Origin: Kutzneria sp. 744
Lineage (GTDB): Bacteria; Actinomycetota; Actinomycetes; Mycobacteriales; Pseudonocardiaceae
Reading direction: 5' to 3'
Assembly (NCBI RefSeq): GCF_000568255.1
Contig: NZ_KK037166.1
Location: 4,007,003 to 4,071,002 of the forward strand
Length of the DNA stretch: 64,000 nucleotides
Shown here: positions 1 to 64,000 of the stretch, piece by piece
Numbering within the stretch: the first letter of the stretch is position 1
Layout of the letters: each line of letters starts with the position of its first letter
Program-made: the position numbers and the translations under genes
The notes under the pieces: generated by a model
What the model was told of the DNA's origin: nothing
What the model saw: the letters and a program-made list of their open reading frames with translations, nothing else
Database searches by the model: none

Positions 1-333
1 TCCAGCGGCCTGGCCCGGGTGGCCATGCCGGAGATCATGGCCTACGGCTCGACCAAGGGCGCCCTGGACACGTTCACCCTGAACCTGGCCAAGGAACTCG
101 GCCCCCGGGGCATCACGGTCAACTCGGTGGCCCCAGGCATCGTCGACACCGACGTGAACGCGGGCTGGCTGCGGGGAAATCCGGCGGCGCAGGCCCACGC
201 GGCGTCGATCTCGGCGCTGGGCCGGGTGGGCCGGCCGGAGGACATCGCCGACGTGGTGGCCTTCCTGGCCTCGGACGACGCCCGCTGGGTCACCGGCCGC
301 GTGCTGGACGCGACCGGTGGTTCCGCGCTGTGA
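1..333 (+). CDS. SDR family oxidoreductase, C-terminal part (5' end outside window)
   Basis: The reading frame is open from base 1, so the gene starts to the left of the window. The visible 110 residues are the second half of a classical short-chain dehydrogenase. They contain the YGSTKGAL segment, which carries the catalytic Tyr-x-x-x-Lys, then VNSVAPGIVDTD, which is the substrate-loop region, and end in VTGRVLDATGG, typical of the SDR C-terminus. The protein should be a cytosolic NAD(P)-dependent oxidoreductase. The substrate cannot be told because the cofactor-binding half is missing. The gene converges on the LLM oxidoreductase gene, six bases away. Confidence 0.9.
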   Translation, partial: SSGLARVAMPEIMAYGSTKGALDTFTLNLAKELGPRGITVNSVAPGIVDTDVNAGWLRGNPAAQAHAASISALGRVGRPEDIADVVAFLASDDARWVTGRVLDATGGSAL

Positions 334-339
334 ACGGGA

Positions 340-1203
340 TCAGAGCTCGGCGACGCGCTGCACCGCGGGCGCGACGAACTCCTCGATCCACCGGGCCGGC
401 GTGCCGGTGGGCGGGGCGACGATCACGGTCTTGATGCCGATCTTGGCGTACTCCTGCATCTGCGCGACGAAGGTGTCCAGGTCGGCGGCGCGAGTGGTGA
501 TGGTGGCCTCGATCTCGGCGTAGTCGCGGCCGACGGTGTCGCAGTGGGCCTTGATGACGTCGAGCTTGTGGCTGACCTCCTCGATGGAGGTGGGGAACAG
601 GTTGCAGGCGTCGGCGTACTGGGCGACCAGGCGCAAGGTCTTCTTCTCGCCGCCACCGCCGATGAGGATGCGCGGGCGCGGGGAGCGCACGGCCGGCGGG
701 TGGTTGATGGTCTCGGCCAGCTGGTAGTGCTTGCCCTCGTACGGCCCGTCGTTGCTCTGGTCGAACATCTGCAGGCAGATCTGCAGCGTCTCCTCCAACC
801 GCTCGAACCGCTCCTTGAGCGGCGGGAACGCCACGCCGAGGCCGTGGTGCTCGCGGTCGTACCAAGCGGCTCCGATGCCCAGGGTGCCGCGGCCGTTGGA
901 CAGGACGTCCAGCGTCGTGACGATCTTGGCCAGCAGGCCGGGGTTGCGGTAGGTGACGCCGGTGACGAGCAGGCTGAGCTCGACACTGGACGTCTGCGCG
1001 GCGAGGAAGCCGAGCGTGGTGTAGCCCTCCAGCATGTCGTCGGCCGCGCCGCCGTTGTGCTCCATCTGGAAGTAGTGGTCCATGACGGAGATCCAGCCGA
1101 CGCCGGCGGCCTCGGCGTTGCGGGCGACGGCGGCCAGCTCCGCGGCAACGCCGGCCGAACCCGCGGGATTGTCGAACTTGGTGACGTGGACGCCGACTCG
1201 CAC
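340..1203 (-). CDS. LLM-class (luciferase-like) F420-dependent oxidoreductase
   Basis: A 287-residue luciferase-like TIM-barrel protein. It opens with VRVGVHVTKFDNP, has the family's VTGVTYRNPGLLAK and LSNGRGTLGIGAAW segments, and a later RPRILIGGGGEKKTLRLVAQYADACN block that is characteristic of actinobacterial F420-dependent members. I chose the GTG at 1203 because GGGAGA lies five bases upstream. A longer GTG start at 1236 would add 11 poorly conserved residues. It probably uses reduced F420 or FMN to act on an unknown small molecule. It stands alone between convergent and divergent neighbours. Confidence 0.88.
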   Translation of the reverse strand: MRVGVHVTKFDNPAGSAGVAAELAAVARNAEAAGVGWISVMDHYFQMEHNGGAADDMLEGYTTLGFLAAQTSSVELSLLVTGVTYRNPGLLAKIVTTLDVLSNGRGTLGIGAAWYDREHHGLGVAFPPLKERFERLEETLQICLQMFDQSNDGPYEGKHYQLAETINHPPAVRSPRPRILIGGGGEKKTLRLVAQYADACNLFPTSIEEVSHKLDVIKAHCDTVGRDYAEIEATITTRAADLDTFVAQMQEYAKIGIKTVIVAPPTGTPARWIEEFVAPAVQRVAEL

Positions 1204-1277
1204 GGTCGTCTCCCATTCGGTCGTGAGTGTCGCCACAACGCTAGGCGCTGGAGCGCGCTCCAGGTCAATCCCGTGCT

Positions 1278-1283
1278 TATGCT
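1278..1283 (+). promoter_or_regulatory. Probable -10 box, leaderless transcript
   Basis: TATGCT ends six bases before the ATG at 1290 and no Shine-Dalgarno sequence is present, so transcription probably starts at or next to the initiation codon. The -35 region is not obvious. Confidence 0.4.
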
Positions 1284-1289
1284 CCCCTG

Positions 1290-2252
1290 ATGTCCAGGTT
1301 GCGGATAGATCCGTACATCCTCGCGCTGCTGGCCACGGTGGGCCTGGCCGCCGTCCTGCCCGCGCGCGGGGTCGTGGCGACCGGGCTCGGCCACGTGACG
1401 ACGATCGCGATCGGCTTCCTGTTCTTCCTCTACGGCGCGCGGCTGTCGACCCGGGAGGCGCTGGACGGCCTGAAGCACTGGCGCCTGCACACGCTGGTGT
1501 TGGCCTGCACCTTCGTGTTGTTCCCGGTGCTGGGCCTGCTGTGCCAGCTGCTGGTGCCGCACCTGCTGACCCCGGACCTGTACACGGGCGTGATGTTCCT
1601 GTGCTGCCTGCCGTCGACGGTGCAGTCGTCGATCGCGTTCACGTCGATCGCCCGCGGCAACGTGGCGGCGGCGATCTGCAGCGCCTCGTTCTCCAACCTG
1701 ATCGGCATCGTGCTGACGCCGTTGCTGGTCACGGTGTTCATCGTGAACGGAAGCGGCGGCGTGTCCTTCGACTCGATCCGCGACATCCTGCTGCAACTTC
1801 TGGCCCCGTTCGTCGCCGGCCAGGTGTTGCGGCGCTGGATCGCCGGCTTCCTCACCCGGCACAAAAAGGTGTTGGGCTACGTGGACCGGGGATCCATCCT
1901 GTTGGTCGTGTACGCCGCATTCAGCGAGGGCGTGGCCGCCGGCATCTGGGGCCGGCTGTCGGTCGTCTCGCTCGCCCTGTTGCTCGCATGCAACACCGTG
2001 TTGCTCGCAGTCGTGCTCGTCGCGACGACGGTGCTGGCCCGACGGCTCAAGTTCGGCAAGGCGGACGAGATCGCCATCGTGTTCTGCGGCTCGAAGAAGT
2101 CGCTGGCCAGCGGGCTGCCCATGGCCAGCGTGCTGTTCCCGGCGGCCTCGGTCGGCCTGACCGTGCTGCCGCTGATGCTGTTCCACCAGATGCAGCTGAT
2201 GGTCTGCGCCTGGCTGGCCCGCCGCTACGCCGACCAGTACTCGCATGCGTGA
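1290..2252 (+). CDS. Bile acid:sodium symporter family transporter (YfeH-like)
   Basis: A 320-residue hydrophobic protein with about ten predicted membrane spans, of the usual length for the SBF-like (YfeH) branch of the bile acid/sodium symporter family. Landmarks are GFLFFLYGARLSTREAL in the first third, the CCLPSTVQSSIAFT segment around residues 105-120 (the unwound crossing region), and FCGSKKSLASGLPMA near the end. It should be an inner-membrane, cation-coupled carrier for an organic anion. The substrate is unknown. It overlaps the adenosine-deaminase-like gene by eight bases, so the two are probably co-transcribed and may share a nucleoside or organic-acid scavenging role. Confidence 0.88.
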   Translation: MSRLRIDPYILALLATVGLAAVLPARGVVATGLGHVTTIAIGFLFFLYGARLSTREALDGLKHWRLHTLVLACTFVLFPVLGLLCQLLVPHLLTPDLYTGVMFLCCLPSTVQSSIAFTSIARGNVAAAICSASFSNLIGIVLTPLLVTVFIVNGSGGVSFDSIRDILLQLLAPFVAGQVLRRWIAGFLTRHKKVLGYVDRGSILLVVYAAFSEGVAAGIWGRLSVVSLALLLACNTVLLAVVLVATTVLARRLKFGKADEIAIVFCGSKKSLASGLPMASVLFPAASVGLTVLPLMLFHQMQLMVCAWLARRYADQYSHA

Positions 2253-3183
2253 CCTGACCGCGCTGCCCAAGGCCCACCTGCACGTCCACCTGGAGAGCTC
2301 GATCCGGCCGTCGACGCTGGCCGAGTTCGGTTTCGCCTCGCACGCCACGGAGTTCGACGGTTTCCGGTCGTTCGCCGACCACAACTCGCTGGTACGCCAG
2401 TGCCTGACCAGGCCGGAGCACTTCACCCGGATCGCCGCCGAGTTCTGCGAAGACCAACGGGCACAAGGGGTTCACCACGGCGAGGTGACGTTCACGGCCG
2501 CCGCGCACGGGGAACGGCTCGGCGATCCGGAGATGCCGCTGGAGGCCGTGCTCGACGGCCTCACGCCGGAGTTCTCCGTGATACTGGACCATTCCCGGCG
2601 GCGCGGGGTCGAACGCTTCGCGAAGACGCTCGATCTGGCTCGCCGTCACGACCGGGTGGTGGCGATCGGCATGGCCGGCGAGGAGCGGCACTCGATGGCG
2701 CCGTTTGCGGAACTTCTCGACGCCGCAAGGGATTCCGGCATCAAGTTGGTGCACCACGCCGGCGAGGACGCCGGGCCGGACAGCATCCTGGAGGCACTGG
2801 ACCTCGGCCACGCCGCCCGCATCGGGCACGGCATCCGCTGCCTGGAGTCACCCGGTCTCGTGGCCCGTCTCCGGGACGAGCAGGCGCCGCTGGAGGTGTG
2901 CCCGTCCTCGAACGTGGGCCTAGGGCTGGTGCCGTCCTGGCCGGAGCATCCGCTGCCGCGGCTGGTCGACGCCGGGCTGCTGGTCACCGTGAACACGGAC
3001 GTGCCGGCGTCGGTGGGCACGGACCTGGTCACCGAGTTCGCGCGGATCCGCGAGGTCTTCGGCTACGACGACGAGGCGCTGGCCGCGCTGGCCCGGGCCG
3101 GGGTCGACGCCTCGTTCGCGTCGGATGCGAGCAAGGCGGAGTTGCATGCGGCCATCGCCGCCTGGCTGACGCTCGACCCGTGA
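2245..3183 (+). CDS. Adenosine/adenine deaminase family protein with altered substrate motif
   Basis: A 312-residue metal-dependent amidohydrolase of the adenosine deaminase family. The HLHVHLE motif near residue 13 gives two metal ligands. HHAGED supplies a third His and the catalytic Glu, and ARIGHGI follows. The usual NTDDP motif reads NTDVP here. The first Asp (metal ligand) is kept, but the second, which contacts the purine ring in characterised adenosine deaminases, is Val. The protein is therefore likely a hydrolase of this fold acting on a modified purine or another substrate. The start overlaps the transporter gene, so translational coupling is likely. Confidence 0.85.
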   Translation: MRDLTALPKAHLHVHLESSIRPSTLAEFGFASHATEFDGFRSFADHNSLVRQCLTRPEHFTRIAAEFCEDQRAQGVHHGEVTFTAAAHGERLGDPEMPLEAVLDGLTPEFSVILDHSRRRGVERFAKTLDLARRHDRVVAIGMAGEERHSMAPFAELLDAARDSGIKLVHHAGEDAGPDSILEALDLGHAARIGHGIRCLESPGLVARLRDEQAPLEVCPSSNVGLGLVPSWPEHPLPRLVDAGLLVTVNTDVPASVGTDLVTEFARIREVFGYDDEALAALARAGVDASFASDASKAELHAAIAAWLTLDP

Positions 3184-3217
3184 GACCCGGAACGGGCACG
3201 GGCCGAGCGCGCGATGC

Positions 3218-3421
3218 TCAGAGCATGCGGACGCCGACGGCCTGCGGCCCCTTGCGTCCCTCACCGACCTCGAACTCGACGACCTGGTCCTCGGCGATGC
3301 CGCCGGAGTCGTAGCCCTCGATCTCCGTGTGGTGCATGAACAGGTCCGGGCCACCCTCGGCGGGCTTGATGAACCCGAATCCCTTGGCGCCGCTGAACCA
3401 CTTGACAGTTCCCTGAGACAT
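3218..3421 (-). CDS. cspA: Cold-shock domain protein
   Basis: A complete 67-residue single cold-shock domain, the normal length for CspA-type proteins. It has the RNP1 motif KGFGFIKP and the RNP2-like DLFMHHTEI, so it should bind single-stranded RNA or DNA and act as an RNA chaperone. A GA-rich ribosome binding site (GAGGAAGAGGA) lies 5-15 bases upstream of the ATG. No dedicated cold-box sequence is evident. The gene converges on the deaminase-like gene. Confidence 0.95.
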   Translation of the reverse strand: MSQGTVKWFSGAKGFGFIKPAEGGPDLFMHHTEIEGYDSGGIAEDQVVEFEVGEGRKGPQAVGVRML

Positions 3422-3498
3422 GCGAGTCCTCTTCCTCGTTGTGGGCGCGCGCTCAAGGACCCGACGCCGTGGTCGGGGAGCGCGAGCCGGCGAACCGG

Positions 3499-3675
3499 TC
3501 AGACGTGGACGCGCACGGCCCGGGGTGGCTCGTCCAACCCCAGCATGCAGAGCAGCTCCCGACAGTCACCGGCGTCGAGGGCGTTGCCGGCGACCGTGAT
3601 GCTGGCCCGGGCCTGCTGGTCCGCGCGCACCACCTCCGCCGCGTCGGCGCGCTCCTGACCGATTCCCCCGGCCAT
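3499..3675 (-). CDS. Small hypothetical protein
   Basis: Fifty-eight residues from the ATG at 3675. A longer in-frame start at 3711 or 3807 is possible, and none has a clear ribosome binding site. The C-terminal stretch ALDAGDCRELLCMLGL resembles short Asp/Cys/Leu-rich tails seen in small actinobacterial proteins of unknown function. No domain is recognised and no function can be proposed. Confidence 0.42.
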   Translation of the reverse strand: MAGGIGQERADAAEVVRADQQARASITVAGNALDAGDCRELLCMLGLDEPPRAVRVHV

Positions 3676-3924
3676 GCTGCGTGACCGGTCCGTCCGCGCG
3701 ATGCGCCTCATGACCGGCACCGCGACTTCGAAGAAGAAGGCGAAAAACAAACCTCGAGCAGGCATTCCGGCAACAAGCCGGTACTCCCGTCTCCGGCCGG
3801 TAACCACCGAGCCGGGCTGGGTCCGGGCCTCGTGACGGCGGACTGCCGCCCACTGACACCCTGACCTGCTGACTGTACCCCAGCGGGGGCGGACAGCGGA
3901 GAATCAGCGCAGTACGGTCTTCGC

Positions 3925-4152
3925 ATGCCCGAACAAGCAGGCGGTCCCGTGCTCGGTCCGACCCTGGACGAGTGGATCAAGGCCCGCGAGGAGACCGAGC
4001 GGCACCTGGCCACCGCCGAGCCCCCGGTCGACGAGCTCTGGGTGCAGCGGCTGTCCGACCTGCTGGCCACCGAGCGGTCCTGGCAGGACCAGTACACGGA
4101 GTTGATCGCGATCGGCCGCCGGGACGGCCGGTTCCCCTCCTCCAACCGCTGA
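3925..4152 (+). CDS. Small hypothetical protein
   Basis: A 75-residue acidic, soluble, probably helical protein (DEWIKAREETERHL, then DELWVQRLSDLLATERSW). Codon usage fits the genome, with G or C at nearly every third position. It ends 46 bases before the ABC-F gene on the same strand, but that gene seems to have its own promoter. I do not recognise the family. Confidence 0.65.
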   Translation: MPEQAGGPVLGPTLDEWIKAREETERHLATAEPPVDELWVQRLSDLLATERSWQDQYTELIAIGRRDGRFPSSNR

Positions 4153-4182
4153 GGCGCAAGGAAAACCGCGCGGGGCCTCCAG

Positions 4183-4188
4183 TAGAAT
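4183..4188 (+). promoter_or_regulatory. Probable -10 box of the ABC-F gene, leaderless
   Basis: TAGAAT ends ten bases before the ATG at 4199. No ribosome binding site lies between them, which fits a leaderless or nearly leaderless actinobacterial mRNA. Confidence 0.45.
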
Positions 4189-4198
4189 CTCCGCTCTG

Positions 4199-5839
4199 AT
4201 GAGCGCCACACTCGTAGCCAAGGACCTGGCCGCCGGGCATGGGGACCGTGTGCTGTTCTCCGGACTGGACCTGGTCGTCGCCCCGGGCGACGTGATCGGG
4301 CTGGTCGGCGTGAACGGCGCGGGCAAGTCGACCCTGCTGCGCACGCTGGCCGGGCTGATCCCGCCCGAGCAGGGGTCGATCCGCCTGAACCCGCCGTCCG
4401 CGACGGTCGGGCACCTGCCACAGGAGCCGGAGCGCCGCCCGGGAGAGACGGTCCGGGAGTTCCTGGGCCGCCGCACCGGCGTCACGCAGGCCCAGCTGGA
4501 CCTGGACAATGCCACGGAGGCGCTGACCGAGGGCCGGCCCGGCTCGGACGACGCGTACGCGACGAGCCTGGACCGCTGGCTGGCGCTCGGCGGCGCCGAC
4601 CTGGACGAGCGTGTCGACGAGGTGATCGCCGACCTGGGCCTGAGCATCGGCCTCGACCAGGCGATGACCTCGCTGTCGGGCGGTCAGGCGGCCCGCACCA
4701 GCATGGCGTCGCTGCTGCTGAGCCGGTACGACATCTTCCTGCTCGACGAGCCGACCAACGACCTGGACCTGGACGGCCTGCACCGGCTGGAGCGGTTCGT
4801 CGCGGAGCTGCGGGCCGGCACGGTGCTGGTCAGCCACGACCGCGAGTTCCTGGCCCGCACGGTGACCAGGGTGGTCGAGCTGGACCTGGCCCAGCAGCAG
4901 GTCAACACCTACGGCGGCGGCTACGAGTCGTACCTGGAGGAGCGGGCGCGGGCCCGTCAGCACGCTCGTGACGAGTACGAGGACTACGCCGACACGAAGT
5001 CGTCGCTGGAGGCGCGGGCCCGGATGCAGCGGGGCTGGGCCGACAAGGGCGTCCGCAACGCCATGAAGAAGTCCCCGGACAACGACAAGAACATCCGCGC
5101 GGCCCGGGTCGCCTCCAGCGAGAAGCAGGCGTCCAAGGCCAAGCAGACGGACCGGATGCTCGAACGGCTGGACGTCGTCGAGGAGCCACGCAAGGAGTGG
5201 GAGCTGCGGATGGAGATCGCCGCCGCGCCCCGCTCGGGCTCGGTGGTGGCGACGCTGCGTGGCGCGGTGGTCCGGCGCGGCGCCTTCACGCTGGGTCCGG
5301 TGGACCTCCAGATCGACTGGGCCGACAAGGTCGCGATCACGGGCGCGAACGGCGCCGGCAAGTCCACGTTGCTCGCGGCCCTGCTCGGGCGGCTGGAGTT
5401 GGACGAGGGCGACGCGGCGCTGGGGCACGGCGTGGTCGTCGGCGAGGTGGACCAGGCGAGGCAGCTGTTCTTCGGCGACGCCGCGCTGCTGTCGGCGTTC
5501 GAGGCGGCCGTGCCGGAGCTGGCGCCGGCCGAGGTCCGGACCCTGCTGGCCAAGTTCGGACTCGGGGCCAACCACGTGCTGCGGCCGGCCGTCACGCTCT
5601 CCCCCGGCGAGCGCACCCGGGCCGCCCTGGCGCTGTTGCAGGCCCGTGGCGTGAACCTGCTGGTGTTGGACGAGCCGACCAACCACCTGGACCTGGTGGC
5701 AATCGAGCAGCTGGAGTCGGCCCTGGCCAACTACCGAGGCACGTTGCTGCTGGTCACACACGACCGGCGGATGCTGACGGCGGTGCACACCACACGGCGG
5801 CTCGAAGTGGTCGACGGCAAGGTGTTCGACCGGAGCTGA
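4199..5839 (+). CDS. ABC-F family ATPase (ribosome-associated translation or resistance factor)
   Basis: A 546-residue protein with two ABC ATPase domains and no membrane spans, the ABC-F layout. Domain 1 has GVNGAGKST, LSGGQAAR and FLLDEPTNDLDL. Domain 2 has GANGAGKST, LSPGERTR and LVLDEPTNHLDL. The linker of about 80 residues between them is charged and helical, as in proteins that reach from the ribosomal E site towards the peptidyl-transferase centre. Members rescue stalled ribosomes or protect them from antibiotics, and the sequence does not show which applies. The C-terminus is short, with no extra extension. Confidence 0.92.
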   Translation: MSATLVAKDLAAGHGDRVLFSGLDLVVAPGDVIGLVGVNGAGKSTLLRTLAGLIPPEQGSIRLNPPSATVGHLPQEPERRPGETVREFLGRRTGVTQAQLDLDNATEALTEGRPGSDDAYATSLDRWLALGGADLDERVDEVIADLGLSIGLDQAMTSLSGGQAARTSMASLLLSRYDIFLLDEPTNDLDLDGLHRLERFVAELRAGTVLVSHDREFLARTVTRVVELDLAQQQVNTYGGGYESYLEERARARQHARDEYEDYADTKSSLEARARMQRGWADKGVRNAMKKSPDNDKNIRAARVASSEKQASKAKQTDRMLERLDVVEEPRKEWELRMEIAAAPRSGSVVATLRGAVVRRGAFTLGPVDLQIDWADKVAITGANGAGKSTLLAALLGRLELDEGDAALGHGVVVGEVDQARQLFFGDAALLSAFEAAVPELAPAEVRTLLAKFGLGANHVLRPAVTLSPGERTRAALALLQARGVNLLVLDEPTNHLDLVAIEQLESALANYRGTLLLVTHDRRMLTAVHTTRRLEVVDGKVFDRS

Positions 5840-5859
5840 CCCGCTAGTGTTGCGGGGCA

Positions 5860-7449
5860 ATGGAATTGTCCGGTGGTGACGAGTCGCGGTGGCAGACGCG
5901 CTCGCCCGCGCGCACGGTCGTGCTGGCCGGCCGCACCACCACGTCGACGATCCGGCTGCTGGACACGACGTGGTACTTCGGCGCGGACGATCGCGTGCAG
6001 CTCCGCTTCACGGTGAACGAAACCAGCCGGTTCAGTACAGGTGCGCGTGAGGTGCTCGGCGCGGCCGGCGTGCGGCGGCTGATCCCGTGGCCGGCGATCC
6101 GGGAGACCCGCTACGGGCTGCTGGTGTCGGCCAGCGAGAACATCGACTTCCACGAGCTGCACGCCGAGCAGCGGGTGCTGGTGCTGCCGCACGGCATCGG
6201 CTTCAACAAGATCGTGCCCTCGGCCGAGGGGCCTCGGCTGGCCGGCCTGCCGCCGGCCGAGGCGCTGCGCACCGGCCGGGTGAAGGTCGTGCTGGCCCAT
6301 CCCGACCAGCACGAACAGTTGTTGGCCGCCTGCCCGGAGATCGACGGGCACACGGTGGTCACCGGCGACCCCGTCTTCGACCAGCTGCGCGGCAGTGTCC
6401 GGCTGGCCGAGCACTACCGGCATCGTCTGGGCACGGGCGGGCGGAGGCTGGTGTTCCTGTCCTCGACCTGGGGCCAGGAATCACAGCTGGGCCGCGCCCG
6501 TGATCTCGCATCCCGGCTCCTCGGCACGCTGCCGGCCGACCGGTACCAGCTGGCCATGGCGGTGCACCCGAACGTGTGGGTGGAGCACGACGTGGACGTG
6601 CGCCGGTGGCTGCACCACGCAGTGAAGGCGGGTTTGCTTCTGCTGCCGCCCGAGCGGGGCTGGCACGCGGCGCTGGTCGCCGCCCACCTGGTCATCGGCG
6701 ACCATGGCTCGATTTCCCTGTACGCCGCCGCACTGGGCAAGCCGCTGCTGCTGACCGGCTACGGCGACGAGGTGGTCGAGGCCACCCCGATCGATTCGCT
6801 GGGCCGGCTGGCCCCACACCTCGATCTGGGCGGTGACCTGCGCAAACAGGTCGACCAGGCGATGGCCGAGCACGATCCTTCGGTGTTCGCGCCGTTGACC
6901 GGCCGGGTGTTCGCCCACGTCGGCACGTCCCCCCTCCGCCTGCGGGACGCCCTGTACCGGGAGCTCGACCTGGAGCCGTCGGAGGATCTGCCGCTCCCCC
7001 GCTTCCCGGACGCCCGGCCTTATGCGGAGCCGGTGACCGCGTTCAACGTGCGGGCCTCGTTCACCGGGCCGTCCACGCTCACCATCGAACGCTTTCCCCG
7101 CGCCGCCACCACCCGCGAGGCCGACCAGCATCTCGCCGTCCGCGAGGACGAGGAGGACCTGCGCTTGGCCGAGTTGGCATCGGTGCTGGTCAGGGCCGAG
7201 ATCATGGACGATCCGGCGGCGTGGGCGACCCGGAGCCTGGCCCTGTACGGCGCCTTGGTCGTCGCGGCCGCCACCCCCACCGGCTGCCATGCCGCCATCC
7301 GGGACGGCCGTCGGGTCGCCGTCACCGGCTCACTCGATCCCCTGCTGCTGGCTTCGGCCGTCTACGCCTGCGTGACCGCCCGCCGCCCGCTCACCCAGGA
7401 GATCACCGTTGCCGGACAACGGGTTTCACTCGCCGAGCTTGGCCCGTAG
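5860..7449 (+). CDS. GT-B-fold-like protein of unknown function
   Basis: A 529-residue soluble protein that I cannot assign to a characterised family. The centre reads like a GT-B glycosyl- or glycerophospho-transferase. The segments VLPHGIGFNKI, VTGDPVFDQL, VFLSSTWGQES, MAVHPNVWV and then VIGDHGSISLYAAALGKP correspond to the nucleotide-diphosphate-binding half of CDP-glycerol-transferase-like proteins. The last 140 residues have no recognisable fold. A TAGTGT box nine bases before the ATG and no ribosome binding site suggest a leaderless transcript. Its 3' end overlaps the STAND ATPase gene by 24 bases in convergent orientation. Confidence 0.7.
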   Translation: MELSGGDESRWQTRSPARTVVLAGRTTTSTIRLLDTTWYFGADDRVQLRFTVNETSRFSTGAREVLGAAGVRRLIPWPAIRETRYGLLVSASENIDFHELHAEQRVLVLPHGIGFNKIVPSAEGPRLAGLPPAEALRTGRVKVVLAHPDQHEQLLAACPEIDGHTVVTGDPVFDQLRGSVRLAEHYRHRLGTGGRRLVFLSSTWGQESQLGRARDLASRLLGTLPADRYQLAMAVHPNVWVEHDVDVRRWLHHAVKAGLLLLPPERGWHAALVAAHLVIGDHGSISLYAAALGKPLLLTGYGDEVVEATPIDSLGRLAPHLDLGGDLRKQVDQAMAEHDPSVFAPLTGRVFAHVGTSPLRLRDALYRELDLEPSEDLPLPRFPDARPYAEPVTAFNVRASFTGPSTLTIERFPRAATTREADQHLAVREDEEDLRLAELASVLVRAEIMDDPAAWATRSLALYGALVVAAATPTGCHAAIRDGRRVAVTGSLDPLLLASAVYACVTARRPLTQEITVAGQRVSLAELGP

Positions 7450-9495
7450 CCGTTCCGCCTCGGGGCCGCCGAACTGCTCCTGGATCTTCAGCGCCGCGCT
7501 CAGCTGGACCCGCCGCTCCGCGTCGTCGCCACGAAGGACGGCCAGGTCGGCCAACGCTTCCCGGACCTGTACCACGTAGTTCAGATGACCGCCGGCCAGC
7601 AGCGCCGCCAATGAACTGTCCAGTTCAGTTCGGGCGTCGTCGAGTCGCCCGAGTCGCATGTGGACAGTGCCGAGCCCGATGCCCGCCCGCGCCGCCATCC
7701 GCTGGTCGCCCACCGCACGGCACAGCTCGATCGCCCGGCGCAGCGTGAATTCCGCTTCGGCGTAACGCTCCTGCGCGAGCAGCGCGGTGCCCACGAACAT
7801 CGTCACGAAGGCGACACCGCGCTCGTCGTGCTCCTTGGTGAACTCGGCGATGGCCTGTTCGTACGCGGTGATCGCGGCCGCCGGATCCCCGGTCGTGTCG
7901 CGGAACCGGCCGATCAGCTCCCACACCGAGGCCGACAGCCGCCCGTCACCGGACTCCTCGGCCAACGGCAGCGCCAGATCCAACTGCTGCCGCGCGCGGT
8001 CGACGTACCCGAGATCCAGCAGCGCCCGCGACATGAAGCTGCGCAGCCGCGCCTCGACGCGGCGATTGCCGACCCTGTGCGCGGCGAGCGCTCCCACCTC
8101 GCTGGACTCGATCCAGTCCGAGAGGTACCGCTGCCCCAGATACAGGGCGGTCAGGCTCTCCGCCAGCTGCCAGGCCTCGTCGTGCCAGCCGAACGAGTAG
8201 GCGGCGCGCACGGTCGCCAACACGTTGGTCCGCTCGGCGTCCAACCAGGCATAGGGATCGACGCCGTCCCAGGGATCGTCGAGCGGCTCGGGCGCCGGCG
8301 TGAAGCGCAGCCGACCGGGGCCGAGAAGTTGGTGGTCGGCCAGGGCCGCCCGTCGCAGGTAGTACTGGATCGCCCGCAGCACAACACCTTCACGCGCGGT
8401 CGCCGACTCACCGGCCAGCGCCTGCTCCTCGGCGTGCCGCAACACCAGGCTGTGGAAGCGAAAGCGGCCGTTGTCCTGCTCGGTCAGCAGGTTCACGGCG
8501 ACCAGCCGGTCCAGCGAACCGTGCGAGCCCGTGGCCTCCTCGGCCAGCTGCTCCCCGAATTCCACCACCGGCAGCATGCTCAGCCGCCGGTAGAGCCGCG
8601 CGGTCTCGTCGGAAAGATCCTGGTACACCACGGAGAACAGGGCCGACACCGAGTCGATGCCCCGGGCCCTGATGTCGGCCACGAGCTTGCCGACGCGCAA
8701 CGACCGCCGCTCCACCAGCCGCGTGCCGGCCGTGCGCAAGGCGATCGGCAGTCCCTCACACAGCGCGACCAGCTCGGCGGTCTCCGCCGGCTCCGCGTCC
8801 AAGCGGTCCGGACCGCAGATGCTGGCCAGCAGGTCGCGGCCGTGCTCGGCGTTCAACGGCTCCACCACCAGCACTTCGGCGCCGAGCTGGCCGATCAGTT
8901 CCGCCAATCGGTCGTTGCTGGTGACCAGCACGACGCTGCCGGAGCCGTTGGGCAGGAAGGGATACACCTGCGCCGGCTCGGTGACGTCGTCCAGCACCAC
9001 CAGCGACGCCCGGCCGGCCGCGCAGCTGCGGTAGAGGTTGGTCAGCTCCGGCAGGCTCTCCGGGATCAGGTCGTCCTTGACGCCGTAGCTCCGCACGCAC
9101 GCGCTCAGTGCGTCGCCGACGGTCCGGCCCCGGAGGTCGACGTACAACTCGCCGCCGGGAAAGGGAGCCGGCCGACTGCCCGCCAGTTCACCGGCCGCAC
9201 GCGTCTTTCCACTGCCAGCCAGGCCCGTCAACACGGCAACCCGTGTCGGCGCACCGGGATCGGCCGACAGCAGGCTCTCGGCGCGGGCCAGCAGATCCAC
9301 GCGGTTCACGAAATGCGGCAGCCGGGCCGGAAGCTGGCGCGGGATCAGCGGCGCTCCGCCCTGGTAGATCGTGACCGACCCGATCTCGCCAGCCTGAACG
9401 ATATTACCGGCGTTGTCGCCCGAGAACTCGTTGCTGACCGACTCGTCCGACACGGAGGTTAACGGTACGCGATCATCACCACACCGCGAACCCAA
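7426..9495 (-). CDS. STAND (NB-ARC) ATPase with N-terminal amyloid-like motif and C-terminal TPRs
   Basis: A 689-residue NLR-like protein from a TTG at 9495. A GTG at 9453 would give 675 residues and keep all domains. Residues 22-44 form a short Gly/Asn-rich segment with an IVQAG core. The NB-ARC ATPase has the P-loop GLAGSGKT at 91-98, Walker B SLVVLDDV near 160, and the sensor LVTSND. A winged-helix/ARC region with LCEGLPIAL follows, and the last 300 residues are TPR-like helical repeats (ALLAQERYAEAEFTLRRAIEL). Such proteins are sensor switches that oligomerise on ligand binding. There is no fused enzymatic effector, so any effector would have to be recruited. It follows padR by 22 bases. 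Confidence 0.88.
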   Translation of the reverse strand: MGSRCGDDRVPLTSVSDESVSNEFSGDNAGNIVQAGEIGSVTIYQGGAPLIPRQLPARLPHFVNRVDLLARAESLLSADPGAPTRVAVLTGLAGSGKTRAAGELAGSRPAPFPGGELYVDLRGRTVGDALSACVRSYGVKDDLIPESLPELTNLYRSCAAGRASLVVLDDVTEPAQVYPFLPNGSGSVVLVTSNDRLAELIGQLGAEVLVVEPLNAEHGRDLLASICGPDRLDAEPAETAELVALCEGLPIALRTAGTRLVERRSLRVGKLVADIRARGIDSVSALFSVVYQDLSDETARLYRRLSMLPVVEFGEQLAEEATGSHGSLDRLVAVNLLTEQDNGRFRFHSLVLRHAEEQALAGESATAREGVVLRAIQYYLRRAALADHQLLGPGRLRFTPAPEPLDDPWDGVDPYAWLDAERTNVLATVRAAYSFGWHDEAWQLAESLTALYLGQRYLSDWIESSEVGALAAHRVGNRRVEARLRSFMSRALLDLGYVDRARQQLDLALPLAEESGDGRLSASVWELIGRFRDTTGDPAAAITAYEQAIAEFTKEHDERGVAFVTMFVGTALLAQERYAEAEFTLRRAIELCRAVGDQRMAARAGIGLGTVHMRLGRLDDARTELDSSLAALLAGGHLNYVVQVREALADLAVLRGDDAERRVQLSAALKIQEQFGGPEAERLRAKLGE
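9364..9432 (-). other. Coding segment for an RHIM-like amyloid signalling motif
   Basis: Encodes residues 22-44 of the STAND ATPase. The core IVQAG, flanked by Gly and Asn and followed by alternating hydrophobic residues (SVTIY), resembles the bacterial amyloid signalling sequences found at the N-termini of actinobacterial NLR-like proteins and the RHIM core (I/V-Q-V/I-G). The resemblance is by eye. Confidence 0.5.
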
Positions 9496-9517
9496 CGGCG
9501 GGGATCACCCGCTCGGG

Positions 9518-9979
9518 CTAGGCGACGCGGGCCCGCAACCAGGCCAGTTCCGCCTCCCGCCCGGCGGCCAGGACCGCCTGTCGGCACTGCTGGTACGGAT
9601 CCGCCGCCGCCGGCAGCCCCCGGGACTCCAGCACCGCGAGCCGCCGCCGCAGGAGCTCGCCGGCATTGGGCAGCACGGCCAGGAAAGCCAGCGCCGTCAG
9701 CCAGGCCGGATCGTCCGCGACGTCGACGGAGGCCAGCCGGCGGACCAGTTCGAGGTGTCCGGCCGGCGTAAGGGTGAGCACCTGCCTGGGCGCTGCCACT
9801 CGTCCTGGCCGGGTCTGCCTGGTGACCAGGCCCGCCGCCGTGAGCCGCTTGATCGCCGGGTACAGCGTGCCGTCCGCCACCGGCCGGCCATGCCCGGTGA
9901 TCTGGGGAATCCGCAGCCGGAGCTCGTACCCGTGCGCCGGGCCGGCGGCGAGCAGCCCCAGGATCACCAACTCCACCAT
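9518..9979 (-). CDS. PadR family transcriptional regulator
   Basis: A 153-residue PadR-type repressor. The N-terminal winged helix has VILGLLAAGPAHGYELRLRI and GTLYPAIKRLTAAGLV, the diagnostic PadR signatures. The C-terminal half is helical, as needed for dimerisation. These proteins usually repress a nearby exporter or catabolic gene in response to a small hydrophobic ligand. It sits between the amino-acid ABC importer upstream and the STAND ATPase gene downstream, all on the same strand, and could control either. Confidence 0.88.
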   Translation of the reverse strand: MVELVILGLLAAGPAHGYELRLRIPQITGHGRPVADGTLYPAIKRLTAAGLVTRQTRPGRVAAPRQVLTLTPAGHLELVRRLASVDVADDPAWLTALAFLAVLPNAGELLRRRLAVLESRGLPAAADPYQQCRQAVLAAGREAELAWLRARVA

Positions 9980-10044
9980 GCCTGCATTAAAGCGGTCGGG
10001 ACAGCGGCGGCGGGAGGGGCGAGAGGAGTGGTTGGAGTGGTGAT

Positions 10045-10953
10045 TCAGGACTTGGGGAGGCCGGGCGGGTTGATCTCGGAGCGCGGCACGGCCTCGTTGG
10101 CCAGGCCCCAGCGGTCCAGGACCTTGCGATAGCTGCCGTCGGCGATGATCTGGTTCAGGGCGTCGGCGAGGGCCTGCACGAAGCCGTTGCCCTTCTTGGT
10201 GGTGGCGGCGATCTCACCCTGGAGGGTGGGGCCGGCTCCGGAGACGGTGCCGATGATCTCGGTCTGGCCGGAGGACTTGGCGTGATAGGCGGCGGTGGGG
10301 TTGGGCCCGAGGTAGGCGTCGATGCGCCCGGACTGCAGGGCCAGGTAGTAGTCGGTGGAGTTCTGGAAGTACTTGACGTCAACGGGTTTGAGGCCCTTGG
10401 CCACGTTCTGGGCGTTCCAGTCGAGCAGGAGCTTCTCCTGGTTGGTGCCCGACGCCACGGCGATGGTCCGGCCGGCGACGTCGGCGGCGCCGGCGATCTT
10501 CCAGTTGCCGCCCCTGCGCGCCTCGAAGGAGACGTTGTCCAGGCGGTAGGTGGCGAAGTCGTACTTCTCCTTGCGCTCCTCGGTGACGGTGATGTTGGTG
10601 AAGCCGGCGTCGTACTTGCCGGAGTCGAGGCCCACGAACACGTTCTCCCACGAGGCGACGGTGACCTGGGTCCTGAGCCCGAGCACGTCGGCCACCAGGC
10701 CGGCCAGGTCGACCTCGACGCCGATGGGGGTCTTGTTGTCGGTGTCGTAGAAGGTCAACGGGGGCACGGTGCCGGCGTTGGTGATCACCTGGAGGGCGCC
10801 GCGATCGCGGATGGCCGACGGCACCTCGGCGGCGATCCGGTCGACCTTGGCGGTGGTGATCCGGGGCTGCTGCTGGCTCTGCTCCCCCGCCGCGGCGCCG
10901 CAGGCGGTCAGCGTTGCCGCGGCCAAAACCAGGGCTAATACCTTGCTGTACAA
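10045..10953 (-). CDS. Polar amino-acid ABC transporter, substrate-binding lipoprotein
   Basis: A 302-residue family-3 solute-binding protein. The N-terminus is a lipoprotein signal with lipobox LTAC at about residues 15-18, so the mature protein should be anchored to the outer face of the membrane. Family segments are [53 protein letters not shown] and the late [24 protein letters not shown]. The substrate is probably a polar or charged amino acid. It lies 10 bases downstream of the ATPase gene and closes the importer operon. Confidence 0.92.
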
Positions 10954-10963
10954 CGCATTCCTC

Positions 10964-11716
10964 CTACAGGACCTTGGAAAGGAACGATCTGGTGCGCTCG
11001 TGGGACGGGCTGTCCAGCACCAGCGAGGGCGGCCCCTGTTCGAGCACGCGGCCGTCGTCCATGAACACGACGGTGTCGGCGACCTCGCGGGCGAAGCCGA
11101 TCTCGTGCGTGACGACGATCATGGTGGTGCCGCTGCGGGCGAGATCCCTCATCACGTCCAGCACCTCGCCGACCAGCTCCGGATCGAGGGCGGAGGTTGG
11201 CTCGTCGAACAGCACCACCTTGGGGTCCAAGGCCAACGCGCGGGCGATGGCCACCCGCTGCTGCTGGCCGCCGGACAGCTGGCGCGGATAGGCGTCGGCC
11301 TTGTCCACCAGCCCGACCCGGCCGAGGAGCTCCACAGCCCTGACCCGGGCCCGATCCTTGGACAACCGTCCATTCGCGACCGGAGCCTCGGCGATGTTGT
11401 CGAGCACGGTCAGATGCGGGAACAGGTTGAAGTTCTGGAACACGAAGCCGATGGCGCTGCGCTGCTTGAGCACATCGCGTTCCTTGAGCTCGTGCAACCG
11501 GTTGCCGCGACGGCGATAGCCGATGAGCTCGCCGTCCACCCGGATCTGCCCGCGGTCCACCTTCTCCAGGTGGTTCACGCTGCGCAGCAGCGTGGACTTG
11601 CCGGAGCCGGACGGCCCGAGCACCACGGCCACCTCGCCGGCGGCGACGTCCAGGTCGATCCCCTTGAGCACCCCGTGGGCGCCGAAACTCTTGTGCACGT
11701 CCCGAATCTCGATCAT
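10964..11716 (-). CDS. Polar amino-acid ABC transporter, ATP-binding protein
   Basis: A 250-residue GlnQ/HisP-type ATPase with the P-loop [10 protein letters not shown]-loop [15 protein letters not shown], signature [15 protein letters not shown], Walker [13 protein letters not shown] and the His of the H-loop in VVTHEIGFA. The start is the ATG at 11716, which overlaps the permease stop as ATGA, so translation is coupled. The open frame continues far upstream, but that part is a shadow of the permease gene. The protein powers import with the adjacent permease and binding protein. Confidence 0.94.
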
Positions 11717-12582
11717 CGGGACCCCTTGGCGTAGTGGCGTTCCACGTAGTGCTGCACGAGCGAGAGCACGGAGGTCAGCACCACGTACCAGACGGTGGCG
11801 ACCATCAGCAGCGCCACCACGCGGGCGTTGCGGCCGTAGATCACCTGGACCTGGTAGAAGAGCTCGTTGATGGCCACCACCGACACGATCGACGTGCCCT
11901 TGAGCAGCCCGATCACCTCGTTGGCGGCGGTGGGCAGGATCGATCGCATCGCCTGCGGGAGAACGATTCGCCGGAACTGGCGGAAGCGGGGAATGCCGAG
12001 CGCGGCGGCGGCCTGCAGCTGGCCCGGGTCCACGGCGAGCACGCCGGAACGGATGATCTCGGCCGAGTAGGCGGCCTGATGCAGGGTCAGGCCGATCACG
12101 GCCGCACCCAGGGGAGAGAACAGGTCCTGGGTCGGCACGGTGAACAACACCGGCCCGAACGGGATGCCGAACCCCAGCTGGGGATAGAGGTACGAGACGT
12201 TGAACCAGAAGATGATCTGCACGATCAGCGGGATGGAGCGGAAAGCCCACACGTAGCCCCACGCGACCGTCCGCAGGAAACGGCTGTGCGACAGGCGCAT
12301 CACCGCCAGCACCGCGCCGACGGCGAAGCCGAGCACGGTGGCGTAGGCGGTGAGCTGCAGGGTCACGCCGAGGGCGCTGACCACGGCGCCGCTGGCGAAG
12401 AAGGCGGCGAAGGTCGGCCAGTCCCAGCCGGGATTGGTGGCCAGGCCGTGCGCGAACTGCGCGAGCAGCACGAGCACGACGGCGATGCCGGCCCACCGCA
12501 ACGGATAGCGGGCGGGCACCACGCGGAGGTCGGCGGGCGCCGACGTGGTGGGGCGCGGAACGGACAGGGTCACGCGGCCCAT
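11713..12582 (-). CDS. Polar amino-acid ABC transporter, permease
   Basis: A 289-residue HisM/GlnP-type permease with about five membrane spans after a 30-residue polar N-terminus. The cytoplasmic coupling loop is present as QLQAAAALGIPRFRQFRRIV, a variant of the EAA motif. FRSIPLIVQIIFW and GTSIVSVVAINEL are also typical. It is the first gene of the importer operon, overlaps the ATPase gene by four bases and presumably works as a homodimer, since no second permease is present. Confidence 0.92.
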   Translation of the reverse strand: MGRVTLSVPRPTTSAPADLRVVPARYPLRWAGIAVVLVLLAQFAHGLATNPGWDWPTFAAFFASGAVVSALGVTLQLTAYATVLGFAVGAVLAVMRLSHSRFLRTVAWGYVWAFRSIPLIVQIIFWFNVSYLYPQLGFGIPFGPVLFTVPTQDLFSPLGAAVIGLTLHQAAYSAEIIRSGVLAVDPGQLQAAAALGIPRFRQFRRIVLPQAMRSILPTAANEVIGLLKGTSIVSVVAINELFYQVQVIYGRNARVVALLMVATVWYVVLTSVLSLVQHYVERHYAKGSR

Positions 12583-12631
12583 CCGAACAGCGCGCCCACC
12601 GACACGTCAACGAATCCTAGAGAGTGAGAAT

Positions 12632-14320
12632 TCAGCCGTTCCGAAGTGCGGGGAAGTCCTCCTCGCGATGTTCACCATGTGGACGCTGGTCGCCGTCGTG
12701 CTTGTCCCGCTCGGCGCCGCGCAGCTCGACCCGGCGGATCTTGCCGGAGATCGTCTTGGGCAGCTCGGCGAACTCCAGCCGGCGGATTCGCTTGTACGGA
12801 GCCAGGTGCTCGCGGGAGTGGGCGAAGATCGCCTCCGCGGTGGTCGCGTCGGCGGCCCAGCCTGCGGTAAGGACGATGTAGGCCTTGGGAACGGCCAGCC
12901 GCACCGGGTCCGGCGACGGCACCACTGCGGCCTCGGCGACGGCCTCGTGCTCCAGCAGCACACTCTCCAGCTCGAACGGCGAGATCCGGTAGTCCGAGGC
13001 CTTGAAGACGTCGTCGGCCCGGCCGACGTAGGTGATGTAGCCGTCCACATCGCGGGAACCGACGTCGCCGGTGTGGTAGTAGCCGTCACGCATCGCCTCG
13101 GCGTTGCGCTCGTCGTCGCCGTGGTACCCGACCATCAGGCCCAGAGGCCGCTTCGACAGGTCGACGCAGATCTCACCCTCGTCGCCGAGCTCGCCGGAAG
13201 CGGGGTCGACCAGCACGACCTCGTAGCCGGGCACCGGCCGGCCCATCGCGCCCGGCTTGATCGGCTGGCCGGGCGTGTTGGCCACCATCACGGTCGTCTC
13301 GGTCTGCCCGAAGCCGTCGCGAACCGTGACGCCCCAGGCCTTCCGCACCTGGTCGATCACCTCGGGGTTCAACGGCTCACCCGCGCCGACGACCTTGCGC
13401 GGCGGCGTGGTCAACGCCGTGAGGTCGGCCTGGATCAGCATGCGCCACACCGTCGGCGGCGCGCAGAAGCTCGTCACCCCACAGCGGTCCATCTCGGCCA
13501 TCAGCCGGGCCGGGTCGAACCGGGTGTAGTTGTAGATGAAGACCGTGGCCTCGGCGTTCCATGGCGCGAACACGTTGCTCCACGCGTGTTTCGCCCAGCC
13601 CGGCGAGGAGATGTTCAGGTGCACGTCGCCGGGCTCCAGCCCGATCCAGTACATAGTGGACAGATGCCCGGCCGGGTACGAGGCGTGGGTGTGCTCCACC
13701 AGCTTCGGCTTGGCCGTGGTGCCGGAGGTGAAGTACAGCAGCAGGGTGTCCTCGGCCCGGGTCACGCCGACGGGCTCGAACTGCACCGGCGCGTTCACCG
13801 AGTCGGCGTAGTCCAGCCACCCGTCGGCGGCGGCCCCCACGGCGATCCGGGTGTAGTCGCCCGGCACGTCCGCGTAACTGCCGGGCAGGCCCGTGACGAC
13901 ATGCTTGGCCTCGCCCCGCGAGACTCGATCCCGCAGGTCAGCGGCACCGAGCAGGGTGCTGGCCGGGATCAGCACGGCCCCGAGCTTCATGGCCGCCAGG
14001 ATCGTCTCCCACAGCTCGACCTGGTTGCCGAGCATGAGGATGACCCGGTCGCCGCGGCGCACCCCGTGCCCACGCAACCAGTTCGCCACCTGGTTCGACC
14101 GCCGCGACATCTCGGCGAACGAGACCTTGCGCTCGCTGCCGTCCTGCTCCACGATCCACAGCGCCGGACGCTCGTTGTCGGCGGCGATCGTGTCGAACCA
14201 GTCCAGCGCCCAGTTGAACTCGCCGAGCTCTGGCCAGCGGAAACGCTCCCTGGCGACGGCGTATTCTGATCCGTGGGCGAGCAGCAGGTCGCGGGCCGCC
14301 CGGAATGCGGTATCGGTCAC
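12632..14320 (-). CDS. AMP-binding acyl-CoA synthetase (ANL superfamily)
   Basis: A 562-residue adenylate-forming ligase. The phosphate-binding motif is LLYFTSGTTAKPK, followed by the aromatic/acidic block DGFGQTETTVMV, YHTGDVGSRDVDGYITYVGR in the hinge region, and a C-terminal LPKTISGKIRR with the catalytic Lys. It resembles medium-chain or aryl acyl-CoA synthetases. The acid substrate cannot be read from the sequence. The C-terminus has a charged 25-residue tail rich in Glu, His and Asp. It is divergent from the GAF-LuxR regulator, with a 55-base shared promoter region, so that protein probably controls it. Confidence 0.9.
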   Translation of the reverse strand: MTDTAFRAARDLLLAHGSEYAVARERFRWPELGEFNWALDWFDTIAADNERPALWIVEQDGSERKVSFAEMSRRSNQVANWLRGHGVRRGDRVILMLGNQVELWETILAAMKLGAVLIPASTLLGAADLRDRVSRGEAKHVVTGLPGSYADVPGDYTRIAVGAAADGWLDYADSVNAPVQFEPVGVTRAEDTLLLYFTSGTTAKPKLVEHTHASYPAGHLSTMYWIGLEPGDVHLNISSPGWAKHAWSNVFAPWNAEATVFIYNYTRFDPARLMAEMDRCGVTSFCAPPTVWRMLIQADLTALTTPPRKVVGAGEPLNPEVIDQVRKAWGVTVRDGFGQTETTVMVANTPGQPIKPGAMGRPVPGYEVVLVDPASGELGDEGEICVDLSKRPLGLMVGYHGDDERNAEAMRDGYYHTGDVGSRDVDGYITYVGRADDVFKASDYRISPFELESVLLEHEAVAEAAVVPSPDPVRLAVPKAYIVLTAGWAADATTAEAIFAHSREHLAPYKRIRRLEFAELPKTISGKIRRVELRGAERDKHDGDQRPHGEHREEDFPALRNG

Positions 14321-14375
14321 GCAGGCGATGGTGGTGCCGGACGGCGCAGTCCGCTACCCCCGGAAAGGGGGACCG

Positions 14376-15179
14376 ATGCAGGGTGACGCGGTCGAGGTGC
14401 GCCGTGCCCTGGCCACGATACGGACCGTCACCGGGCTGCCGGTCGCCTTCGGCGGCGTCGTGCAGCCGGGCGGCGTGCGGCTGACCGAGCTGATCGGGAC
14501 CAGCACCACCTCACTGTCCAACCTGGTCGTCACGCGGGGCAACGGCCTCGGCGGCAAGGCGTTGGCCCTGGCCAAGCCGATTGCGGTGACCGACTATTCA
14601 CACGCCGCCGGCATCAGCCACCAGTACGACCTGCCGGTGACGGCCGAGGGGTTGCGGTCCATCGTGGCCGTGCCGGTCGTGGTCAACCGGGTGGTGCGGG
14701 CCGTGTTGTACGGGGCGCTGCGCCAGGCGTTGCCGCTGGGTGACCGGGTGCTCACCGCCGCCCGAGACGCGGCGCGGGACCTGGAGCAGGGGCTCGCGGT
14801 GCGGGACGCGCAACGGAGCCGCGTCGAGGACGTGATGGTCCCTCGCGGCTGGGAAGAGGTCCGGGCCGCCCACGCCGAACTGCGGCAGCTGGCGTCCGAG
14901 GTCACCGACGAGGCCTTGCGGCAACGGGTGCACGAGGTCTGCGCACGGCTGGCCGCCTCGTGGGCGCCACCGGACGCGCCGGTTCCATCCCTGTCGGTAC
15001 GTGAGCTGGACGTGCTGGCGGCAATCGCGCTGGGGCAGACCAACGCGGAGGTGGCGTGCGGTCTGGGCGTGCGGCCGGAGACCGTCAAGGCCTACCTGCG
15101 CAGCGCCATGCGCAAGCTGGACGTGCACTCGCGGCTGGCCGCTGTGGTGGCCGCACGGCGGCACGGGCTGCTGCCCTAG
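14376..15179 (+). CDS. GAF-domain LuxR-family transcriptional regulator
   Basis: A 267-residue regulator. Residues 1-145 form a GAF-like sensor ([50 protein letters not shown]), then a helical linker, then a LuxR-type DNA-binding domain with [20 protein letters not shown] and [17 protein letters not shown]. The start ATG at 14376 has AAAGGGGGA just upstream. A longer open frame exists but belongs to the opposite gene's shadow. It probably controls the divergent acyl-CoA synthetase and the downstream pxpA in response to a small ligand bound by the GAF domain. Confidence 0.9.
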
Positions 15180-15189
15180 GTTGGTGGCC

Positions 15190-15951
15190 ATGACGGTCAT
15201 CGACTTGAACAGCGATCTCGGCGAGGGTTTCGGGGCCTGGCAGCTCGGCGACGACGACGCCCTGCTCGACGTCGTGACCAGCGCGAACGTCGCCTGTGGC
15301 TTCCACGCCGGTGACCCGACCGTGCTGCGTCGGGTGACCGAGCGGGCGGCCGAGCGCGGCGTCGCCATCGGGGCCCAGGTCGGCTACCGGGACCTGCCCG
15401 GCTTCGGCCGCCGCTTCATCGACGTCGACCCGGCCGAGCTGGTCAACGACGTCATCTACCAGATCGCCGCGCTGGACGGCTTCGCCCGCATCGCCGGCAC
15501 GCGGGTTCGCTACGTCAAGCCGCACGGGGCCCTGTACAACGCGATCGTGACGAACGCGGCGCAGGCGGCGGCGGTGGTGGACGCCGTGCGCCGGTACGAC
15601 CCGTCGCTGCCGATCCTCGGGCTGCCGGGCTCGGAATCCTTGCGGCAGGCCGAATCCGCCGGGTTGACGCCCGTACGGGAGGCGTTCGCCGACCGCGCCT
15701 ACACGCCGTCCGGCGAGCTGGTGTCACGGCGGCTGGACGGGGCGGTGCTGCACGACGTGGAGGCGATTGTCGCCCGCTGTCGGCGAATGGCGGTGGACGG
15801 CACCGTTGCCGCGATCGACGGCACGGTCGTTTCCGTTGTGCCGCAGTCGTTGTGCGTGCACGGCGACACCCCCGGCGCGGTGGAGATCGCCCGCCGCGTC
15901 CGCGCCGGCCTGCTCGAAGCGGGACTGACCCTGGCCCCGTTCGCGGTCTGA
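15190..15951 (+). CDS. pxpA: LamB/YcsF family protein, 5-oxoprolinase subunit A
   Basis: A 253-residue PxpA protein with [13 protein letters not shown] at the start, [37 protein letters not shown] and CVHGDTPGA near the end, all hallmarks of the family. PxpA normally works with PxpB and PxpC (KipI/KipA homologues) to cleave 5-oxoproline with ATP. Neither partner is in this window, so here it is an orphan or serves another carboxylase-type complex. The ATG at 15190 is 10 bases after the luxR stop, so the two genes are probably co-transcribed. Confidence 0.9.
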
Positions 15952-15984
15952 CCGCCGTGATGCAGGGAAGGACGCCTTACGAGG

Positions 15985-16325
15985 AACGCAAACCACGTAT
16001 CCTATTCGATGGCAACAGTGGAGTCGATCCGGGCTCAATATCGCCGGGAGATGGGTATGGAAAGCTTCTGCTTTAACGGGAGCGATCCGTTGTTAATTCG
16101 CGCACCCTATCAGGTGCATAAGGTGTACGCTAACACGCAGCCTTTGCCGCCGTTGCGGGCTGCTTCCCTCAATTTGCATTCAGCAAGGGCTCTACGGGTC
16201 TTCGGACTAATGCCTCCCTTGTACTCTCTTGTGTCCTGAATTGAACCCGAACTCGTGGAGCTCTGGAGCCGAAAACCCGTCTACATAGCAAGTCCGAGAC
16301 TGCTGCATGTGTGTAGGAATCCCAG
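15985..16325. other. Low-G+C island A, no supported gene
   Basis: About 340 bases with clearly lower G+C than the surroundings: the row 16081-16140 has 31 G/C of 60. It begins after the intergenic motif following pxpA and ends at an abrupt junction near 16325, where the DUF5107 coding sequence takes over in a run of seven G. A 76-codon ATG frame (16009-16239) is present, but its product matches nothing I know and I do not call it. No terminal inverted repeats or target-site duplication are evident. It may be a foreign remnant that removed the end of the DUF5107 gene. Confidence 0.55.
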
Positions 16326-17285
16326 GGGGGGCACCCGGCGCAGCAGCGTGGCGGCCTCGTCGGCCTGGCCGGCGGCCAGCAGCAGGTCGACGGCCTCCAC
16401 CGACAGGTCCGGCACCGCGGGCGTGGACCAGGCGGCGGCAGTGAGCAGCTCGGCGGCCTCGCGGACGTGACCGCAGCCGAACTCCGCGACCGCCAGGTTG
16501 CGCAGCGCCCACGGCGACACGTCCAGCTCGATGGACCGCCGCCACGCGGCGATGGCGGCCTCGTTTTCCCTTGCCTGCCACCGGGCGACGCCGAGGTGGT
16601 AGGCGGTCAGCCAGTTCTCCGGCGCGGATTCCAGCATCTGCCGCCACGGCGCGGACACCAGGCTGCGCCCGGGCGGCAGCTCGGGATCGGTGGCGGTCAT
16701 GTTGCCGCGCAACAACTCCAGCCACGGCCGCTGATCGGGCCCCAGCCCCGTGAACGGCGTGCCGGGCAGCCGGACGCCGAGGCGGGTCAGCTCCAGCGCG
16801 CCCCAGCCGGAGCCGGCGGCGATCAGGTCACCGGGCGGCAGCTCGTCCCACTCCGTGTGGCCGCGCGGGTCCCGGACCTTGGTGTCGACCTGGAGCGCCT
16901 CACCCTCGGGCAGCACGAAGTCGATCTGGTACGGCAGGTCGCGCGAGACGTCCCACTCCCACACCCGCAGCGTGTCCTCCCCGACCGGGGCGGCGAACAC
17001 CGGGCCGCCGCTGACCGGCTGGAACGTGGGCGCGGAGAACGGCACCGGACGGTGTTCCCGTCTGTGCCACAACGAATGCAGCCGACCGCCCCGTCCGATG
17101 AGGACGGTCGCGATCAACCGCTCGTTCTCGAGCACCACGGCCCGCACCGGACGCGGGTCCCGAGGTCGGGCCGTCCGCCGCGGCCACGGCACCGCTCCTA
17201 TCGCACCAAGAGCCGACACCGGGCCGCTCGGACCGCACTCGACGACCGGCAGCACCACCTCGGCTTGACGCAGCTGGGTCACCAC
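16281..17285 (-). pseudogene. DUF5107/TPR protein remnant, 3'-truncated and internally shortened
   Basis: The first ~320 codons match DUF5107-type TPR proteins, which are normally about 1000 residues. Recognisable blocks are AVVLENERLIATVLIGRGGR, TLRVWEWDVSRDLPYQ, HTEWDELPPGDLIAAGSGW and the TPR start NWLTAYHLGVARW. Stretches expected between these blocks are missing, as if removed by in-frame deletions. After LLRRVPP the frame runs into low-G+C island A and stops within 15 residues, so the remaining two-thirds are lost. Intact relatives appear to be carbohydrate-linked proteins of unclear function. I judge this a decaying gene. The GTG at 17285 or 17282 starts it. Confidence 0.7.
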
Positions 17286-17800
17286 TCACTCCCCGACTCG
17301 CCTGCGCGAATGCTCCCGAGCGACCGCACCGCTGTCAACCTGAGCGTCCCCCGACCAGGTCACGTTGACATCGTCACTGGGTGTTTCACCGCCGGGGAAG
17401 GCCTCTCGCCACGCGCACCACCCGTCGGCCAGGAGACCAGCCACGGCACCGCAAGGCGCGTCCACGAGGTGATTGAGGCCGGCGCCGGGTTGGGACCGGT
17501 GTCACTGCCGGTCACCGACACCCTCTCCACGCCGGCTGCCCATTTTGTCGGCGGGACCACCCGCCCGGGTGATGCCGTCGTCCGGGAGGCGCGAGCGCCC
17601 CGGGTTCTGCTAGGGCGGGTCTGTCGGCGACGGGCGTGGCCGTTCAGGCACCGGTTCGCAACGCTTTGGCCGATCCGTGTCTGCTGGGGTCAGCTCCGGC
17701 GCCTCGGTCGGCGCGGCAGATCCTTTGCCGCGTCCGGTGATCCGTCCGTGCCGGCCGCGCAGCTTCGGCCGGCGACCCCGGCGAAGGTGTTCCACTACGA
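17286..17800. other. Intergenic region, nothing supported
   Basis: About 515 bases between the DUF5107 remnant and the FhuF-like gene. G+C is normal. Short open frames of 60-66 codons exist on the minus strand (17360-17560 and 17610-17795). The second is Pro/Arg/Glu-rich and matches nothing I know. I see no RNA gene, long hairpin or obvious promoter other than what must serve the divergent neighbours. It could hold eroded coding sequence. Confidence 0.5.
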
Positions 17801-18532
17801 TTGCCGCGGGACGAGCAACCGCTGTCCTCGGGGCATTTCGCCGCGCCGGAGGTGATCACCACCGACGCGGCCGACGACGAACAGGCGCGGCGGATGCAGG
17901 ACGTCCTGTCCGGGACGGCGTTGACCGATCCGGACGTCATGGCCCAGTTCGTGGCCGACTGCCGTCAGCGCTGGTCGACCAAGGACGATCGCGTCGCCGG
18001 CACCCTGTGGTGGTACAGCACCAGCAGCATCGTGCTGACGGCGTTGCTGACCCGGCTGGCCGAGATCGACCTGGCCGCCGATCCGGCCCTGGAACGACTT
18101 CGCGTGCACGTCGGCGCGGACGGGCGGATCGTCAACGCCTACCCCGGCGGGTTGCTGCCCGAAGTGGCGGAGCTGCCGGGGGCGTTGCGGGCGGCGCTGA
18201 GCCCGGTGTTGGCCACGCTGTCCGAGGTGTCCGGTGTACGGCTGCCGCCGTTGTGGGCCATCACCACGGATGCGGTGGCCAACACCCTCCTGCGGGCCTG
18301 GCGGGAGCTGGGGGCGCCGGCCAAGGGCATGGAGCAGGCGTCGTGGTTGGTGGCGGGCATGGGATCGCCGCTGCCGGCGGCCCGGTTCGTGGAGCTGGAG
18401 GGAAAGGTGTTGGTGCGGCGGGTTTCCTGCTGCCTCATCGACCACGCGGGGTTCGCCGCCTGTGCCAGCTGCCCGCATCAGGAGCCGGAGACGCGGAAAC
18501 TGCGGATGGCGGCCGCGGCGCAGGCGTTGTGA
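17801..18532 (+). CDS. FhuF-like (2Fe-2S)-binding protein, probable siderophore-iron reductase
   Basis: A 243-residue soluble protein. The C-terminus carries the FhuF-type cluster motif, Cys-Cys followed ten residues later by Cys-x-x-Cys (SCCLIDHAGFAACASCPHQ), which binds an unusual [2Fe-2S] centre and reduces ferric siderophores inside the cell. The middle (WWYSTSSIVLTALLTRL) resembles the family's helical domain. The TTG at 17801, with GAAGGTG about ten bases upstream, is the best start. No siderophore genes are next to it. Confidence 0.85.
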   Translation: MPRDEQPLSSGHFAAPEVITTDAADDEQARRMQDVLSGTALTDPDVMAQFVADCRQRWSTKDDRVAGTLWWYSTSSIVLTALLTRLAEIDLAADPALERLRVHVGADGRIVNAYPGGLLPEVAELPGALRAALSPVLATLSEVSGVRLPPLWAITTDAVANTLLRAWRELGAPAKGMEQASWLVAGMGSPLPAARFVELEGKVLVRRVSCCLIDHAGFAACASCPHQEPETRKLRMAAAAQAL

Positions 18533-18535
18533 CGG

Positions 18536-19342
18536 TCAGGGTTTGCGGGCCACGCCGGCGTAGATGCCGGAGTGGGTGGGGTCGTCGCCCAGGTCGGCGG
18601 CGGACTGCGGGCGCCAGTTGGCGGTGAAGACCACGCCCGGGTCGACCAGGTCGAAGCCGTCGAACATGGCGGTGACCTGGGCGTGGGTGCGGGGGTGGAT
18701 GGGCTCGGCGCTGTGGGAGAAGACATCGACGGCCCTGGCCATGCCCTCCTCCATGTTGTCCGGGGTGAAGTGGGACAGCGCGAGGTAGCTGCCGGAGGGC
18801 AGGGCGTCGCGGAAGCGGGTGATCACCGCGGGCGGGTTGTCGGCGTCGCCGACGAACTGGAGCACGCCGACCATGAGCAGGCCGATGGGCTGGGTGAAGT
18901 CCAGCATCCGGCGGGTCTCGGGGTCGTTGAGGATGCGCTCCGGATCGCGGAGGTCGGACTGGACCATCACGGCCTGTGGGTTGTCGCGCAGGATGAGCTG
19001 GCTGTGGGCGACGGCCACCGGCTCGTAGTCGACGTAGACGACACGGCAGGAGGGGTCGGCCTCGTGGGCGATCTCGTGCACGTTGCCGACGGTGGGAATG
19101 CCGGAGCCGATGTCGAGGAACTGGCGGACGCCGCTGTCGATGAGGAACAGCACGGCCCGACGCAGGAAGGAACGGTTGAGCCGGGCCATCTCCCGGACCG
19201 GCACGACCTGGGCCAGCTGGTCGCCGATCATGCGGTCGCGCTCGAAGTTGTGGGCTCCGCCCAGGACGTAGTCGTAGATCCGGGCCGAGCTGGGAACGTC
19301 GATGTCGACCTCGGCCGGCACCCAGTCCACCGCACCTGACAT
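18536..19342 (-). CDS. SAV2177-family SAM-dependent methyltransferase (DUF574)
   Basis: A 268-residue protein of the actinobacterial SAV2177 (PF04672) methyltransferase family. It starts with SSARIYDYVLGGAHNFERD, the family signature, then has the SAM-binding QFLDIGSGIPTVGNVHEIA, VVYVDYEPVAVAHSQ as the acidic loop, and LALSHFTPDN. The fold is certain, but the methyl acceptor is unknown for nearly all members. Many copies occur in each actinomycete genome. It converges on the FhuF-like gene, four bases away. Confidence 0.9.
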   Translation of the reverse strand: MSGAVDWVPAEVDIDVPSSARIYDYVLGGAHNFERDRMIGDQLAQVVPVREMARLNRSFLRRAVLFLIDSGVRQFLDIGSGIPTVGNVHEIAHEADPSCRVVYVDYEPVAVAHSQLILRDNPQAVMVQSDLRDPERILNDPETRRMLDFTQPIGLLMVGVLQFVGDADNPPAVITRFRDALPSGSYLALSHFTPDNMEEGMARAVDVFSHSAEPIHPRTHAQVTAMFDGFDLVDPGVVFTANWRPQSAADLGDDPTHSGIYAGVARKP

Positions 19343-19358
19343 GGCTCCTCCGCTTTCC

Positions 19359-21473
19359 CTATCGCCCCAGCCTGATCTTGTCCGCGCTCACCGACGGCGA
19401 GAGCGGCTCACCCTGTCCGGCGTCCACGCCGACGGCACGCAGCCGGCGCAGGTGCTGTCCGTGCCGGATGCCGGTGACGGCCACCGGCAGGCCGAGACTG
19501 TGGGCGAACTCGACGAGGCTGCGCACCACCGGCTCGGTGATCACGGCGGTGCGCTCCTCGGCCAGCGAGTCGCCGAGGCGGCCGTCGAGGACCACGGCCC
19601 GCAGCGTGAACTCGCCGCGCAGCAACAGATCGGCATGCTCGGTGCCATAGTCCAAAAGGGACGATGAGACGCCCATCTCAGCCAGCACCAGGATGTTGTC
19701 GATGATTTCGTCGTTCTGTGCGTCCGTGCCGAGCGCCACCCCGAGCCGGAGCTGCTCGGCCGGCAGCTCTACGGCGTCCAGCTCGCGGCGGACCACACCG
19801 ACCAGGTCGGGATCGCGGGCCTGGCCGGCGGACAGGTCGACGACCACTGCCGGCGCGGCCGCCCCGTGCTGACGCCACCACGCCGCGGCCTGCTGGCAGG
19901 CCTTGCGGATCACCCACCGGCCGACCGGCAGCACGACGCCGGTCTCCAGAGCCAGGGCCAGCACCTCGCAGTGCGCCTGCGGCTGCTGGGCCGGCGGTCG
20001 CCAGGCCAGCCGGGCGGTGATGCCGATCGTCGTCTCGTCGGAGAAACGCAGCAGCGGCTGGTAGACGACGTCCAGCTGATCGGCCTGCAGCGCGCCGGGG
20101 ATGGTCGCGGCCAGCCGGAAGCGGGCCCGGTCGGCGGCGTCCTGCTGCGGGTCGAACAGCTCCCACTGACCGGCGCCGCGACGCTTGGCCCGGTGCAGGG
20201 TCATGTCGGCGGCCCGCAGCAGCTCGGCCGGATCGGCGCCGGCGCCGATGCGGTCCACGATGCCCATGCAGGTCGAGACGGCGATGCCGTCACCGCCGAT
20301 GAACATCGGGTCGGCCAACGCGTCCAGCACCAGCCCCGCGTACTCGCCGACGCCGGGCGTGTTCTCCTTGCCCTCCAACAGGACCGCGAACTCGTCGCCG
20401 CCCAGCCGGGCCACCATCGCCGTCTCGCCGGCGAACACGCTCTCCAGTCGCTGGCCGACGGCCCGCAGCAGCTGGTCTCCCACGTGCTGGCCGAGGCCGT
20501 CGTTGACAACCGTGAACCGGTCGAGTCCGAAGTGGAACAACGTGATCCGGCCGCCGGCGGGCGACCGGCCGAGCGTGCTCTCCAGCGTGGACACGAAGTA
20601 CTGCCGGTTGGGCAGCCCGGTCAGCATGTCGTGCAGCGACTGGTGGCCGAGGCGGTCGCCCAGCAGGTGCAGCTCGGTGACGTCCTCGACCATGGTCACC
20701 AGGTACGCCGGCTGGTCGTGGTCGTCCCGCAGCAGCGACACGGCCAGGTAGGCCCAGACGGACTCGCCGTCCTGGTGGCTGAGCCGGCAGCGCTCGCGGA
20801 AGTTGGCCCTACGCCCGGAAAGCAGGTCGGCGATGCTGTCCGCGAGCCAGCCGGCGGCGTCCTCGTGGGCCAGGTCCTGCACGCTCATTCCGGCCAGATC
20901 CGGCGGCCCGTAGCCGAGAATCTCGGTCAGCGCGGCGTTGGTCTGGGCGAACTTGCCGCTGGGCTCGCTGATCGCGATGCCCACGGCCGAGGAGGAGAAG
21001 ATCGCGCGCAGGCGGGCGTCGCTGTCGGCGAGGCTGCGCTCGGTGTCGCGCTTGGCCTTGATCAGTGAGCGCTTCAGGGCTTCCTGGCTGATGTACGTGC
21101 GTTCCCGCAGCGCTTCCGCATAGCTGGCGGCGAACGTGCTCAGCACCGTGACGACGCGTTCCGGCAGGTCCGGCGGGGCATCGGGCATGGCCAGCAGGCC
21201 GCGGCCGAGCACGCCGAGGCTGGTGGCCAGCGTGGCCTTGCCGGAGATGGCCCGGTTGACCAGGGCGGTGCCGATCTCGCCGACCGGGCCCGGGTCCGGC
21301 CGGTCCGCGCACACGGCGTCCGCGAGCGTGTTCGTCATCCGCGCCAGCAGCCGCACGATCTTGGCGTGCGACATGGGGATGAAGACCGTCTTCGCGATCT
21401 CCGCCGCCCAGGTGCGTGCCAGATCCGTCCGCCAGCTGTCGTCGACGGGACCTCGCTGCGGGTGATCGTTCAC
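19359..21473 (-). CDS. PAS-GGDEF-EAL protein with degenerate catalytic sites
   Basis: A 704-residue cytosolic protein from a GTG. It has an actinobacterial N-terminal helical region (about 1-140), a short coiled segment (EALKRSLIKAKRDTERSL), a PAS domain (~155-285), GGDEF (~295-455) and EAL (~465-700). The LGGDEFAVLL loop is intact, but the first metal-binding Asp of the DxD segment is Gly (FGLDRF) and no RxxD inhibitory site precedes it. In the EAL domain the EAL tripeptide reads ARL, and the DDFG and catalytic-Lys regions are not conserved (LLDYGTEH, no K-x-D). It probably senses or scaffolds rather than makes or degrades c-di-GMP. Confidence 0.88.
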   Translation of the reverse strand: MNDHPQRGPVDDSWRTDLARTWAAEIAKTVFIPMSHAKIVRLLARMTNTLADAVCADRPDPGPVGEIGTALVNRAISGKATLATSLGVLGRGLLAMPDAPPDLPERVVTVLSTFAASYAEALRERTYISQEALKRSLIKAKRDTERSLADSDARLRAIFSSSAVGIAISEPSGKFAQTNAALTEILGYGPPDLAGMSVQDLAHEDAAGWLADSIADLLSGRRANFRERCRLSHQDGESVWAYLAVSLLRDDHDQPAYLVTMVEDVTELHLLGDRLGHQSLHDMLTGLPNRQYFVSTLESTLGRSPAGGRITLFHFGLDRFTVVNDGLGQHVGDQLLRAVGQRLESVFAGETAMVARLGGDEFAVLLEGKENTPGVGEYAGLVLDALADPMFIGGDGIAVSTCMGIVDRIGAGADPAELLRAADMTLHRAKRRGAGQWELFDPQQDAADRARFRLAATIPGALQADQLDVVYQPLLRFSDETTIGITARLAWRPPAQQPQAHCEVLALALETGVVLPVGRWVIRKACQQAAAWWRQHGAAAPAVVVDLSAGQARDPDLVGVVRRELDAVELPAEQLRLGVALGTDAQNDEIIDNILVLAEMGVSSSLLDYGTEHADLLLRGEFTLRAVVLDGRLGDSLAEERTAVITEPVVRSLVEFAHSLGLPVAVTGIRHGQHLRRLRAVGVDAGQGEPLSPSVSADKIRLGR

Positions 21474-21594
21474 GCCGGTCGGCTCGCTCCTTTGGTCGGG
21501 GATCGGCTCACAAGCGTCCGAGCGGACGTACCCTGGCAGTGTTTACTCGGTCTGGGTGGTGGAAACGCTCCCCCGAACGTGTGAAAGTGGTCGG

Positions 21595-22470
21595 TCAGCT
21601 CCGGCCCAGCGCGTCCGGCGGCGGTTGCGGTGGGATGACCGGTTCATCGTCGGACAGGGCCTTCGCGTTGCGCGCGAACTCCTGACCTGCGACGCAGCGG
21701 GCCGGAAAGGCCGAACCGGCGGTGCGCCGCGTCAGCTCCGCCACCGGTAGCTCCGCCCCCGAGGCGGCCGCCACGATGTTGCCGAACCGCCGGCCGCGGA
21801 ACACCCCCGGCTCGGCCATCACCAGCACGTGCTCGAACACCTCACCCAGCGTCGCCACGAACCGTCGGGCGAAGTGCAGGCCGCCCCCGTCGGCCAGGTT
21901 CGCCACGTAGGTTCCTTGCGGGCGCAGCACTCTCCGTACCTCGCGGGTGTACTCCCGGGTCGCCAGCGGGCCCGGCATCAGCGCGCTTTCGAACGCGTCG
22001 ACGACCACCAGGTCGGCCGTGTCGTCCCGGCGCGTCGCCGTCTCCTGACGGCCGTCGCCGACCCGGACCTTCAGCTGTGGCACCGATCTCAGGTCCATGT
22101 GCTCGCGCACCAGGTCCACCAGCGGGCCGTCGGCCTCGATCACCAGCTGCCGCGATCCGCGCCTCGTCGCCGCCACATACCTCGCAACCGTGCACGCCCC
22201 GCCGCCGATGTGCAGCACGTCGAGCGGCTCTCCCGCCGGGTGGGCGAGATCCACCACATCCCCGATCCGGCGGACGTAGTCGAACTCCAGATGCGTCGGG
22301 TCTTCCAGGTCCACATAGGACTGCGCGACGCCGTTCACCGACAGCAGCCACCCCGACGGCCGATCCGGGTCCCGCGACAGTTCCGCCTCCCCGAAACGGA
22401 CCGGCACCCGGCCCAGCTCCGGCTCCTGCCGCCGATTAGGGCGGCCCCTCGGCGACCTTCCGTGCCCCAC
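21595..22470 (-). CDS. Spermidine-synthase-like methyltransferase-fold protein
   Basis: A 291-residue protein of the spermine/spermidine synthase superfamily. YVDLEDPTHLEFDYVRRI at the N-terminal edge is followed by the nucleotide-binding core DVLHIGGGACTVARYVA, VIEADGPLVDLVREH, VRVGDGRQE and DLVVVDAF. The strict polyamine-substrate Asp and Tyr residues are not clearly present, and such actinobacterial homologues are often of unproven activity. The GTG at 22470 gives an Arg-rich leader. A start about 25 codons further in is equally possible. It is transcribed away from the tRNA-Lys gene. Confidence 0.82.
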   Translation of the reverse strand: MGHGRSPRGRPNRRQEPELGRVPVRFGEAELSRDPDRPSGWLLSVNGVAQSYVDLEDPTHLEFDYVRRIGDVVDLAHPAGEPLDVLHIGGGACTVARYVAATRRGSRQLVIEADGPLVDLVREHMDLRSVPQLKVRVGDGRQETATRRDDTADLVVVDAFESALMPGPLATREYTREVRRVLRPQGTYVANLADGGGLHFARRFVATLGEVFEHVLVMAEPGVFRGRRFGNIVAAASGAELPVAELTRRTAGSAFPARCVAGQEFARNAKALSDDEPVIPPQPPPDALGRS

Positions 22471-22584
22471 TGCCGCACCTCCCCCGACCGAACCGTCAAC
22501 CCTAGTCCAGTGACGCGGATCACCCTCCCCCCGCCTGGTCGAAATCCCCGCCCTGACCTGGGCATACCACCCCTGACCAGCCGA

Positions 22585-22615
22585 TTGGGAATCGCCGCGA
22601 CGCGTGTGCTAATCT
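22585..22615 (+). promoter_or_regulatory. Probable promoter of tRNA-Lys
   Basis: TTGGGA (22585-22590) and TAATCT (22610-22615) with a 19-base spacer lie about 43 bases before the tRNA. The spacing is slightly long, so the assignment is tentative. Confidence 0.4.
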
Positions 22616-22657
22616 TTCTCCCGTCAGCGAGGGAAACCCGCAAGGGAACCTCGATGA

Positions 22658-22730
<73 letters not shown>

Positions 22731-22744
22731 CAATGCGACATTCG

Positions 22745-22782
22745 GCTCCACCTGTGTATTCAGGTGGAGCTGATTTGTTTTT
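22745..22782 (+). terminator. Rho-independent terminator after tRNA-Lys
   Basis: A nine-base-pair stem GCTCCACCT/AGGTGGAGC with an eight-base loop (22745-22770), followed by a T-rich run (TGATTTGTTTTT). This is the clearest intrinsic terminator in the window. Confidence 0.9.
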
Positions 22783-22922
22783 CACCATCCACAGTGGACA
22801 AGTGGCAGCTCCGCCGCCGAAGCGGACAAGCAGTGGCTTCGCAACTTCGCACGACGACCGGATCAAGACTGTCGGAGCGGGGTGTTCGTCGAACCTGAAT
22901 CATGGCGACGTGGGCAGGGACT

Positions 22923-22953
22923 GGTGCGAGGACGGACGCGCCGCCCTCGCACC
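22923..22953 (-). terminator. GC-rich hairpin at the end of the fructan operon
   Basis: GGTGCGAG and CTCGCACC form a perfect eight-base-pair stem with a 15-base loop, just past the stop codon of the GH32 gene. There is no T tract, as is common for actinobacterial terminators. Confidence 0.5.
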
Positions 22954-22964
22954 TGTCGATCTGC

Positions 22965-24971
22965 TCAGTCGCTCAGCAGCAGTTGGTCGACCACGAGGTG
23001 TCCCCACTTGCCGGTCGCCTGGTCGATCACCCGCACCTGGGCGCTCTGCCCCTGTAGTTTGCTGACATCCCAGTCGACGGGTTTGAGCACCCCGGTGTCG
23101 TCGCCGGTCGCTGTCCGCACCACGGCGCCGTTCACGACCAGGTTGATCGAGGTCTCCCCGTGCCGGCCGTGCGGCTGGTCTCCGCCGGCGACCAGGAAGT
23201 GCAGGTGGTTGCGATCCAGGGTGAACGTCGGTGAGGTGATCGTGCCGGTGGCCGGGTCGCCGCCGCCGGCGGCCGTGTCCAGCACGGCGTTGCCGACCAT
23301 GCCGGGCAGGTGTTCGACCGACGGCCCGGTGCCGGCGAAGCTGCCGGTGGTGGTCCAGCCCGGGTCGAAGGAGGTGCCCTCGAACCCCGAGATCGTATCC
23401 GCCGGGCGCTGAGCCAGGTTCTGGAACTCGGTGATCGTGGTGTTGGCGAACGTGCCGCTGCCGCCGCTGGTGTAGAGGTTGACGCCGGTGTCGGACGGGT
23501 CGGCGAACACCTCGCTGGAGTGCACGTAGCGCCCGTCGTCCACGAACACCTCGATCGTGGTCCGGTCGACCAGGATCCGCAGATGCACGCTGGTCTTCGC
23601 CGGATTCCACGGCGCGTGGCTCTCGCCCCGCGCGCCGGTGGTGTCAGGCTCCCCGGTCTGCCGCCGGTTCAGGTAGCTGTAGTCGTGGTATATCCCGACA
23701 TCCGCGTGGCGCGTGCCGTCGGCCGACGCCCGCAGCTGCAACCCGATGTTGTCCAGCTGGGTCCAGCTGACATCGGTGTCCAGCTCGTAGGCGGTCCCGT
23801 GGTAGGCCAGCGGCACCGGGCCGCCGTTGACCTGGATGGTGCCGAGGTTGGACACGGAGGCGGCGTGGGACGCCAGTGCGGGCGTCGGCTGCGAGGCCAG
23901 CGCATACCCGTCCGCGTAGTGCTTCAGCGTGATCTGGCGGACGATCGAGTCGGTTCCGTTGAAGCCGTCCGACGCCCAGGTCGGCGTGGTGTCCGGGTAC
24001 GCCCAGTTGTTCATCCACGCCATCCCGAACCGCCGGTCCAGCGGCGCGGCCGGATCTTCCCACGTGACGCCGGCGTACCAGTCGAAGCCCTGGTCCAGCC
24101 ACTGCGGCGTGGCGGAGTCGGCGGTGAAGGAGGCCCCGTCGAAGGATCCGGTCCAGTACGCATAGGTGTTGGGCATCCCCGCCGACATCCCGTTGGCGCT
24201 CAGGCCCAACACCCAGTGCGTGGTGCCGTCGTCGGCGCGGATCTGGAACAGGTCCGGGCATTCCAGCGTGCCGTAGGTGGTCACGAAGTCCGACCGCTCC
24301 GTCCAGGTCTTCAGGTCCGGCGAGGTGAACAACCCGATCCGGTCGCCCTCGGTGATCGCCGCGACCCACCGGCCACGCGCGGAGTCCCAGCTGACCTTCG
24401 GGTCCCGGAAGGCGCCGCGGCCGCCGTTGGGGATCACCGGCGTCTCGCCGTAGGGCCGGAAAGTCCGGCCGCCGTCGATGGAGTACCAGAGGAACTGTGC
24501 CTGTGGCCCGGAGCCGTTGGCGATCTGCGCGGGGGTCGGATGATCCATCTGCGTGACCAGCTGGACCACTGCGCCGGCACCGAAACCGGCCGTGTTCTTG
24601 GTGTCCACGACCGTGGAGCCCGACCAGAGGTCGTAGTTCGCGTTCGTCTTCTTCGGCGCGGCGACGCCCTGGTCGGCGAAGGCGACGCCGTCGGTGGTCG
24701 TCGCCAGCCGCCAGGCGGTGCCGACCTGGGTCGGGTAGTCGGCGTCGTACAGGTAGTAGTAGTTGTACTTCCCGTTGACGTACACCGGCCGCTGGGGGTC
24801 GTTCTTCCAGTGGTCGGGCACCGTGAAGTGGTACTGGGCACGATATGTGGTCGCTGACGACGCCGCGGTGGCGCCGCCGGGACCGCATAAGCCTGTTGCC
24901 ACCACGGTCACCGCGAGAGCGACCGCGAGCACGGTCCGCGCCAGTCGAGGCCCGCTCGTCTTTGAGCTCAT
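22965..24971 (-). CDS. Secreted glycoside hydrolase family 32 beta-fructosidase (levanase/inulinase type)
   Basis: A 668-residue enzyme. The ATG at 24971 has a good site (GGAGGTTGGC) directly upstream. A signal peptide of about 35 residues ends near GATAASSA. The GH32 five-bladed propeller follows: the nucleophile Asp is in HWKNDPQ, the RDP motif in GAFRDPKVSWD, and the acid/base Glu in TLECPDLF. The C-terminal beta-sandwich (TTIEVFVDDGRYVHSSEVF) is present, then an extra 130-residue module after ISGFEGTSFDPGW, seen in levanases. It should cleave extracellular levan, inulin or sucrose. It is the last gene of the LacI-controlled operon. Confidence 0.92.
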   Translation of the reverse strand: MSSKTSGPRLARTVLAVALAVTVVATGLCGPGGATAASSATTYRAQYHFTVPDHWKNDPQRPVYVNGKYNYYYLYDADYPTQVGTAWRLATTTDGVAFADQGVAAPKKTNANYDLWSGSTVVDTKNTAGFGAGAVVQLVTQMDHPTPAQIANGSGPQAQFLWYSIDGGRTFRPYGETPVIPNGGRGAFRDPKVSWDSARGRWVAAITEGDRIGLFTSPDLKTWTERSDFVTTYGTLECPDLFQIRADDGTTHWVLGLSANGMSAGMPNTYAYWTGSFDGASFTADSATPQWLDQGFDWYAGVTWEDPAAPLDRRFGMAWMNNWAYPDTTPTWASDGFNGTDSIVRQITLKHYADGYALASQPTPALASHAASVSNLGTIQVNGGPVPLAYHGTAYELDTDVSWTQLDNIGLQLRASADGTRHADVGIYHDYSYLNRRQTGEPDTTGARGESHAPWNPAKTSVHLRILVDRTTIEVFVDDGRYVHSSEVFADPSDTGVNLYTSGGSGTFANTTITEFQNLAQRPADTISGFEGTSFDPGWTTTGSFAGTGPSVEHLPGMVGNAVLDTAAGGGDPATGTITSPTFTLDRNHLHFLVAGGDQPHGRHGETSINLVVNGAVVRTATGDDTGVLKPVDWDVSKLQGQSAQVRVIDQATGKWGHLVVDQLLLSD

Positions 24972-24996
24972 GCCAACCTCCAGAACTTCAGGAGAA

Positions 24997-25947
24997 CTAG
25001 AGAACACTCAGGCGTTTGCCGTCCCACGCCACGGGCATGGGATCGCTGATGGCGCCGACGAAGCCGTCCCCGCCGCGGTTGTGGAAGGCGAGCAGCACCC
25101 ACCGGTCGTCGGACCGGCGGCGGATCAGGCGTCCGCTGTAGAAACGGTCGTCGGTGACGGGCTCGGCCGCCGCGATGTCGAACGGCCCGAGCGGGCCGCC
25201 GGCCGGGGCGGCCCAGATGCCCCCGGTGGCGCCGGTCGCCCGTCGGTCGGCCGAGGCATGCTCGGCCAGGCAGGAGAACACCAGGACCGGCCGGCCGTCC
25301 ACCACCTCGACCTGGGTGACCTCCAGCTGCCCGAATCCCCGAGGACCAGGCACCGTCAGCGGCGGGCGCGGCTCCCAGCGCCGCAGGTCGGCGGAGACCG
25401 CGTGGCCGACCACGCCGCGTTCGAACGGCTCGCCGGCGGTGGTGCGGGCGGTGATGAGCATGTGCCAGCCGTCGCCGTCCGGGTCTGCGAACACCCACGG
25501 GTCGCGGAACGCCTCGTCGTGCCAGACGCCGGCGTCCAGGGTCTCGTACCACGGGGAATCGGCGGACAGCACCGGATTCTCCGGATTCCGTTGCCACGTG
25601 ACCAGGTCCTGCGAGGTGGCGTAGCCGATGCGCTGGACGTTCCTGCCGTCGGGGGCGGACGTCGCGCCGGTGTAGAACAGGAACCAGGTCCCGTCCGAGT
25701 GTCGCACCACTGAGCCGGTCCACGTCGCCATGTCGTCGAACGCCGGGGCGTCCGCGCGGACCAGCGCGTCCTGGATTCGGGTCCAGCTGACCAGGTCGGT
25801 CGAGACCGCGTGGCCGATCGAGGCGCGGTAGTGCCGGGCCTCGGGATCCCGCAGGGCCCGGGAGGCGTAGAGGAAGAAGAGGTGGTAGCGGTCGCCGTCG
25901 TCGGCGAACCAGAAGTCCCAGACCCAGGAATCGGGCAGCGAGAACAT
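24997..25947 (-). CDS. GH32/GH68-clan beta-fructofuranosidase-like hydrolase, cytosolic
   Basis: A 316-residue single-domain five-bladed propeller enzyme with no signal peptide. Catalytic candidates are the Asp in DSWVWDFWFA, the Asp in AFRDPWVFADPDGDG, and the Glu in FGQLEVTQVEVV. WTGSVVRHSDGTWFLFYTG is a typical propeller blade. The ATG at 25947, preceded by GAAAGG, fits better than the longer frame to 25992. It lacks the C-terminal beta-sandwich of GH32, so GH68/GH43-like relatives are alternatives. It probably acts on oligo-fructosides brought in by the neighbouring importer. Confidence 0.82.
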   Translation of the reverse strand: MFSLPDSWVWDFWFADDGDRYHLFFLYASRALRDPEARHYRASIGHAVSTDLVSWTRIQDALVRADAPAFDDMATWTGSVVRHSDGTWFLFYTGATSAPDGRNVQRIGYATSQDLVTWQRNPENPVLSADSPWYETLDAGVWHDEAFRDPWVFADPDGDGWHMLITARTTAGEPFERGVVGHAVSADLRRWEPRPPLTVPGPRGFGQLEVTQVEVVDGRPVLVFSCLAEHASADRRATGATGGIWAAPAGGPLGPFDIAAAEPVTDDRFYSGRLIRRRSDDRWVLLAFHNRGGDGFVGAISDPMPVAWDGKRLSVL

Positions 25948-26039
25948 CCACGAGCCTTTCGGAAAGGTCGGCGGGGCACGGTGAGGTGGCATCGGCGCCG
26001 GGCAACGGTGGTCGCGTCAAGATCTGGCCGGACGGGGTG

Positions 26040-26939
26040 TCACCCCTTGACTCCGCTGGCGGCGACGCTGCTGACGAATGCGCGTTGGCAGCCGAGGAAC
26101 ACCACGAGCACCGGCAGCGTGATCATCGAGGTGTACGCCATGACCTCGCCCCAGGCGGTGTTGTCCTGGAAGAAGTACTGCATGCCGACCATGACCGGCC
26201 GCAGGCTCTCGTCCTGCACCACCATGCTCGGCCACAGGTACTGGTTCCAGGCCGGCAGGAACGTCAGGATGGCGACGGTGGCGAACGCCGGCCCGGACAG
26301 CGGCACGACGATCCGCCGGTAGATGGTGAACCAGCCCGCGCCGTCGATCCGCGCCGCCTCGTCGATCGCGGTCGGGATGGTCGAGAAGTACTGGGAGAAC
26401 AGGAAGACCGAGAAACCGTTGGCGATGAACGGGACGATCTGCACCTGGTAGGAGTCCAGCCAGCCGAAGTCGTACTCGATCTGCCCGTGCTGCAACACCA
26501 GGGTCGGCAACTGCGAGACCCAGTACACCATCGGCACCGCGATGGTCTCGAACGGCACGATCAGCGTGGCGATGACGACGCTGAGCACCACGCCCCGGCC
26601 GGTCCAGCGCAGCCGGGAGATCGCGAAGCCGGCCATGGAGTTCACCACCAGCCCGGCGCCCACGATCGCCACCGTGACGATCACCGAGTTGAGCAGGAAC
26701 CGGCCGACCGGGACCCGGTCGAACACCCCGGCGTAGTTGCGGAGGCTGATGTCGCCCAGCGGCAGGAACGCCCGCCAGCCGCCGAGGTCGGACAGGATCT
26801 GGCCGTCGGGTTTGAGGCTGGAGACGAACATGAACACCAGCGGGAACAGGAAGAACACGGCGAGCCCGACCAGCACCAGGTAGGACCAGACCCGCCGACG
26901 GCGGCGCAGCAGGCGCTCGCCCGGGTCGCGCACGGCCAT
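26040..26939 (-). CDS. Carbohydrate ABC transporter permease (MalG type)
   Basis: A 299-residue protein with six predicted spans and the CUT1 coupling motif AIDEAARIDGAGWFTIYRRI. The N-terminus has the Arg-rich segment and LVLVGLAVFFLFPLVFMFVSS usual for MalG-like permeases. It pairs with the MalF-type gene three bases upstream to form the membrane channel. The ATPase is not encoded here, so a shared MsiK-type ATPase elsewhere in the genome probably energises it, as is usual in actinomycetes. Confidence 0.93.
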   Translation of the reverse strand: MAVRDPGERLLRRRRRVWSYLVLVGLAVFFLFPLVFMFVSSLKPDGQILSDLGGWRAFLPLGDISLRNYAGVFDRVPVGRFLLNSVIVTVAIVGAGLVVNSMAGFAISRLRWTGRGVVLSVVIATLIVPFETIAVPMVYWVSQLPTLVLQHGQIEYDFGWLDSYQVQIVPFIANGFSVFLFSQYFSTIPTAIDEAARIDGAGWFTIYRRIVVPLSGPAFATVAILTFLPAWNQYLWPSMVVQDESLRPVMVGMQYFFQDNTAWGEVMAYTSMITLPVLVVFLGCQRAFVSSVAASGVKG

Positions 26940-26942
26940 GGC

Positions 26943-27896
26943 TCAGTCCTTGTCTCGGGTCAGGAAGCGCTGCACCAGCGCGACGATGAGCACCAGCACG
27001 AAGAACACCAGCGACAGCGCCGAGCCGTAACCGATCTGCTGCTGGTGATACCCCATGCGGACGGCGTGGTAGACCAGCGTCGAGGTGGCGTCCACCGGTC
27101 CGCCCTGGGTCATCACGTCGATCTGCACGAACAGGCCGAGCGCGGCGATCGTGATGGTGATCAGCACGAACACCCGGGTCGAGCGCAGGCACGGCCACGT
27201 CACGTCGCGGAACTGCCGCCAGGCGCCGGCGCCGTCGATCCGCGCGGCCTCGTACAGCTCCTCGGGGATGGTCTGCAGCCCGGACAGCCAGATCAGCATG
27301 TGGAAGCCGACCGCCTGCCAGATCGACAGCACGATGATGGCGGCCAGCGCGGTGCTCGGGTTGTTCAGCCAGGCGGTGCCCTGCCAGGCGCCGAAGGTGA
27401 TCGAGTTGATGAAGGAGTTGATCAGCCCGTCCGGCTGGTACATGAACTTCCACAGGATCGAGACCACGACGATCGAGGTCACGACCGGGATGAAGAAGAT
27501 GACCCGGAACGCGACCGCCCCGCGGATCTTCTGGTTCACCAGCAGGGCCAGCAGCAGCCCGAACCCGGCCTGCGCCGGCACCACGACGGCGGCGAAGCAG
27601 AACGTGTTCAGCAGCGAGCGGACGAAGGTGGGGTCGGCGGTGAAGGCCCGGACGAAGTTGTCGAGGCCGGTGAAGCTGATCGGCTCCGGCGAGACCAGCC
27701 GGGCGTTGGTGAACGACAGGACGAAGCCGAGGATCACCGGGACGATCAGGAACGCCGCCAGCAGCAGCACCGCCGGGGCGACCATGGCCCAGCCGGCGCG
27801 GCGTTCGGAGCGCAGGTCGGCGCGGATCCGGCGGCGCGGGACGGAGCTCGGGGCCACGCTCGTCGCGCGGGTGTCCGGCGGGGAGATCGCCGTCAT
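26943..27896 (-). CDS. Carbohydrate ABC transporter permease (MalF type)
   Basis: A 317-residue protein with six spans and the coupling motif ELYEAARIDGAGAWRQF, of standard CUT1 MalF length for actinobacteria. A 40-residue Arg/Ser-rich cytosolic N-terminus precedes the first span AMVAPAVLLLAAFLIVPV. It lies 57 bases downstream of the binding-protein gene and three bases from the MalG-type gene, so the three are one transcript. Confidence 0.93.
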   Translation of the reverse strand: MTAISPPDTRATSVAPSSVPRRRIRADLRSERRAGWAMVAPAVLLLAAFLIVPVILGFVLSFTNARLVSPEPISFTGLDNFVRAFTADPTFVRSLLNTFCFAAVVVPAQAGFGLLLALLVNQKIRGAVAFRVIFFIPVVTSIVVVSILWKFMYQPDGLINSFINSITFGAWQGTAWLNNPSTALAAIIVLSIWQAVGFHMLIWLSGLQTIPEELYEAARIDGAGAWRQFRDVTWPCLRSTRVFVLITITIAALGLFVQIDVMTQGGPVDATSTLVYHAVRMGYHQQQIGYGSALSLVFFVLVLIVALVQRFLTRDKD

Positions 27897-27953
27897 GGGA
27901 GGTGCCTTCCCTCTTGGCCCGCCCGACGTCGCCGCCGGGCGGGGGGCGACGAT

Positions 27954-29240
27954 CTAGAAGCCGTAGCCGTTCTGCGAGGTGATGTCGGTGTCGATCGCCT
28001 GCACGGCGGTGTCCAGCGTCGACTTCACGGCGGCGCCGTTCATGATGTCCTTGGCCGCCTTCTCGAAGGTCGAGGAGATCACCGGGTAGCCGGGGGTGGC
28101 CGGCCGGGCCAGCGCGAACTTCTGGGACAACACCGCGAACTGGTGCAGCGCACCGTTGTCGCTGAAGTATTTCGACGCCGCCGCGGCCGAGGCGGTGCTC
28201 GGGATGACCACCTGGCTGTCGGCGAACGCGGTTAGGTAGGAGTCCTGGAAGCTGAACTTCAGGTACGCCCGTGCGCCGTCGGCGTTCCGGCAGCCGGCCG
28301 AGATGCCCCACTGCCAGGACCCGCCGCCGATCTTCGGTCCCTTGCCGAAGTCCACCGGCGGCAGGACCAGCAGGTCGCTGCCGACGGCGGCCAGCGCGTC
28401 CTTGGCGTTCCACACGCCGGTGTAGCTCAGAGCCACCTTGTTGTCGATGAAGCGCTGATTGCCGACCGGGCCGGCGTTGTCCACCCACTTGTTCTTGAAC
28501 GCCTGTTGGAACCAGGTGAAGAACGTCACCGCGCCCGGGCCGTTCAGCGCGCCGTCCGCGGACTTCATCGTGCCGCGGTTGATCAGGTCGCCGCCGGCGC
28601 TCTGCAGCATCGGCGAGTACGCGTAGGACCACCACTCGCCGGTGTCGGCGGCGCCCAGGTCCAGCGGCGTGGGGTAGCCGTTCGCCTTCAGCGTGGTGAC
28701 GGCCGCGGTGAACTCGTCGAGCGTCCACGGCTTGTCGACGGTGGGGATCCTGATGTTGTTCTTGTCCAGCACGGACTTGCGGGCGAAGATCGACAGCGCC
28801 GCGTCCCAGTAGCCGGCCGAGTAGACGGTGTTCTTGTAGCGGCCGACGGTGGTGGGCAGCAGTGAGTTGATCAGGCTGTCCGGCAGGCCCAGCGGCTGGA
28901 GATAGCCCGCCCAGGCCCAGTTCGGCATCACCGGGCCGTCCATGTCCAGCAGGCAGGGCAGCTTGTGCGCGGCGGCGGCCGCGGTGATCGCGTCGTTGTA
29001 GGAGCCCTGGGGGAAGTTCTGCTGGACGATCTTGTACTGGTGCTGGGACGCGTTGAAGTCGGCGATGATCCGCTTGTACACCGCCAACTCTCCGGGATTG
29101 CCGGCCGAGTGCGTCCACATCGTGATCTCGCCGGGACCACCGGACGAGGAGGAGTCCTGGCTCGCGCGGGCGCAGCCGCCGAGCGCGACTGTCGCGGACA
29201 GGGCCGCCGCTACTATGACCGTGAGGGACTTACGCTTCAC
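27954..29240 (-). CDS. Carbohydrate ABC transporter, extracellular binding lipoprotein
   Basis: A 428-residue family-1 solute-binding protein. The GTG at 29240 starts a signal peptide (KRKSLTVIVAAALSATVAL) with lipobox LGGC. The mature part begins EITMWTHSAGN, and internal GGGSWQWGISAGCRN and QVVIPSTASAAAASKYF are typical of sugar-binding members. The longer open frame to 29456 is not needed. Given its place with two fructan-active enzymes, it probably binds levan- or inulin-derived oligosaccharides. The 95-base gap to lacI may hold an extra promoter. Confidence 0.92.
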   Translation of the reverse strand: MKRKSLTVIVAAALSATVALGGCARASQDSSSSGGPGEITMWTHSAGNPGELAVYKRIIADFNASQHQYKIVQQNFPQGSYNDAITAAAAAHKLPCLLDMDGPVMPNWAWAGYLQPLGLPDSLINSLLPTTVGRYKNTVYSAGYWDAALSIFARKSVLDKNNIRIPTVDKPWTLDEFTAAVTTLKANGYPTPLDLGAADTGEWWSYAYSPMLQSAGGDLINRGTMKSADGALNGPGAVTFFTWFQQAFKNKWVDNAGPVGNQRFIDNKVALSYTGVWNAKDALAAVGSDLLVLPPVDFGKGPKIGGGSWQWGISAGCRNADGARAYLKFSFQDSYLTAFADSQVVIPSTASAAAASKYFSDNGALHQFAVLSQKFALARPATPGYPVISSTFEKAAKDIMNGAAVKSTLDTAVQAIDTDITSQNGYGF

Positions 29241-29335
29241 CGTAGGTGTCTCTTTCTCGGAGCGCGACCGGCCGTCGCCTCCGTGCCGGATGGCAGCGCC
29301 AACTGCCATGTGGAGTGCAGAGATCCGCCGCCGGC

Positions 29336-30370
29336 TCAGTCGCCAAACTGGGCCGGCGGCGGGCCCACCGAGGCCCGTCGGACGATCGGGCACGGCATGA
29401 GATGCGGAGCCGCCGGGTCCGCCCGGCGCAGTCCGAGAGCGACCTCCATCGCCCATCGGCCCATCTCGTAGTGCGGGAGCGCCACCGTCGTCAGCGGCGG
29501 GTCGAGCTCGGCCGCGACCAGTTGCTGGTCGTCGTAGCCGACGACGGACAGATCACCGGGAACCGACAGGCCTCGCTGGTGCGCGGCGGCGTAGGCGCCC
29601 ATCGCCATGCGGTCGTTGAAGCAGAACATCGCCGTGGGGCGTCGATCGGCCGGCAGGTCCAGCAACCGCCGGGCCGCCTCCCGCCCGCCGCCGGCCACCG
29701 GATCGGCCCGGGCGTGCAGGATCGGGTCCGGCTCGATTCCGGCCTCCGCCAGGACGCTGAGGTACCCCTCGTGCCGCAGCCGTGAGGCGACGAGGTCGAA
29801 CCGTTCCTCGGCGTCCAGAAACGCGATCCGGCGGTGGCCGGCGGCCACCAGCTCCCGCACCGCGGCCATCCCGCCGGCCCGCTCGTCCGGCACGACCGCG
29901 GCACGGTCCGCCGTCGCCGGCGCGCAGTCGAGCAGGACCGCGTCCTCGGGCAGACCGTTCGGCACCTCGACCACGCGGTGCCACATGCACGCGTAGATCA
30001 TGGCGTCGACCTGGTGGCCGCTCAGGGCCTGCAACGCCTGCCGCTCGGCGCCGACATCGCCCTCGGTGTCGACCAGGATCACCAGATTTCCCTGCTCGCG
30101 CGCCACCTCGTTGGCCCCGGCCAGCATCCGCCCGGCGAACGGCGTGGTGGCGATGGTGTCCGAGACCAGGCCGACCAGGCGGGTCTGCTGCGTCCGCAGG
30201 CTGCGGGCCACGGAGTTCGGCTCGTAGCCGACCGCCTCGGCCGCCTCGCGCACGCGTTGCTGGGTCTGCGACGAGATGCGCGTGGAGTTCACGCCGTTGA
30301 GGACCATCGACACGGTTGCCGTGGAGACCCCGGCACGGGCCGCCACGTCGGACATCCGGATTCGGGCCAT
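29336..30370 (-). CDS. LacI family transcriptional repressor of the fructan operon
   Basis: A 344-residue regulator. Residues 1-55 are a LacI helix-turn-helix (RMSDVAARAGVSTATVSMVL, then RVREAAEAVGYEPNSVARSL), followed by a periplasmic-binding-protein-like effector domain with VGLVSDTIATTPFAGRML, FNDRMAMGAYAAA and VVGYDDQQLVAAELDPPLTT. It heads the leftward gene set of binding protein, two permeases and two hydrolases, so the inducer is probably a fructose-containing sugar. A perfect palindrome lies 31 bases upstream of its start, which suggests autoregulation. Confidence 0.93.
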   Translation of the reverse strand: MARIRMSDVAARAGVSTATVSMVLNGVNSTRISSQTQQRVREAAEAVGYEPNSVARSLRTQQTRLVGLVSDTIATTPFAGRMLAGANEVAREQGNLVILVDTEGDVGAERQALQALSGHQVDAMIYACMWHRVVEVPNGLPEDAVLLDCAPATADRAAVVPDERAGGMAAVRELVAAGHRRIAFLDAEERFDLVASRLRHEGYLSVLAEAGIEPDPILHARADPVAGGGREAARRLLDLPADRRPTAMFCFNDRMAMGAYAAAHQRGLSVPGDLSVVGYDDQQLVAAELDPPLTTVALPHYEMGRWAMEVALGLRRADPAAPHLMPCPIVRRASVGPPPAQFGD

Positions 30371-30400
30371 CGCGGCGCCCCCTTCCCGGCTTCCAGCTGT

Positions 30401-30412
30401 TTAATCGATTAA
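30401..30412. promoter_or_regulatory. LacI-type operator, perfect palindrome
   Basis: TTAATCGATTAA is a perfect 12-base palindrome with the central CG typical of LacI-family operators. It stands out from the G+C-rich surroundings, just upstream of lacI. It is probably the autoregulatory site that also controls the operon. The rest of 30371-30673 shows no gene on either strand. Confidence 0.65.
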
Positions 30413-30629
30413 CTTGAGGTTAAGCGAGTATGCAGGCCGGTAGTTCCCTCGTCAAGGGTCCGCGGGGACGGCCGCGGGATTCCAAAAGTCAGTCACTGGC
30501 TCTGAACAGTGGTTTTGCGCGGCTCGTCGAGCGCGAGCGCGCCGGGTCGTGACCATCCATTGAGGACTTTCCGCGCCCGGACACCGGCCCGCCGTGGCCG
30601 ACGGATGCCACCCGCGCACCCAAGCGGGG

Positions 30630-30635
30630 TATAGT
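30630..30635 (+). promoter_or_regulatory. Probable -10 box of the DDN-type gene
   Basis: TATAGT lies 38 bases before the ATG at 30674, and GAGAGG serves as ribosome binding site seven bases before that ATG. No convincing -35 hexamer is visible at the right spacing. Confidence 0.45.
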
Positions 30636-30673
30636 CCACTTATCCGCTGCACCCGACTGCGAGAGGTGTCCAC

Positions 30674-31123
30674 ATGCCTTTGACCGGGGAATACGAGCCG
30701 AGCGCCTTCGATTTCGCCCGTGATCAGGTCGCGCTGTACGAGAGCTCCGGCGGCACGAAGGGCCTGCTCAACATGGGCGACAAGGGCGGCCCGGTGATCA
30801 TCTTGACCTCGCTCGGCGCGAAGAGCGGCAAGATCCGCAAGACGCCCCTGATGCGAGTGGAGCACGAGGGCCAGTACGCCGTCGTCGCCTCGCTCGGCGG
30901 CGCCCCCAAGCACCCGGTCTGGTACTTCAACCTGACCGCCAACCCGCACGTGGAACTGCAGGACGGCCCCGTGAAGAAGGACTACGCCGCCCGCGAGGTG
31001 CACGGGGAGGAATACGACACCTGGCTCCGGCGCGCCGTCGAGGTCTGGCCCGACTACGCCGACTACCAGACCAAGACCACCCGCAAGATGCCCATCTTCG
31101 TGCTCACCCCGATCGAGGCGTAG
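30674..31123 (+). CDS. F420-dependent DDN-family nitroreductase-like oxidoreductase
   Basis: A 149-residue split-barrel protein of the deazaflavin-dependent nitroreductase (DDN) family. It has [24 protein letters not shown], the F420-phosphate-binding signature, then [27 protein letters not shown], also diagnostic. It should use reduced F420 to reduce quinones or other acceptors. Its 3' end overlaps the damaged SARP gene by 20 bases in convergent orientation. The 183-codon frame on the other strand is a shadow. Confidence 0.93.
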
Positions 31124-32930
31124 CGCCGATTGCCAGATCGACGACTTCGGCGCGGCTGAGCGATCGGCCCTGGGCGATCAGGTCGTCGAACGTCGCGCGG
31201 CCTAGTCGGGTGATGACACGGGATGCCGCCTCTCCCGCGTCGCGTGCGGCGTCACCGATCATGGCCGGCCCGAACTGGTCGACCAGGACGGAGGCCGCAC
31301 CGGTCAGCAGGGCGGACCGGTGCGGGTCAGCCTCCGCGGCGGCGACGGCCAGGAAGGTCAGGGCGTACATCATCGTGAAGGTGGCGTCGAGGCGGTCCCA
31401 GAGTGGGATCGCCTCGCGCACGACCCGTTGCGCCGCAGCGGCATCGCCGAGCCGGAGCAGCGCGTGTCCCTGGTAGTTCAGAGCCAGGGCGAGGTCCCAG
31501 TCGCCGCCGTCCAGGCGTAGCCGGGCCACCATGTCGGCGAGTTGGCGTTCCGCGCGGGCAGCCTCGCCCGTCATCAGCAGGACATAGGCCTTGCCGGCTC
31601 GGACTCCGGCCCACGAGCTGGCCCAACCCAGTTGCCGCAAGACGGATTCCGCCTCGTCGAAGGCGTGCATTGCCAGCTCGTGCTGGGCCAGCCAGACGGC
31701 GACGTTGCCCTGTGCCATGAACGCGGTTGCCCGCGCGGCCGGTTCGACGTCGCCGGCAGCGAGTCGAACGCTCTCGCCGGTCAATCGCAGCGCCTCCATC
31801 GGATCGGTGCCCGCGACGGCTATTCCGTGCATCGCAAGCACACCGGCACGACTGGAATCGGTCATCTCCCCCACCGCCAGTGCCTCGACCGCCCACCGGC
31901 GGCATTCGAAGAACCGGCCCTCGATGAGCCAGTGCCAGAACACGAAAACGGCGGCGAACCGGTCGGTCTCGCGGTGATCGAGCAGCCAGCGCATCGCGGC
32001 GCGGAGGTTGTCGTGCTCCTCCCGCAGCCGGCCCAACCACATGCGCTGATCACGGCCCTGCGCGCCGATTCGCGCCTCCGCAACGAGATTCTCGAAGTAG
32101 GCGGCGTGCCGGGCCCGCGCCGGCTCGAGGTCCACGTCGTCACGGGCGAATGCCCGGATGGTGTCGAGCATCGTGTATCGGTCGTCGTCCCGGACGATCA
32201 GGCTGGCGTCGACCAGCCGGATGTGCAGGTCAACCGCGCTGTCGACGCCGCCGACCGCGGCGGCGGCCGGCAGCGTCCAGCCTCCGGCGAAGACCGCCAC
32301 GGCATGCAGCATTTCGCGTTCAGCAGCGGCGAGCAGGCGGTAGCTCCAGGCGATCGTGTCACGCAGCGTGCGGTGGCGTTCCGGCAGATCCAGCGGCCCG
32401 ACCAGGACCTGCGGCGACTCGTCGAGCAGGGCCAGCAGGGTCGGCGCGGACAGCTGTCGGGTCCGCGCCGCGGCGAGCTCGATGGCCAGCGGCAGCTGGT
32501 CCAGCCGGTCACAGATCGCGGCCGCCATGGACGTCTCCGGCTCGGGCGCGCCGGCATGGCGGGATCGCTCGGCGAACAGCTCCATGGCCGCGTCGGATCG
32601 TAGGGGCCGCACCACATGGAGGGATTCGCCATGTATCCGCAGCGGCGACCGGCTGGTGACCAGGACCGTCAGGCCGGGCACGTCCTCCAGCAACCGACCG
32701 ACGTCCGGCGCCGCGTCGAGCAGGTGCTCCATGTTGTCCAGCACCAGCAGCAGCTGCCGATCGGCCAGCGTCAACCCGCCGACGTCCTGGGTGCCCAGGC
32801 CGGCCGCGATCGTGGCCAGCAGGAGGCCCGGCTCGGTCAGCCCGGCGAGCGGGATGAAGACGCTCTCGAAGCGGGCGGCGACATGATGCAATACCTCACC
32901 TTCAAATTGTCCAGATGTCATGTATATCAA
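31104..32930 (-). pseudogene. SARP/AfsR-type regulator, C-terminal part (NB-ARC and TPR), P-loop lost
   Basis: The frame runs for 608 codons. From VAARFESVFIPLAGLTEPG onward it matches the ATPase and TPR half of large SARP regulators: Walker B LLLVLDNMEHLL, sensor LVTSRSPLRIHGE, LDQLPLAIELAAARTRQ, then helical repeats to the end. The first ~14 codons lie in low-G+C island B and match nothing. The FVGR and P-loop region expected just before VAARF is absent, so an ATPase made from this fragment could not bind nucleotide in the usual way. It is the downstream half of the gene whose start is at 33956. Confidence 0.8.
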
Positions 32931-33237
32931 GTATAATTTCGATTGTGCTTCGCAGCAGGAGAAGAAGTTCCGGACATTCGGGCAGTCGCTTATTGTTCTG
33001 GAAAACCTAGGTCTTTGAGATCAGAGGTTCCGCGGCTTAAGGTTCGGAGAACCATCGCAGGGATAGATGCTATGTCACCGGCTTCTCTACCTTCGTATTG
33101 AGGTCCACGCAAGTATGCTTGAGGGACGTAATTGTATTCCCCGTCGTTTGGCGATACCGACGAAATATGGCTTTTACGAAAGCGTCTAGCATAAAATAAG
33201 GCCGAAGCGGCGCGCATAACCACCCCGACGGATAGTA
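32887..33237. other. Low-G+C island B, interrupting the SARP gene
   Basis: About 350 bases with 28 G/C of 60 in the row 33121-33180, between two halves of one SARP gene. It replaces the inter-domain linker and P-loop region. Both junctions are sharp: after AILRN on the N-terminal side and before VAARF on the C-terminal side. A 77-codon frame (32990-33223, minus) is open but matches nothing I know. No terminal repeats or target duplication are visible by eye. It could be a decayed mobile or phage fragment, or an assembly artefact. Confidence 0.6.
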
Positions 33238-33956
33238 AATTCGTTGCGCAGGATGGCCAGCTCCAACTCCTGGAGCTCCCGCCCGGGATCCACGCCGAGC
33301 TCGTCGGCCAGGTGCTCGCGAATACGCCGGGCCGCGTCGAGGGCGGCGCCGACCTGGCCGTTTCGAACCAGCGCGAGCATCAGCTGCCCGGTCAGCCGCT
33401 CCCTGATCGGATACGCACGAGCCTCCACCGTGATGTCGCCCAGGACCTCGCGGTGACGGCCCAGCCGGAGCAGGGCATCGAACCTGTCCTCGATCGCCAG
33501 GAGCCGGCTCTCCGCCAAGCCGCCGAACAGCTGCTCGCGCGTCTCAGCCGGGACGGTATCGGCCAATACGGGACCACGCCACAGCGCCAGCGCCTCATCC
33601 AGCACCTGGACCCGCCGCTGGTCGGTCCGGATCTCCCGCGACTGCTCGACCAGGGCCAGGAACCTGTGCACGTCGACGGTCATCGGATCCGCGCACAGAA
33701 CGTAACCGCTGCCCCGGGTGGCCAGCTCCAGCTCAGGCAGTTGTGCACGGATCTTGGACACCATGACCCGCACGGCATGGGTCGCCCGGCGCGGCGGTTC
33801 GTCGGGCCACAGCCACTCGATCAGCCGATCGATCGTCACCACCCGGTTGACCTCGTAGGCCAGCACCGCGAGCAGAAGCCGCTGCTGCCGCGGCCCGAGC
33901 GGCAGCGCCCTCTCACCGCTTCGGGCCTCCATCGGCCCGAGCAACCGAAGTTCCAC
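33186..33956 (-). pseudogene. SARP/AfsR-type regulator, N-terminal part (DNA-binding and BTAD)
   Basis: A GTG at 33956, preceded by AGGGGGTGGG, starts a SARP domain. The winged helix includes ELRLLGPMEARSG, ALPLGPRQQRLLLAVL and RVMVSKIRAQL, and the bacterial transcriptional activator domain follows (DEALALWRGPVLAD, ALDAARRIREHLADELGVDP). The match ends at LQELELAILRN, after which the frame enters low-G+C island B and stops. The product would be a ~240-residue SARP without ATPase or TPR, a size that some small natural SARPs have. It could still bind DNA, so loss of function is not certain. Intact relatives activate antibiotic clusters. Confidence 0.82.
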
Positions 33957-34102
33957 GCCCACCCCCTGAGCTGCGGTCCAACGTCCATCTGACCCAGATC
34001 TGAACGCGGTGCGCAAGGGTGACCCGTCGGGATGTTGCCATCCCGGCGGCACCAGGGGGAGGGTCGGGCCGGTGGTCCGGAACGCCATCGGCCCGACCGC
34101 CG

Positions 34103-34636
34103 CTACGACTTCACGCCTACGGAAACCCGCCACCAGTGGCGGGAGGCCAGGGCGGCGAGGAGGGCGCCGGCGGCGTTGAGGAGGACATCGTCCACAGAGG
34201 ACACACGGCCCAGCTGGAGGACGTACTGCAGGGTCTCGACGAAGACGGAGCAGCCGGCGCCGAGGGCGAGGATCCGTGGGGCGCAAGCCAGGGCGGAGAA
34301 GCGGATGGGGGCGAAGAAGCCCAGGGCGGCGAACACCAGGAGGTTGCCGACGACCTGGGCGACGGCGGTGGAGGGACCGGCGGCGAGGACGGCGGAGAGG
34401 TCGCGCAGGGGGATGAGGCTCACCCGGTTGGAACCGGCGGGACCGCCGGGCAGCAAGATCAGCCACACCCCCGGCACGGTGCCGTAGACGAGGCCGACCT
34501 CGGCCAAGGCCATCCGCAACAGCTTGCCGCGAAGGGTGAGGAGCCACACCATCAGCGCTGCCACGGGGAGAGCGAGCACGGTGAGGGCGACGACGCCGGT
34601 GAAGGTGCCGAACCAGGCGTGCCAGTCCCTCAGCAC
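34103..34636 (-). CDS. VanZ family membrane protein
   Basis: A 177-residue protein with four or five predicted spans and the VanZ signature region (NLLVFAALGFFAPI, then SVFVETLQYVLQLGRVSSVDDVLLNAAGALLA). The GTG at 34636 overlaps the upstream serine-hydrolase stop by seven bases, so translation is coupled. VanZ confers low-level teicoplanin resistance in enterococci. The role of actinobacterial homologues is unproven, but a cell-envelope function is likely. Confidence 0.87.
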   Translation of the reverse strand: MLRDWHAWFGTFTGVVALTVLALPVAALMVWLLTLRGKLLRMALAEVGLVYGTVPGVWLILLPGGPAGSNRVSLIPLRDLSAVLAAGPSTAVAQVVGNLLVFAALGFFAPIRFSALACAPRILALGAGCSVFVETLQYVLQLGRVSSVDDVLLNAAGALLAALASRHWWRVSVGVKS

Positions 34637-35811
34637 GACGCCTCGGTGACGGCCTGCGACTCCCGCACGGACATCTCCTGCAACGGCAGGCCGTCGCTGT
34701 TGCCGAGGGTGACGCCGATCCAGCCGGTGTCGGGGTAGATGTTCCAGCTGGCGGCGACGCCGGGGTTGGCGCCGGCCCGCCCGAACACCCACTGGCGGTT
34801 GAGGATGTGGACGGGCAGCGAGTAGGCGCCGAACGACGTGGGCCCGTGGGGAATCTTGGCGCCGGTGAGCACGTCGGCCCACGGACGGTCCAGCAGCGTG
34901 CCGTCGAACAGGGCCTGGCCGAAGCGGACGAGGTCGGGCGCGGTGGCGAAACCGCCGTCGCCGGGGGCGTCGACGAAGGCGCGGCCGGGGTTCTTGCCGA
35001 GCACGTCCGGGGCGGGGCTGCCCTGGTCCAGGTGGCGCACGGCATCGACCTGGCTGCCGTCGGCCAGCGTCATGTACGGGTGCGCGATGTGGGGGTCGGT
35101 GAGCCACTGAGGCCGGGTGAAAAACCCGGTGCCGGTCATGCCGCAACGCCGGAAGATGTTGTCCTGCACGTAATCCCAGTAAGACCGACCGCTCACGGCC
35201 TCGACGATCTGCGCGGGGATCTGAACCTCGGCGGCGACGTGGTCGGCGGGTGTGCCGGGCGGATCCACCGGCGTCGACTGCCGAGCCCACTGTTCGTAGT
35301 AGGCGTGCACCTCGTCCCGGCTCTGGAAGACCCGCCGCACGTCCTCGTCCGGGCTCGCCGTCCCGGAAGTGCCGGAGAGCAGGTGGTGAATGGTCACCTT
35401 GTCGGCGATCCCCTTGGCGTAGCCGGTCAAGTACGTGCCGACGGTGTCGGACAGCTTCAGCTTGCCCTGCTGCACCAGCTGCAGGACGGCCACCGCGCCG
35501 AACGGCTTGCCGGCGGAGCTGAGGCTGAAGGCGATGCCTTCGTGGTTACGGATCCCCTTCTCCCGGTCGGCCAGGCCGTAGCTGCGTGACAGCACGGTCC
35601 GGCCCCGGTGCGACAGCGTCACCACGCCGGAGAACCTGCCCTCGGCCGCCAGCTGCGCCACGTACCGGTCATAGGCGCCGCCGGGCCGAGTGGCCGGCGG
35701 GATGTCGCAATCGACCGGATCGGCGTGGGCGACCGGTGCGGCGGCCGCCACCACGCCCGCGGCCGTCAGCCCGAGCAACCGCCGCCGACCGATACTCCCT
35801 GCGGAATCCAT
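34630..35811 (-). CDS. Beta-lactamase-fold serine hydrolase, probable pseudoenzyme, Tat-exported
   Basis: A 393-residue protein. The ATG at 35811 has GGGAAGGA upstream and begins a twin-arginine signal (SIGRRRLLGLTAAG) ending near AHADP. The fold is that of class-C beta-lactamase-like esterases. The first motif SxxK is intact (LSSAGKPFG). The second, normally Tyr-x-Asn after PGT, reads HVA (PGTPADHVAAEVQ). The third, normally His-x-Gly, reads RAG (VFGRAGANPG). Loss of the general base Tyr and of the third motif suggests no ordinary hydrolase activity. The protein may bind a cell-wall ligand instead. It is coupled to vanZ. Confidence 0.85.
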   Translation of the reverse strand: MDSAGSIGRRRLLGLTAAGVVAAAAPVAHADPVDCDIPPATRPGGAYDRYVAQLAAEGRFSGVVTLSHRGRTVLSRSYGLADREKGIRNHEGIAFSLSSAGKPFGAVAVLQLVQQGKLKLSDTVGTYLTGYAKGIADKVTIHHLLSGTSGTASPDEDVRRVFQSRDEVHAYYEQWARQSTPVDPPGTPADHVAAEVQIPAQIVEAVSGRSYWDYVQDNIFRRCGMTGTGFFTRPQWLTDPHIAHPYMTLADGSQVDAVRHLDQGSPAPDVLGKNPGRAFVDAPGDGGFATAPDLVRFGQALFDGTLLDRPWADVLTGAKIPHGPTSFGAYSLPVHILNRQWVFGRAGANPGVAASWNIYPDTGWIGVTLGNSDGLPLQEMSVRESQAVTEASC

Positions 35812-35923
35812 GAGCGCGGTCCTTCCCCCTCGACAAACCGTGGCCCCCAGTGAAGACGGCCGGACGTTGCCGCGGCGTACGCGGTTTTCCATACGCCCGC
35901 GATACGCGGGGCATGATGGCGGC

Positions 35924-36838
35924 ATGACCAAGTACGGACTGTCCCTTCCGCAGGGCAGCGAAGCGGATCTCAGCCACGATGTCACGACCGTGGCCCGCGA
36001 GGCCGAGCGCCTGGGCTACGACAGCCTGTGGGTGTACGAGCGGGTGCTGTTTCCGGTGAAACCCAACGACGGCATGTACGGCGTGCCGGGACTGGCCTGG
36101 TCCGAGACCTACCAGTTCAACGCCGAGCCGCTGACGGTGCTGGCCGCGGCGGCCGCCGTGACGCAGACGGTCAAACTGGGCACCTGCCTGCTGGTCGCGC
36201 CGCTGCACCAGCCGGTGCGGCTGGCCCGGACGCTGGCGACCATCGACCAGCTCAGCGGCGGCCGGATGGTGGCCGGCTTCGGCTCCGGCTGGTCCTCGGA
36301 CGAGTACCGTTCGCACGGCGCGGAGCTGCGGAACCGGGGCCGCGACCTCGAGGCCACCATCGACGCCTGCCGCACGCTCTGGGGACCGAACCCGGTGTCC
36401 TATCGGGACAGTAGGACCGTGGTGGACAACGCCTTCGTGACGCCGAAGCCGGTCGACAGCATCCCGATCCTGGTCGGCGGCGGCTCGGCCCCGGCCGCGC
36501 TGGACCGAATCGCCCGCAAGGCCGACGGCTGGATTCCCAGCGGCATGGGGGCCGAGGCGATCGGACAGACCTGGCAGCGCATCCGCGAGCTGGCCGACGG
36601 CCACGGCCGTGACGCCGACGCCCTGCGCCTGGTGCCGTTGATCCACGTCTACGTCGCCGACGCCGACATCTCCGGTGACCGCACGCCGTTCCAGGGCAGC
36701 CCGGCCCAGCTGGCCGAGGACGTCGCCGCCCTGACCGCCGTCGGCGCCGACGAGGTGATCCTGTACGTGGTCAACGGGAACACCGCCAGGGAGCTCGTGG
36801 ACCGGGCCGGGGCTCTGGTCGAGCGGCTGCCGCGCTGA
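35924..36838 (+). CDS. LLM-class F420-dependent oxidoreductase (second copy)
   Basis: A 304-residue luciferase-like protein: KYGLSLPQGSEADLSHD at the start, VKLGTCLLVAPLHQPVRLARTLATIDQLSGGR as the core block, GFGSGWSSDEYRSHG, and IPILVGGGSAPAALDRIARKADGWIP towards the end. These are hallmarks of TIGR03619/Rv2161c-like F420-dependent enzymes. The ATG at 35924 is the first sensible start. The open frame upstream is a shadow of the serine-hydrolase gene. Its stop is three bases before the first MarR-type palindrome, so it is transcribed separately from the SDR gene. Confidence 0.88.
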   Translation: MTKYGLSLPQGSEADLSHDVTTVAREAERLGYDSLWVYERVLFPVKPNDGMYGVPGLAWSETYQFNAEPLTVLAAAAAVTQTVKLGTCLLVAPLHQPVRLARTLATIDQLSGGRMVAGFGSGWSSDEYRSHGAELRNRGRDLEATIDACRTLWGPNPVSYRDSRTVVDNAFVTPKPVDSIPILVGGGSAPAALDRIARKADGWIPSGMGAEAIGQTWQRIRELADGHGRDADALRLVPLIHVYVADADISGDRTPFQGSPAQLAEDVAALTAVGADEVILYVVNGNTARELVDRAGALVERLPR

Positions 36839-36841
36839 TTT

Positions 36842-36885
36842 GATGAGGTACCTCAGCACTGCTACAGTGATGAGGTACCTCATCA
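36842..36885 (+). promoter_or_regulatory. Two palindromic operators in the SDR promoter
   Basis: TGATGAGGTACCTCATCA at 36868-36885 is a perfect 18-base palindrome. A second copy with two changes lies at 36842-36857. A TACAGT element (36863-36868) between them could be the -10 box, so a bound repressor would block the promoter. The same core recurs beside the marR start at 38163, which points to MarR as the binding protein. Confidence 0.72.
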
Positions 36886-36900
36886 ATCGTGGAGGCGGCC

Positions 36901-37734
36901 ATGAGCACGCGCCCTGTTGTCGTCATCACCGGGGCCACCAACGGCCTGGGCCGACTGGTCGCCCTCGACCTCGCGCAGCAAGGAGCGCGGCTGGCCGTGG
37001 TGGCCCGCGACCCGGACAAGGCCGCATCGTTGCGCCGGGAGACCGAGGCGGACGTCTTCATCGCGGATCTGGCTTCGCTGAGCGATGTCCGCCGGGTGGG
37101 CGCCGAGATCGCCGCGCGCTACGACCAGGTGGACGTGCTGGTCAACAATGCCGGCCTGCACGCCTTCGCCCAGCGCCGCACCGAAGACGGCGTCGCGGAG
37201 ATGACGGCGGTCAACTACCTGGCGCCGTGGCTGCTCACGGCGACGTTGCGGGACAAGCTCACCGGCCGCGTCGTCAACGTCGCCTCCGAGGCGGCGCGGC
37301 AGGTGAAGACGCTGGATCCCCAGGCCGATCTCCTTGCCACCGAAGACTTCTCACGGCGCGAGTCCTTCGCCCGGTACGGCCGGACCAAGCTGATGGACAT
37401 CATGTTCACGCAGGAGCTGAGCCGGCGACTGGCCGGCACCGACGTGACGGTCAACTGCTGCGACCCCGGTTTCAACACCAGCGGCCTCGGCCGCGAGCTG
37501 CCGCTCGCCGGACCGCTGGAGAAGGTTCTCAAGGCGCTGAGGATCGGCGATCCCCGTCGTGGCGCGGGAATCATCAGGAGCCTGTGCACGGACGACCGGT
37601 TCGCGACGACTACCGGCGGGTACTTCTCGCACCGTGACGCCAAACCGCTCGAATGCCCGGCCGCCGGACGCGGCGAGCAGATCCAGAAAGAACTCTGGGA
37701 CGCCACCGCCGCCCTCGTCGGAATGGCGCTATAG
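36901..37734 (+). CDS. SDR family oxidoreductase (retinol-dehydrogenase-like)
   Basis: A 277-residue enzyme with the cofactor motif TGATNGLGR, NNAGLHAF in the position of NNAG, and the catalytic Tyr-x-x-x-Lys in FARYGRTKLMDI, about 40 residues after NVASEAA. Extended-loop members like this act on ketones, aldehydes or polyketide intermediates. The ATG at 36901 has GGAGG seven bases upstream. The gene sits under two MarR-type palindromes and converges on marR with a six-base overlap, so it is probably MarR-repressed. Confidence 0.9.
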   Translation: MSTRPVVVITGATNGLGRLVALDLAQQGARLAVVARDPDKAASLRRETEADVFIADLASLSDVRRVGAEIAARYDQVDVLVNNAGLHAFAQRRTEDGVAEMTAVNYLAPWLLTATLRDKLTGRVVNVASEAARQVKTLDPQADLLATEDFSRRESFARYGRTKLMDIMFTQELSRRLAGTDVTVNCCDPGFNTSGLGRELPLAGPLEKVLKALRIGDPRRGAGIIRSLCTDDRFATTTGGYFSHRDAKPLECPAAGRGEQIQKELWDATAALVGMAL

Positions 37735-38160
37735 CTCCTCTTCGAGCGCGTCCACCAGCTTGCCCAGGCGGGCCAGCCGTGTCGGCCCCAGGGCGCCGAA
37801 GATCTCCATGAGCGCCTCGTCGCCGGCGACCACACCGGCCGCGAGGCTGTCCACCCCGGCCGGCGTGAGGGCGACGAGCTTGGCCCGCTGGTCCTCGGGA
37901 TCGGCGGTCCGGACGACCAGGCCGTCCCGCTCCAGCGCCTCGACCGCCTGGGTCACCGAGCGCGGGGCCTGGCCGAGGCTCTCGGCCAGCGACACCTGCC
38001 GCTGCGGGCCGGTCTCGTCGAGGATGCGCAGGATCTTCACCCGGGCCAGCGAAAGCCCGCCGGCGACCATCTTGTCGTCGACGAGCCGGCGCACCCGGTG
38101 CGCGAGGGACAGGTACCGCAGCCCCACCCGCACGGCCTCATCGCTCACCGCCGCCTCCAT
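37729..38160 (-). CDS. MarR family transcriptional regulator
   Basis: A 143-residue winged-helix dimer regulator. Key segments are LSLARVKILRILDETGPQRQ, LAESLGQAPRSVTQAVEALERDGLVVR as recognition helix region, and DQRAKLVALTPAG as the wing. Its start is three bases from a sequence resembling the palindromes in front of the SDR gene, so it probably represses itself and that gene. The ligand may be a phenolic or aldehyde substrate of the SDR. Confidence 0.9.
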   Translation of the reverse strand: MEAAVSDEAVRVGLRYLSLAHRVRRLVDDKMVAGGLSLARVKILRILDETGPQRQVSLAESLGQAPRSVTQAVEALERDGLVVRTADPEDQRAKLVALTPAGVDSLAAGVVAGDEALMEIFGALGPTRLARLGKLVDALEEEL

Positions 38161-38162
38161 TC

Positions 38163-38180
38163 GTGAAGTACCTCACCAAT
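38163..38180 (-). promoter_or_regulatory. Probable MarR autoregulatory operator
   Basis: On the minus strand this reads TGGTGAGGTACTTCACGA, differing at few positions from the perfect palindrome TGATGAGGTACCTCATCA at 36868. It lies immediately in front of the marR start codon. Confidence 0.6.
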
Positions 38181-38183
38181 AGC

Positions 38184-38466
38184 CTACTTGGTGAAGCCGA
38201 TCACGGCGTAGTCGACGGGATTGCCGGCGAAGCCGACCACGCCGTAGTCGGCCACGGTGCTCCGCGTTGTTCAGCGTCAGCCTCACGCCCATGACGGCCG
38301 GCTGCTGCTGGAGGAGCTGGCCGCTGTCGGTGCTGGGCCGGCTGTTCGGCGCGAGGAACGTGAGGTCGAGCTCTTTGCCGTCCTTGACCCTGTACTGGCC
38401 GGACATCCGCCGGCCGTCGGCGTCCAGCCCGACACCGGCGGCCGGCGTCTCGTCCCGGTATGTCAC
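38184..38466 (-). pseudogene. Fragment of a peptide-type (family 5) solute-binding protein
   Basis: The sequence VKDGKELDLTFLAPNSRPST followed by SGQLLQQQPAVMGVRLTLNN matches the C-terminal domain of dipeptide/nickel-type binding proteins. The frame shifts after LTLNNAE. The neighbouring frame continues as STVADYGVVGFAGNPVDYAV and ends at a TAG next to the MarR operator. Both ends of the gene are missing and there is no signal peptide. It is a remnant between marR and the GMC gene. Confidence 0.55.
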
Positions 38467-39905
38467 CGAATCAGCTCGGCGGCCCGTTCGGCGATCCCGT
38501 ACACCGGCGCGGCGGTGTTGCCGCTGGTGATGGTCGGCATGATCGAGGCGTCGACGACGCGCAGCCCGTCGAGGCCGTGCACGCGCAGTTCGGAGTCGAC
38601 GACGGCGTCGTTGTCGGCGCCCATCCGGCAGGTGCCGACCGGGTGGTAGTAGGGATGGGTGCTGGCCAGGAGGTACTCCCGCACGGCGCGGTCGTCACGG
38701 GTGTCCGGCCCCGGTGTCACTTCGCGCTTGCGCCAAACGGAAAGCGCGGGCTGGCGGCCGATCTCGCGGCCCATCGCCAACCCGATGGCCATGGTGTCGA
38801 GGTCACGGGGATCGCGATAGTAGGCCGGATCGACGCTCGGGAGCGTGCGCGGATCCGCCGACCGCAGCCGCACCGTGCCACGTGAATACGGTGCCATCGC
38901 GGAGATTCCGATCGTGTAGCCGTGTTCGAGAACACCCTCGGGCACCAAGGGCACATCGAACGAGAATAACTGGAGATCGGGGAGATCGCCGGTGCTGGCG
39001 GCGAGGCCGATGATGTCGACATGCCCGTTGACCGCGGGCGGCGTCTCCTGGGCGGCCTCGTACACCAGGATGGTGACGACGTGGTCGTGCAGGTTCGAGC
39101 CGACACCGGGCCGGTCGGCCACCACGTCGATGTCGAGGTCGCGCAGATGCCCGGCCGGGCCGACTCCGGACAGCATCAGCAGGTGCGGCGAGCCGATCGC
39201 GCCCGCGGCCAGGATGATCTCCCGTTCGCAGCGGACCTGTCGGTCAATTCCGTTGGTACGAAAGGAGACCCCGACCGCGCGAGTGTCGTCGAAGAGGATC
39301 CGTCGAACCTGGGCGTCGGTGATGATCTCAAGGTTGGCTCGCTGCGCCGCCGGTGTGAGGTACGCGTCGGCGGAGCTGATCCGCCGGCCGCCGGCGATGG
39401 TGACGTCGGTGCGCCCGAAGCCGAACTCCGTGCCGCCGCTGATGTCCGCAGCGAGCGGATGACCGGCCTGGGCGCTGGCCTCCAGGAACGCCGTCGCCCA
39501 TGGATGCGCCGGCGTCGCCGGGCCCACCGACAGCGCCCGCTCGGAGCGCCCGAAGTACGGGAGCAGGTCGTCGAAACCCCATCCCTTGACACCCCAGCGG
39601 TCGTAGGCCGAGCGGTGTCCGCGCGTGAACACCATCGCGTTGATCGCCGAGGAACCACCCAGCCCGCGGCCGCGAGGCAGATTCACCGGCGCGCCCGACA
39701 ACTGCGGCACCGTCAGGTCGCCCCAGTCCGACGCCGTGTCCTGCAACAACGGCCAGGCCGGCGGAATCGCGCTTCGCGGATCGGGTTCGGCTGCCCCCGC
39801 CTCCATCAGCAGGACGCGGACGCCGGGATCCTCGCTCAGCCGCGCGGCGAGCACGCAGCCCGCGGTCCCGGCGCCGACGATGACAAAGTCGTGGTCGACC
39901 CCCAT
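38463..39905 (-). CDS. GMC family FAD-dependent oxidoreductase (choline dehydrogenase-like)
   Basis: A 480-residue flavoprotein with the FAD-binding VIVGAGTAGCVLAARLSED at the start, the GMC signature GRGLGGSSAINAMVFTRGH, the second signature GAIGSPHLLMLSGVGP, and the active-site His pair region (HPYYHPVGTCRMG and TSGNTAAPVYGIAERA). It should oxidise a primary or secondary alcohol. The ATG at 39905 gives the Rossmann fold at the very N-terminus. A longer frame to 39983 is possible. Its end overlaps the solute-binding remnant. Confidence 0.92.
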   Translation of the reverse strand: MGVDHDFVIVGAGTAGCVLAARLSEDPGVRVLLMEAGAAEPDPRSAIPPAWPLLQDTASDWGDLTVPQLSGAPVNLPRGRGLGGSSAINAMVFTRGHRSAYDRWGVKGWGFDDLLPYFGRSERALSVGPATPAHPWATAFLEASAQAGHPLAADISGGTEFGFGRTDVTIAGGRRISSADAYLTPAAQRANLEIITDAQVRRILFDDTRAVGVSFRTNGIDRQVRCEREIILAAGAIGSPHLLMLSGVGPAGHLRDLDIDVVADRPGVGSNLHDHVVTILVYEAAQETPPAVNGHVDIIGLAASTGDLPDLQLFSFDVPLVPEGVLEHGYTIGISAMAPYSRGTVRLRSADPRTLPSVDPAYYRDPRDLDTMAIGLAMGREIGRQPALSVWRKREVTPGPDTRDDRAVREYLLASTHPYYHPVGTCRMGADNDAVVDSELRVHGLDGLRVVDASIMPTITSGNTAAPVYGIAERAAELIR

Positions 39906-39995
39906 GGCGGGAAAGCTAGCAGGTGACGTCGGCTCCACCGGCGTGGCGACCCGATTGCCCGGCACGGATGCCTGTTCAGGCAAACCGAGCAGGCA

Positions 39996-40157
39996 TCAGT
40001 CCAACGGCGGCCACACCGGGACGGGGGCGCAGCCGGAGGGGAAACGCACGTTCTTGGCCCGGACGATGTCGGGCAGCCCGTACCGGTGGTCGGCCGTGCC
40101 GACCAGCACCACCCGTGACCGGTCGAGGTCGGCGAGCCGGAGGCTGCGCTCGGCCAC
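39996..40157 (-). pseudogene. Caspase-like protease remnant (N-terminal ~50 codons)
   Basis: Fifty-three codons from a GTG. SLRLADLDRSRVVLVGTAD followed by LPDI resembles the opening strand of actinobacterial metacaspase-like effectors (DxxRSRAVLIGTxxY..LPDLPAV). After RAKNV the match is lost and the frame ends at 39996, without the catalytic His and Cys. It lies seven bases downstream of the EACC1-like remnant, the usual gene order in EACC1-caspase modules. Identification rests on a short segment and is tentative. Confidence 0.5.
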
Positions 40158-40164
40158 GGACGGC

Positions 40165-40428
40165 TCAGTCCTCGTCCAGCGTCCGGGAGAACTCCGCCAC
40201 CATCTCCCGCAGCTGGGCCAGCTCGGCGGCACGAACGCTGCCGGCGGCGACGGTGATGGTGTCCAGCAGCCTGGGCTCGGGTCCGCCGCAGACGGGTCAG
40301 CCCGGCGAAGTCCTCCTGCTCACCGAGCCACCGCTGCGGGGACAGCAGCTCCTCGACGCCACCGGCGTCCATGGTCACTTCAACTGTCACGGTGAGTGAC
40401 GCCAGCAAGCCGATTGGTGGCCCGGTCA
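40165..40428 (-). pseudogene. EACC1 (effector-associated constant component 1) remnant
   Basis: From the GTG at 40428 the product begins TGPPIGLLASLTVTVEVTMD and continues GGVEELLSPQRWLGEQEDF, close to the first strand-helix of EACC1 proteins. A frameshift follows after LRR near 40260. The next frame reads PEPRLLDTITVAAGSV and then jumps to a C-terminal helix ending FSRTLDED. The expected middle (a hydrophobic helix and VSWLRHR-type segment) is missing. So the gene has both a frameshift and a deletion. EACC1 genes normally precede a caspase or other effector in NTP-dependent conflict systems. Confidence 0.55.
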
Positions 40429-40430
40429 CC

Positions 40431-40446
40431 CGTACAGCCTGCTGTA
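40431..40446. promoter_or_regulatory. Palindrome GTACAGCCTGCTGTAC, copy 1
   Basis: A 16-base inverted repeat (GTACAG-n4-CTGTAC) 59 bases upstream of the CPBP protease start. An identical copy lies between the sensor kinase and the small membrane protein at 43249. It is a likely binding site for the adjacent LuxR-type response regulator. Confidence 0.7.
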
Positions 40447-40504
40447 CCTGATTTCGGGTGCGCACGGGAATGACCTTCGCGGCCCGCGCTGGTGTGCTCA
40501 ACCG

Positions 40505-41368
40505 GTGACAATCACCGAAAACATCCGCCGCCGGCCGCTGGTCTGGTTCTTCGTGCTGGCCAACGCGTTGAGCTGGGCGGCATGGGCGCCGTACATCCTG
40601 TCCGAGAACGGGTTGGGGCTACTGCACTTCCGGTTCCCGGAGCTGCTCGGCACGAGCCAGCTCGCCGGGGTCCTGCCGGGCGCCTACCTGGGGCCGATCT
40701 TCTCGGCGTATGTGGTCACGGCAGTGACCGACGGCCGGGCGGGGCTGCGCCTGTGGGTGGGGCGGCTGGCGAAGTGGCGGGTCAACTGGCGTTGGTACGT
40801 AGGCGTTGTGCTGGCGGTGCCGGCGGTGCTGACGGCGTCCACAGTGGCATTGTCGGAGCAGAACCCGATGCTGCCGGCGGTGGCGACGCTCGTGGCGTAC
40901 GTGCCGGGCCTGGTGCTCCAGATGGTCACCACGGGTCTGGCCGAGGAGCCGGGCTGGCGCGACTTTGCCCTGCCCCGCCTGCAGAACCGGTTCGGGCCGC
41001 TCGGTGGCACGCTGATCCTCGGGCCGCTGTGGGGAGTCTGGCACCTGCCACTGTTCTTCTCGGACTGGGGCAACTGGCCGCACTGGACGCTGCTCACGCC
41101 GGTGGAGTTCGTGGCCACCTGCGTCACCTTCAGCATCATCATGACCTGGGTGTTCAACCGCACCGGGGAGAGCCTGCCGATCGCCATGCTGTTGCACACC
41201 AGCGTGAACAACTTCTTCTCGATCGCCTGGTCGCAGATGTTCCCGTCGATGTCGATCCAGGACACCTCGCACGCGTTCCTGCTCGGCTCCGGCACGATCG
41301 CGATCGTGCTGCTGGCGGCGACCCGCGGCCGCCTGGGTCACCGGGCGCCGGTCCTCGCCTTGAGGTAG
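40505..41368 (+). CDS. CPBP family intramembrane metalloprotease
   Basis: A 287-residue, eight-span membrane protein of the CAAX/bacteriocin-processing (CPBP) family. Catalytic motifs are the Glu-Glu-x-x-x-Arg of LAEEPGWRDFAL, the His of GPLWGVWHLPLFF, and the late His/Asn segment MLLHTSVNNFF. Bacterial members process or confer immunity to peptides, or act in envelope stress. The GTG at 40505 is the start. A 16-base palindrome in its promoter recurs near the two-component genes with which it converges (31-base overlap). Confidence 0.9.
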   Translation: MTITENIRRRPLVWFFVLANALSWAAWAPYILSENGLGLLHFRFPELLGTSQLAGVLPGAYLGPIFSAYVVTAVTDGRAGLRLWVGRLAKWRVNWRWYVGVVLAVPAVLTASTVALSEQNPMLPAVATLVAYVPGLVLQMVTTGLAEEPGWRDFALPRLQNRFGPLGGTLILGPLWGVWHLPLFFSDWGNWPHWTLLTPVEFVATCVTFSIIMTWVFNRTGESLPIAMLLHTSVNNFFSIAWSQMFPSMSIQDTSHAFLLGSGTIAIVLLAATRGRLGHRAPVLALR

Positions 41369-41991
41369 CGCAGCACGGCCGTCACGCGCCGATCGGCACT
41401 GTCGGTCGGCGCGAGATCCAGTTTGGCGAAGATGCTGCGAATGTGCTTGTGCACGGCCCCGTCCGTGACGACCAGCCGCGCGGCGATGGCGCTGTTGCCC
41501 AGTCCCTCGGCCATGAGCGCCAGCACGTCCCGCTCCCGGGCGCTGAGCCGTTCCAACCGGTTGTCGGGGCGAACCATCAGCTGGGCAACGACTTCCGGGT
41601 CGATGGCGGTGCCGCCGCCGGCCACCCGGCGCAGCACGTCCAGGAACTCCTCGACCCGCCCGACCCGCTCCTTGAGCAGGTAGCCCAGCCCTGAGCCGCC
41701 CGTGGTGAACAGCTCGGTGGCGAAGGCCTGCTCCACGTACGCGGAGAGCACGAGCACCGCCAGGCCGGATTGCCGCCGCCGGGCCTCGACCGCCGCCACA
41801 ATGCCTTCGTCGGTGTTGGTCGGCGGCATGCGAACGTCCACAATGGCCAGATCGGGCCCGTGTTCATCCACGGCGGCCAGGAAGTCCGGCGCGTTGGCCA
41901 CGGTCGCCACGACATCGAGGCCCTCGGCCTTCAACAGCAGGGCCAGGCCCTCGCGCAGCAGCGAGTCGTCTTCGGCGATCACAATCCGCAT
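41338..41991 (-). CDS. LuxR/NarL-family response regulator
   Basis: A 217-residue regulator. The receiver domain has acidic EDD near residue 7, phosphoacceptor Asp in LAIVDVRMPP, and Lys in YLLKERVG. The C-terminal NarL domain has LSARERDVLALMAEGLGNSA and VTDGAVHKHIRSIFAKL. The ATG at 41991 overlaps the sensor-kinase stop by 13 bases. Palindromes upstream of the CPBP gene and next to the kinase gene are candidate targets. Confidence 0.93.
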   Translation of the reverse strand: MRIVIAEDDSLLREGLALLLKAEGLDVVATVANAPDFLAAVDEHGPDLAIVDVRMPPTNTDEGIVAAVEARRRQSGLAVLVLSAYVEQAFATELFTTGGSGLGYLLKERVGRVEEFLDVLRRVAGGGTAIDPEVVAQLMVRPDNRLERLSARERDVLALMAEGLGNSAIAARLVVTDGAVHKHIRSIFAKLDLAPTDSADRRVTAVLRYLKARTGAR

Positions 41992-43196
41992 GGCAGGCTC
42001 ACAGTCAGAACGGTCGGTCCCCCAACGGGACTGGTCAACGCGAAGGCCCCGTCGTGCGCCTCGACCCGGCGGCGGATGCCCGACAGCCCCGAGCCGTCCT
42101 GCTCGCTGGCCCCGCCGGCGCCGTCGTCGGTCACCTCCACGCACAGCCGATTCTCCTGTCGGCGCAGGGAAATCGTCGCAGCGGTGGCCCGGCTGTGCCG
42201 GGCGACGTTGGTCAAGGCCTCGGCCACCACGAAGTACGCGGTCGCCTCCACGGAAACGGCGCAGCGGTCGGCCACATCGGCGTCGAGGCGACAGGTCACC
42301 GGGCAGGCGGCGGCCAACGACGTGAGGGCGTCGGGCAGGCTCCGGTCGGCCAGCACCGGCGGCAGGATGCTGCGCACGACCCCGCGCAACTCGGCCAGCG
42401 CCTGCTCGGCGGCGTCCTGCGCGCGGTCGAGAATCTCCTTGCTGACCAGCGGATCCCGATCCAACGCGCGCTGCGCGGCACCGATCAGCACGGTCACGGC
42501 GACCAGCCGGTTCTGGGTGCCGTCGTGCAGCGACCGCTCGATCCGCCTCAGCTCGGCGGCATGGGCGTCCAACGCCGCCGCGCGGGTGGCCGTCAGCTGG
42601 GCCACGCGTAGGGCCAGGTCGGCGCCACGATCCGGCGAGAGCAGGCGGATCCCCGGCCATGCCTGCAACCACGCCATCGGCGGCAGCACCACGATCGTGA
42701 TCACCAGCGCCGCGAGCCCGATCAGGCACACCAGGAACGCGCCGGACCAGTCGGTGGCGGGAAAGAATCCCTGCGCCGGCATGGCCGCGGACGGCGGGAC
42801 CAGCTGCCACCACAGCGGGAAAGAGGCGTCATGGAGGACGTCGATCGGCAGCGTCAACGCGGTGGCCCCGAGCAGAAAGCCGAGGGAGGCGTGGCAGAGC
42901 AGCCAGCCTAGCTCCCGGCGCAGGGCCGGATCCCGCAGTCCCCGCACCGGCCCCGGGCCGATGATCTCCGGCCCCCAGCGGGACAGCCGGGCGCGCTCCC
43001 GGTCGGCCACCGCCCGCACCATGCGCAGCGCGGTCGGCAGCAGCAGGAACCCGACCCCGACCAGGCACAATGCGACGGTCACGAGCAGCCACGCCAGCAC
43101 CGCCACCGCGAACAGGGCCGTGCCGAGGCCGCCGGCGAGGTGTTCGAGCGCGTCCAGCACGGCACGGGCCCGGCCGACCACGTATCGGGTGGACAT
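41979..43196 (-). CDS. NarL-type sensor histidine kinase
   Basis: A 405-residue membrane kinase: four predicted spans (for example LFAVAVLAWLLVTVALCLVG and FLVCLIGLAALVITIVVLPP), a HisKA_3 domain with the phosphoacceptor in RRIERSLHDGTQNRL, and an ATPase domain with the N-box EALTNVARHSRA and the G-box DDGAGGASEQDGSGLSGI. The short extracellular loops suggest it senses the membrane or envelope. The ATG at 43196 is the start and the gene is coupled to the response regulator. Confidence 0.92.
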   Translation of the reverse strand: MSTRYVVGRARAVLDALEHLAGGLGTALFAVAVLAWLLVTVALCLVGVGFLLLPTALRMVRAVADRERARLSRWGPEIIGPGPVRGLRDPALRRELGWLLCHASLGFLLGATALTLPIDVLHDASFPLWWQLVPPSAAMPAQGFFPATDWSGAFLVCLIGLAALVITIVVLPPMAWLQAWPGIRLLSPDRGADLALRVAQLTATRAAALDAHAAELRRIERSLHDGTQNRLVAVTVLIGAAQRALDRDPLVSKEILDRAQDAAEQALAELRGVVRSILPPVLADRSLPDALTSLAAACPVTCRLDADVADRCAVSVEATAYFVVAEALTNVARHSRATAATISLRRQENRLCVEVTDDGAGGASEQDGSGLSGIRRRVEAHDGAFALTSPVGGPTVLTVSLPCGL

Positions 43197-43248
43197 GCCC
43201 CGGACCCTAGCCACCCGCGCGGGCCGCAGCCACGCCGAGCACCCATAA

Positions 43249-43264
43249 GTACAGCCTGCTGTAC
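43249..43264. promoter_or_regulatory. Palindrome GTACAGCCTGCTGTAC, copy 2
   Basis: Identical to the 16-base palindrome at 40431. It lies 53 bases upstream of the kinase start and 59 bases upstream of the small membrane protein on the other strand, so it could control both. The distance to the rightward gene (59 bases to the ATG) equals the distance at the CPBP gene to within a base. Confidence 0.7.
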
Positions 43265-43322
43265 CGCCGATTCTCCCGCCCGCTGGATCGTGCGTGGGGA
43301 CGCCGATTCCTAGAGTCTTGGC

Positions 43323-43496
43323 ATGACCAAAACCCGCCCCGTCCTCTGGGTCCTGCTGGCCGTCAGCGCCGTCGCCAACGTCGTGACGTCCGCTTCCGGC
43401 CAGAATGTCCTGCTCGGTATCGGTTTCGGGCTGGTGACGCTGGCCTTCGCCGCCGCCCTGGTGGCCGACCACTACCGACGTCGCCGCCAGGGCTGA
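43323..43496 (+). CDS. Small two-span membrane protein
   Basis: A 57-residue protein: a short basic N-terminus (MTKTRP), two hydrophobic segments (VLWVLLAVSAVANVVTS and VLLGIGFGLVTLAFAAALVA) and a basic tail (DHYRRRRQG). Codon usage is normal, with G or C in most third positions. It starts the same distance from its palindrome as the CPBP gene does from its copy, so it is a probable member of the same two-component regulon. Function is unknown. It may be a regulator or target of the protease or kinase. Confidence 0.72.
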   Translation: MTKTRPVLWVLLAVSAVANVVTSASGQNVLLGIGFGLVTLAFAAALVADHYRRRRQG

Positions 43497-43632
43497 CGCC
43501 CGGCCGCCCTGACCCGCCGGACCCCGCCCCGCCAGCCCGCCCCGCCGCCTTGTCACACCCCACGCCCGACCAGCCCCGGGGCCCGGCCCGTCAGCCGGTT
43601 GACGCGCCCTGCCCGCCCTCGTACATTCCCCC

Positions 43633-43646
43633 TGTAAACGTTTTCA
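43633..43646. promoter_or_regulatory. LacI/cre-type operator in front of the sugar-dehydrogenase gene
   Basis: TGTAAACGTTTTCA matches the LacI-family/cre consensus TGWAARCGYTWWCA at every position. It lies about 40 bases before the GTG at 43684. No lacI gene is adjacent, so the regulator must be encoded elsewhere. Confidence 0.6.
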
Positions 43647-43683
43647 CACCGCCGCCGCGCCAGACATCCGATGCGAGTGGAAG

Positions 43684-45798
43684 GTGCGGGCTGTGGCCAG
43701 AACGAGCCTAGCCAGACTTGTCGCCGGCGCGTGGCGGTCTTCGCCGTCATCGCCGGGACCGCGGGTCCGGCCTCGGCGGCGGACACGTTGCTGTCGCAGG
43801 GTAAAACCCGTCGTCGCCAGTTCCTCCGGGGGCTGCTGCCAGCCCGCGAACGCGGTCGACGGCAACACCACCACCCGGTGGGCCAGCGCGGCGAACGTCG
43901 ACCCGTCGTGGATCTACGTCGACCTCGGCGCGACCTACGCCGTCAACCGGGTCCAGCTGACCTGGGACGCCTCGTGCGCCAAGGCGTACCGGATCGAGGT
44001 CTCCCCCGACACGACCAACTGGACGGCGATCTACACCACCACGTCCGGCAAGGGCGGCGTCGAGAACCTCACCGGCCTGTCCGGGACCGGCCGCTACGTC
44101 CGGGTCTACGGCACAGCGCGCTGTAGAACCGATGCCAGCAAGGGCTATTCGCTCGACGAGTTCCAGGTCTACGGCGCGGGCGGCGACACCGTTCCCCCAA
44201 CCCCGCCCGGCGCACCGACCCTGGTGAGCAGCACCCCGACCAGCGCCGCCATCCAGTGGCCGGCCTCGACCGACAACGTGGCCGTCGCCGGCTACGACAT
44301 CTACCACGACGGCCAGCTGTGCGCGCAGGTCACCGGTACGACCGGGACCTGCGACGGCCTGAGCCCCAGCACCACCTACGGCTTCTACGTCAACGCCCGC
44401 GACAGCGCCGGCAACGTCTCGCAGCCCAGCCCCACGCTGTCGGTCACCACGCAGCCGTCGGACGACCACATGCCGCCGACCGCGCCGACCAACGTGCACA
44501 CCACGAGCGTCACCAGCACGAGCATCGGCCTGGCCTGGACCGCTTCCACGGACAACGTCGGCGTCACCGGCTACACGGTCTACAACGTCGTCAACGGTTC
44601 GCCGGTGGCGATCGGATCCTCCAGCGGCGCAACGCCCAGCGCGCAGCTGAGCGCCCTGACGCCGAACACGGCCTACCACCTCCAGGTCACCGCGTCCGAC
44701 GGCAACAAGAACGCCAGCCCGCCCTCGGCCACCCTGGACGTGACGACGACGAGCGGCTCCTGCACCCAACCGATCTGCACCGTCACCCAGGTCGGGGCCA
44801 GCGACGACGTGGTGTGGGGCTTCGTCACGCTGCCGGACGGCACGATCCTGTTCAACGAGCGGGACGTGCACGACATCGTGCACCTGAACCCCAAGACCGG
44901 GGCCAAGAAGGTCATCGGCACCGTGCCCAACGTGCAGAGCACCGACGGCGAGGGCGGCCTGACCGGCCTGGAGATCAACCCGGCCAGCTTCGGCAGCGAC
45001 CACTGGCTCTACATCATGCACACTTCCCCGTCCGACAACCGGATCGTGCGCATCAAGTACGACCCGAGCGCCGACGCGCTGCAGACCTCGACCGAGCAGA
45101 TCCTGGTCTCCGGCATCGCGCGCAACAAGTTCCACAACGGCGGCCGGTTGCGCTTCAGCCCCGACGGCAAGTACCTCTACGCTGGCACCGGCGACGCCCA
45201 GAACGGCGACAACGCGCAGAACACCAGCAGCCTCAACGGAAAGGTGCTGCGGATCAGCCCGGACGGCAGCATCCCGGCCGACAATCCCTTCCACAACGCC
45301 GTGTGGAGCTACGGGCACCGCAACGTGCAGGGGCTGGCCTTCGACTCCCAGGGACGCCTGTGGGAGCAGGAGTTCGGCAACAGCATCATGGACGAGACCA
45401 ACCTGATCGTGAAGGGCGGCAACTACGGCTGGCCCTCGTGCGAGGGAACGTCCGGCAGCTGCGGCAATGCCGGCTACCTCAAGCCCAAGCACACCTATCC
45501 CGTGGCTCAGGGCTCGTGCAGCGGCATCACCATCGTCCGTGACGTGCTCTACGTCGCCTGCGAGCGCGGCACCCGCCTCTACCGCGAGGTGATCAGCGGC
45601 GACAGCCTGACCAACGTGCAGGTGTTCTTCGACGGCACCTACGGCCGGCTGCGCACCGTCGAGCCCGCGCCCGACGGCGGCATCTGGCTGACCACGTCCA
45701 ACAACGGGGACAAGGACAGCACCCCGCACAACAGCAACGACCAGATCTTCCACGTGTCACTGGCGCCGCCTTCGGCGTCGCGGCTCGGCCCCTTCTAA
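43684..45798 (+). CDS. Discoidin-FN3-FN3-PQQ-type sugar dehydrogenase, secreted (signal region scrambled)
   Basis: A 704-codon frame. Domain order is an F5/8-type discoidin carbohydrate-binding module (~45-170), two fibronectin type III repeats (~175-265 and ~268-360), then a glucose/sorbosone dehydrogenase beta-propeller (~370-700) with DGEGGLTGLEINP, HNGGRLRFSPDGKYLYAGTG and YGHRNVQGLAFD. Codons ~17-40 read as an Arg/Pro-rich string. The frame next to them encodes a good signal peptide (VAVFAVIAGTAGPASAA). One missing base near 43731 and one extra A in 43803-43806 explain this. Without correction the protein would lack its export signal. It probably oxidises extracellular sugars. Confidence 0.85.
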   Translation: MRAVARTSLARLVAGAWRSSPSSPGPRVRPRRRTRCCRRVKPVVASSSGGCCQPANAVDGNTTTRWASAANVDPSWIYVDLGATYAVNRVQLTWDASCAKAYRIEVSPDTTNWTAIYTTTSGKGGVENLTGLSGTGRYVRVYGTARCRTDASKGYSLDEFQVYGAGGDTVPPTPPGAPTLVSSTPTSAAIQWPASTDNVAVAGYDIYHDGQLCAQVTGTTGTCDGLSPSTTYGFYVNARDSAGNVSQPSPTLSVTTQPSDDHMPPTAPTNVHTTSVTSTSIGLAWTASTDNVGVTGYTVYNVVNGSPVAIGSSSGATPSAQLSALTPNTAYHLQVTASDGNKNASPPSATLDVTTTSGSCTQPICTVTQVGASDDVVWGFVTLPDGTILFNERDVHDIVHLNPKTGAKKVIGTVPNVQSTDGEGGLTGLEINPASFGSDHWLYIMHTSPSDNRIVRIKYDPSADALQTSTEQILVSGIARNKFHNGGRLRFSPDGKYLYAGTGDAQNGDNAQNTSSLNGKVLRISPDGSIPADNPFHNAVWSYGHRNVQGLAFDSQGRLWEQEFGNSIMDETNLIVKGGNYGWPSCEGTSGSCGNAGYLKPKHTYPVAQGSCSGITIVRDVLYVACERGTRLYREVISGDSLTNVQVFFDGTYGRLRTVEPAPDGGIWLTTSNNGDKDSTPHNSNDQIFHVSLAPPSASRLGPF

Positions 45799-45813
45799 GC
45801 CACTGCCTCGCCC

Positions 45814-45942
45814 TTGCCGGATTTCGCCCGCCGCATCAGCTCGTGTGGATGCGCACGTTTGGTGGCGGCGGTCGAAATCCGGCAACCAGGCGAAGCAGCG
45901 GCGGGGCCGAGCGGTCACGAGCCGGCTTTCGGCCCCGCTGCT
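45814..45942. repeat. Two adjacent inverted repeats
   Basis: TTGCCGGATTTCG (45814-45826) is repeated inverted at 45873-45885 with a 46-base loop. Then AGCAGCGGCGGGGCCGA (45894-45910) pairs with TCGGCCCCGCTGCT (45929-45942) with a three-base bulge. They lie just after the dehydrogenase stop and before the MFS start, so they may act as terminator and as a structure in the MFS promoter. Confidence 0.55.
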
Positions 45943-45955
45943 AGATTCACGTGCA

Positions 45956-47125
45956 ATGCTCACCCGTCGCCTTACCACGGTGCTGGCCGCCACTTGTGCG
46001 GTCGCCTCCTCGAACATCTACCTGATCCAGCCGGTGCTCGGGCAGGTGGCCGCCGACCTGCGGATCGGCGAGGGCACGGCCGGCATCGTACCGACGGCCA
46101 CGCAGCTCGGCTACGCGGCGGGCATCCTGCTGCTGGTGCCGCTGGGCGACATCCGCGACCGGCGGCCGCTGATCCTGACGCTGATGGCGGCGACGACGCT
46201 GGCACTGGCCGGGGCGGCGCTGGCACCGTCGGTCGGTTGGCTGGCGGCGGCCGGGTTCGCGATCGGCCTGCTGACGCCGATTCCGCAGCTGGTGCTGCCG
46301 CTGGGGGTGGCGCTGGCCGGCGGCGAACGCAGTGGTCACGTCGTCGGCATCCTCCAGGGCGGCCTGCTGGTCGGGCTGCTGGCGTCCCGGGCCTACGCCG
46401 GCGCGATCGGGCAATTGCTGGGCTGGCGGGCCATCTACTGGTGTTCGGTGGGCATGATGGTGATCGTCAGCCTCGTGCTGGTCATGATGTTGCCCAGCGC
46501 GCCGGCGCGGTCGTCCATGAGCTACCCGGCGGTGCTACGGTCGCTGCCGAGGCTGTTGCTGGGCAACAGGATCGTGCTCGGGGTGTGCGCGGCCGGCGTG
46601 GTCGTCGGGGTCGCCTTCGGCACGTTCTGGAACACGTTGTCCTTCGTGCTGCTGCACGATTTCGGCCTCGGGCCGGCGATCGTCGGCCTGTTCGGGCTGG
46701 TCGCCGCGGCCAGCGCGTTGACGTCACCGGTGGCCGGCCGGCTCACCGACCGCTTCGGGCCTCGGCTCGGCCAGTTCACGTTGGTGGGCCTGGTGTTGCT
46801 GGCCTGGGTCGCGCTGTCCATCGGGCAGGAGTGGATCGGCTGGTTCGTGATCGGCACGGTGCTGCTGGACGTCGGCGTGTGGGGCAACCAGGTGGTGAAC
46901 CAGGCCGTTCTGTTCGGTTTGGACAGTGCGCACCACAACCGGTTGAACACCTTGTACTTCTTCACCCGGTTCCTCGGCATCGCCGCCGGATCCGCGTTCG
47001 GGGCCCAGCTCTGGGACGCGTGGGGCTGGTACGCGGTGGCGGCCCTCGGACTGACGGCCTCGCTCATCGGCCTGCCGGCCGCCGTGCTGGCAGCGCCGAA
47101 GTCACAGCGCCAGCACGCGGGATAG
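45956..47125 (+). CDS. MFS transporter
   Basis: A 389-residue, twelve-span major facilitator. The loop 2-3 motif is present as PLGDIRDRRPLIL, and GRLTDRFGPRLGQ repeats it in the second half. SSNIYLIQPVLGQVAADL at span 1 matches the YwfA/YbcL branch of putative arabinose or drug efflux carriers. A TAGATT box lies nine bases before the ATG and no ribosome binding site is seen, so it is probably leaderless. It converges on menC with a 24-base overlap. The substrate is unknown. Confidence 0.88.
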   Translation: MLTRRLTTVLAATCAVASSNIYLIQPVLGQVAADLRIGEGTAGIVPTATQLGYAAGILLLVPLGDIRDRRPLILTLMAATTLALAGAALAPSVGWLAAAGFAIGLLTPIPQLVLPLGVALAGGERSGHVVGILQGGLLVGLLASRAYAGAIGQLLGWRAIYWCSVGMMVIVSLVLVMMLPSAPARSSMSYPAVLRSLPRLLLGNRIVLGVCAAGVVVGVAFGTFWNTLSFVLLHDFGLGPAIVGLFGLVAAASALTSPVAGRLTDRFGPRLGQFTLVGLVLLAWVALSIGQEWIGWFVIGTVLLDVGVWGNQVVNQAVLFGLDSAHHNRLNTLYFFTRFLGIAAGSAFGAQLWDAWGWYAVAALGLTASLIGLPAAVLAAPKSQRQHAG

Positions 47126-48058
47126 CCGCTCCTGCCACCACTTCAGCCTGTCGCCGGTCAACGCGAACTCCTCCAACAGCTCGGGATCCGGCGTCGGCGC
47201 CTGCGTCGTCACCGGCAGGAATCCGTCCACGACCTGGAAGGAATCCCGCACGAGGTCGCCCGTGAGCAGGGACAACGTTCCCAGCCCGCAAGCGAAATCC
47301 AGCTCCGGCAGCGCACCGGCCAGGGCCAGCTGCGCGGCCAGGCCGACGCTCGTCTCCAACGCCGAGGACACCACCACCGGCAGGCCGGCCGCCTCGGCCA
47401 CCCGCATCGACCGCCGCACCCCGCCCAGCGGCGTGCACTTGATCACCGCCACGTCGGCCGCCCCGGCCACCGCCACCTTCAGCGGATCCTCGGCCCGGCG
47501 GATCGACTCGTCGGCCGCGATGCGCACGTCCACCTTGCGCCGCACCGCCGCCAGCTCCTCGATCGTGCGGCACGGCTGCTCCACGTACTCCAGCCCGCCG
47601 GCCGCCCGCTCCAGCCGGCGGATGTGCGCGACGGCGGTGTCCACGTCCCACACCGCGTTGGCGTCGATGCGAATGCTCCCGGCGGGCCCGAGGGCGTCGC
47701 GGACCGCCGCCAGCCGCTCGATGTCCTCGCCCAGCGACGCCGGGTGGTCGGCCACCTTCACCTTGGCCGTGCCGCACCCCGACTCCGCCACGATCTCGTA
47801 CGCGCGAGCCGGCTCCACCACCGGCACCGTGCAGTTGATCGGGATCCGGTCCCGCACCGGCGCCGGCCAGCCCTCGGTGCACTGCTCCACCGCCGTGGCC
47901 AACCAGGTCGCGGCCACGGCGTCGTCGTAGTCGTCGAACGGGCAGAACTCGCCCCAGCCGTTCGGGCCGCGCAGCACCGCGCCTTCCCGCACGGTGATGC
48001 CCCGGAACCGGGTCGTCATCGGGATGGCGAAAAACCGCACGTCGTCGAAGGCAGGCAC
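47102..48058 (-). CDS. menC: o-Succinylbenzoate synthase (enolase superfamily)
   Basis: A 318-residue enolase-superfamily enzyme of the actinobacterial MenC type. The catalytic set is visible: the first Lys in GTAKVKVAD, the metal-binding Asp in IRIDANAVWD, Glu in LEYVEQP, Asp in IAADESIRR, and the second Lys in VAVIKCTPLGG. It dehydrates SHCHC to o-succinylbenzoate in menaquinone synthesis. Other men genes are not nearby, so a promiscuous N-acylamino-acid racemase role is possible, but length and motifs favour MenC. Confidence 0.88.
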   Translation of the reverse strand: MPAFDDVRFFAIPMTTRFRGITVREGAVLRGPNGWGEFCPFDDYDDAVAATWLATAVEQCTEGWPAPVRDRIPINCTVPVVEPARAYEIVAESGCGTAKVKVADHPASLGEDIERLAAVRDALGPAGSIRIDANAVWDVDTAVAHIRRLERAAGGLEYVEQPCRTIEELAAVRRKVDVRIAADESIRRAEDPLKVAVAGAADVAVIKCTPLGGVRRSMRVAEAAGLPVVVSSALETSVGLAAQLALAGALPELDFACGLGTLSLLTGDLVRDSFQVVDGFLPVTTQAPTPDPELLEEFALTGDRLKWWQERLSRVLAL

Positions 48059-48074
48059 GGTGCCACCCTAGATC

Positions 48075-48235
48075 CCCCATGATGAAAACCCGTGACAAAA
48101 GTCGTACACCAACTGCTGGCATTTCTCGTCGCCTAATCCCTCCAATGTGAAGTACCTGTTACACCACAGGCCTGCTGTTATTGTTTATGTGGAGTCTAGC
48201 TTGGGTGATCAGAGCACCTTACCCTAGGCATAACG
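48075..48235. other. Low-G+C island D, intergenic
   Basis: About 160 bases with 29 G/C of 60 in the row 48121-48180, between menC and a damaged secreted-peptide gene. No gene is visible. It contains GTGAAGTACCT (48147-48157), identical to the left part of the MarR operator at 38163. It also shares short blocks with island A (GAAAACCCGT, then ACTGCTG 18 bases later in both) and with island C (AGCTT plus GTGATCAG). Confidence 0.5.
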
Positions 48236-48273
48236 GCACCCGGTCCGGGCCGGTTCTCGGCAGCGGGTCCCGC

Positions 48274-48481
48274 TCAGAGCCCGATCCCGATCCCGATGCC
48301 GATCCCGAGCCCGCCGATGCCGTCGTTCCAGCCCCACCAGTCGTCGTCGCACTGGTAGTGGTGGTGCTGCGTCCAGCAGTCGCCGTCGCCGGGGTGGTCG
48401 ACGGGGGGCGGCCGAGGCCGGCGCGGCGGCCAGGGCGACCATCGCGAACAGACTGGCGCCGAGCAAGGCGATGCGCTTCAT
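48274..48481 (-). pseudogene. Small secreted acidic/His-rich protein, frameshifted in a G6 tract
   Basis: The ATG at 48481 has AGGAGG upstream and begins a signal peptide (KRIALLGASLFAMVALAAA, cleaved after ASA). The frame then turns into Arg-rich nonsense. If one base is removed from the six-G run at 48403-48408, the product continues as GDGDCWTQHHHYQCDDDWWG and ends in a Gly-Ile repeat tail before TGA at 48274. That form is credible as a ~68-residue secreted protein with two Cys and a His/Asp cluster able to bind metal. It is either a real frameshift or a homopolymer sequencing error. Confidence 0.65.
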
Positions 48482-48728
48482 GTCTCCTCCTGGATGTCGA
48501 TCCGCCTCTGTCAGAACAGGCGTTGCCGTCAAGCGACACGCCGAACCCTCCGCGACACGATGGTGTGAAAACGGAGGCCCGAGCATCAATCATGTTTGCC
48601 GGCCGTTCGACCGCGCGGCCAGCCCTTCGGCCGGCGATGGCGTCGACATCACGACGGACGGTGTCGGACGACAACCGGAATGGGTGTCCGCCGGATTCCG
48701 CGAAAAGGGCCCGTCCTATGATCAACCG

Positions 48729-49394
48729 GTGACCGCATACACCGATTTCGACCCGTTCCAGGACATGGACGTGGAGTCGCTCCCCGAGCGGCAGGTGAAG
48801 ATCCTGGCCACGATCAAGGAGTGGGTGGTCGAGTACGGCTATGCGCCGAGCACGCGCGAGATCGCGGACCGCGTCGGCCTGAAGTCCAACTCTTCGGTCT
48901 CCAAGCACCTCGCCGCCCTTGAGGAAAAGGGCTACCTGCGGCGCAGCGCCTCGGTGTCGCGCCCGATCGACGTGCGGGACTTCCTGCGCGGCAACGGCCG
49001 CAGCCGCGAGCACGGCGACGGCGCCGTCAGCGTTCCCGTGGTCGGCGACATCGCCGCCGGTATTCCCATCACGGCCGAGGAACACGTCGACGACATTCTG
49101 ACCCTGCCTCGGGAACTGACCGGCCGCGGCACGGTATTCGGCCTGCGGGTCCGCGGCGACTCGATGGTCGACGCCGCGATCTGCGACGGCGACATCGTCG
49201 TCATCCGCAAGCAGCAGGAGGCCCATTCGGGGCAGATCGTGGCCGCCATGATCGACGGTGAAGCCACGGTGAAGGTTTACCGGAAGCAAAACGGGCACGT
49301 GTATCTGGAACCGCGGAATCCGGCCTACAGCGTGATCGACGGCGACCGCGCGGAAGTGCTCGGCGTGGTGGCGACGGTGCTGCGCTCCGTTTAG
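48729..49394 (+). CDS. lexA: LexA-type repressor (probable paralogue)
   Basis: A 221-residue LexA protein: N-terminal winged helix (LPERQVKILATIKEWVVEYG, STREIADRVGLKSNSSVSKHL), the autocleavage Ala-Gly in VVGDIAAGIP, catalytic Ser in RVRGDSMVDAA and Lys in GEATVKVYRK. All are intact, so it should self-cleave on RecA activation. It is more divergent and shorter at the N-terminus than the usual Pseudonocardiales LexA, so it may be a second copy with its own regulon. The GTG at 48729 is chosen. The longer frame has no domain. No perfect SOS box is seen upstream. Confidence 0.88.
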   Translation: MTAYTDFDPFQDMDVESLPERQVKILATIKEWVVEYGYAPSTREIADRVGLKSNSSVSKHLAALEEKGYLRRSASVSRPIDVRDFLRGNGRSREHGDGAVSVPVVGDIAAGIPITAEEHVDDILTLPRELTGRGTVFGLRVRGDSMVDAAICDGDIVVIRKQQEAHSGQIVAAMIDGEATVKVYRKQNGHVYLEPRNPAYSVIDGDRAEVLGVVATVLRSV

Positions 49395-50089
49395 CGGCCG
49401 GGCCCCTGGCCGTAATCGAGCAGGGCGCCCTGATCGTCGAACGCCGACAGCTGCACCACGCTGGCCTGCGTGATGCCCTCGGCGTCGTACTTGGGCAGCG
49501 CCCAGAACATGGTGACGTTCAGCTCGGGCACCCGCTGTCCGTCCACCGGCAGCGGGGTGCCCGCGTACACGGACTTGAAATGCTGCACCGGCCCGACGAA
49601 AAAGCCGAACAGCGGCACATAGCTGCCCGGGTGGCCGGTGGTGACGCTGTGGAATCCGTTGCCGGCGAGATCGGCGTCGACGGTGAGCGTGGGCGTGAGC
49701 TTGCCGTCGGCCGCCTTGTGGGCCAGGACCAGCTGGTACTTGGCGGATCCGGTGGCGTCGCGGACGTGCGCGAAGAACAACACCGCGCGGCCTTCGGCGT
49801 CCGCGATGCCCGTGTCGACCACCGTGCCCATCGGCACCACATCGGTGGTCACGGTGTGCGGTGCGGACACGGTGACGGTGTTGTGGTCCTGGGCATCCCG
49901 GAAGATCTGGACACCGAGCACGCTGCCGGCCACGGCCATGAACGCCACGATCATGGCGGCCCCGGTCAGCAGGCGCCGGCGGGCCCGGCGGCGACCGCCG
50001 ATCCGCATCACCCGCGCCACGTCGACGGGGGCGAAGCACTGGTCCGGCGGCTCGGCCATGGCCTCCCGGAGGCGGTCGACGTCGTTCAT
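49391..50089 (-). CDS. Single-span protein coupled to a SigE-family sigma factor (anti-sigma candidate)
   Basis: A 232-residue protein: cytosolic N-terminus of about 40 residues, one span (LLTGAAMIVAFMAVAGSVLG), then an extracytoplasmic domain rich in beta strands. The ATG at 50089 overlaps the sigma-factor stop as ATGA. The position and topology suggest an anti-sigma or sensor partner, but the N-terminus lacks a HxxxCxxC zinc-binding anti-sigma motif. It overlaps lexA by four bases at the 3' ends. Confidence 0.75.
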   Translation of the reverse strand: MNDVDRLREAMAEPPDQCFAPVDVARVMRIGGRRRARRRLLTGAAMIVAFMAVAGSVLGVQIFRDAQDHNTVTVSAPHTVTTDVVPMGTVVDTGIADAEGRAVLFFAHVRDATGSAKYQLVLAHKAADGKLTPTLTVDADLAGNGFHSVTTGHPGSYVPLFGFFVGPVQHFKSVYAGTPLPVDGQRVPELNVTMFWALPKYDAEGITQASVVQLSAFDDQGALLDYGQGPGR

Positions 50090-50577
50090 GAGACACGCTC
50101 CATGAGCGCCTCGGACATGCGCATCTTGGCCAGCGCCCGCGACGCCGTGCTCTTCACCGTGCCGACCGAGACCTTCAGCTCGACGGCGACGTCGGCCTCG
50201 GACAGGTCCCAGAAGTGCCTCAGCACGACGATGGTCCGTTCCCGCGGCGACAGCAGGGCCAGGGCCCGCAGCAGCCACTCCTGGGTCGCGACGCCGTCGG
50301 CCAGGTCGGGGATCGGCCGTTCGGGCAGCTCTTCGGTGGCGTCCTCCCGGATGGGCCGCCGCCAGCGGTCGATGACCATGTTGGCCAGCACCTTGCGGGC
50401 GTAGGCGAACGGGTCCTGCCGGCGGATCCGGGGCCACGCCGTGTACACCCGCACCAGCACCGTCTGCACGTCGTCCTCGGCCTGGTGGCGGTCCCCGGTC
50501 AGCAGGTACGCCGCGTGCTGGAGGCGCGCGGAGCTGGCCCGCACGAACTCCACGAACTCGACGTCACCTCTGGCCAT
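50086..50577 (-). CDS. SigE-family (SigE50-type) RNA polymerase sigma factor
   Basis: A 163-residue ECF-type sigma factor of the actinobacterial SigE family. Region 2 is FVRASSARLQHAAYLLTGDR with AEDDVQTVLVRVYTAWPRI, and region 4 is LSPRERTIVVLRHFWDLSEADVA and SVGTVKSTASRALAKM. It is translationally coupled to the membrane-spanning partner gene. Its targets may include the divergent lipoprotein-exporter operon that starts 72 bases away. Confidence 0.92.
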   Translation of the reverse strand: MARGDVEFVEFVRASSARLQHAAYLLTGDRHQAEDDVQTVLVRVYTAWPRIRRQDPFAYARKVLANMVIDRWRRPIREDATEELPERPIPDLADGVATQEWLLRALALLSPRERTIVVLRHFWDLSEADVAVELKVSVGTVKSTASRALAKMRMSEALMERVS

Positions 50578-50648
50578 GACTGCTCCGACGCCGGGCGGCC
50601 GCGCGGGGTTGCCTCAACCTTTTGGCGCACTCGCCCGTCGAGACCGTC

Positions 50649-51569
50649 ATGACCACCACGATAAGGGCGCTGCTGGCCGTCGGGGCGGCCGGCGTGCTGC
50701 TGGCCGGCTGCGGAGGTGCCCCTTCGGCCACCTCGACCACCCCGGCCGGCACCTCTTCCTCGGCATCCACGCCTACCGAGGCGGCCCCGGACACGAACAC
50801 GCCGGAGGGCAAGGCCGAGGCCTGGTCCATCAAGTTCGAGAACCTGATGGCCGACTGCATGAAGGCCGCCGGCTTCCAGTACGTGCCGCACCCGCAGCAC
50901 TACAGCCGGCCCGCCGGCAACGTGGCCGGCAAGGACCCGGCGCTCGTGCCGTACGACGTGCTCAAGCCGTATCGGCAGAAGTACGGCTACGGCGCCTACT
51001 ACGCCGGCGACGTCTTCCCCAACGACCCGAACGTGGTCAAGCCGGCCGCCGGCCCCGAGTCCAACCCCAACAACGCCATCCGCGCCGGCCTCGACCCAGC
51101 CCGGCAGCAGGCCTATGACCAGGCCTTCGACGGCGGCGCCCGGCAGCAGCTGACGACCGCCAGCAAGAAGACCGACATCAAGACCGGCGGCTGCTCCGAC
51201 AAGATCCGCAAGCAGCTGGGCAACATCGACGACGGCCCCGCCGTGACGACCGACCCGACGGCCCAGGCCGCCGCCGCCCTGGCCGAGCAGCAGTTCACCA
51301 CCGACGCGACCGTGCTGGCCGCCGCCCAGGACTACGGCAACTGCCTGCGTCAGCATGGCTACACCGTGCCCAGCACCAAGCCCGGGGTGATCGAGCACAC
51401 CCTGGAGCAGACGGTGGAGCAGGAGCACACCAACAGCCCGGCGGTGGACAAGAAGCAGGCGCTGACCAAGGAGATCAAGATCTCCCTCGACGACCTGGAG
51501 TGCGGCAAGGCCTATGAGGCGGCGGCGAAGCCGTTCGTGGAGAAGCTGCTCCAGGTCGGTGTCGGCTGA
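50649..51569 (+). CDS. Lipoprotein of unknown function, first gene of an ABC exporter operon
   Basis: A 306-residue lipoprotein: signal peptide with lipobox LLAGC at about 18-22, a Ser/Thr/Pro-rich linker (ATSTTPAGTSSSASTPTE), then a domain with paired Cys (MADCMKAAGFQYV and YGNCLRQHGYTV) that resembles the Cys-x3-Gly helices of actinobacterial exporter-linked lipoproteins. It overlaps the adaptor gene by one base (TGATG). It probably lies outside the membrane and assists the downstream MacAB-like system. Confidence 0.82.
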   Translation: MTTTIRALLAVGAAGVLLAGCGGAPSATSTTPAGTSSSASTPTEAAPDTNTPEGKAEAWSIKFENLMADCMKAAGFQYVPHPQHYSRPAGNVAGKDPALVPYDVLKPYRQKYGYGAYYAGDVFPNDPNVVKPAAGPESNPNNAIRAGLDPARQQAYDQAFDGGARQQLTTASKKTDIKTGGCSDKIRKQLGNIDDGPAVTTDPTAQAAAALAEQQFTTDATVLAAAQDYGNCLRQHGYTVPSTKPGVIEHTLEQTVEQEHTNSPAVDKKQALTKEIKISLDDLECGKAYEAAAKPFVEKLLQVGVG

Positions 51570-52714
51570 TGAACCCGAGACGGGTGATGCTGCTGGTGGT
51601 CGGCGTGGCCCTGGCGACCGGCGCGGCCGGCTGGGCGGTCGGCGCCCAGATCACCTCGCCGGCCGACGCCGCCGCCGCGCACCAGCCGCCGCCCGCGTCG
51701 TTGATCACGGTCGGGGTGGCCAAGCAGGCCCTGGCCAGCACGATCACCGCGCAGGGCACGATCAGCTACACCGGCGCGACGCCGTTGACGCTGACCGGCA
51801 CGGTCGGCGGGACCGCGACGCAGCTGGTGACCCGGGCCCCCGCCATGGGCACGACGGTCGGCTCCGGCCAGCGGCTGCTCGAAGTGAGCGGCCGGCCGGT
51901 TTTCCTGCTGCCGGGCCAGGTTCCGATGTACCGGACCTTGTCCGACGGCATGAAGGGCGATGACGTCAAGCAGCTCCAGCAGGCGCTGACCGCCCTGGGC
52001 TACGGGCACCTGACCAGCGGCACGTTCGACGTGGTGACGCAGATCCAGGTCAAGCGCTGGTACGAGCATGCCGGCTACGAGCCGCAGGCCGAGGCCGACA
52101 AGGTGACCGTCCCGTCGGGCGAGATTCTTTTCCTGCCAACGCTTCCGGTCCGCGTGGACACCGTCACCACGCGGGCCGGCGCGACCGCCACCGGGCCGAT
52201 CGGCACAGTCACCAACAGCACCGTGAACATCCAGAGCACCGTGCCGTCGGCCGATGCCCAGTTCATCCACGCCGGCATGAACGCCACCTTGACGCTGCCC
52301 GACGGCACCACCATGCCGGCCAAGGTGGACGCCATCGGCAAGGACGCCGCGCCGCCGCCCACCGATGAGCCCGTGCAACCCAGTGCGGCGCAACAGCCCC
52401 AGCAGCAGCAACAGTCTACTTCGGACGCCACGCCGCTGCGTCTGGTCGCCCAGGACCCGGCCGCGTTGGCCGCCTATGCCAACAAGGCCGCGAAGATCGA
52501 CATCGAGGTCGGCAAGACGAACGGCGAGGTTCTGGTGGTGCCGGTCGCCGCCGTCGCGACCAGCCAGGACGGGTCGACACGCGTGCAGGTGCAGCGCAAG
52601 GACGGCTCCGTGCAGGACGTCGGCGTGCGGTTGGGTCTGACCGCCAACGGCTTGGTCGAGGTGTCGGGCACCGGTCTGGCCGTCGGGGACCGCGTGGTGG
52701 TGGGCAGCAAGTGA
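51569..52714 (+). CDS. Periplasmic-adaptor-like protein with peptidoglycan-binding domain
   Basis: A 381-residue protein with one N-terminal span (VMLLVVGVALATGAAGWAVG), a barrel-sandwich segment (GTISYTGATPLTLTGTVGG), a peptidoglycan-binding-1 domain (MKGDDVKQLQQALTALGYG), a beta-barrel, a Gln-rich linker (QQPQQQQQ) and a C-terminal membrane-proximal domain ending LAVGDRVVVGSK. This is the MacA/RND-like adaptor layout found in Gram-positives. It overlaps the ATPase gene by four bases and should link the exporter to the wall. Confidence 0.88.
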   Translation: MNPRRVMLLVVGVALATGAAGWAVGAQITSPADAAAAHQPPPASLITVGVAKQALASTITAQGTISYTGATPLTLTGTVGGTATQLVTRAPAMGTTVGSGQRLLEVSGRPVFLLPGQVPMYRTLSDGMKGDDVKQLQQALTALGYGHLTSGTFDVVTQIQVKRWYEHAGYEPQAEADKVTVPSGEILFLPTLPVRVDTVTTRAGATATGPIGTVTNSTVNIQSTVPSADAQFIHAGMNATLTLPDGTTMPAKVDAIGKDAAPPPTDEPVQPSAAQQPQQQQQSTSDATPLRLVAQDPAALAAYANKAAKIDIEVGKTNGEVLVVPVAAVATSQDGSTRVQVQRKDGSVQDVGVRLGLTANGLVEVSGTGLAVGDRVVVGSK

Positions 52715-53376
52715 CCGTGATCAAGCTGGACGCCGTGAGCCGCGTGTTCCCGGCCGATCCGCCGGTGGAGGCGTTGAGCGACGTCCATCTGAGCGTGGCC
52801 CGTGGCGAGTACGTGTCGATCGTCGGCGCCTCGGGCTCCGGCAAGTCGACCTTGTTGAACACCTTGGGCCTGTTGGATCGACCCACTTCCGGCAGCTACC
52901 AGCTGGACGGCGTGGAGACCGCCGGCTTGAGCGACCGTGAGCGCACTTCGTTGCGTGGCAGCCGGATCGGCTTCGTCTTCCAGTCCTTTCACCTGTTGTC
53001 CTATCGGAGCGCGGTCGACAATGTGGCCATGGCCGAGTTGTACGGCTCTTCCGATCGCAAGCACCGTTCGGAGCGGGCTTCTCAGGCCCTGGAGCAGGTC
53101 GGTTTGGGCCACCGCAAGGATTTCCGTCCCGACAAGCTGTCCGGCGGCGAGCGTCAGCGGGTGGCCATCGCCCGCGCCCTGTTGGGCCGGCCGGCGCTGT
53201 TGTTGTGCGACGAGCCCACCGGGAACCTCGACCGGGCCAACACGTCCGGCGTGCTCGACCTGTTCGACGAGTTGGCGGCGCGGGGCGTGACGTTGATCGT
53301 GATCACCCATGACGAGCAGGTCAGCCGGCGCGCCCAGCGTCGGGTGCGGATCGAGGACGGCCGGCTGTGCGACTGA
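52711..53376 (+). CDS. MacB/LolD-type ABC exporter, ATP-binding protein
   Basis: A 221-residue ATPase with P-loop GASGSGKST, signature [15 protein letters not shown], Walker B LLLCDEPTGNLD and H-loop VITHDEQV. Family branding is the MacB/LolD type (FQSFHLLSYRSAVDNV). Leucine is often encoded by TTG, unlike the adaptor gene, a mild compositional difference. It overlaps both neighbours and is the energy subunit of the exporter. Confidence 0.93.
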   Translation: MTVIKLDAVSRVFPADPPVEALSDVHLSVARGEYVSIVGASGSGKSTLLNTLGLLDRPTSGSYQLDGVETAGLSDRERTSLRGSRIGFVFQSFHLLSYRSAVDNVAMAELYGSSDRKHRSERASQALEQVGLGHRKDFRPDKLSGGERQRVAIARALLGRPALLLCDEPTGNLDRANTSGVLDLFDELAARGVTLIVITHDEQVSRRAQRRVRIEDGRLCD

Positions 53377-54560
53377 TCGATCTCGGCGACGAGGCCCTGG
53401 CCGGCGTCGTCTCCCGTCCCGTGCGGACCGCCCTGACCATGCTCGGCACTTTCATCGGTATCACCACTCTTGTCATCACCCTCGGCGTCGCCACCACCGC
53501 CGGCAACCAGATCGCCGGCCGTTTCGACGCCGTCAGCGCCACCGGCGTCACCGTGACCGTTCCGACGGCGCCACATCCGCTGGTGTCGTGGTCCGGCTTA
53601 TCGGACCTGTTGCGGCTCAACGGCGTTCATGCCGCCGCCTCGGTGTCCGAAATGGACCCCGCTGCCAATCCTTCCGTCCGGGCCAATGAGCTGCATGACC
53701 CCAACACCGTCACCGATCGTTCGCTGCCCGTCGTCGCCGCCACCGCCGGCCTGCCCGAGGTGGTGAACGGTTCCCTTGCCCTGGGCCGCTTTTTCGACAA
53801 CGGTCACGTCACCCGGCACGACCGTGTCGCCGTTCTCGGCACCACCGCCGCCAAGCTGCTGGGCATTACCCGCGTCGACGACCAGCCCGCCGTGTTCGTC
53901 AACGACCAGGCCTTCACCGTGATCGGCGTTCTCGCCTCTTCCGGCCTCGATCTCGACCATGCCCTCGACGCCTCGGTGATCTTGCCCTACACCGCCGCCG
54001 CCGACCGCCTGCACATCGGCGCCCCCAGCAAGGTGTTGATCCGCACCGACCTCGGCGCCGCCCCGCTGATCGCCCGTCAGGCCCCCGTTGCCTTGAGCCC
54101 CAACGACCACGCCCAGCTCCAGGTGGTCGCCCCGCCCGACCCCGCCACCCTGCGCGGCGGCGTCGAACATGACGTCAACGGCCTCTTCGTCGTGCTGGGC
54201 CTCGTTTCCCTGGTCGTGGGCGCCATTGGCATCGCCAACGTCACCCTCGTCACCGTCATGGAGCGCATCGGCGAGATCGGCCTCCGCCGCGCCCTCGGCG
54301 CCCGCCGCCGCCACATCGCCGCCCAGTTCCTCGTCGAATCCGGCACCGTCGGCCTCATCGGCGGCGTCATCGGCACCAGTGCCGGCATCGTCGCCGTGGT
54401 CGCCATATCCGCCCTCAACAACTGGACACCCGTCCTCGATCTTCCCCTTGCCGCCGGCGCGCCCTTCGCCGGCGCCCTGGTCGGCCTGCTGGCCGGCCTC
54501 TACCCCGCCCTCCGCGCCGCCACCTTGGAGCCGGTCGACGCCCTCCGCGCCGGCACCTAG
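53367..54560 (+). CDS. MacB/FtsX-type ABC exporter, permease
   Basis: A 397-residue four-span protein: first span around RTALTMLGTFIGITTLVITLG, a large extracytoplasmic domain of ~200 residues, then three spans with the FtsX signature IGIANVTLVTVMERIGEIGLRRALGA. The GTG at 53367 overlaps the ATPase stop by ten bases. With the ATPase and adaptor it forms a complete MacAB-like exporter, probably for a peptide, lipid or drug. Its codons favour CTC and GCC and avoid CTG compared with neighbours. Confidence 0.92.
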   Translation: MRLIDLGDEALAGVVSRPVRTALTMLGTFIGITTLVITLGVATTAGNQIAGRFDAVSATGVTVTVPTAPHPLVSWSGLSDLLRLNGVHAAASVSEMDPAANPSVRANELHDPNTVTDRSLPVVAATAGLPEVVNGSLALGRFFDNGHVTRHDRVAVLGTTAAKLLGITRVDDQPAVFVNDQAFTVIGVLASSGLDLDHALDASVILPYTAAADRLHIGAPSKVLIRTDLGAAPLIARQAPVALSPNDHAQLQVVAPPDPATLRGGVEHDVNGLFVVLGLVSLVVGAIGIANVTLVTVMERIGEIGLRRALGARRRHIAAQFLVESGTVGLIGGVIGTSAGIVAVVAISALNNWTPVLDLPLAAGAPFAGALVGLLAGLYPALRAATLEPVDALRAGT

Positions 54561-54564
54561 CCGC

Positions 54565-55494
54565 TCAGAAATGCGGCGACAGCTTGAGAATCTGCCTCCG
54601 GGCCATGCCCCGCACCAACGGCAGCACCAGCCGAGCGGCCAGCGGCGGCCGGGAGGCCTCGACCACGTACGCCATGATCTCCTCGAAGGAGTGGCGCTGG
54701 AACTGAAGCACCCGCTGGCTTTCCTCGGTGTCCAGCCAGTCCGTGCAGTACGGCTCGGTGCTGAACGCGGAGTCCGGCAGGGCACCGAGCCCGAAGGCGT
54801 CCAGGGCACGGCCGAGCATGTCCCGGTACCGCACCTGACAACTGGGCCCGCCACCGATCAGCCAGGTGTGGCCCCAGATCGCAGCGTTGATTCCATTCGC
54901 CACGGCCAGGCCGGCGTCGTCCCGGTGGACGAGCTCGATGCGGTTGTCCAGGGGAATCGCGAACATGACGGGGTGCGGCCGGCGGGCCTCGGCCGGCGGG
55001 ACGTCGCCGAAGCGGTAGATGGCCCAGGGCCGTGGCGACTCGCGGACGAGCTGCTCGCAGCGGATCTTGTGCCCGGAGTACTCGTCGGTCTCGGACACGG
55101 GGTCGGTGACGCGGCGGGGCGGGACGAGGTGCTGGGTGTGGCCGTAGACGTCCAAAGTGGACGCGAAGAGGATGCGGGAGTCGTGGCGCACCACGGCGTC
55201 GAGGATGTTCTGGGTGCCGCCGACGTTGACGGCCCGGGCGACCTCGGGGGCCTCGGCGACCTGGGGCGGGATGAGACCGGCCAGGTGGACCACGACGTCC
55301 TGGTCGCGGACGGCCCGCTGCACGGCGTCGGCGTCGCGGATGTCGGCCCAGAAGACGTTGGTGGCGCCCCGAGCCCGGCGGAGGTTGGCCTTGCTGGGCA
55401 CATCCAACTGGCGAACTTCGTGACCCTGGAGGCGCAGCTGGGCCACCACGCTCGAACCTATGTTGCCGAACGCCCCTGTGACCAGCACCTGCAT
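54565..55494 (-). CDS. NAD-dependent epimerase/dehydratase (extended SDR)
   Basis: A 309-residue extended SDR: TGAFGNIGSSVV cofactor motif at the start, DIRDADAVQRAV, VVVHLAGLIPPQ, and the catalytic Tyr-x-x-x-Lys in DEYSGHKIRCE, preceded by Ser/Thr in FASTLDVYG. The C-terminal domain differs from sugar epimerases, so the substrate is uncertain. The ATG at 55494 places the cofactor motif at the N-terminus as expected. It converges on the exporter permease, four bases apart. Confidence 0.88.
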   Translation of the reverse strand: MQVLVTGAFGNIGSSVVAQLRLQGHEVRQLDVPSKANLRRARGATNVFWADIRDADAVQRAVRDQDVVVHLAGLIPPQVAEAPEVARAVNVGGTQNILDAVVRHDSRILFASTLDVYGHTQHLVPPRRVTDPVSETDEYSGHKIRCEQLVRESPRPWAIYRFGDVPPAEARRPHPVMFAIPLDNRIELVHRDDAGLAVANGINAAIWGHTWLIGGGPSCQVRYRDMLGRALDAFGLGALPDSAFSTEPYCTDWLDTEESQRVLQFQRHSFEEIMAYVVEASRPPLAARLVLPLVRGMARRQILKLSPHF

Positions 55495-55586
55495 GGCAAG
55501 GCATTGTGCACGCGGCCCGGACCCGCCGACAGGGGCCAAATGGATAGCACGAGTTGGTTCCATTAGCGGTGTGCTAGGTTGACGGG

Positions 55587-56075
55587 GTGCCGGAACCGCT
55601 GCCGGTTGAGCTGATGAACACGGTCCGCCCCGACGGGGACGTGCTGGACGACGCGTGGCTGCACGCGGCCGACCTGCCCGGGCCGGTGGATCTCGGCCAA
55701 CTACGTGACCTGCGACGGGCGCTGCGAAGGCTCGCGGCCGACGCCACCGAGGACCCCCGCGCGCCCGTCGACCCGATGTCGCGGCCGGCGGCGCTGGCCG
55801 TCCTGAACGTGCTGGCCGAGCAGGCGCAGGCCCGGCTGATCTGGCCGGACGGCGGGCCGCCGGAACGCACGTTGCACGGGCCGGCGGCGGGCGTGATCGC
55901 GACCATGGGGCTCGAATTGCTTGCCGGCGCGGAGCGTAGGCGGCTGCGCGCCTGTCTGGCACCGAACTGCGTGCTGTACTTCGTGAAGGAACACACGCGC
56001 CGCGAGTGGTGCTCGCCCAGCTGCGGGAACCGGGCGCGGGTGGCCCGCCACTACCAGCGCCACCGTCAGGACTGA
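55587..56075 (+). CDS. CGNR zinc-finger/ABATE-domain regulator
   Basis: A 162-residue protein with an N-terminal ABATE domain (ELMNTVRPDG, then LRDLRRALRRLAAD) and a C-terminal CGNR zinc finger (CLAPNCVLYFVKEHTRREWC, then SPSCGNRARVARHYQRHR). These are putative stress-responsive DNA-binding regulators. A TAGGTT box six bases before the GTG at 55587 and no ribosome binding site suggest a leaderless mRNA. It precedes an alpha/beta hydrolase by three bases and they form an operon. Confidence 0.9.
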   Translation: MPEPLPVELMNTVRPDGDVLDDAWLHAADLPGPVDLGQLRDLRRALRRLAADATEDPRAPVDPMSRPAALAVLNVLAEQAQARLIWPDGGPPERTLHGPAAGVIATMGLELLAGAERRRLRACLAPNCVLYFVKEHTRREWCSPSCGNRARVARHYQRHRQD

Positions 56076-56078
56076 TCG

Positions 56079-56864
56079 ATGCACAGTGCGAAGACCGAAT
56101 TCACCGGGTCGCTGGGCGAGCCGCTGGCCGCCCGGCTCGAACTGCCGGAAGGCACGCCCTGCGCCTACGCGCTGTTCGCGCACTGCTTCACGTGCAGCAA
56201 GGACGTGCTGGCCGCGTCCCGGATCTGCAAGGCGCTCACCGCCTACGACATCGCGGTGCTGCGCTTCGACTTCACGGGTCTCGGCGGTTCGGGTGGCGAC
56301 TTCGGCAACACCGACTTCTCGTCCAACATCGAAGACCTCGTGCTGGCCGCCGACCACCTGCGGACGACCTACGCCGCGCCGACCCTGTTGATCGGGCATT
56401 CGCTCGGCGGGGCGGCCGTGTTGGCGGCGCGGCGCCGGATTCCCGAGGCACGGGCGGTGGCGACGATCGGCGCGCCGGCGGACCCGGAGCACGTGCTGCA
56501 CCTGCTCGGCGACCGGCGGGACGACATCGAACGCGACGGCGAGGCGGACGTGGTGCTCGGCGGGCGGAAGTTCCGCGTGCGGGCCAGTTTCCTGGCCGAC
56601 GTCGCCGCCCAGCCGCAGGCCGCGTGCATCGCCAAGCTGGACGCCGCGCTGCTGGTCATGCACTCGCCGGTGGACGAGCTGGTCGGCGTGGACCACGCCC
56701 GGCGGATCTTCGACACCGCGCGGCACCCCAAGTCGTTCATCGCCATCGACGGGGCCGACCACCTGCTGACCCGGCAGCCCGACGCCAATTTCGTGGCCTC
56801 GGTGCTGGCGGCCTGGGCGCCCCGATACGCGTTCAGGCCTGAGGAAAGTCGGCCGACCGGCTGA
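56079..56864 (+). CDS. Alpha/beta hydrolase
   Basis: A 261-residue hydrolase. The nucleophile elbow is GHSLGGAAV, the oxyanion region FAHCFTCSKDVLA, the late acid is likely in HSPVDELVG and the His in DGADHLLTR. It is the type often fused to, or paired with, OsmC-like proteins, but no OsmC gene is present here. It shares a transcript with the CGNR regulator and overlaps the truncated SDR gene by 32 bases in convergent orientation. Confidence 0.9.
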   Translation: MHSAKTEFTGSLGEPLAARLELPEGTPCAYALFAHCFTCSKDVLAASRICKALTAYDIAVLRFDFTGLGGSGGDFGNTDFSSNIEDLVLAADHLRTTYAAPTLLIGHSLGGAAVLAARRRIPEARAVATIGAPADPEHVLHLLGDRRDDIERDGEADVVLGGRKFRVRASFLADVAAQPQAACIAKLDAALLVMHSPVDELVGVDHARRIFDTARHPKSFIAIDGADHLLTRQPDANFVASVLAAWAPRYAFRPEESRPTG

Positions 56865-57607
56865 CGTCGGCCCACTTCTCCACCTCGGCCGCCCGGGAAT
56901 CCTGCGACTTGCGCACGAGGTCGACGGCGGTGGCGCCGAGCAGCAGGCGCAGCGGCGGCTCGTCGGCGTCGACCACGTCGACGATCACCTTGGCAGCGCG
57001 GACCGGGTCGCCGGGCCAGTCGGCCGAGGTCTTGGCGCGGAAACGGTCCATCTCGCCGACGGTGCCGTCGTAGTCGGAGTCGATCACCTGGTCGGCGGAG
57101 AAGGACGCCCAGTCGGTGCGGAACGGGCCCGGCTCGATGATCGTCACCTTCACGCCGAACGGCTTGACCTCGTTGTTCAGCACCTCGGAGAAGCCCTCGA
57201 CGGCGAACTTGGCCGACTGGTAGGCGCCCATGCCCGGGGAGCCGCCGACCCGGCCGCCGACCGAGGAGAACTGCAGGATGTGGCCGGAGCGCTGCTTGCG
57301 CAGCACCGGCAGCGCGGCGCGGGTCACGTTGACCACGCCGAAGAAGTTGGCCTCGAACTGGTCGCGGAAGTCGGCTTCCGGCATGTGCTCGATCGGCGCG
57401 CTGGCGGCGTAGCCGGCGTTGTTGGCCACGACGTCGAGGCGGCCGAAGCGGTCCACCGCGAACCGCACGGCCGCCTCGGCCTGCGCCCCGTCGGTGACGT
57501 CCAGGGCGAAGGGCGCCACCCGGTCGCCGTACTCCCGCACCAGGTCGTCCAGCTGCTCGGGCTTGCGCGCGGTCGCCACCACGGTGTCGCCGCCGGCCAG
57601 CGCGGCG
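56833..57607 (-). pseudogene. SDR oxidoreductase, 5'-truncated at low-G+C island C
   Basis: The product from AALAGGDTVVATARKPEQLD onward is a normal classical SDR, with VVANNAGYAA, LQFSSVGGRVGGSPGMGAYQ and the catalytic Tyr-x-x-x-Lys in YQSAKFAVEGF. The first ~20 residues, which hold the TGxxxGIG cofactor motif, are gone. Upstream of codon ~57607 the frame enters low-G+C sequence and stops. A GTG at 57582 could start translation, but the product would lack the dinucleotide-binding loop and be inactive. It was probably once divergent from tetR and controlled by it. Confidence 0.8.
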
Positions 57608-57965
57608 GTCTCAAGTAGCGAGTGGAAAGAAACGCGATCTCAACAGAAACGATCGCGGGAGGCAAGGAGTTTTAATGATTGGTCTGTCACGTTTTACCAT
57701 CAGAAGAGTTCCCCGCTCGTGAGGTCGCTGAAGTAGCACAAGCCTAGGCCGACAGCGAGCGGCCCCTTGATGTCTGCGCGTTGATACCATGTGTATCTGT
57801 AGCTTACAGGGCCCGCCTGGTCCCACACATAACCTAGCAATGGCTAGCTATGCATGCATCTAGACCATGAAGGGTGGCTCCGATGTCTTAAGAGGGAGCG
57901 GCACTTTCAGTGATCGAGCTTCCGGTGATCAGCCAGGTCCTCATCGTCCTACCGCCTTCACTCTC
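57608..57965. other. Low-G+C island C, no supported gene
   Basis: About 360 bases with 30 G/C of 60 in the row 57781-57840. It occupies the place of the SDR start and promoter, up to the first TetR-type operator at 57966. Short frames exist but no plausible product. It shares an AGCTT-GTGATCAG block with island D. No terminal repeats are seen. Its origin is unknown. Confidence 0.55.
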
Positions 57966-58034
57966 TAACTAACTGGATAGTTACATAACCATGACAGCAC
58001 TCCGGCGCGGTGCTGTCAACTAACTGGTTAGTTG
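57966..58034. promoter_or_regulatory. Paired TetR-type operators with a nested inverted repeat
   Basis: TAACTAACTGGATAGTTA (57966-57983) and CAACTAACTGGTTAGTTG (58017-58034) are two versions of one near-palindromic site. Between them, TGACAGCAC and GTGCTGTCA (57992-58000 and 58010-58018) form a nine-base inverted repeat. The second site is 14 bases before the tetR start. The first would have served the divergent SDR gene. Confidence 0.7.
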
Positions 58035-58047
58035 CTACGCTCACACC

Positions 58048-58596
58048 ATGGCCAGGGACGCGCACGCCACCCGACAGCGACTGCTGGAGGCGGCGACCGC
58101 CGAGTTCGCCGAGCACGGCATCGCCGGCGCCCGGGTGGACCGGGTCGCGGCCGCCGCGGGCTGCAACAAGGCGCTGATCTACTCGTACTTCGGCAACAAG
58201 GACGACCTGTTCGAGGCGGCGTTCGCCCGCACCATCGCCGAGTTCTACGAGCTGGTGCCGTTCGACGCCGGCGACCTGCCGGCCTACGCGGGCCGGCTGT
58301 TCGACCACTACGAGGCCCATCCCGTGACGCTTCGACTGTCCACCTGGTACCGACTCGAACGCGGCAACGGCGTCCTGCCCGCCGTCTCGGCCGTCAACAG
58401 CGTTCGCCTGGAACGGCTTCGACAGGCGCAGGTGGACGGCGCCGTGGCCACCCACTTCGATCCCGTGCAGCTTCTCGTGCTGCTCCAGGCCATCCCCGCC
58501 GCCTGGGCCACGACCAACCCGGAGCTGGCCGACGCCTCCACCCGGGAGTTCCGCCGCCGCACGGTGGTCGACGCCGTGAAAAAGCTGTTGGCATAA
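58048..58596 (+). CDS. TetR family transcriptional regulator
   Basis: A 182-residue TetR protein with the helix-turn-helix TRQRLLEAATAEFAEHGIAG and VDRVAAAAGCNKALIYSYFG, then a helical ligand domain (TetR_C-like, LSTWYRLERGNG). It is preceded by two matching operators, so it should repress itself and formerly the divergent SDR gene. It also converges towards an MFS drug exporter, which it might control through a site in that gene's own promoter. Confidence 0.93.
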   Translation: MARDAHATRQRLLEAATAEFAEHGIAGARVDRVAAAAGCNKALIYSYFGNKDDLFEAAFARTIAEFYELVPFDAGDLPAYAGRLFDHYEAHPVTLRLSTWYRLERGNGVLPAVSAVNSVRLERLRQAQVDGAVATHFDPVQLLVLLQAIPAAWATTNPELADASTREFRRRTVVDAVKKLLA

Positions 58597-58599
58597 AAG

Positions 58600-58639
58600 G
58601 GATCGACCCCCACCCGCCGTCCCGGGTGGGGGTCGATCC
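58600..58639 (+). terminator. Strong hairpin terminator after tetR
   Basis: A 17-base-pair perfect stem (GGATCGACCCCCACCCG and its complement) with a six-base loop, starting three bases after the tetR stop codon. There is no T tract, but the stem is very stable. Confidence 0.85.
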
Positions 58640-58721
58640 TGTTCCGTCGCCGCCGCGTCTTTGCTGCCACGCAAACCTTCATGACGCGTGGTGCCGGCGA
58701 CGGAAGTCTGTTGGTGGTTGT

Positions 58722-58757
58722 GGGGCCGGCTCGCCCTGGTACGAACGAGCCGGCCCC
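58722..58757 (-). terminator. Hairpin terminator after the MFS gene
   Basis: GGGGCCGGCTCG pairs with CGAGCCGGCCCC (12 base pairs, 12-base loop), 21 bases past the MFS stop codon on the minus strand. Confidence 0.7.
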
Positions 58758-58778
58758 CGACTCACCTACTCGCCGCTG

Positions 58779-60371
58779 TCAGGCGACGGTGCTCTGGAGG
58801 ACCTTCGTCTCTTCGGTCTTGTTCTCGTCCTGCGGAGCCGGCGGGGTGGGCTTGATCCGGCGCAGCAGAGCGATGGTGAAGATCGCCGCGCCGACCGCGA
58901 CGATGCCGCCGGCGATCGCCGAGTAGTGCAGGGAGCTGGTGAATGCCTCGCGGGCCACGGCCAGCAGGGAGTCGGCCTGAGCCTGGGGCAGGCCGTGGGC
59001 CACGGTCGAAGCGGTGGCCAGGGTCTGGTTGGACGCCTCCACCGCGGCGGCCGGGACGTTCTGCGGGGTGTGAGCGTCGAAGTACGAGCCGTACACCGCG
59101 GCGCCGACCGAGCCGAGGATGGCGATACCCAACGCACCGCCCAGTTCCTGGCCGGTCTCCAGCAGTGCGGACGCAGCTCCGGCACGCTCCTTGGGGGCAG
59201 CGGCGACAACCAGGTCGGTGATGCAGGTCAGCACGATGGCGATGCCCATGCCGATCCCGATCGCGCCACCCATGACCGTGAACAGGTTGCGCTCGACCCC
59301 GAGCTGAGTCATGACCACAAAACCGACGGCGGCAACAAGGAAGCCGGTGGCGATGATGTAGGCGGGGCGTACGGTGCGGGCCACGATCGTCACGAACGGC
59401 ACGACCAGCGTGACCACGACCGGGGAAGCCATGGTCCACAGCGCGGCTTCGAGGGTGCTCATCCGCAGGACTTCCATCATGTACTGGGTGGTGAAGATGC
59501 CGAACCCGATCAGGCAGAACGAGCAGGCGATGCTGACGGTCATGGAGGCGCCGAAGTCGCGGTTGCGGAACAGCTGCGGGTCGATCATCGGGTGCTGGAG
59601 CGTCTTCTGACGGCGGACGAACACGTAGCCGAGGGCGACACCGACCACGAGGGCGACGGCCGGCAGGGTGGAGAAGCCGTTGACCGCGGCCTCCTTCAAC
59701 CCCCAGATCACCGACAGCACACCGGCCAGCGACAGCAGACCCGAGGCGAAGTCGAACTTGCCGGCCTGACCCTTGGGCAGGCGGTACTCGGGAACGAGGG
59801 TGGGCACGAGGATCAGCAGCAGGACCATGACGGGGGCGTTGATCAGGAAGACCGAGCCCCACGGGAAGAACTGGAGCAGCACACCTGAGACGATCGGGCC
59901 GAGCGCGGCACCGACGGACAGGCCAGTGGACCAGACGGCGATGGCCGAGCGGCGCTGCTTCTCGTCCTCGAACATGTTGCGCACCAACGCCAACGTCGAG
60001 GGCATCAACGTCGCGCCGCCGACACCCTGGATAGCCCGGGCGACGATCAGCGTGGTGGGGTCGCTGGCGAACGCGGCGGCCACGGAGGCCAGGCCGAAGA
60101 TCACCGAGCCGATCAGCAGCAGCTTTCGGCGGCCGATCCGATCGCCGACGTTGCCCATCGTGATCAGGAGTCCGGCCAGCACGAAGCCGTACATGTCGAT
60201 GATCCACAGCTGCTCGGTGCCGCTCGGGTTGAGCGCCGCCGAGATGGAGGGGATCGCGAAGTAGAGGACGGTCATGTCCATGGACACCAGGAGCAGCGGC
60301 AGCACCAGAACGGCCAGGCCGATCCATTCGCGCCGTCCGGCGAGGCGGGGTGTTTGCGTGGCGTGTGTCAT
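58779..60371 (-). CDS. DHA2-family (14-span) MFS multidrug exporter
   Basis: A 530-residue, fourteen-span carrier of the QacA/SmvA type. Landmarks are the antiporter Asp region LLLVSMDMTVLYFAIP in span 1, the loop motif GNVGDRIGRRKLLL, and span-5 motif C as WSTGLSVGAALGPIVSGVLL. It should export cationic or amphipathic drugs in exchange for protons. The promoter region 60375-60420 has short inverted elements (ATACA...TGTAT) that could bind a TetR-type repressor. Confidence 0.93.
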   Translation of the reverse strand: MTHATQTPRLAGRREWIGLAVLVLPLLLVSMDMTVLYFAIPSISAALNPSGTEQLWIIDMYGFVLAGLLITMGNVGDRIGRRKLLLIGSVIFGLASVAAAFASDPTTLIVARAIQGVGGATLMPSTLALVRNMFEDEKQRRSAIAVWSTGLSVGAALGPIVSGVLLQFFPWGSVFLINAPVMVLLLILVPTLVPEYRLPKGQAGKFDFASGLLSLAGVLSVIWGLKEAAVNGFSTLPAVALVVGVALGYVFVRRQKTLQHPMIDPQLFRNRDFGASMTVSIACSFCLIGFGIFTTQYMMEVLRMSTLEAALWTMASPVVVTLVVPFVTIVARTVRPAYIIATGFLVAAVGFVVMTQLGVERNLFTVMGGAIGIGMGIAIVLTCITDLVVAAAPKERAGAASALLETGQELGGALGIAILGSVGAAVYGSYFDAHTPQNVPAAAVEASNQTLATASTVAHGLPQAQADSLLAVAREAFTSSLHYSAIAGGIVAVGAAIFTIALLRRIKPTPPAPQDENKTEETKVLQSTVA

Positions 60372-60471
60372 GGCTCAAAACATACAGGCGTTCATGACGT
60401 GTGTATAGAACGGACGTCTAAGACAGCCGACGAACTGGTGATTCGCCTAGCCCGCAACGCGCTGACCTGGG

Positions 60472-60506
60472 CGTATGGGCGGCTCATCGAGCAAGCCGCC
60501 CATACG
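60472..60506 (-). terminator. Hairpin terminator after the DUF4097 gene
   Basis: CGTATGGGCGGCT and AGCCGCCCATACG form a perfect 13-base-pair stem with a nine-base loop, 20 bases beyond the DUF4097 stop at 60526. Confidence 0.75.
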
Positions 60507-60525
60507 CGGGGCCACCACACCCCGG

Positions 60526-61189
60526 TCAGAGGCTGCTGGCGGCGATGTCGCCGTAGGCGGTGGTGGCGTGGATGACCAGGTCAGCAGGGACCGTTGTTGC
60601 GCAGGGCGTTATGGATACGGCCATGGCCGGTGCCGGCGTCGAGCGAGGCGGAGACGCCGGCGGCAGCGCCGACGGAGACGGTGCCGGCCTGGGTGCTGAG
60701 GACGAGCTCGCCGCGCGAGGCCTCGGCGATGGTGATGTCCCCCTTGCTGGTGCTGATCTCGGCGGAACCGGTGAGGCGGCCGACGGAGACGTCGCCGGCG
60801 TCGATGGAGAGGCGGACGCTGGCGGCCTCGTCGAGTTTGATGGCGCCGTGCGAGCCGGTGAAGGTGACGTCGCCGAACCGGCCGACGCCCCGGAACTCGG
60901 CGCTGGCCGCCTTGGCCTCGACGCGGGAACCGGCCGGCAGCTGGACGGTGACGTCGATGAAGCCGGAGCTGCCGAGCATCTGGTTGCGGGCCGAGGCCTC
61001 GATGCGCAGCACACCGTCGACGAACTCGACCTTGGTCTGCTCGGCGACCTTCACGTCGCGGCTCTTGCCGGCGTCGGCCGGCCGGACCTCGACGGCGGTG
61101 TCGGTGCGGTCGGCGGCGATGAACCGGACCTGCCCGGCCGGGATGTCCAGGACGGCGGAGATGGGGGCGGGGGTGGCGAACTTCTGCAT
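60526..61189 (-). pseudogene. DUF4097 beta-repeat protein, frameshifted near its C-terminus
   Basis: The ATG at 61189 has GGAG seven bases upstream and starts QKFATPAPISAVLDIPAGQV. The body is a DUF4097 beta-helix-like repeat (GSSGFIDVTVQLPAGSRVEA, GDVSVGRLTGSAEISTSKGD, GELVLSTQAGTVSVGAAAG). The frame stops at 60581. Removing one base at 60586 restores a typical ending, NNGPADLVIHATTAYGDIAA plus three residues, with stop at 60526. Losing ~20 residues may still leave a usable protein, so it may be functional or a sequencing error. It is divergent from the dual HTH regulator. Confidence 0.78.
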
Positions 61190-61232
61190 CTTCGACTCCG
61201 TGTGCTCGTTGTTTCTGACATCGCAAACGCTA

Positions 61233-61342
61233 CGTTGCGTTCACAGATACGACAACAGATTCGTTGCACAATATCGACATTATGGCAGTTCACAGGCCTA
61301 CAATCGTTGCAACAGGTTTGAAATCTAACGCAATGACGTTGC
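61233..61342. promoter_or_regulatory. Cluster of CGTTGC repeats in the DUF4097/regulator promoter
   Basis: CGTTGC occurs at 61233, 61262, 61305 and 61337, plus the inverse TTGCGT at 61328-61333 and the palindrome GTTGCAAC at 61306-61313. The region is A+T-richer than its neighbours, as expected for a regulated divergent promoter. It is probably bound by the adjacent dual HTH regulator. Confidence 0.6.
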
Positions 61343-61392
61343 AATGAATGGGCGATGAACGCTACTGTCGGCGGCAACGGAAGGAGATCGTC

Positions 61393-62103
61393 ATGCCGGG
61401 AGGCAGGCTCACCCAGCAGGAACGCCGGCAGATCGCGCTGGGCCTGGCCGACGGCCTCGCCTACGCGGAGATCGCCCGAGGCCTCGACCGCCCCACCTCG
61501 ACCGTCACGCGCGAGGTGATGCGCAACGGCGGCCCCACCGGCTACCGCGCCGACCTGGCCCACCACGCCACCGAACGCCGCGCCCACCGGCGCAGGCAGG
61601 CGACGCCCAGGAGACAGCAGACGACGCCGAGGTCGGACGGGCGCGACGCGGCGGCGGTGCACGAGTTCGAGGAGACGTTCACCGACATCTTCATGCAGTC
61701 GGGCCTACCCAAGATGACCGCGGGCGTGCTGACCTGCCTCTACACCACCGACACGGGCAGCCTCACCGCCGCCGAGCTCGTGCAGCGCCTCCAGGTGAGC
61801 CCGGCGTCGGTCTCCAAGGCGATCACCGTGCTGGAAGGTCTGGATCTCGTCCGCCGCGAACGGGACGAGGGCCGCCGCGAGCGGTACGTGGTCGACGACG
61901 ACGTCTGGTACCAGTCGATGATCGCCTCGGCCCGCTCCAACGCCAAGCTGGCCGAGGCCGCCCGGCAGGGCGTCACCGTGCTCGGCGCGAGCACCCCGGC
62001 CGGCGTCCGGCTGGAGAACATCGCCCGCTTCGTCGACTTCGTCGGCGAGAGCATCGCCCGCGCCGCCGAGCAAGCCCGCGAAATCCTCTACACCAAGCCC
62101 TGA
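61393..62103 (+). CDS. Dual-HTH regulator: HTH_38-like domain fused to a GbsR/MarR domain
   Basis: A 236-residue protein; the ATG at 61393 has AAGGAG seven bases upstream. Residues 1-55 form an IS30-transposase-like helix-turn-helix (LTQQERRQIALGLADGLAYA and STVTREVMRNGGPTGYRADL). A basic linker (RRAHRRRQATPRRQQ) follows, then a GbsR-type MarR domain (KMTAGVLTCLYTTDTGSLTA, LQVSPASVSKAITVLEGLDL) and a C-terminal helix pair. Two DNA-binding domains in one chain are unusual outside this actinobacterial family. It probably controls the divergent DUF4097 gene and itself. Confidence 0.88.
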   Translation: MPGGRLTQQERRQIALGLADGLAYAEIARGLDRPTSTVTREVMRNGGPTGYRADLAHHATERRAHRRRQATPRRQQTTPRSDGRDAAAVHEFEETFTDIFMQSGLPKMTAGVLTCLYTTDTGSLTAAELVQRLQVSPASVSKAITVLEGLDLVRRERDEGRRERYVVDDDVWYQSMIASARSNAKLAEAARQGVTVLGASTPAGVRLENIARFVDFVGESIARAAEQAREILYTKP

Positions 62104-62200
62104 CCGACGGCCGCGGAGCTGATCTCCACGAGGTAGCGCGGATCGGCCAGGCGCGCGACCTGGACCTAGGTGGAGGTCGGGCGTTCCTCGCCGTGCCACC
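62088..62200 (-). pseudogene. RidA-family remnant (C-terminal end only)
   Basis: Read on the minus strand this gives WHGEERPTST, a TAG stop, then VQVARLADPRYLVEISSAAV before a second TAG. RPTSTWV and RLADPRYLVEI are the C-terminal signature of RidA/YjgF deaminases. The stop sits where the conserved Trp should be (TAG for TGG, a single change). The rest of the gene is missing. It overlaps the 3' end of the dual-HTH gene. Confidence 0.65.
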
Positions 62201-62206
62201 GGAGGC

Positions 62207-63067
62207 TCATCGGGTCGCCGCCAGGATGTGATCACCCATGGCCCGCAACGCATCCCGGGCCTCGGGCAGCCAGGCGGAGAAGTAGTGCCAGACATGCGGG
62301 GCGTCCGGCACGACGATCAACCGCGCATCGGCCTTGGCCGCCAGGGCGACGGCGTCGTCATAGAGGATCTCTTCGGTGCCGACCTGCACCAGTAGCGGCG
62401 GCAACCCCGTCAGATCGCCGTGGATGGGCGACGCGTACGCGTTGAGCGGGCTCTCCCCCGCCAGGTACTCCCCGGCCGCCGCCAGCAGGGAGTCACGGGA
62501 GAGCATGGGATCCCGATACGCCCGCAGCGCCATGGAATCCCCGCCACAGGCCAGATCCATCCACGGCGAGTTGACGGCGACAGCAGCCGGCAACGGAAGG
62601 CCTTCGTCCTTCAAGCGCAGCAACAATGCCACGCCCAGCCCGCCGCCGGCCGACTCCCCGGCAACAGCGACCCTGTTGGCCGGGAAGCGATCCAGCAGCG
62701 ACACGTAGGCGTCACGCGCGAAGTCCACCGCCGCCGGGAACGGATCCTCGGGCGCGAGCGGATAATCGGCAAACGCCACCGCCGCTTGGGCAGCGGTCGC
62801 CACGTGAGCCATGAGCGTCCGATGCGTCGCCGGCGACCCCATCCGGTACGCGCCGCCGTGCAGATACAGCACCACCCGGTCCGCCGCCGACGACGGCGTC
62901 CGCACCCACTCCCCGAATTCCCACTCTGCCACAACGGTTTCCGCCGGCAGGGGGAACTGCTCGACCCACACCTCGTACGCCCGCCGCGAGTCCCGCACCG
63001 TCCCGCCCGACCGTAAACTGACCAGCTCGCGCAGCGCCTGGTGCGCCCGCTCCATCTCCGGACTCAT
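62207..63067 (-). CDS. Hormone-sensitive-lipase-type alpha/beta hydrolase
   Basis: A 286-residue esterase. The HSL signature HGGAYRMGS (oxyanion hole) and nucleophile elbow AGESAGGGLGV are intact, with Asp in VQVGTEEILYDD and His in APHVWHYFSAW. The family hydrolyses short acyl esters, including acylated metabolites. The ATG at 63067 has GGAAGGAG upstream. The longer frame to 63094 is unnecessary. It follows an MFS remnant. Confidence 0.92.
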   Translation of the reverse strand: MSPEMERAHQALRELVSLRSGGTVRDSRRAYEVWVEQFPLPAETVVAEWEFGEWVRTPSSAADRVVLYLHGGAYRMGSPATHRTLMAHVATAAQAAVAFADYPLAPEDPFPAAVDFARDAYVSLLDRFPANRVAVAGESAGGGLGVALLLRLKDEGLPLPAAVAVNSPWMDLACGGDSMALRAYRDPMLSRDSLLAAAGEYLAGESPLNAYASPIHGDLTGLPPLLVQVGTEEILYDDAVALAAKADARLIVVPDAPHVWHYFSAWLPEARDALRAMGDHILAATR

Positions 63068-63084
63068 GCCACGACTCCTTCCGG

Positions 63085-63290
63085 GGGCTCCCAATCACCG
63101 CGAACATGGCAACGCCGGCGGCCAGGCCGACAATCCCGGCCACGAGGAACAGGTCCCGCACACCGTCCACGGCAGCAGCCTGAATGAGCTGGGGCGCGAT
63201 CTTCAAGGTGGAGGACTGGCCACCGGCGATCAGCCGTCCGGCCTCGGGGTCGGCGAGGTCGCCCCCGTCATGCGCCAGGTCAAGCAGGCA
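63085..63290 (-). pseudogene. Remnant of an MFS exporter, C-terminal end
   Basis: The frame encodes AGRLIAGGQSSTLKIAPQLI and then DLFLVAGIVGLAAGVAMFAV, which resembles the last loop and span of DHA2-type exporters. There is no start and upstream spans are absent. On the other side lies an unrelated damaged gene. It is only ~65 codons, so the match is tentative. Confidence 0.42.
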
Positions 63291-63321
63291 GGCTCCCTCA
63301 TGACCGGCGACCGCTTCTTCG

Positions 63322-63854
63322 TCAGTCCGAGATGAGGTGGAACGCCCCGTACTCCGACATCTCCGGCTTGAGCCACAACGGCAACTGCCGCACTTCCCAT
63401 CCCCACGGCTGCCACTGCACCGACCTCGGCTGCTGCTCCGCTCCGCCGTGCCCGTCCACGACAACGCCACATAACCGGTCCCCGGCGCGACCACGAACTC
63501 CACGCCGTCCGGACCTTCCACGCGTCCGACCAGCCCCTGGTTCCACCACCCGGGATCGTCCAACGGAGCACACAGCTCGGCGAGCAGGTCGGTCACCTGA
63601 TTCGGGCTGGGGTCGCGCAGGGTCCACTCGCGGCGGCGGAAACAACGCTTTCCGACGTGTCCGGGCACGTGAACGTCCACGCTCATCCTTCCCCGCGCCC
63701 AGTGATCACGAACGGTGTCGCAAGGCCACGACGCCACACCCGCATCCGATACCCAGTCCTGCCCCTCCACGTCGAACACCAGCGCCTCGGACGATTTGCC
63801 CCGCTCCCACTTGGTCAACTGAGCCGCCCACGTGGGCGGCTCACTCGTGGTCAC
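63322..63854 (-). pseudogene. Hypothetical protein, frameshifted by a 5-base tandem duplication
   Basis: A GTG at 63854 begins TTSEPPTWAAQLTKWERGKS, and the frame is coherent to VALSWTGTAE. There GCGGA is present twice in tandem (63437-63446 on the plus strand as TCCGC TCCGC). With one copy removed the product continues QQPRSVQWQPWGWEVRQLPL and ends at 63322, giving about 175 residues. I do not recognise the family. The duplication is the kind made by polymerase slippage. Confidence 0.6.
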
Positions 63855-63953
63855 GTCGAAGGGACGGGCGGCGGTGGCCCGTTCGTCGGATGCAGCCGCC
63901 CGGCGATCGAGGCACGGGCCGGGGGGCGACGGCGGGGTAGTCGCCCGAATGAG

Positions 63954-64000
63954 TCAGGTGGCGGGGGCGAGGTTTCCGCGTTGGCGGGCGCGGTAGGTGG
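63954..64000 (-). CDS. Possible 3' end of a gene continuing beyond the window
   Basis: The minus strand is open from the window edge to a TGA at 63954 and would end TYRARQRGNLAPAT. Codon third positions are G/C-rich. With only 15 codons visible, no family can be named and the call is weak. Confidence 0.25.
   Translation of the reverse strand, partial: TYRARQRGNLAPAT

Follow-up and report, generated by a model that had tools for sequence, protein, structure and literature searches.

A CT-centred palindrome as the candidate operator of a NarL-type two-component system and its CPBP and small membrane protein genes in Actinomycetes

Introduction

In Kutzneria sp. 744, two identical 16-base palindromes enclose a stretch that encodes a CPBP membrane protein and a two-component system, and the second of them also precedes a gene for a very small membrane protein. 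Which protein might read these palindromes, and which genes would it control? A first-pass annotation of the window (the whole 64,000-nucleotide stretch analysed, positions 4,007,003 to 4,071,002 of contig NZ_KK037166.1) had proposed a compact envelope-stress regulon of sensor kinase, NarL-type regulator, intramembrane protease and a possible peptide substrate or modulator. We followed up this proposal by genome comparison.

Results

Palindromes and genes of the Kutzneria locus

The palindrome GTACAGCCTGCTGTAC, with the arms GTACAGC and GCTGTAC on both sides of a CT centre, has two exact copies on the forward strand of the window, at 40432–40447 and 43249–43264. The annotation had placed the second copy exactly and the first one base too far to the left. 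With up to three mismatches, six matches were found in the window (0.29 expected; both perfect sites are listed on each strand among the six), a number reached in none of 100 shuffled sequences. The first copy ends 57 bases before the CPBP start codon (GTG, 40505), and the second 58 bases before the ATG (43323) of a 57-codon open reading frame. The 53-base gap noted between the second copy and the kinase gene was borne out, the kinase start being at 43196. The assertion that only two copies exist is right for the window; the genome search that had been suggested as a check found GTACAGCNNGCTGTAC three times in 11.6 Mb. The third copy (C1:4456764) lies outside a promoter context, inside long open frames and with no promoter elements downstream, and looks like a chance occurrence. 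Allowing two mismatches gave 175 genome matches per strand, a long list that was sampled.

The response regulator (217 aa; 41338–41991, reverse strand) is of the NarL/FixJ type, with Response_reg (PF00072, E 5.6e-15) and GerE (PF00196, E 7.8e-11) domains both above cut-off and the recognition helix AVHKHIRSIF. The 405-aa sensor histidine kinase (41979–43196, reverse strand), whose gene overlaps the start of the regulator gene by 13 bases, combines a Sensor domain (PF13796, E 1.4e-23) with HisKA_3 (PF07730, E 2.1e-12) and HATPase_c (PF02518, E 5.1e-09), as expected of a HisKA_3 kinase. The best-scoring named NCBIfam models were MadR for the regulator (96 bits, cut-off 300) and MctS for the kinase (89.5 bits, cut-off 700); against MadRS (NF047785/NF047786), the regulator reached 96.2 of 300 bits and the kinase 43.3 of 500. 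Since these scores are far under the curated cut-offs, the two proteins are not members of MadR/MadS or MctR/MctS.

The Rce1-like CPBP protein (287 aa; 40505–41368, forward strand) matches PF02517 with E 8.9e-15 (55.2 bits against a cut-off of 22.4). Its translation contains EEPGWR, WGVWH and HTSVN, corresponding to EExxxR, F/WxxxH and HxxxN, which we take to be the conserved CPBP motifs; motif 2 has W for F. Because EExxxR and HxxxN are intact, protease activity is possible, and the protein is a probable intramembrane protease.

The 57-aa protein (43323–43496, forward strand) is a predicted two-helix hairpin (helices 4–24 and 30–56). It had no Pfam or NCBIfam match at 1e-3, and a scan of 48 family members at E≤0.1 gave scattered weak matches, with at most five members per Pfam model and three per NCBIfam model. 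Judged by its sequence, it represents an undescribed family with no accepted-score match in either collection. The family was gathered by an iterated HMM, an earlier pattern search (16 matches) having been too strict. The dN/dS values of 0.20–0.47 were obtained from four species. No second gene of this family was found in the Kutzneria genome besides the window copy.

Association of the palindrome with the response regulator

In a sample of the order (397 genomes), an orthologue of the regulator (E≤1e-82) was present in 38 of 38 genomes with the CT/AG-centred palindrome, the Kutzneria genome included, and in 0 of 332 others (Fisher 8e-36). Palindromes with other centres had no link to the regulator (2 of 18 genomes, p 0.75). 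Most palindrome sites (42/48) lay within 6 kb of the regulator gene. The association was also found in a class-wide sample (13/18 palindrome genomes vs 14/376, p 2e-13). Five of these 18 palindrome genomes fell below the regulator cut: one (L274) has a diverged regulator (64.6%), in three the palindrome seems to be a chance occurrence within coding sequence, and L273 fits none of the accounts given for the other four. Across Actinomycetes, then, the CT-centred palindrome tracks the regulator.

When 80 named loci were picked by regulator similarity alone, a perfect palindrome was present in 47, from 18 of 28 genera, and in none of the reversed-sequence controls. The other 33 had no perfect copy and 19 of the 80 not even one with two mismatches; the palindrome-less loci include a Streptomyces group and Microbispora, in which the helix arginine is still present. 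Loci L163–L167 and L270–L278 were chosen for the palindrome and L279–L282 for palindrome and regulator; L218 contains masked bases. The arginine in the recognition helix is a mark of the orthologues and was present in 139 of 148 distinct regulators (13 identical regulators were dropped, as were matches that stopped short of residue 200 and loci in which the regulator gene had less than 2,500 bases around it). A site with at most one arm mismatch was nearby for 102 of these 139 (control 0/139) and for none of the nine regulators without the arginine. Comparison thus establishes the association, and the palindrome is proposed as the candidate operator to which the regulator binds.

Orientation and promoter geometry

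A set of 142 oriented sites (CT centre only, up to two mismatches) was reduced by similarity to 117 for the analysis of promoter geometry. In sequence terms, the candidate operator is directional: it is followed at fixed spacing by GGATCG and a TAGCGT-like −10 box, and by an AATGAC variant before CPBP genes. GGATCG and the −10 box were found at the set distances at 42 of 47 non-redundant small-protein sites; on the opposite side, 4 of 117 sites had them. The mismatches of imperfect sites numbered 27 in the distal half and seven in the promoter-proximal half. The CPBP site of L164 and several others are oriented the opposite way, and 20 of the 117 sites lack both a target and promoter elements.

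In Kutzneria, the second copy stands with the kinase gene on its left and the small-protein gene on its right, a position kept in relatives, and its CT centre reads toward the small protein. GGATCG (43285–43290) and the −10 box TAGAGT (43311–43316), both on the forward strand, begin 20 and 46 bases past it, respectively. The small-protein transcript is probably leaderless, because the ATG lies 6 bases past the −10 box. The CT centre of the first copy reads toward the CPBP gene, and the operator is also conserved before CPBP genes of other genomes. On the same strand follow AATGAC (40469–40474) at the −35 position, in the form [AG]TGA[CT] at 9 of 12 direct CPBP sites, and the proposed −10 element TGTGCT (40493–40498); TGTGCT or TGGACT is found there in most of the CPBP sites listed. 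We propose that this transcript begins at or near the GTG and would also be leaderless. The half-site GCTGTAC with GGATCG at the right distance occurs five times in the genome, and only the copy at 43249 adds the full palindrome and the −10 box; the combination of GCTGTAC with a following AATGAC is unique to the copy at 40432.

A −10-like box, TAGGGT (43204–43209, reverse strand), lies ahead of the kinase start, and its spacing to the operator is not conserved. At 83 sites, the distance between operator and kinase varied between 16 and 389 bases. Autoregulation of the kinase is therefore not supported, the geometry being fixed on the small-protein side and variable on the kinase side. The possibility that the palindrome acts as an RNA hairpin was set aside, since the target-side promoter elements lie downstream of it.

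Target genes

Four kinds of gene follow the operator across Actinomycetes: those for the two-helix membrane protein, for a CPBP protease, for a MacB/FtsX-type ABC transporter and for a PF00144 serine hydrolase; 37 of the 142 oriented sites had no target among the families used. The proposed regulon is thus supported, in that the palindrome marks the promoters of a gene set including the CPBP and small-protein genes, and it is wider than first suggested, because in relatives the ABC transporter and PF00144 genes are also preceded by the operator. Some targets are far from the kinase genes: unlinked operator copies stand before CPBP genes (L163, L164, L165, L281), before a small-protein gene (L167) and before a small protein–ABC–FtsX operon (L275). 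As an ABC partner in the Kutzneria genome, the best FtsX-like relative (C1:8652098, 31% identical) was rejected; no operator half-site in promoter position was found within 5.6 kb of it, and thus no operator-driven partner of the small protein was found in this genome. Envelope stress as the signal or role is suggested by the kind of genes. Among the matches listed, literature searches gave no account of this regulon, and a search for the half-sites returned primers and unrelated sequence only.

Discussion

With a probability of roughly 0.85, the adjacent NarL-type regulator uses the palindrome as its operator and activates the small-protein and CPBP promoters from there. We infer that the membrane kinase, which has a Sensor domain, phosphorylates the regulator, a dimer of which would bind the palindrome about 65 bases upstream of the transcription start. 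Orientation would be set by the CT centre together with the invariant half-site nearer the promoter, and the bound regulator would activate, rather than repress, a promoter whose −35 element and −10 box are fixed; the fixed geometry itself was found by comparison, as was the target set. The direct targets in this genome would be the CPBP protease gene and the two-helix protein gene. Elsewhere in the Actinomycetes, this switch would drive a PF00144 serine hydrolase gene, or the small-protein gene together with that of a MacB/FtsX-type ABC transporter. The system probably serves to protect or repair the cell membrane or envelope.

A chance repeat or a recent duplication in one genome, of which the third genome copy and the three chance-like copies of the class sample are reminiscent, is refuted by the association in the order genomes and by conservation over 18 genera with a control of zero. 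It is also very improbable that the palindrome is read by some other DNA-binding protein whose link to the kinase–regulator pair is accidental: some helix-arginine orthologues do lack a site, but every palindrome genome of the order sample has the orthologue and site presence follows the regulator's own recognition-helix residue. The regulator might instead be a repressor relieved by phosphorylation, or repress the kinase side and activate the other: geometry by itself does not tell activation from repression, and a kinase gene is near the operator at 83 of 142 sites. We consider this unlikely. On the target side, the operator lies at a fixed distance upstream of the −35 position and is clear of the −35 and −10 elements; toward the kinase, the spacing is not fixed. 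The −35 elements bear little resemblance to the sigma-70 consensus, as in activator-dependent promoters.

How the two membrane proteins relate to each other and to the kinase is a separate matter. The suggestion that the small protein is a substrate or inhibitor of the CPBP protease draws on their common operator control in Kutzneria and three congeners (L047, L048, L049). It is unsupported and improbable, because, within its 12-kb loci, an ABC gene accompanies the small protein more often (53/90) than a CPBP gene does (16/90); an ABC gene is directly 3′ of the small-protein gene in 31 of 92 matches. Somewhat better placed, and still short of an even chance, is the idea that the CPBP protein is a feedback partner of the kinase and not a protease with its own substrate. 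By analogy, spdC is activated by WalKR and its product interacts with WalK and dampens it (PMC5854430), and Abx1 is reported to bind and regulate CovS independently of protease activity (PMC3578759); in our system, the CPBP gene bears the operator, sometimes far from the kinase genes. Against it, the intact catalytic-type motifs leave protease activity possible, and a CPBP gene lies within about 12 kb in only 24 of 147 system loci (genomes common to both collections included), which gives no sign that signalling generally requires CPBP. More tentatively still, the operator may define an undescribed, Actinomycete-wide membrane-defence regulon of one NarL system and a near-invariant directional site. 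In it, a new family of two-helix peptides would be interchangeable accessory or sensing subunits, which most lineages would combine with an FtsX-type ABC transporter and others with a CPBP protease that feeds back on the kinase.

Two anonymous palindromes have thus become a ready prediction for a two-component system of Streptomyces, Micromonospora, Amycolatopsis, Nonomuraea and many other antibiotic producers. Operator, promoter elements and targets can be named beforehand, and the prediction is testable with one regulator protein and a few promoters. A small membrane protein family outside every searched model was brought to light, and CPBP proteases gain a defined regulatory context outside Firmicutes.

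Among the known systems, WalR is an OmpR-type regulator. The WalKR–SpdC system of Staphylococcus aureus resembles ours in that the two-component system controls a membrane protein of the CPBP/Abi family, by which the kinase can in turn be affected; it differs in kinase architecture, and the summary of that work (PMC5854430) mentions neither a small hairpin protein nor a shared palindrome. The Kutzneria kinase scored 39.8 bits against the NCBIfam LiaS model (cut-off 450) and so falls short of the kinase model for LiaFSR/VraSR. The operator of LiaFSR/VraSR is presumably unlike this one, and the sensor domain differs (PF13796 here). Common features are a NarL-type regulator with a HisKA_3 kinase and a regulon of membrane proteins, the regulon as described for VraSR (PMC10581084). 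MadRS of Enterococcus faecalis (PMC10614854) shares its name with the NCBIfam MadRS model. AbrA1/A2 of Streptomyces coelicolor is likewise an actinobacterial two-component system tied to an ABC transporter, and it is reported to activate its own operon (PMC4193843). There, a single operon of four genes comprises the ABC genes, the kinase and the regulator, whereas in our system the small protein and ABC genes would be driven separately and are often divergent from the kinase.

Results

The two identical palindromes claimed in the first-pass annotation are present in the window at 40432–40447 and 43249–43264. Their 3′ ends lie 57 bases from the start codon of the CPBP gene (40505–41368, forward strand) and 58 bases from that of a 57-residue open reading frame (43323–43496, forward strand), respectively. 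Domain searches confirmed the CPBP/Rce1-like protein (PF02517), the NarL-type regulator (41338–41991, reverse strand; Response_reg and GerE) and the sensor kinase (41979–43196, reverse strand; Sensor/HisKA_3 architecture). The regulator and CPBP genes converge, with 31 bases of overlap at their 3′ ends (41338–41368); the kinase and regulator genes share 13 bases (41979–41991), which suggests translational coupling. A separate palindrome, TGTAAACGTTTTCACA, at 43633–43648 upstream of the gene for a GSDH/F5-F8/fn3 protein at 43684, resembles a LacI/GalR-type operator.

A search in 60 relatives delimited a tight set of regulator orthologues (77–95% identity, the next matches dropping to 66%), and the first orthologue loci carried the same palindrome between the kinase and small-protein genes. 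We then searched 397 genomes of the order for the palindrome arms and for the regulator (E ≤ 1e-82). All 38 genomes with a CT/AG-centred palindrome were among the 65 with the regulator, compared with none of the 332 genomes without it (Fisher test, 8e-36), and the regulator gene was within 6 kb of 42 of the 48 CT/AG sites. Palindromes with other centres occurred in 18 genomes, two of which had the regulator (p 0.75). A perfect copy was found in 37 of the 53 genomes with the closest regulators (at least 75% identity) but in only 1 of the other 12. In 394 genomes of the class, a sample which shares some genomes with that of the order, including the window's own, 18 had the CT/AG palindrome, 27 the regulator and 13 both (Fisher test, 2e-13). 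Among the five exceptions that did not pass the regulator cut, L274 has a diverged regulator (64.6%) adjoining the palindrome, L270–L272 have no regulator within the 10–12 kb fetched and their sequence reads like coding, and the copy in L273 is without explanation. One genome of the order, G191, contains 19 perfect copies of the arms, the five shown being centred on CC/GG or CG; since the regulator search at E ≤ 1e-82 found no orthologue there, these look like a different repeat or operator.

In 80 loci from named genera, picked by regulator similarity alone, the perfect CT/AG palindrome was found in 47, spanning 18 of 28 genera, and with up to two mismatches in 61; the reversed sequences gave none and two, respectively. 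No palindrome at this threshold was found in 19 loci, including four of Microbispora and several of Streptomyces. The Actinophytocola gossypii loci L124 and L199 encode an 82% identical orthologue; they lack the palindrome, and no recognisable kinase of this type was found in the 12 kb covered.

The recognition helix of the orthologues reads AVHKHIR[SN]IF, with G, N or A at the arginine position in paralogues. The arginine was present in 139 of 148 distinct regulators, whose best nearby sites had zero arm mismatches in 86 cases, one in 16, two in 16 and more in 21 (reversed control: none at zero or one, three at two). None of the nine regulators without arginine had a site with zero or one mismatch, and one had a site with two. 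Both arginine and palindrome are present at L274. Seven Streptomyces loci (L221, L222, L227, L236, L238, L249 and L250) keep the arginine and lack the palindrome near the regulator, their best sites having 3–5 arm mismatches. The correlation is supportive of regulator specificity, not proof, because it is shaped by descent as well as by function.

The palindrome is slightly asymmetric, its centre being CT when read towards the target gene. In 117 non-redundant sites aligned on it, GGATCG starts at +20 in 29 and +21 in 25, and is followed by a −10 box 20 bases on in 33 and 21 in 12. In front of the small-protein genes, 45, 46 or 47 bases separate the operator from the −10 box in the 47 of 56 sites where such a box was found; on the kinase side, the spacing between operator and kinase start ranges from 16 to 389 bases over 83 sites. 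GGATCG and −10 at the set distances were found in 42 of 47 non-redundant small-protein sites versus 4 of 117 in the opposite direction. CPBP promoters carry AATGAC in the GGATCG position, [AG]TGA[CT] occurring there in 9 of 12 direct CPBP sites; a further CPBP site, at L281, has AATGAT. Where an imperfect site had a known target (25 sites), mismatches numbered 27 in the distal and 7 in the proximal half. Assuming that transcription starts about 7 bases after the −10, the operator centre would lie near −65, a typical position for activators that contact RNA polymerase from the upstream side.

With any centre allowed, the arms occur three times in the window's own 11.6-Mb genome, the third copy lying within long open frames without promoter elements. 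The promoter-proximal half-site followed by GGATCG was found in five places, only the copy at 43249 having the full palindrome and −10, and followed by AATGAC in one, the copy at 40432; each of the two types is represented by one full operator–promoter site in the genome.

Downstream of 142 oriented sites, the first gene that could be recognised was that of the small protein at 56 sites, of an ABC ATPase at 23, of CPBP at 15 (a small-protein reading frame intervening in three), of the kinase at 6 and of a PF00144 serine hydrolase at 5; 37 have none of these families downstream. The Pfam names of the targets are ABC_tran, FtsX permease, Beta-lactamase PF00144 and Rce1-like. Among 147 loci with the regulator, each about 12 kb long and redundant between the two collections, 90 contain the small protein, 73 ABC, 36 the serine hydrolase and 24 CPBP. 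Operators unlinked to the regulator precede CPBP (L163, L164 in reversed orientation, and L165), a small protein with a kinase fragment (L167) and an alpha/beta hydrolase (L166). At L275 a perfect operator with GGATCG and TAGCGT precedes a complete small protein–ABC–FtsX operon on a different contig from the regulator of that genome, which has the CPBP site of L281 nearby. Further copies in genomes of this kind, at L276 and L277, have no clear target. Such unlinked sites provide the best indication of a genuine regulon. Two Streptomyces loci have two operator copies close together and the kinase downstream of the regulator; L253 has two small-protein genes, each preceded by an operator, and L258 one such gene and one ABC operon.

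The 57-residue protein had no family match in Pfam or NCBIfam, nor did any model there cover the family members scanned. Judged by its dN/dS of 0.20–0.47 (six pairs from four congeneric species, from the printed dN and dS), the reading frame is a real gene. With an iterated HMM, family members were recovered from 91 of 157 loci, and W9, N19 and L46 are invariant in 48 aligned members. The predicted structure has helices at 4–24 and 30–56 (mean pLDDT 75, pTM 0.43), and hydrophobicity points to a membrane hairpin.

Discussion

In the proposed mechanism, the kinase would sense a membrane signal and phosphorylate the regulator, which would then bind the directional operator and activate the small protein and CPBP in the window's own genome, and elsewhere the small protein with ABC, or the serine hydrolase. 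The first-pass annotation had proposed the small protein as a possible substrate or modulator of CPBP. A role as substrate is the less likely use because the small protein is commoner with an ABC transporter (53 of 90 small-protein loci fetched) than with CPBP (16 of 90).

Two-component systems with envelope-type regulons are known as a class; no description of this system, its operator, promoter grammar or small-protein family was found among the matches listed from open-licence papers. By analogy with SpdC–WalK (PMC5854430) and Abx1–CovS (PMC3578759), CPBP may exert feedback on its kinase.
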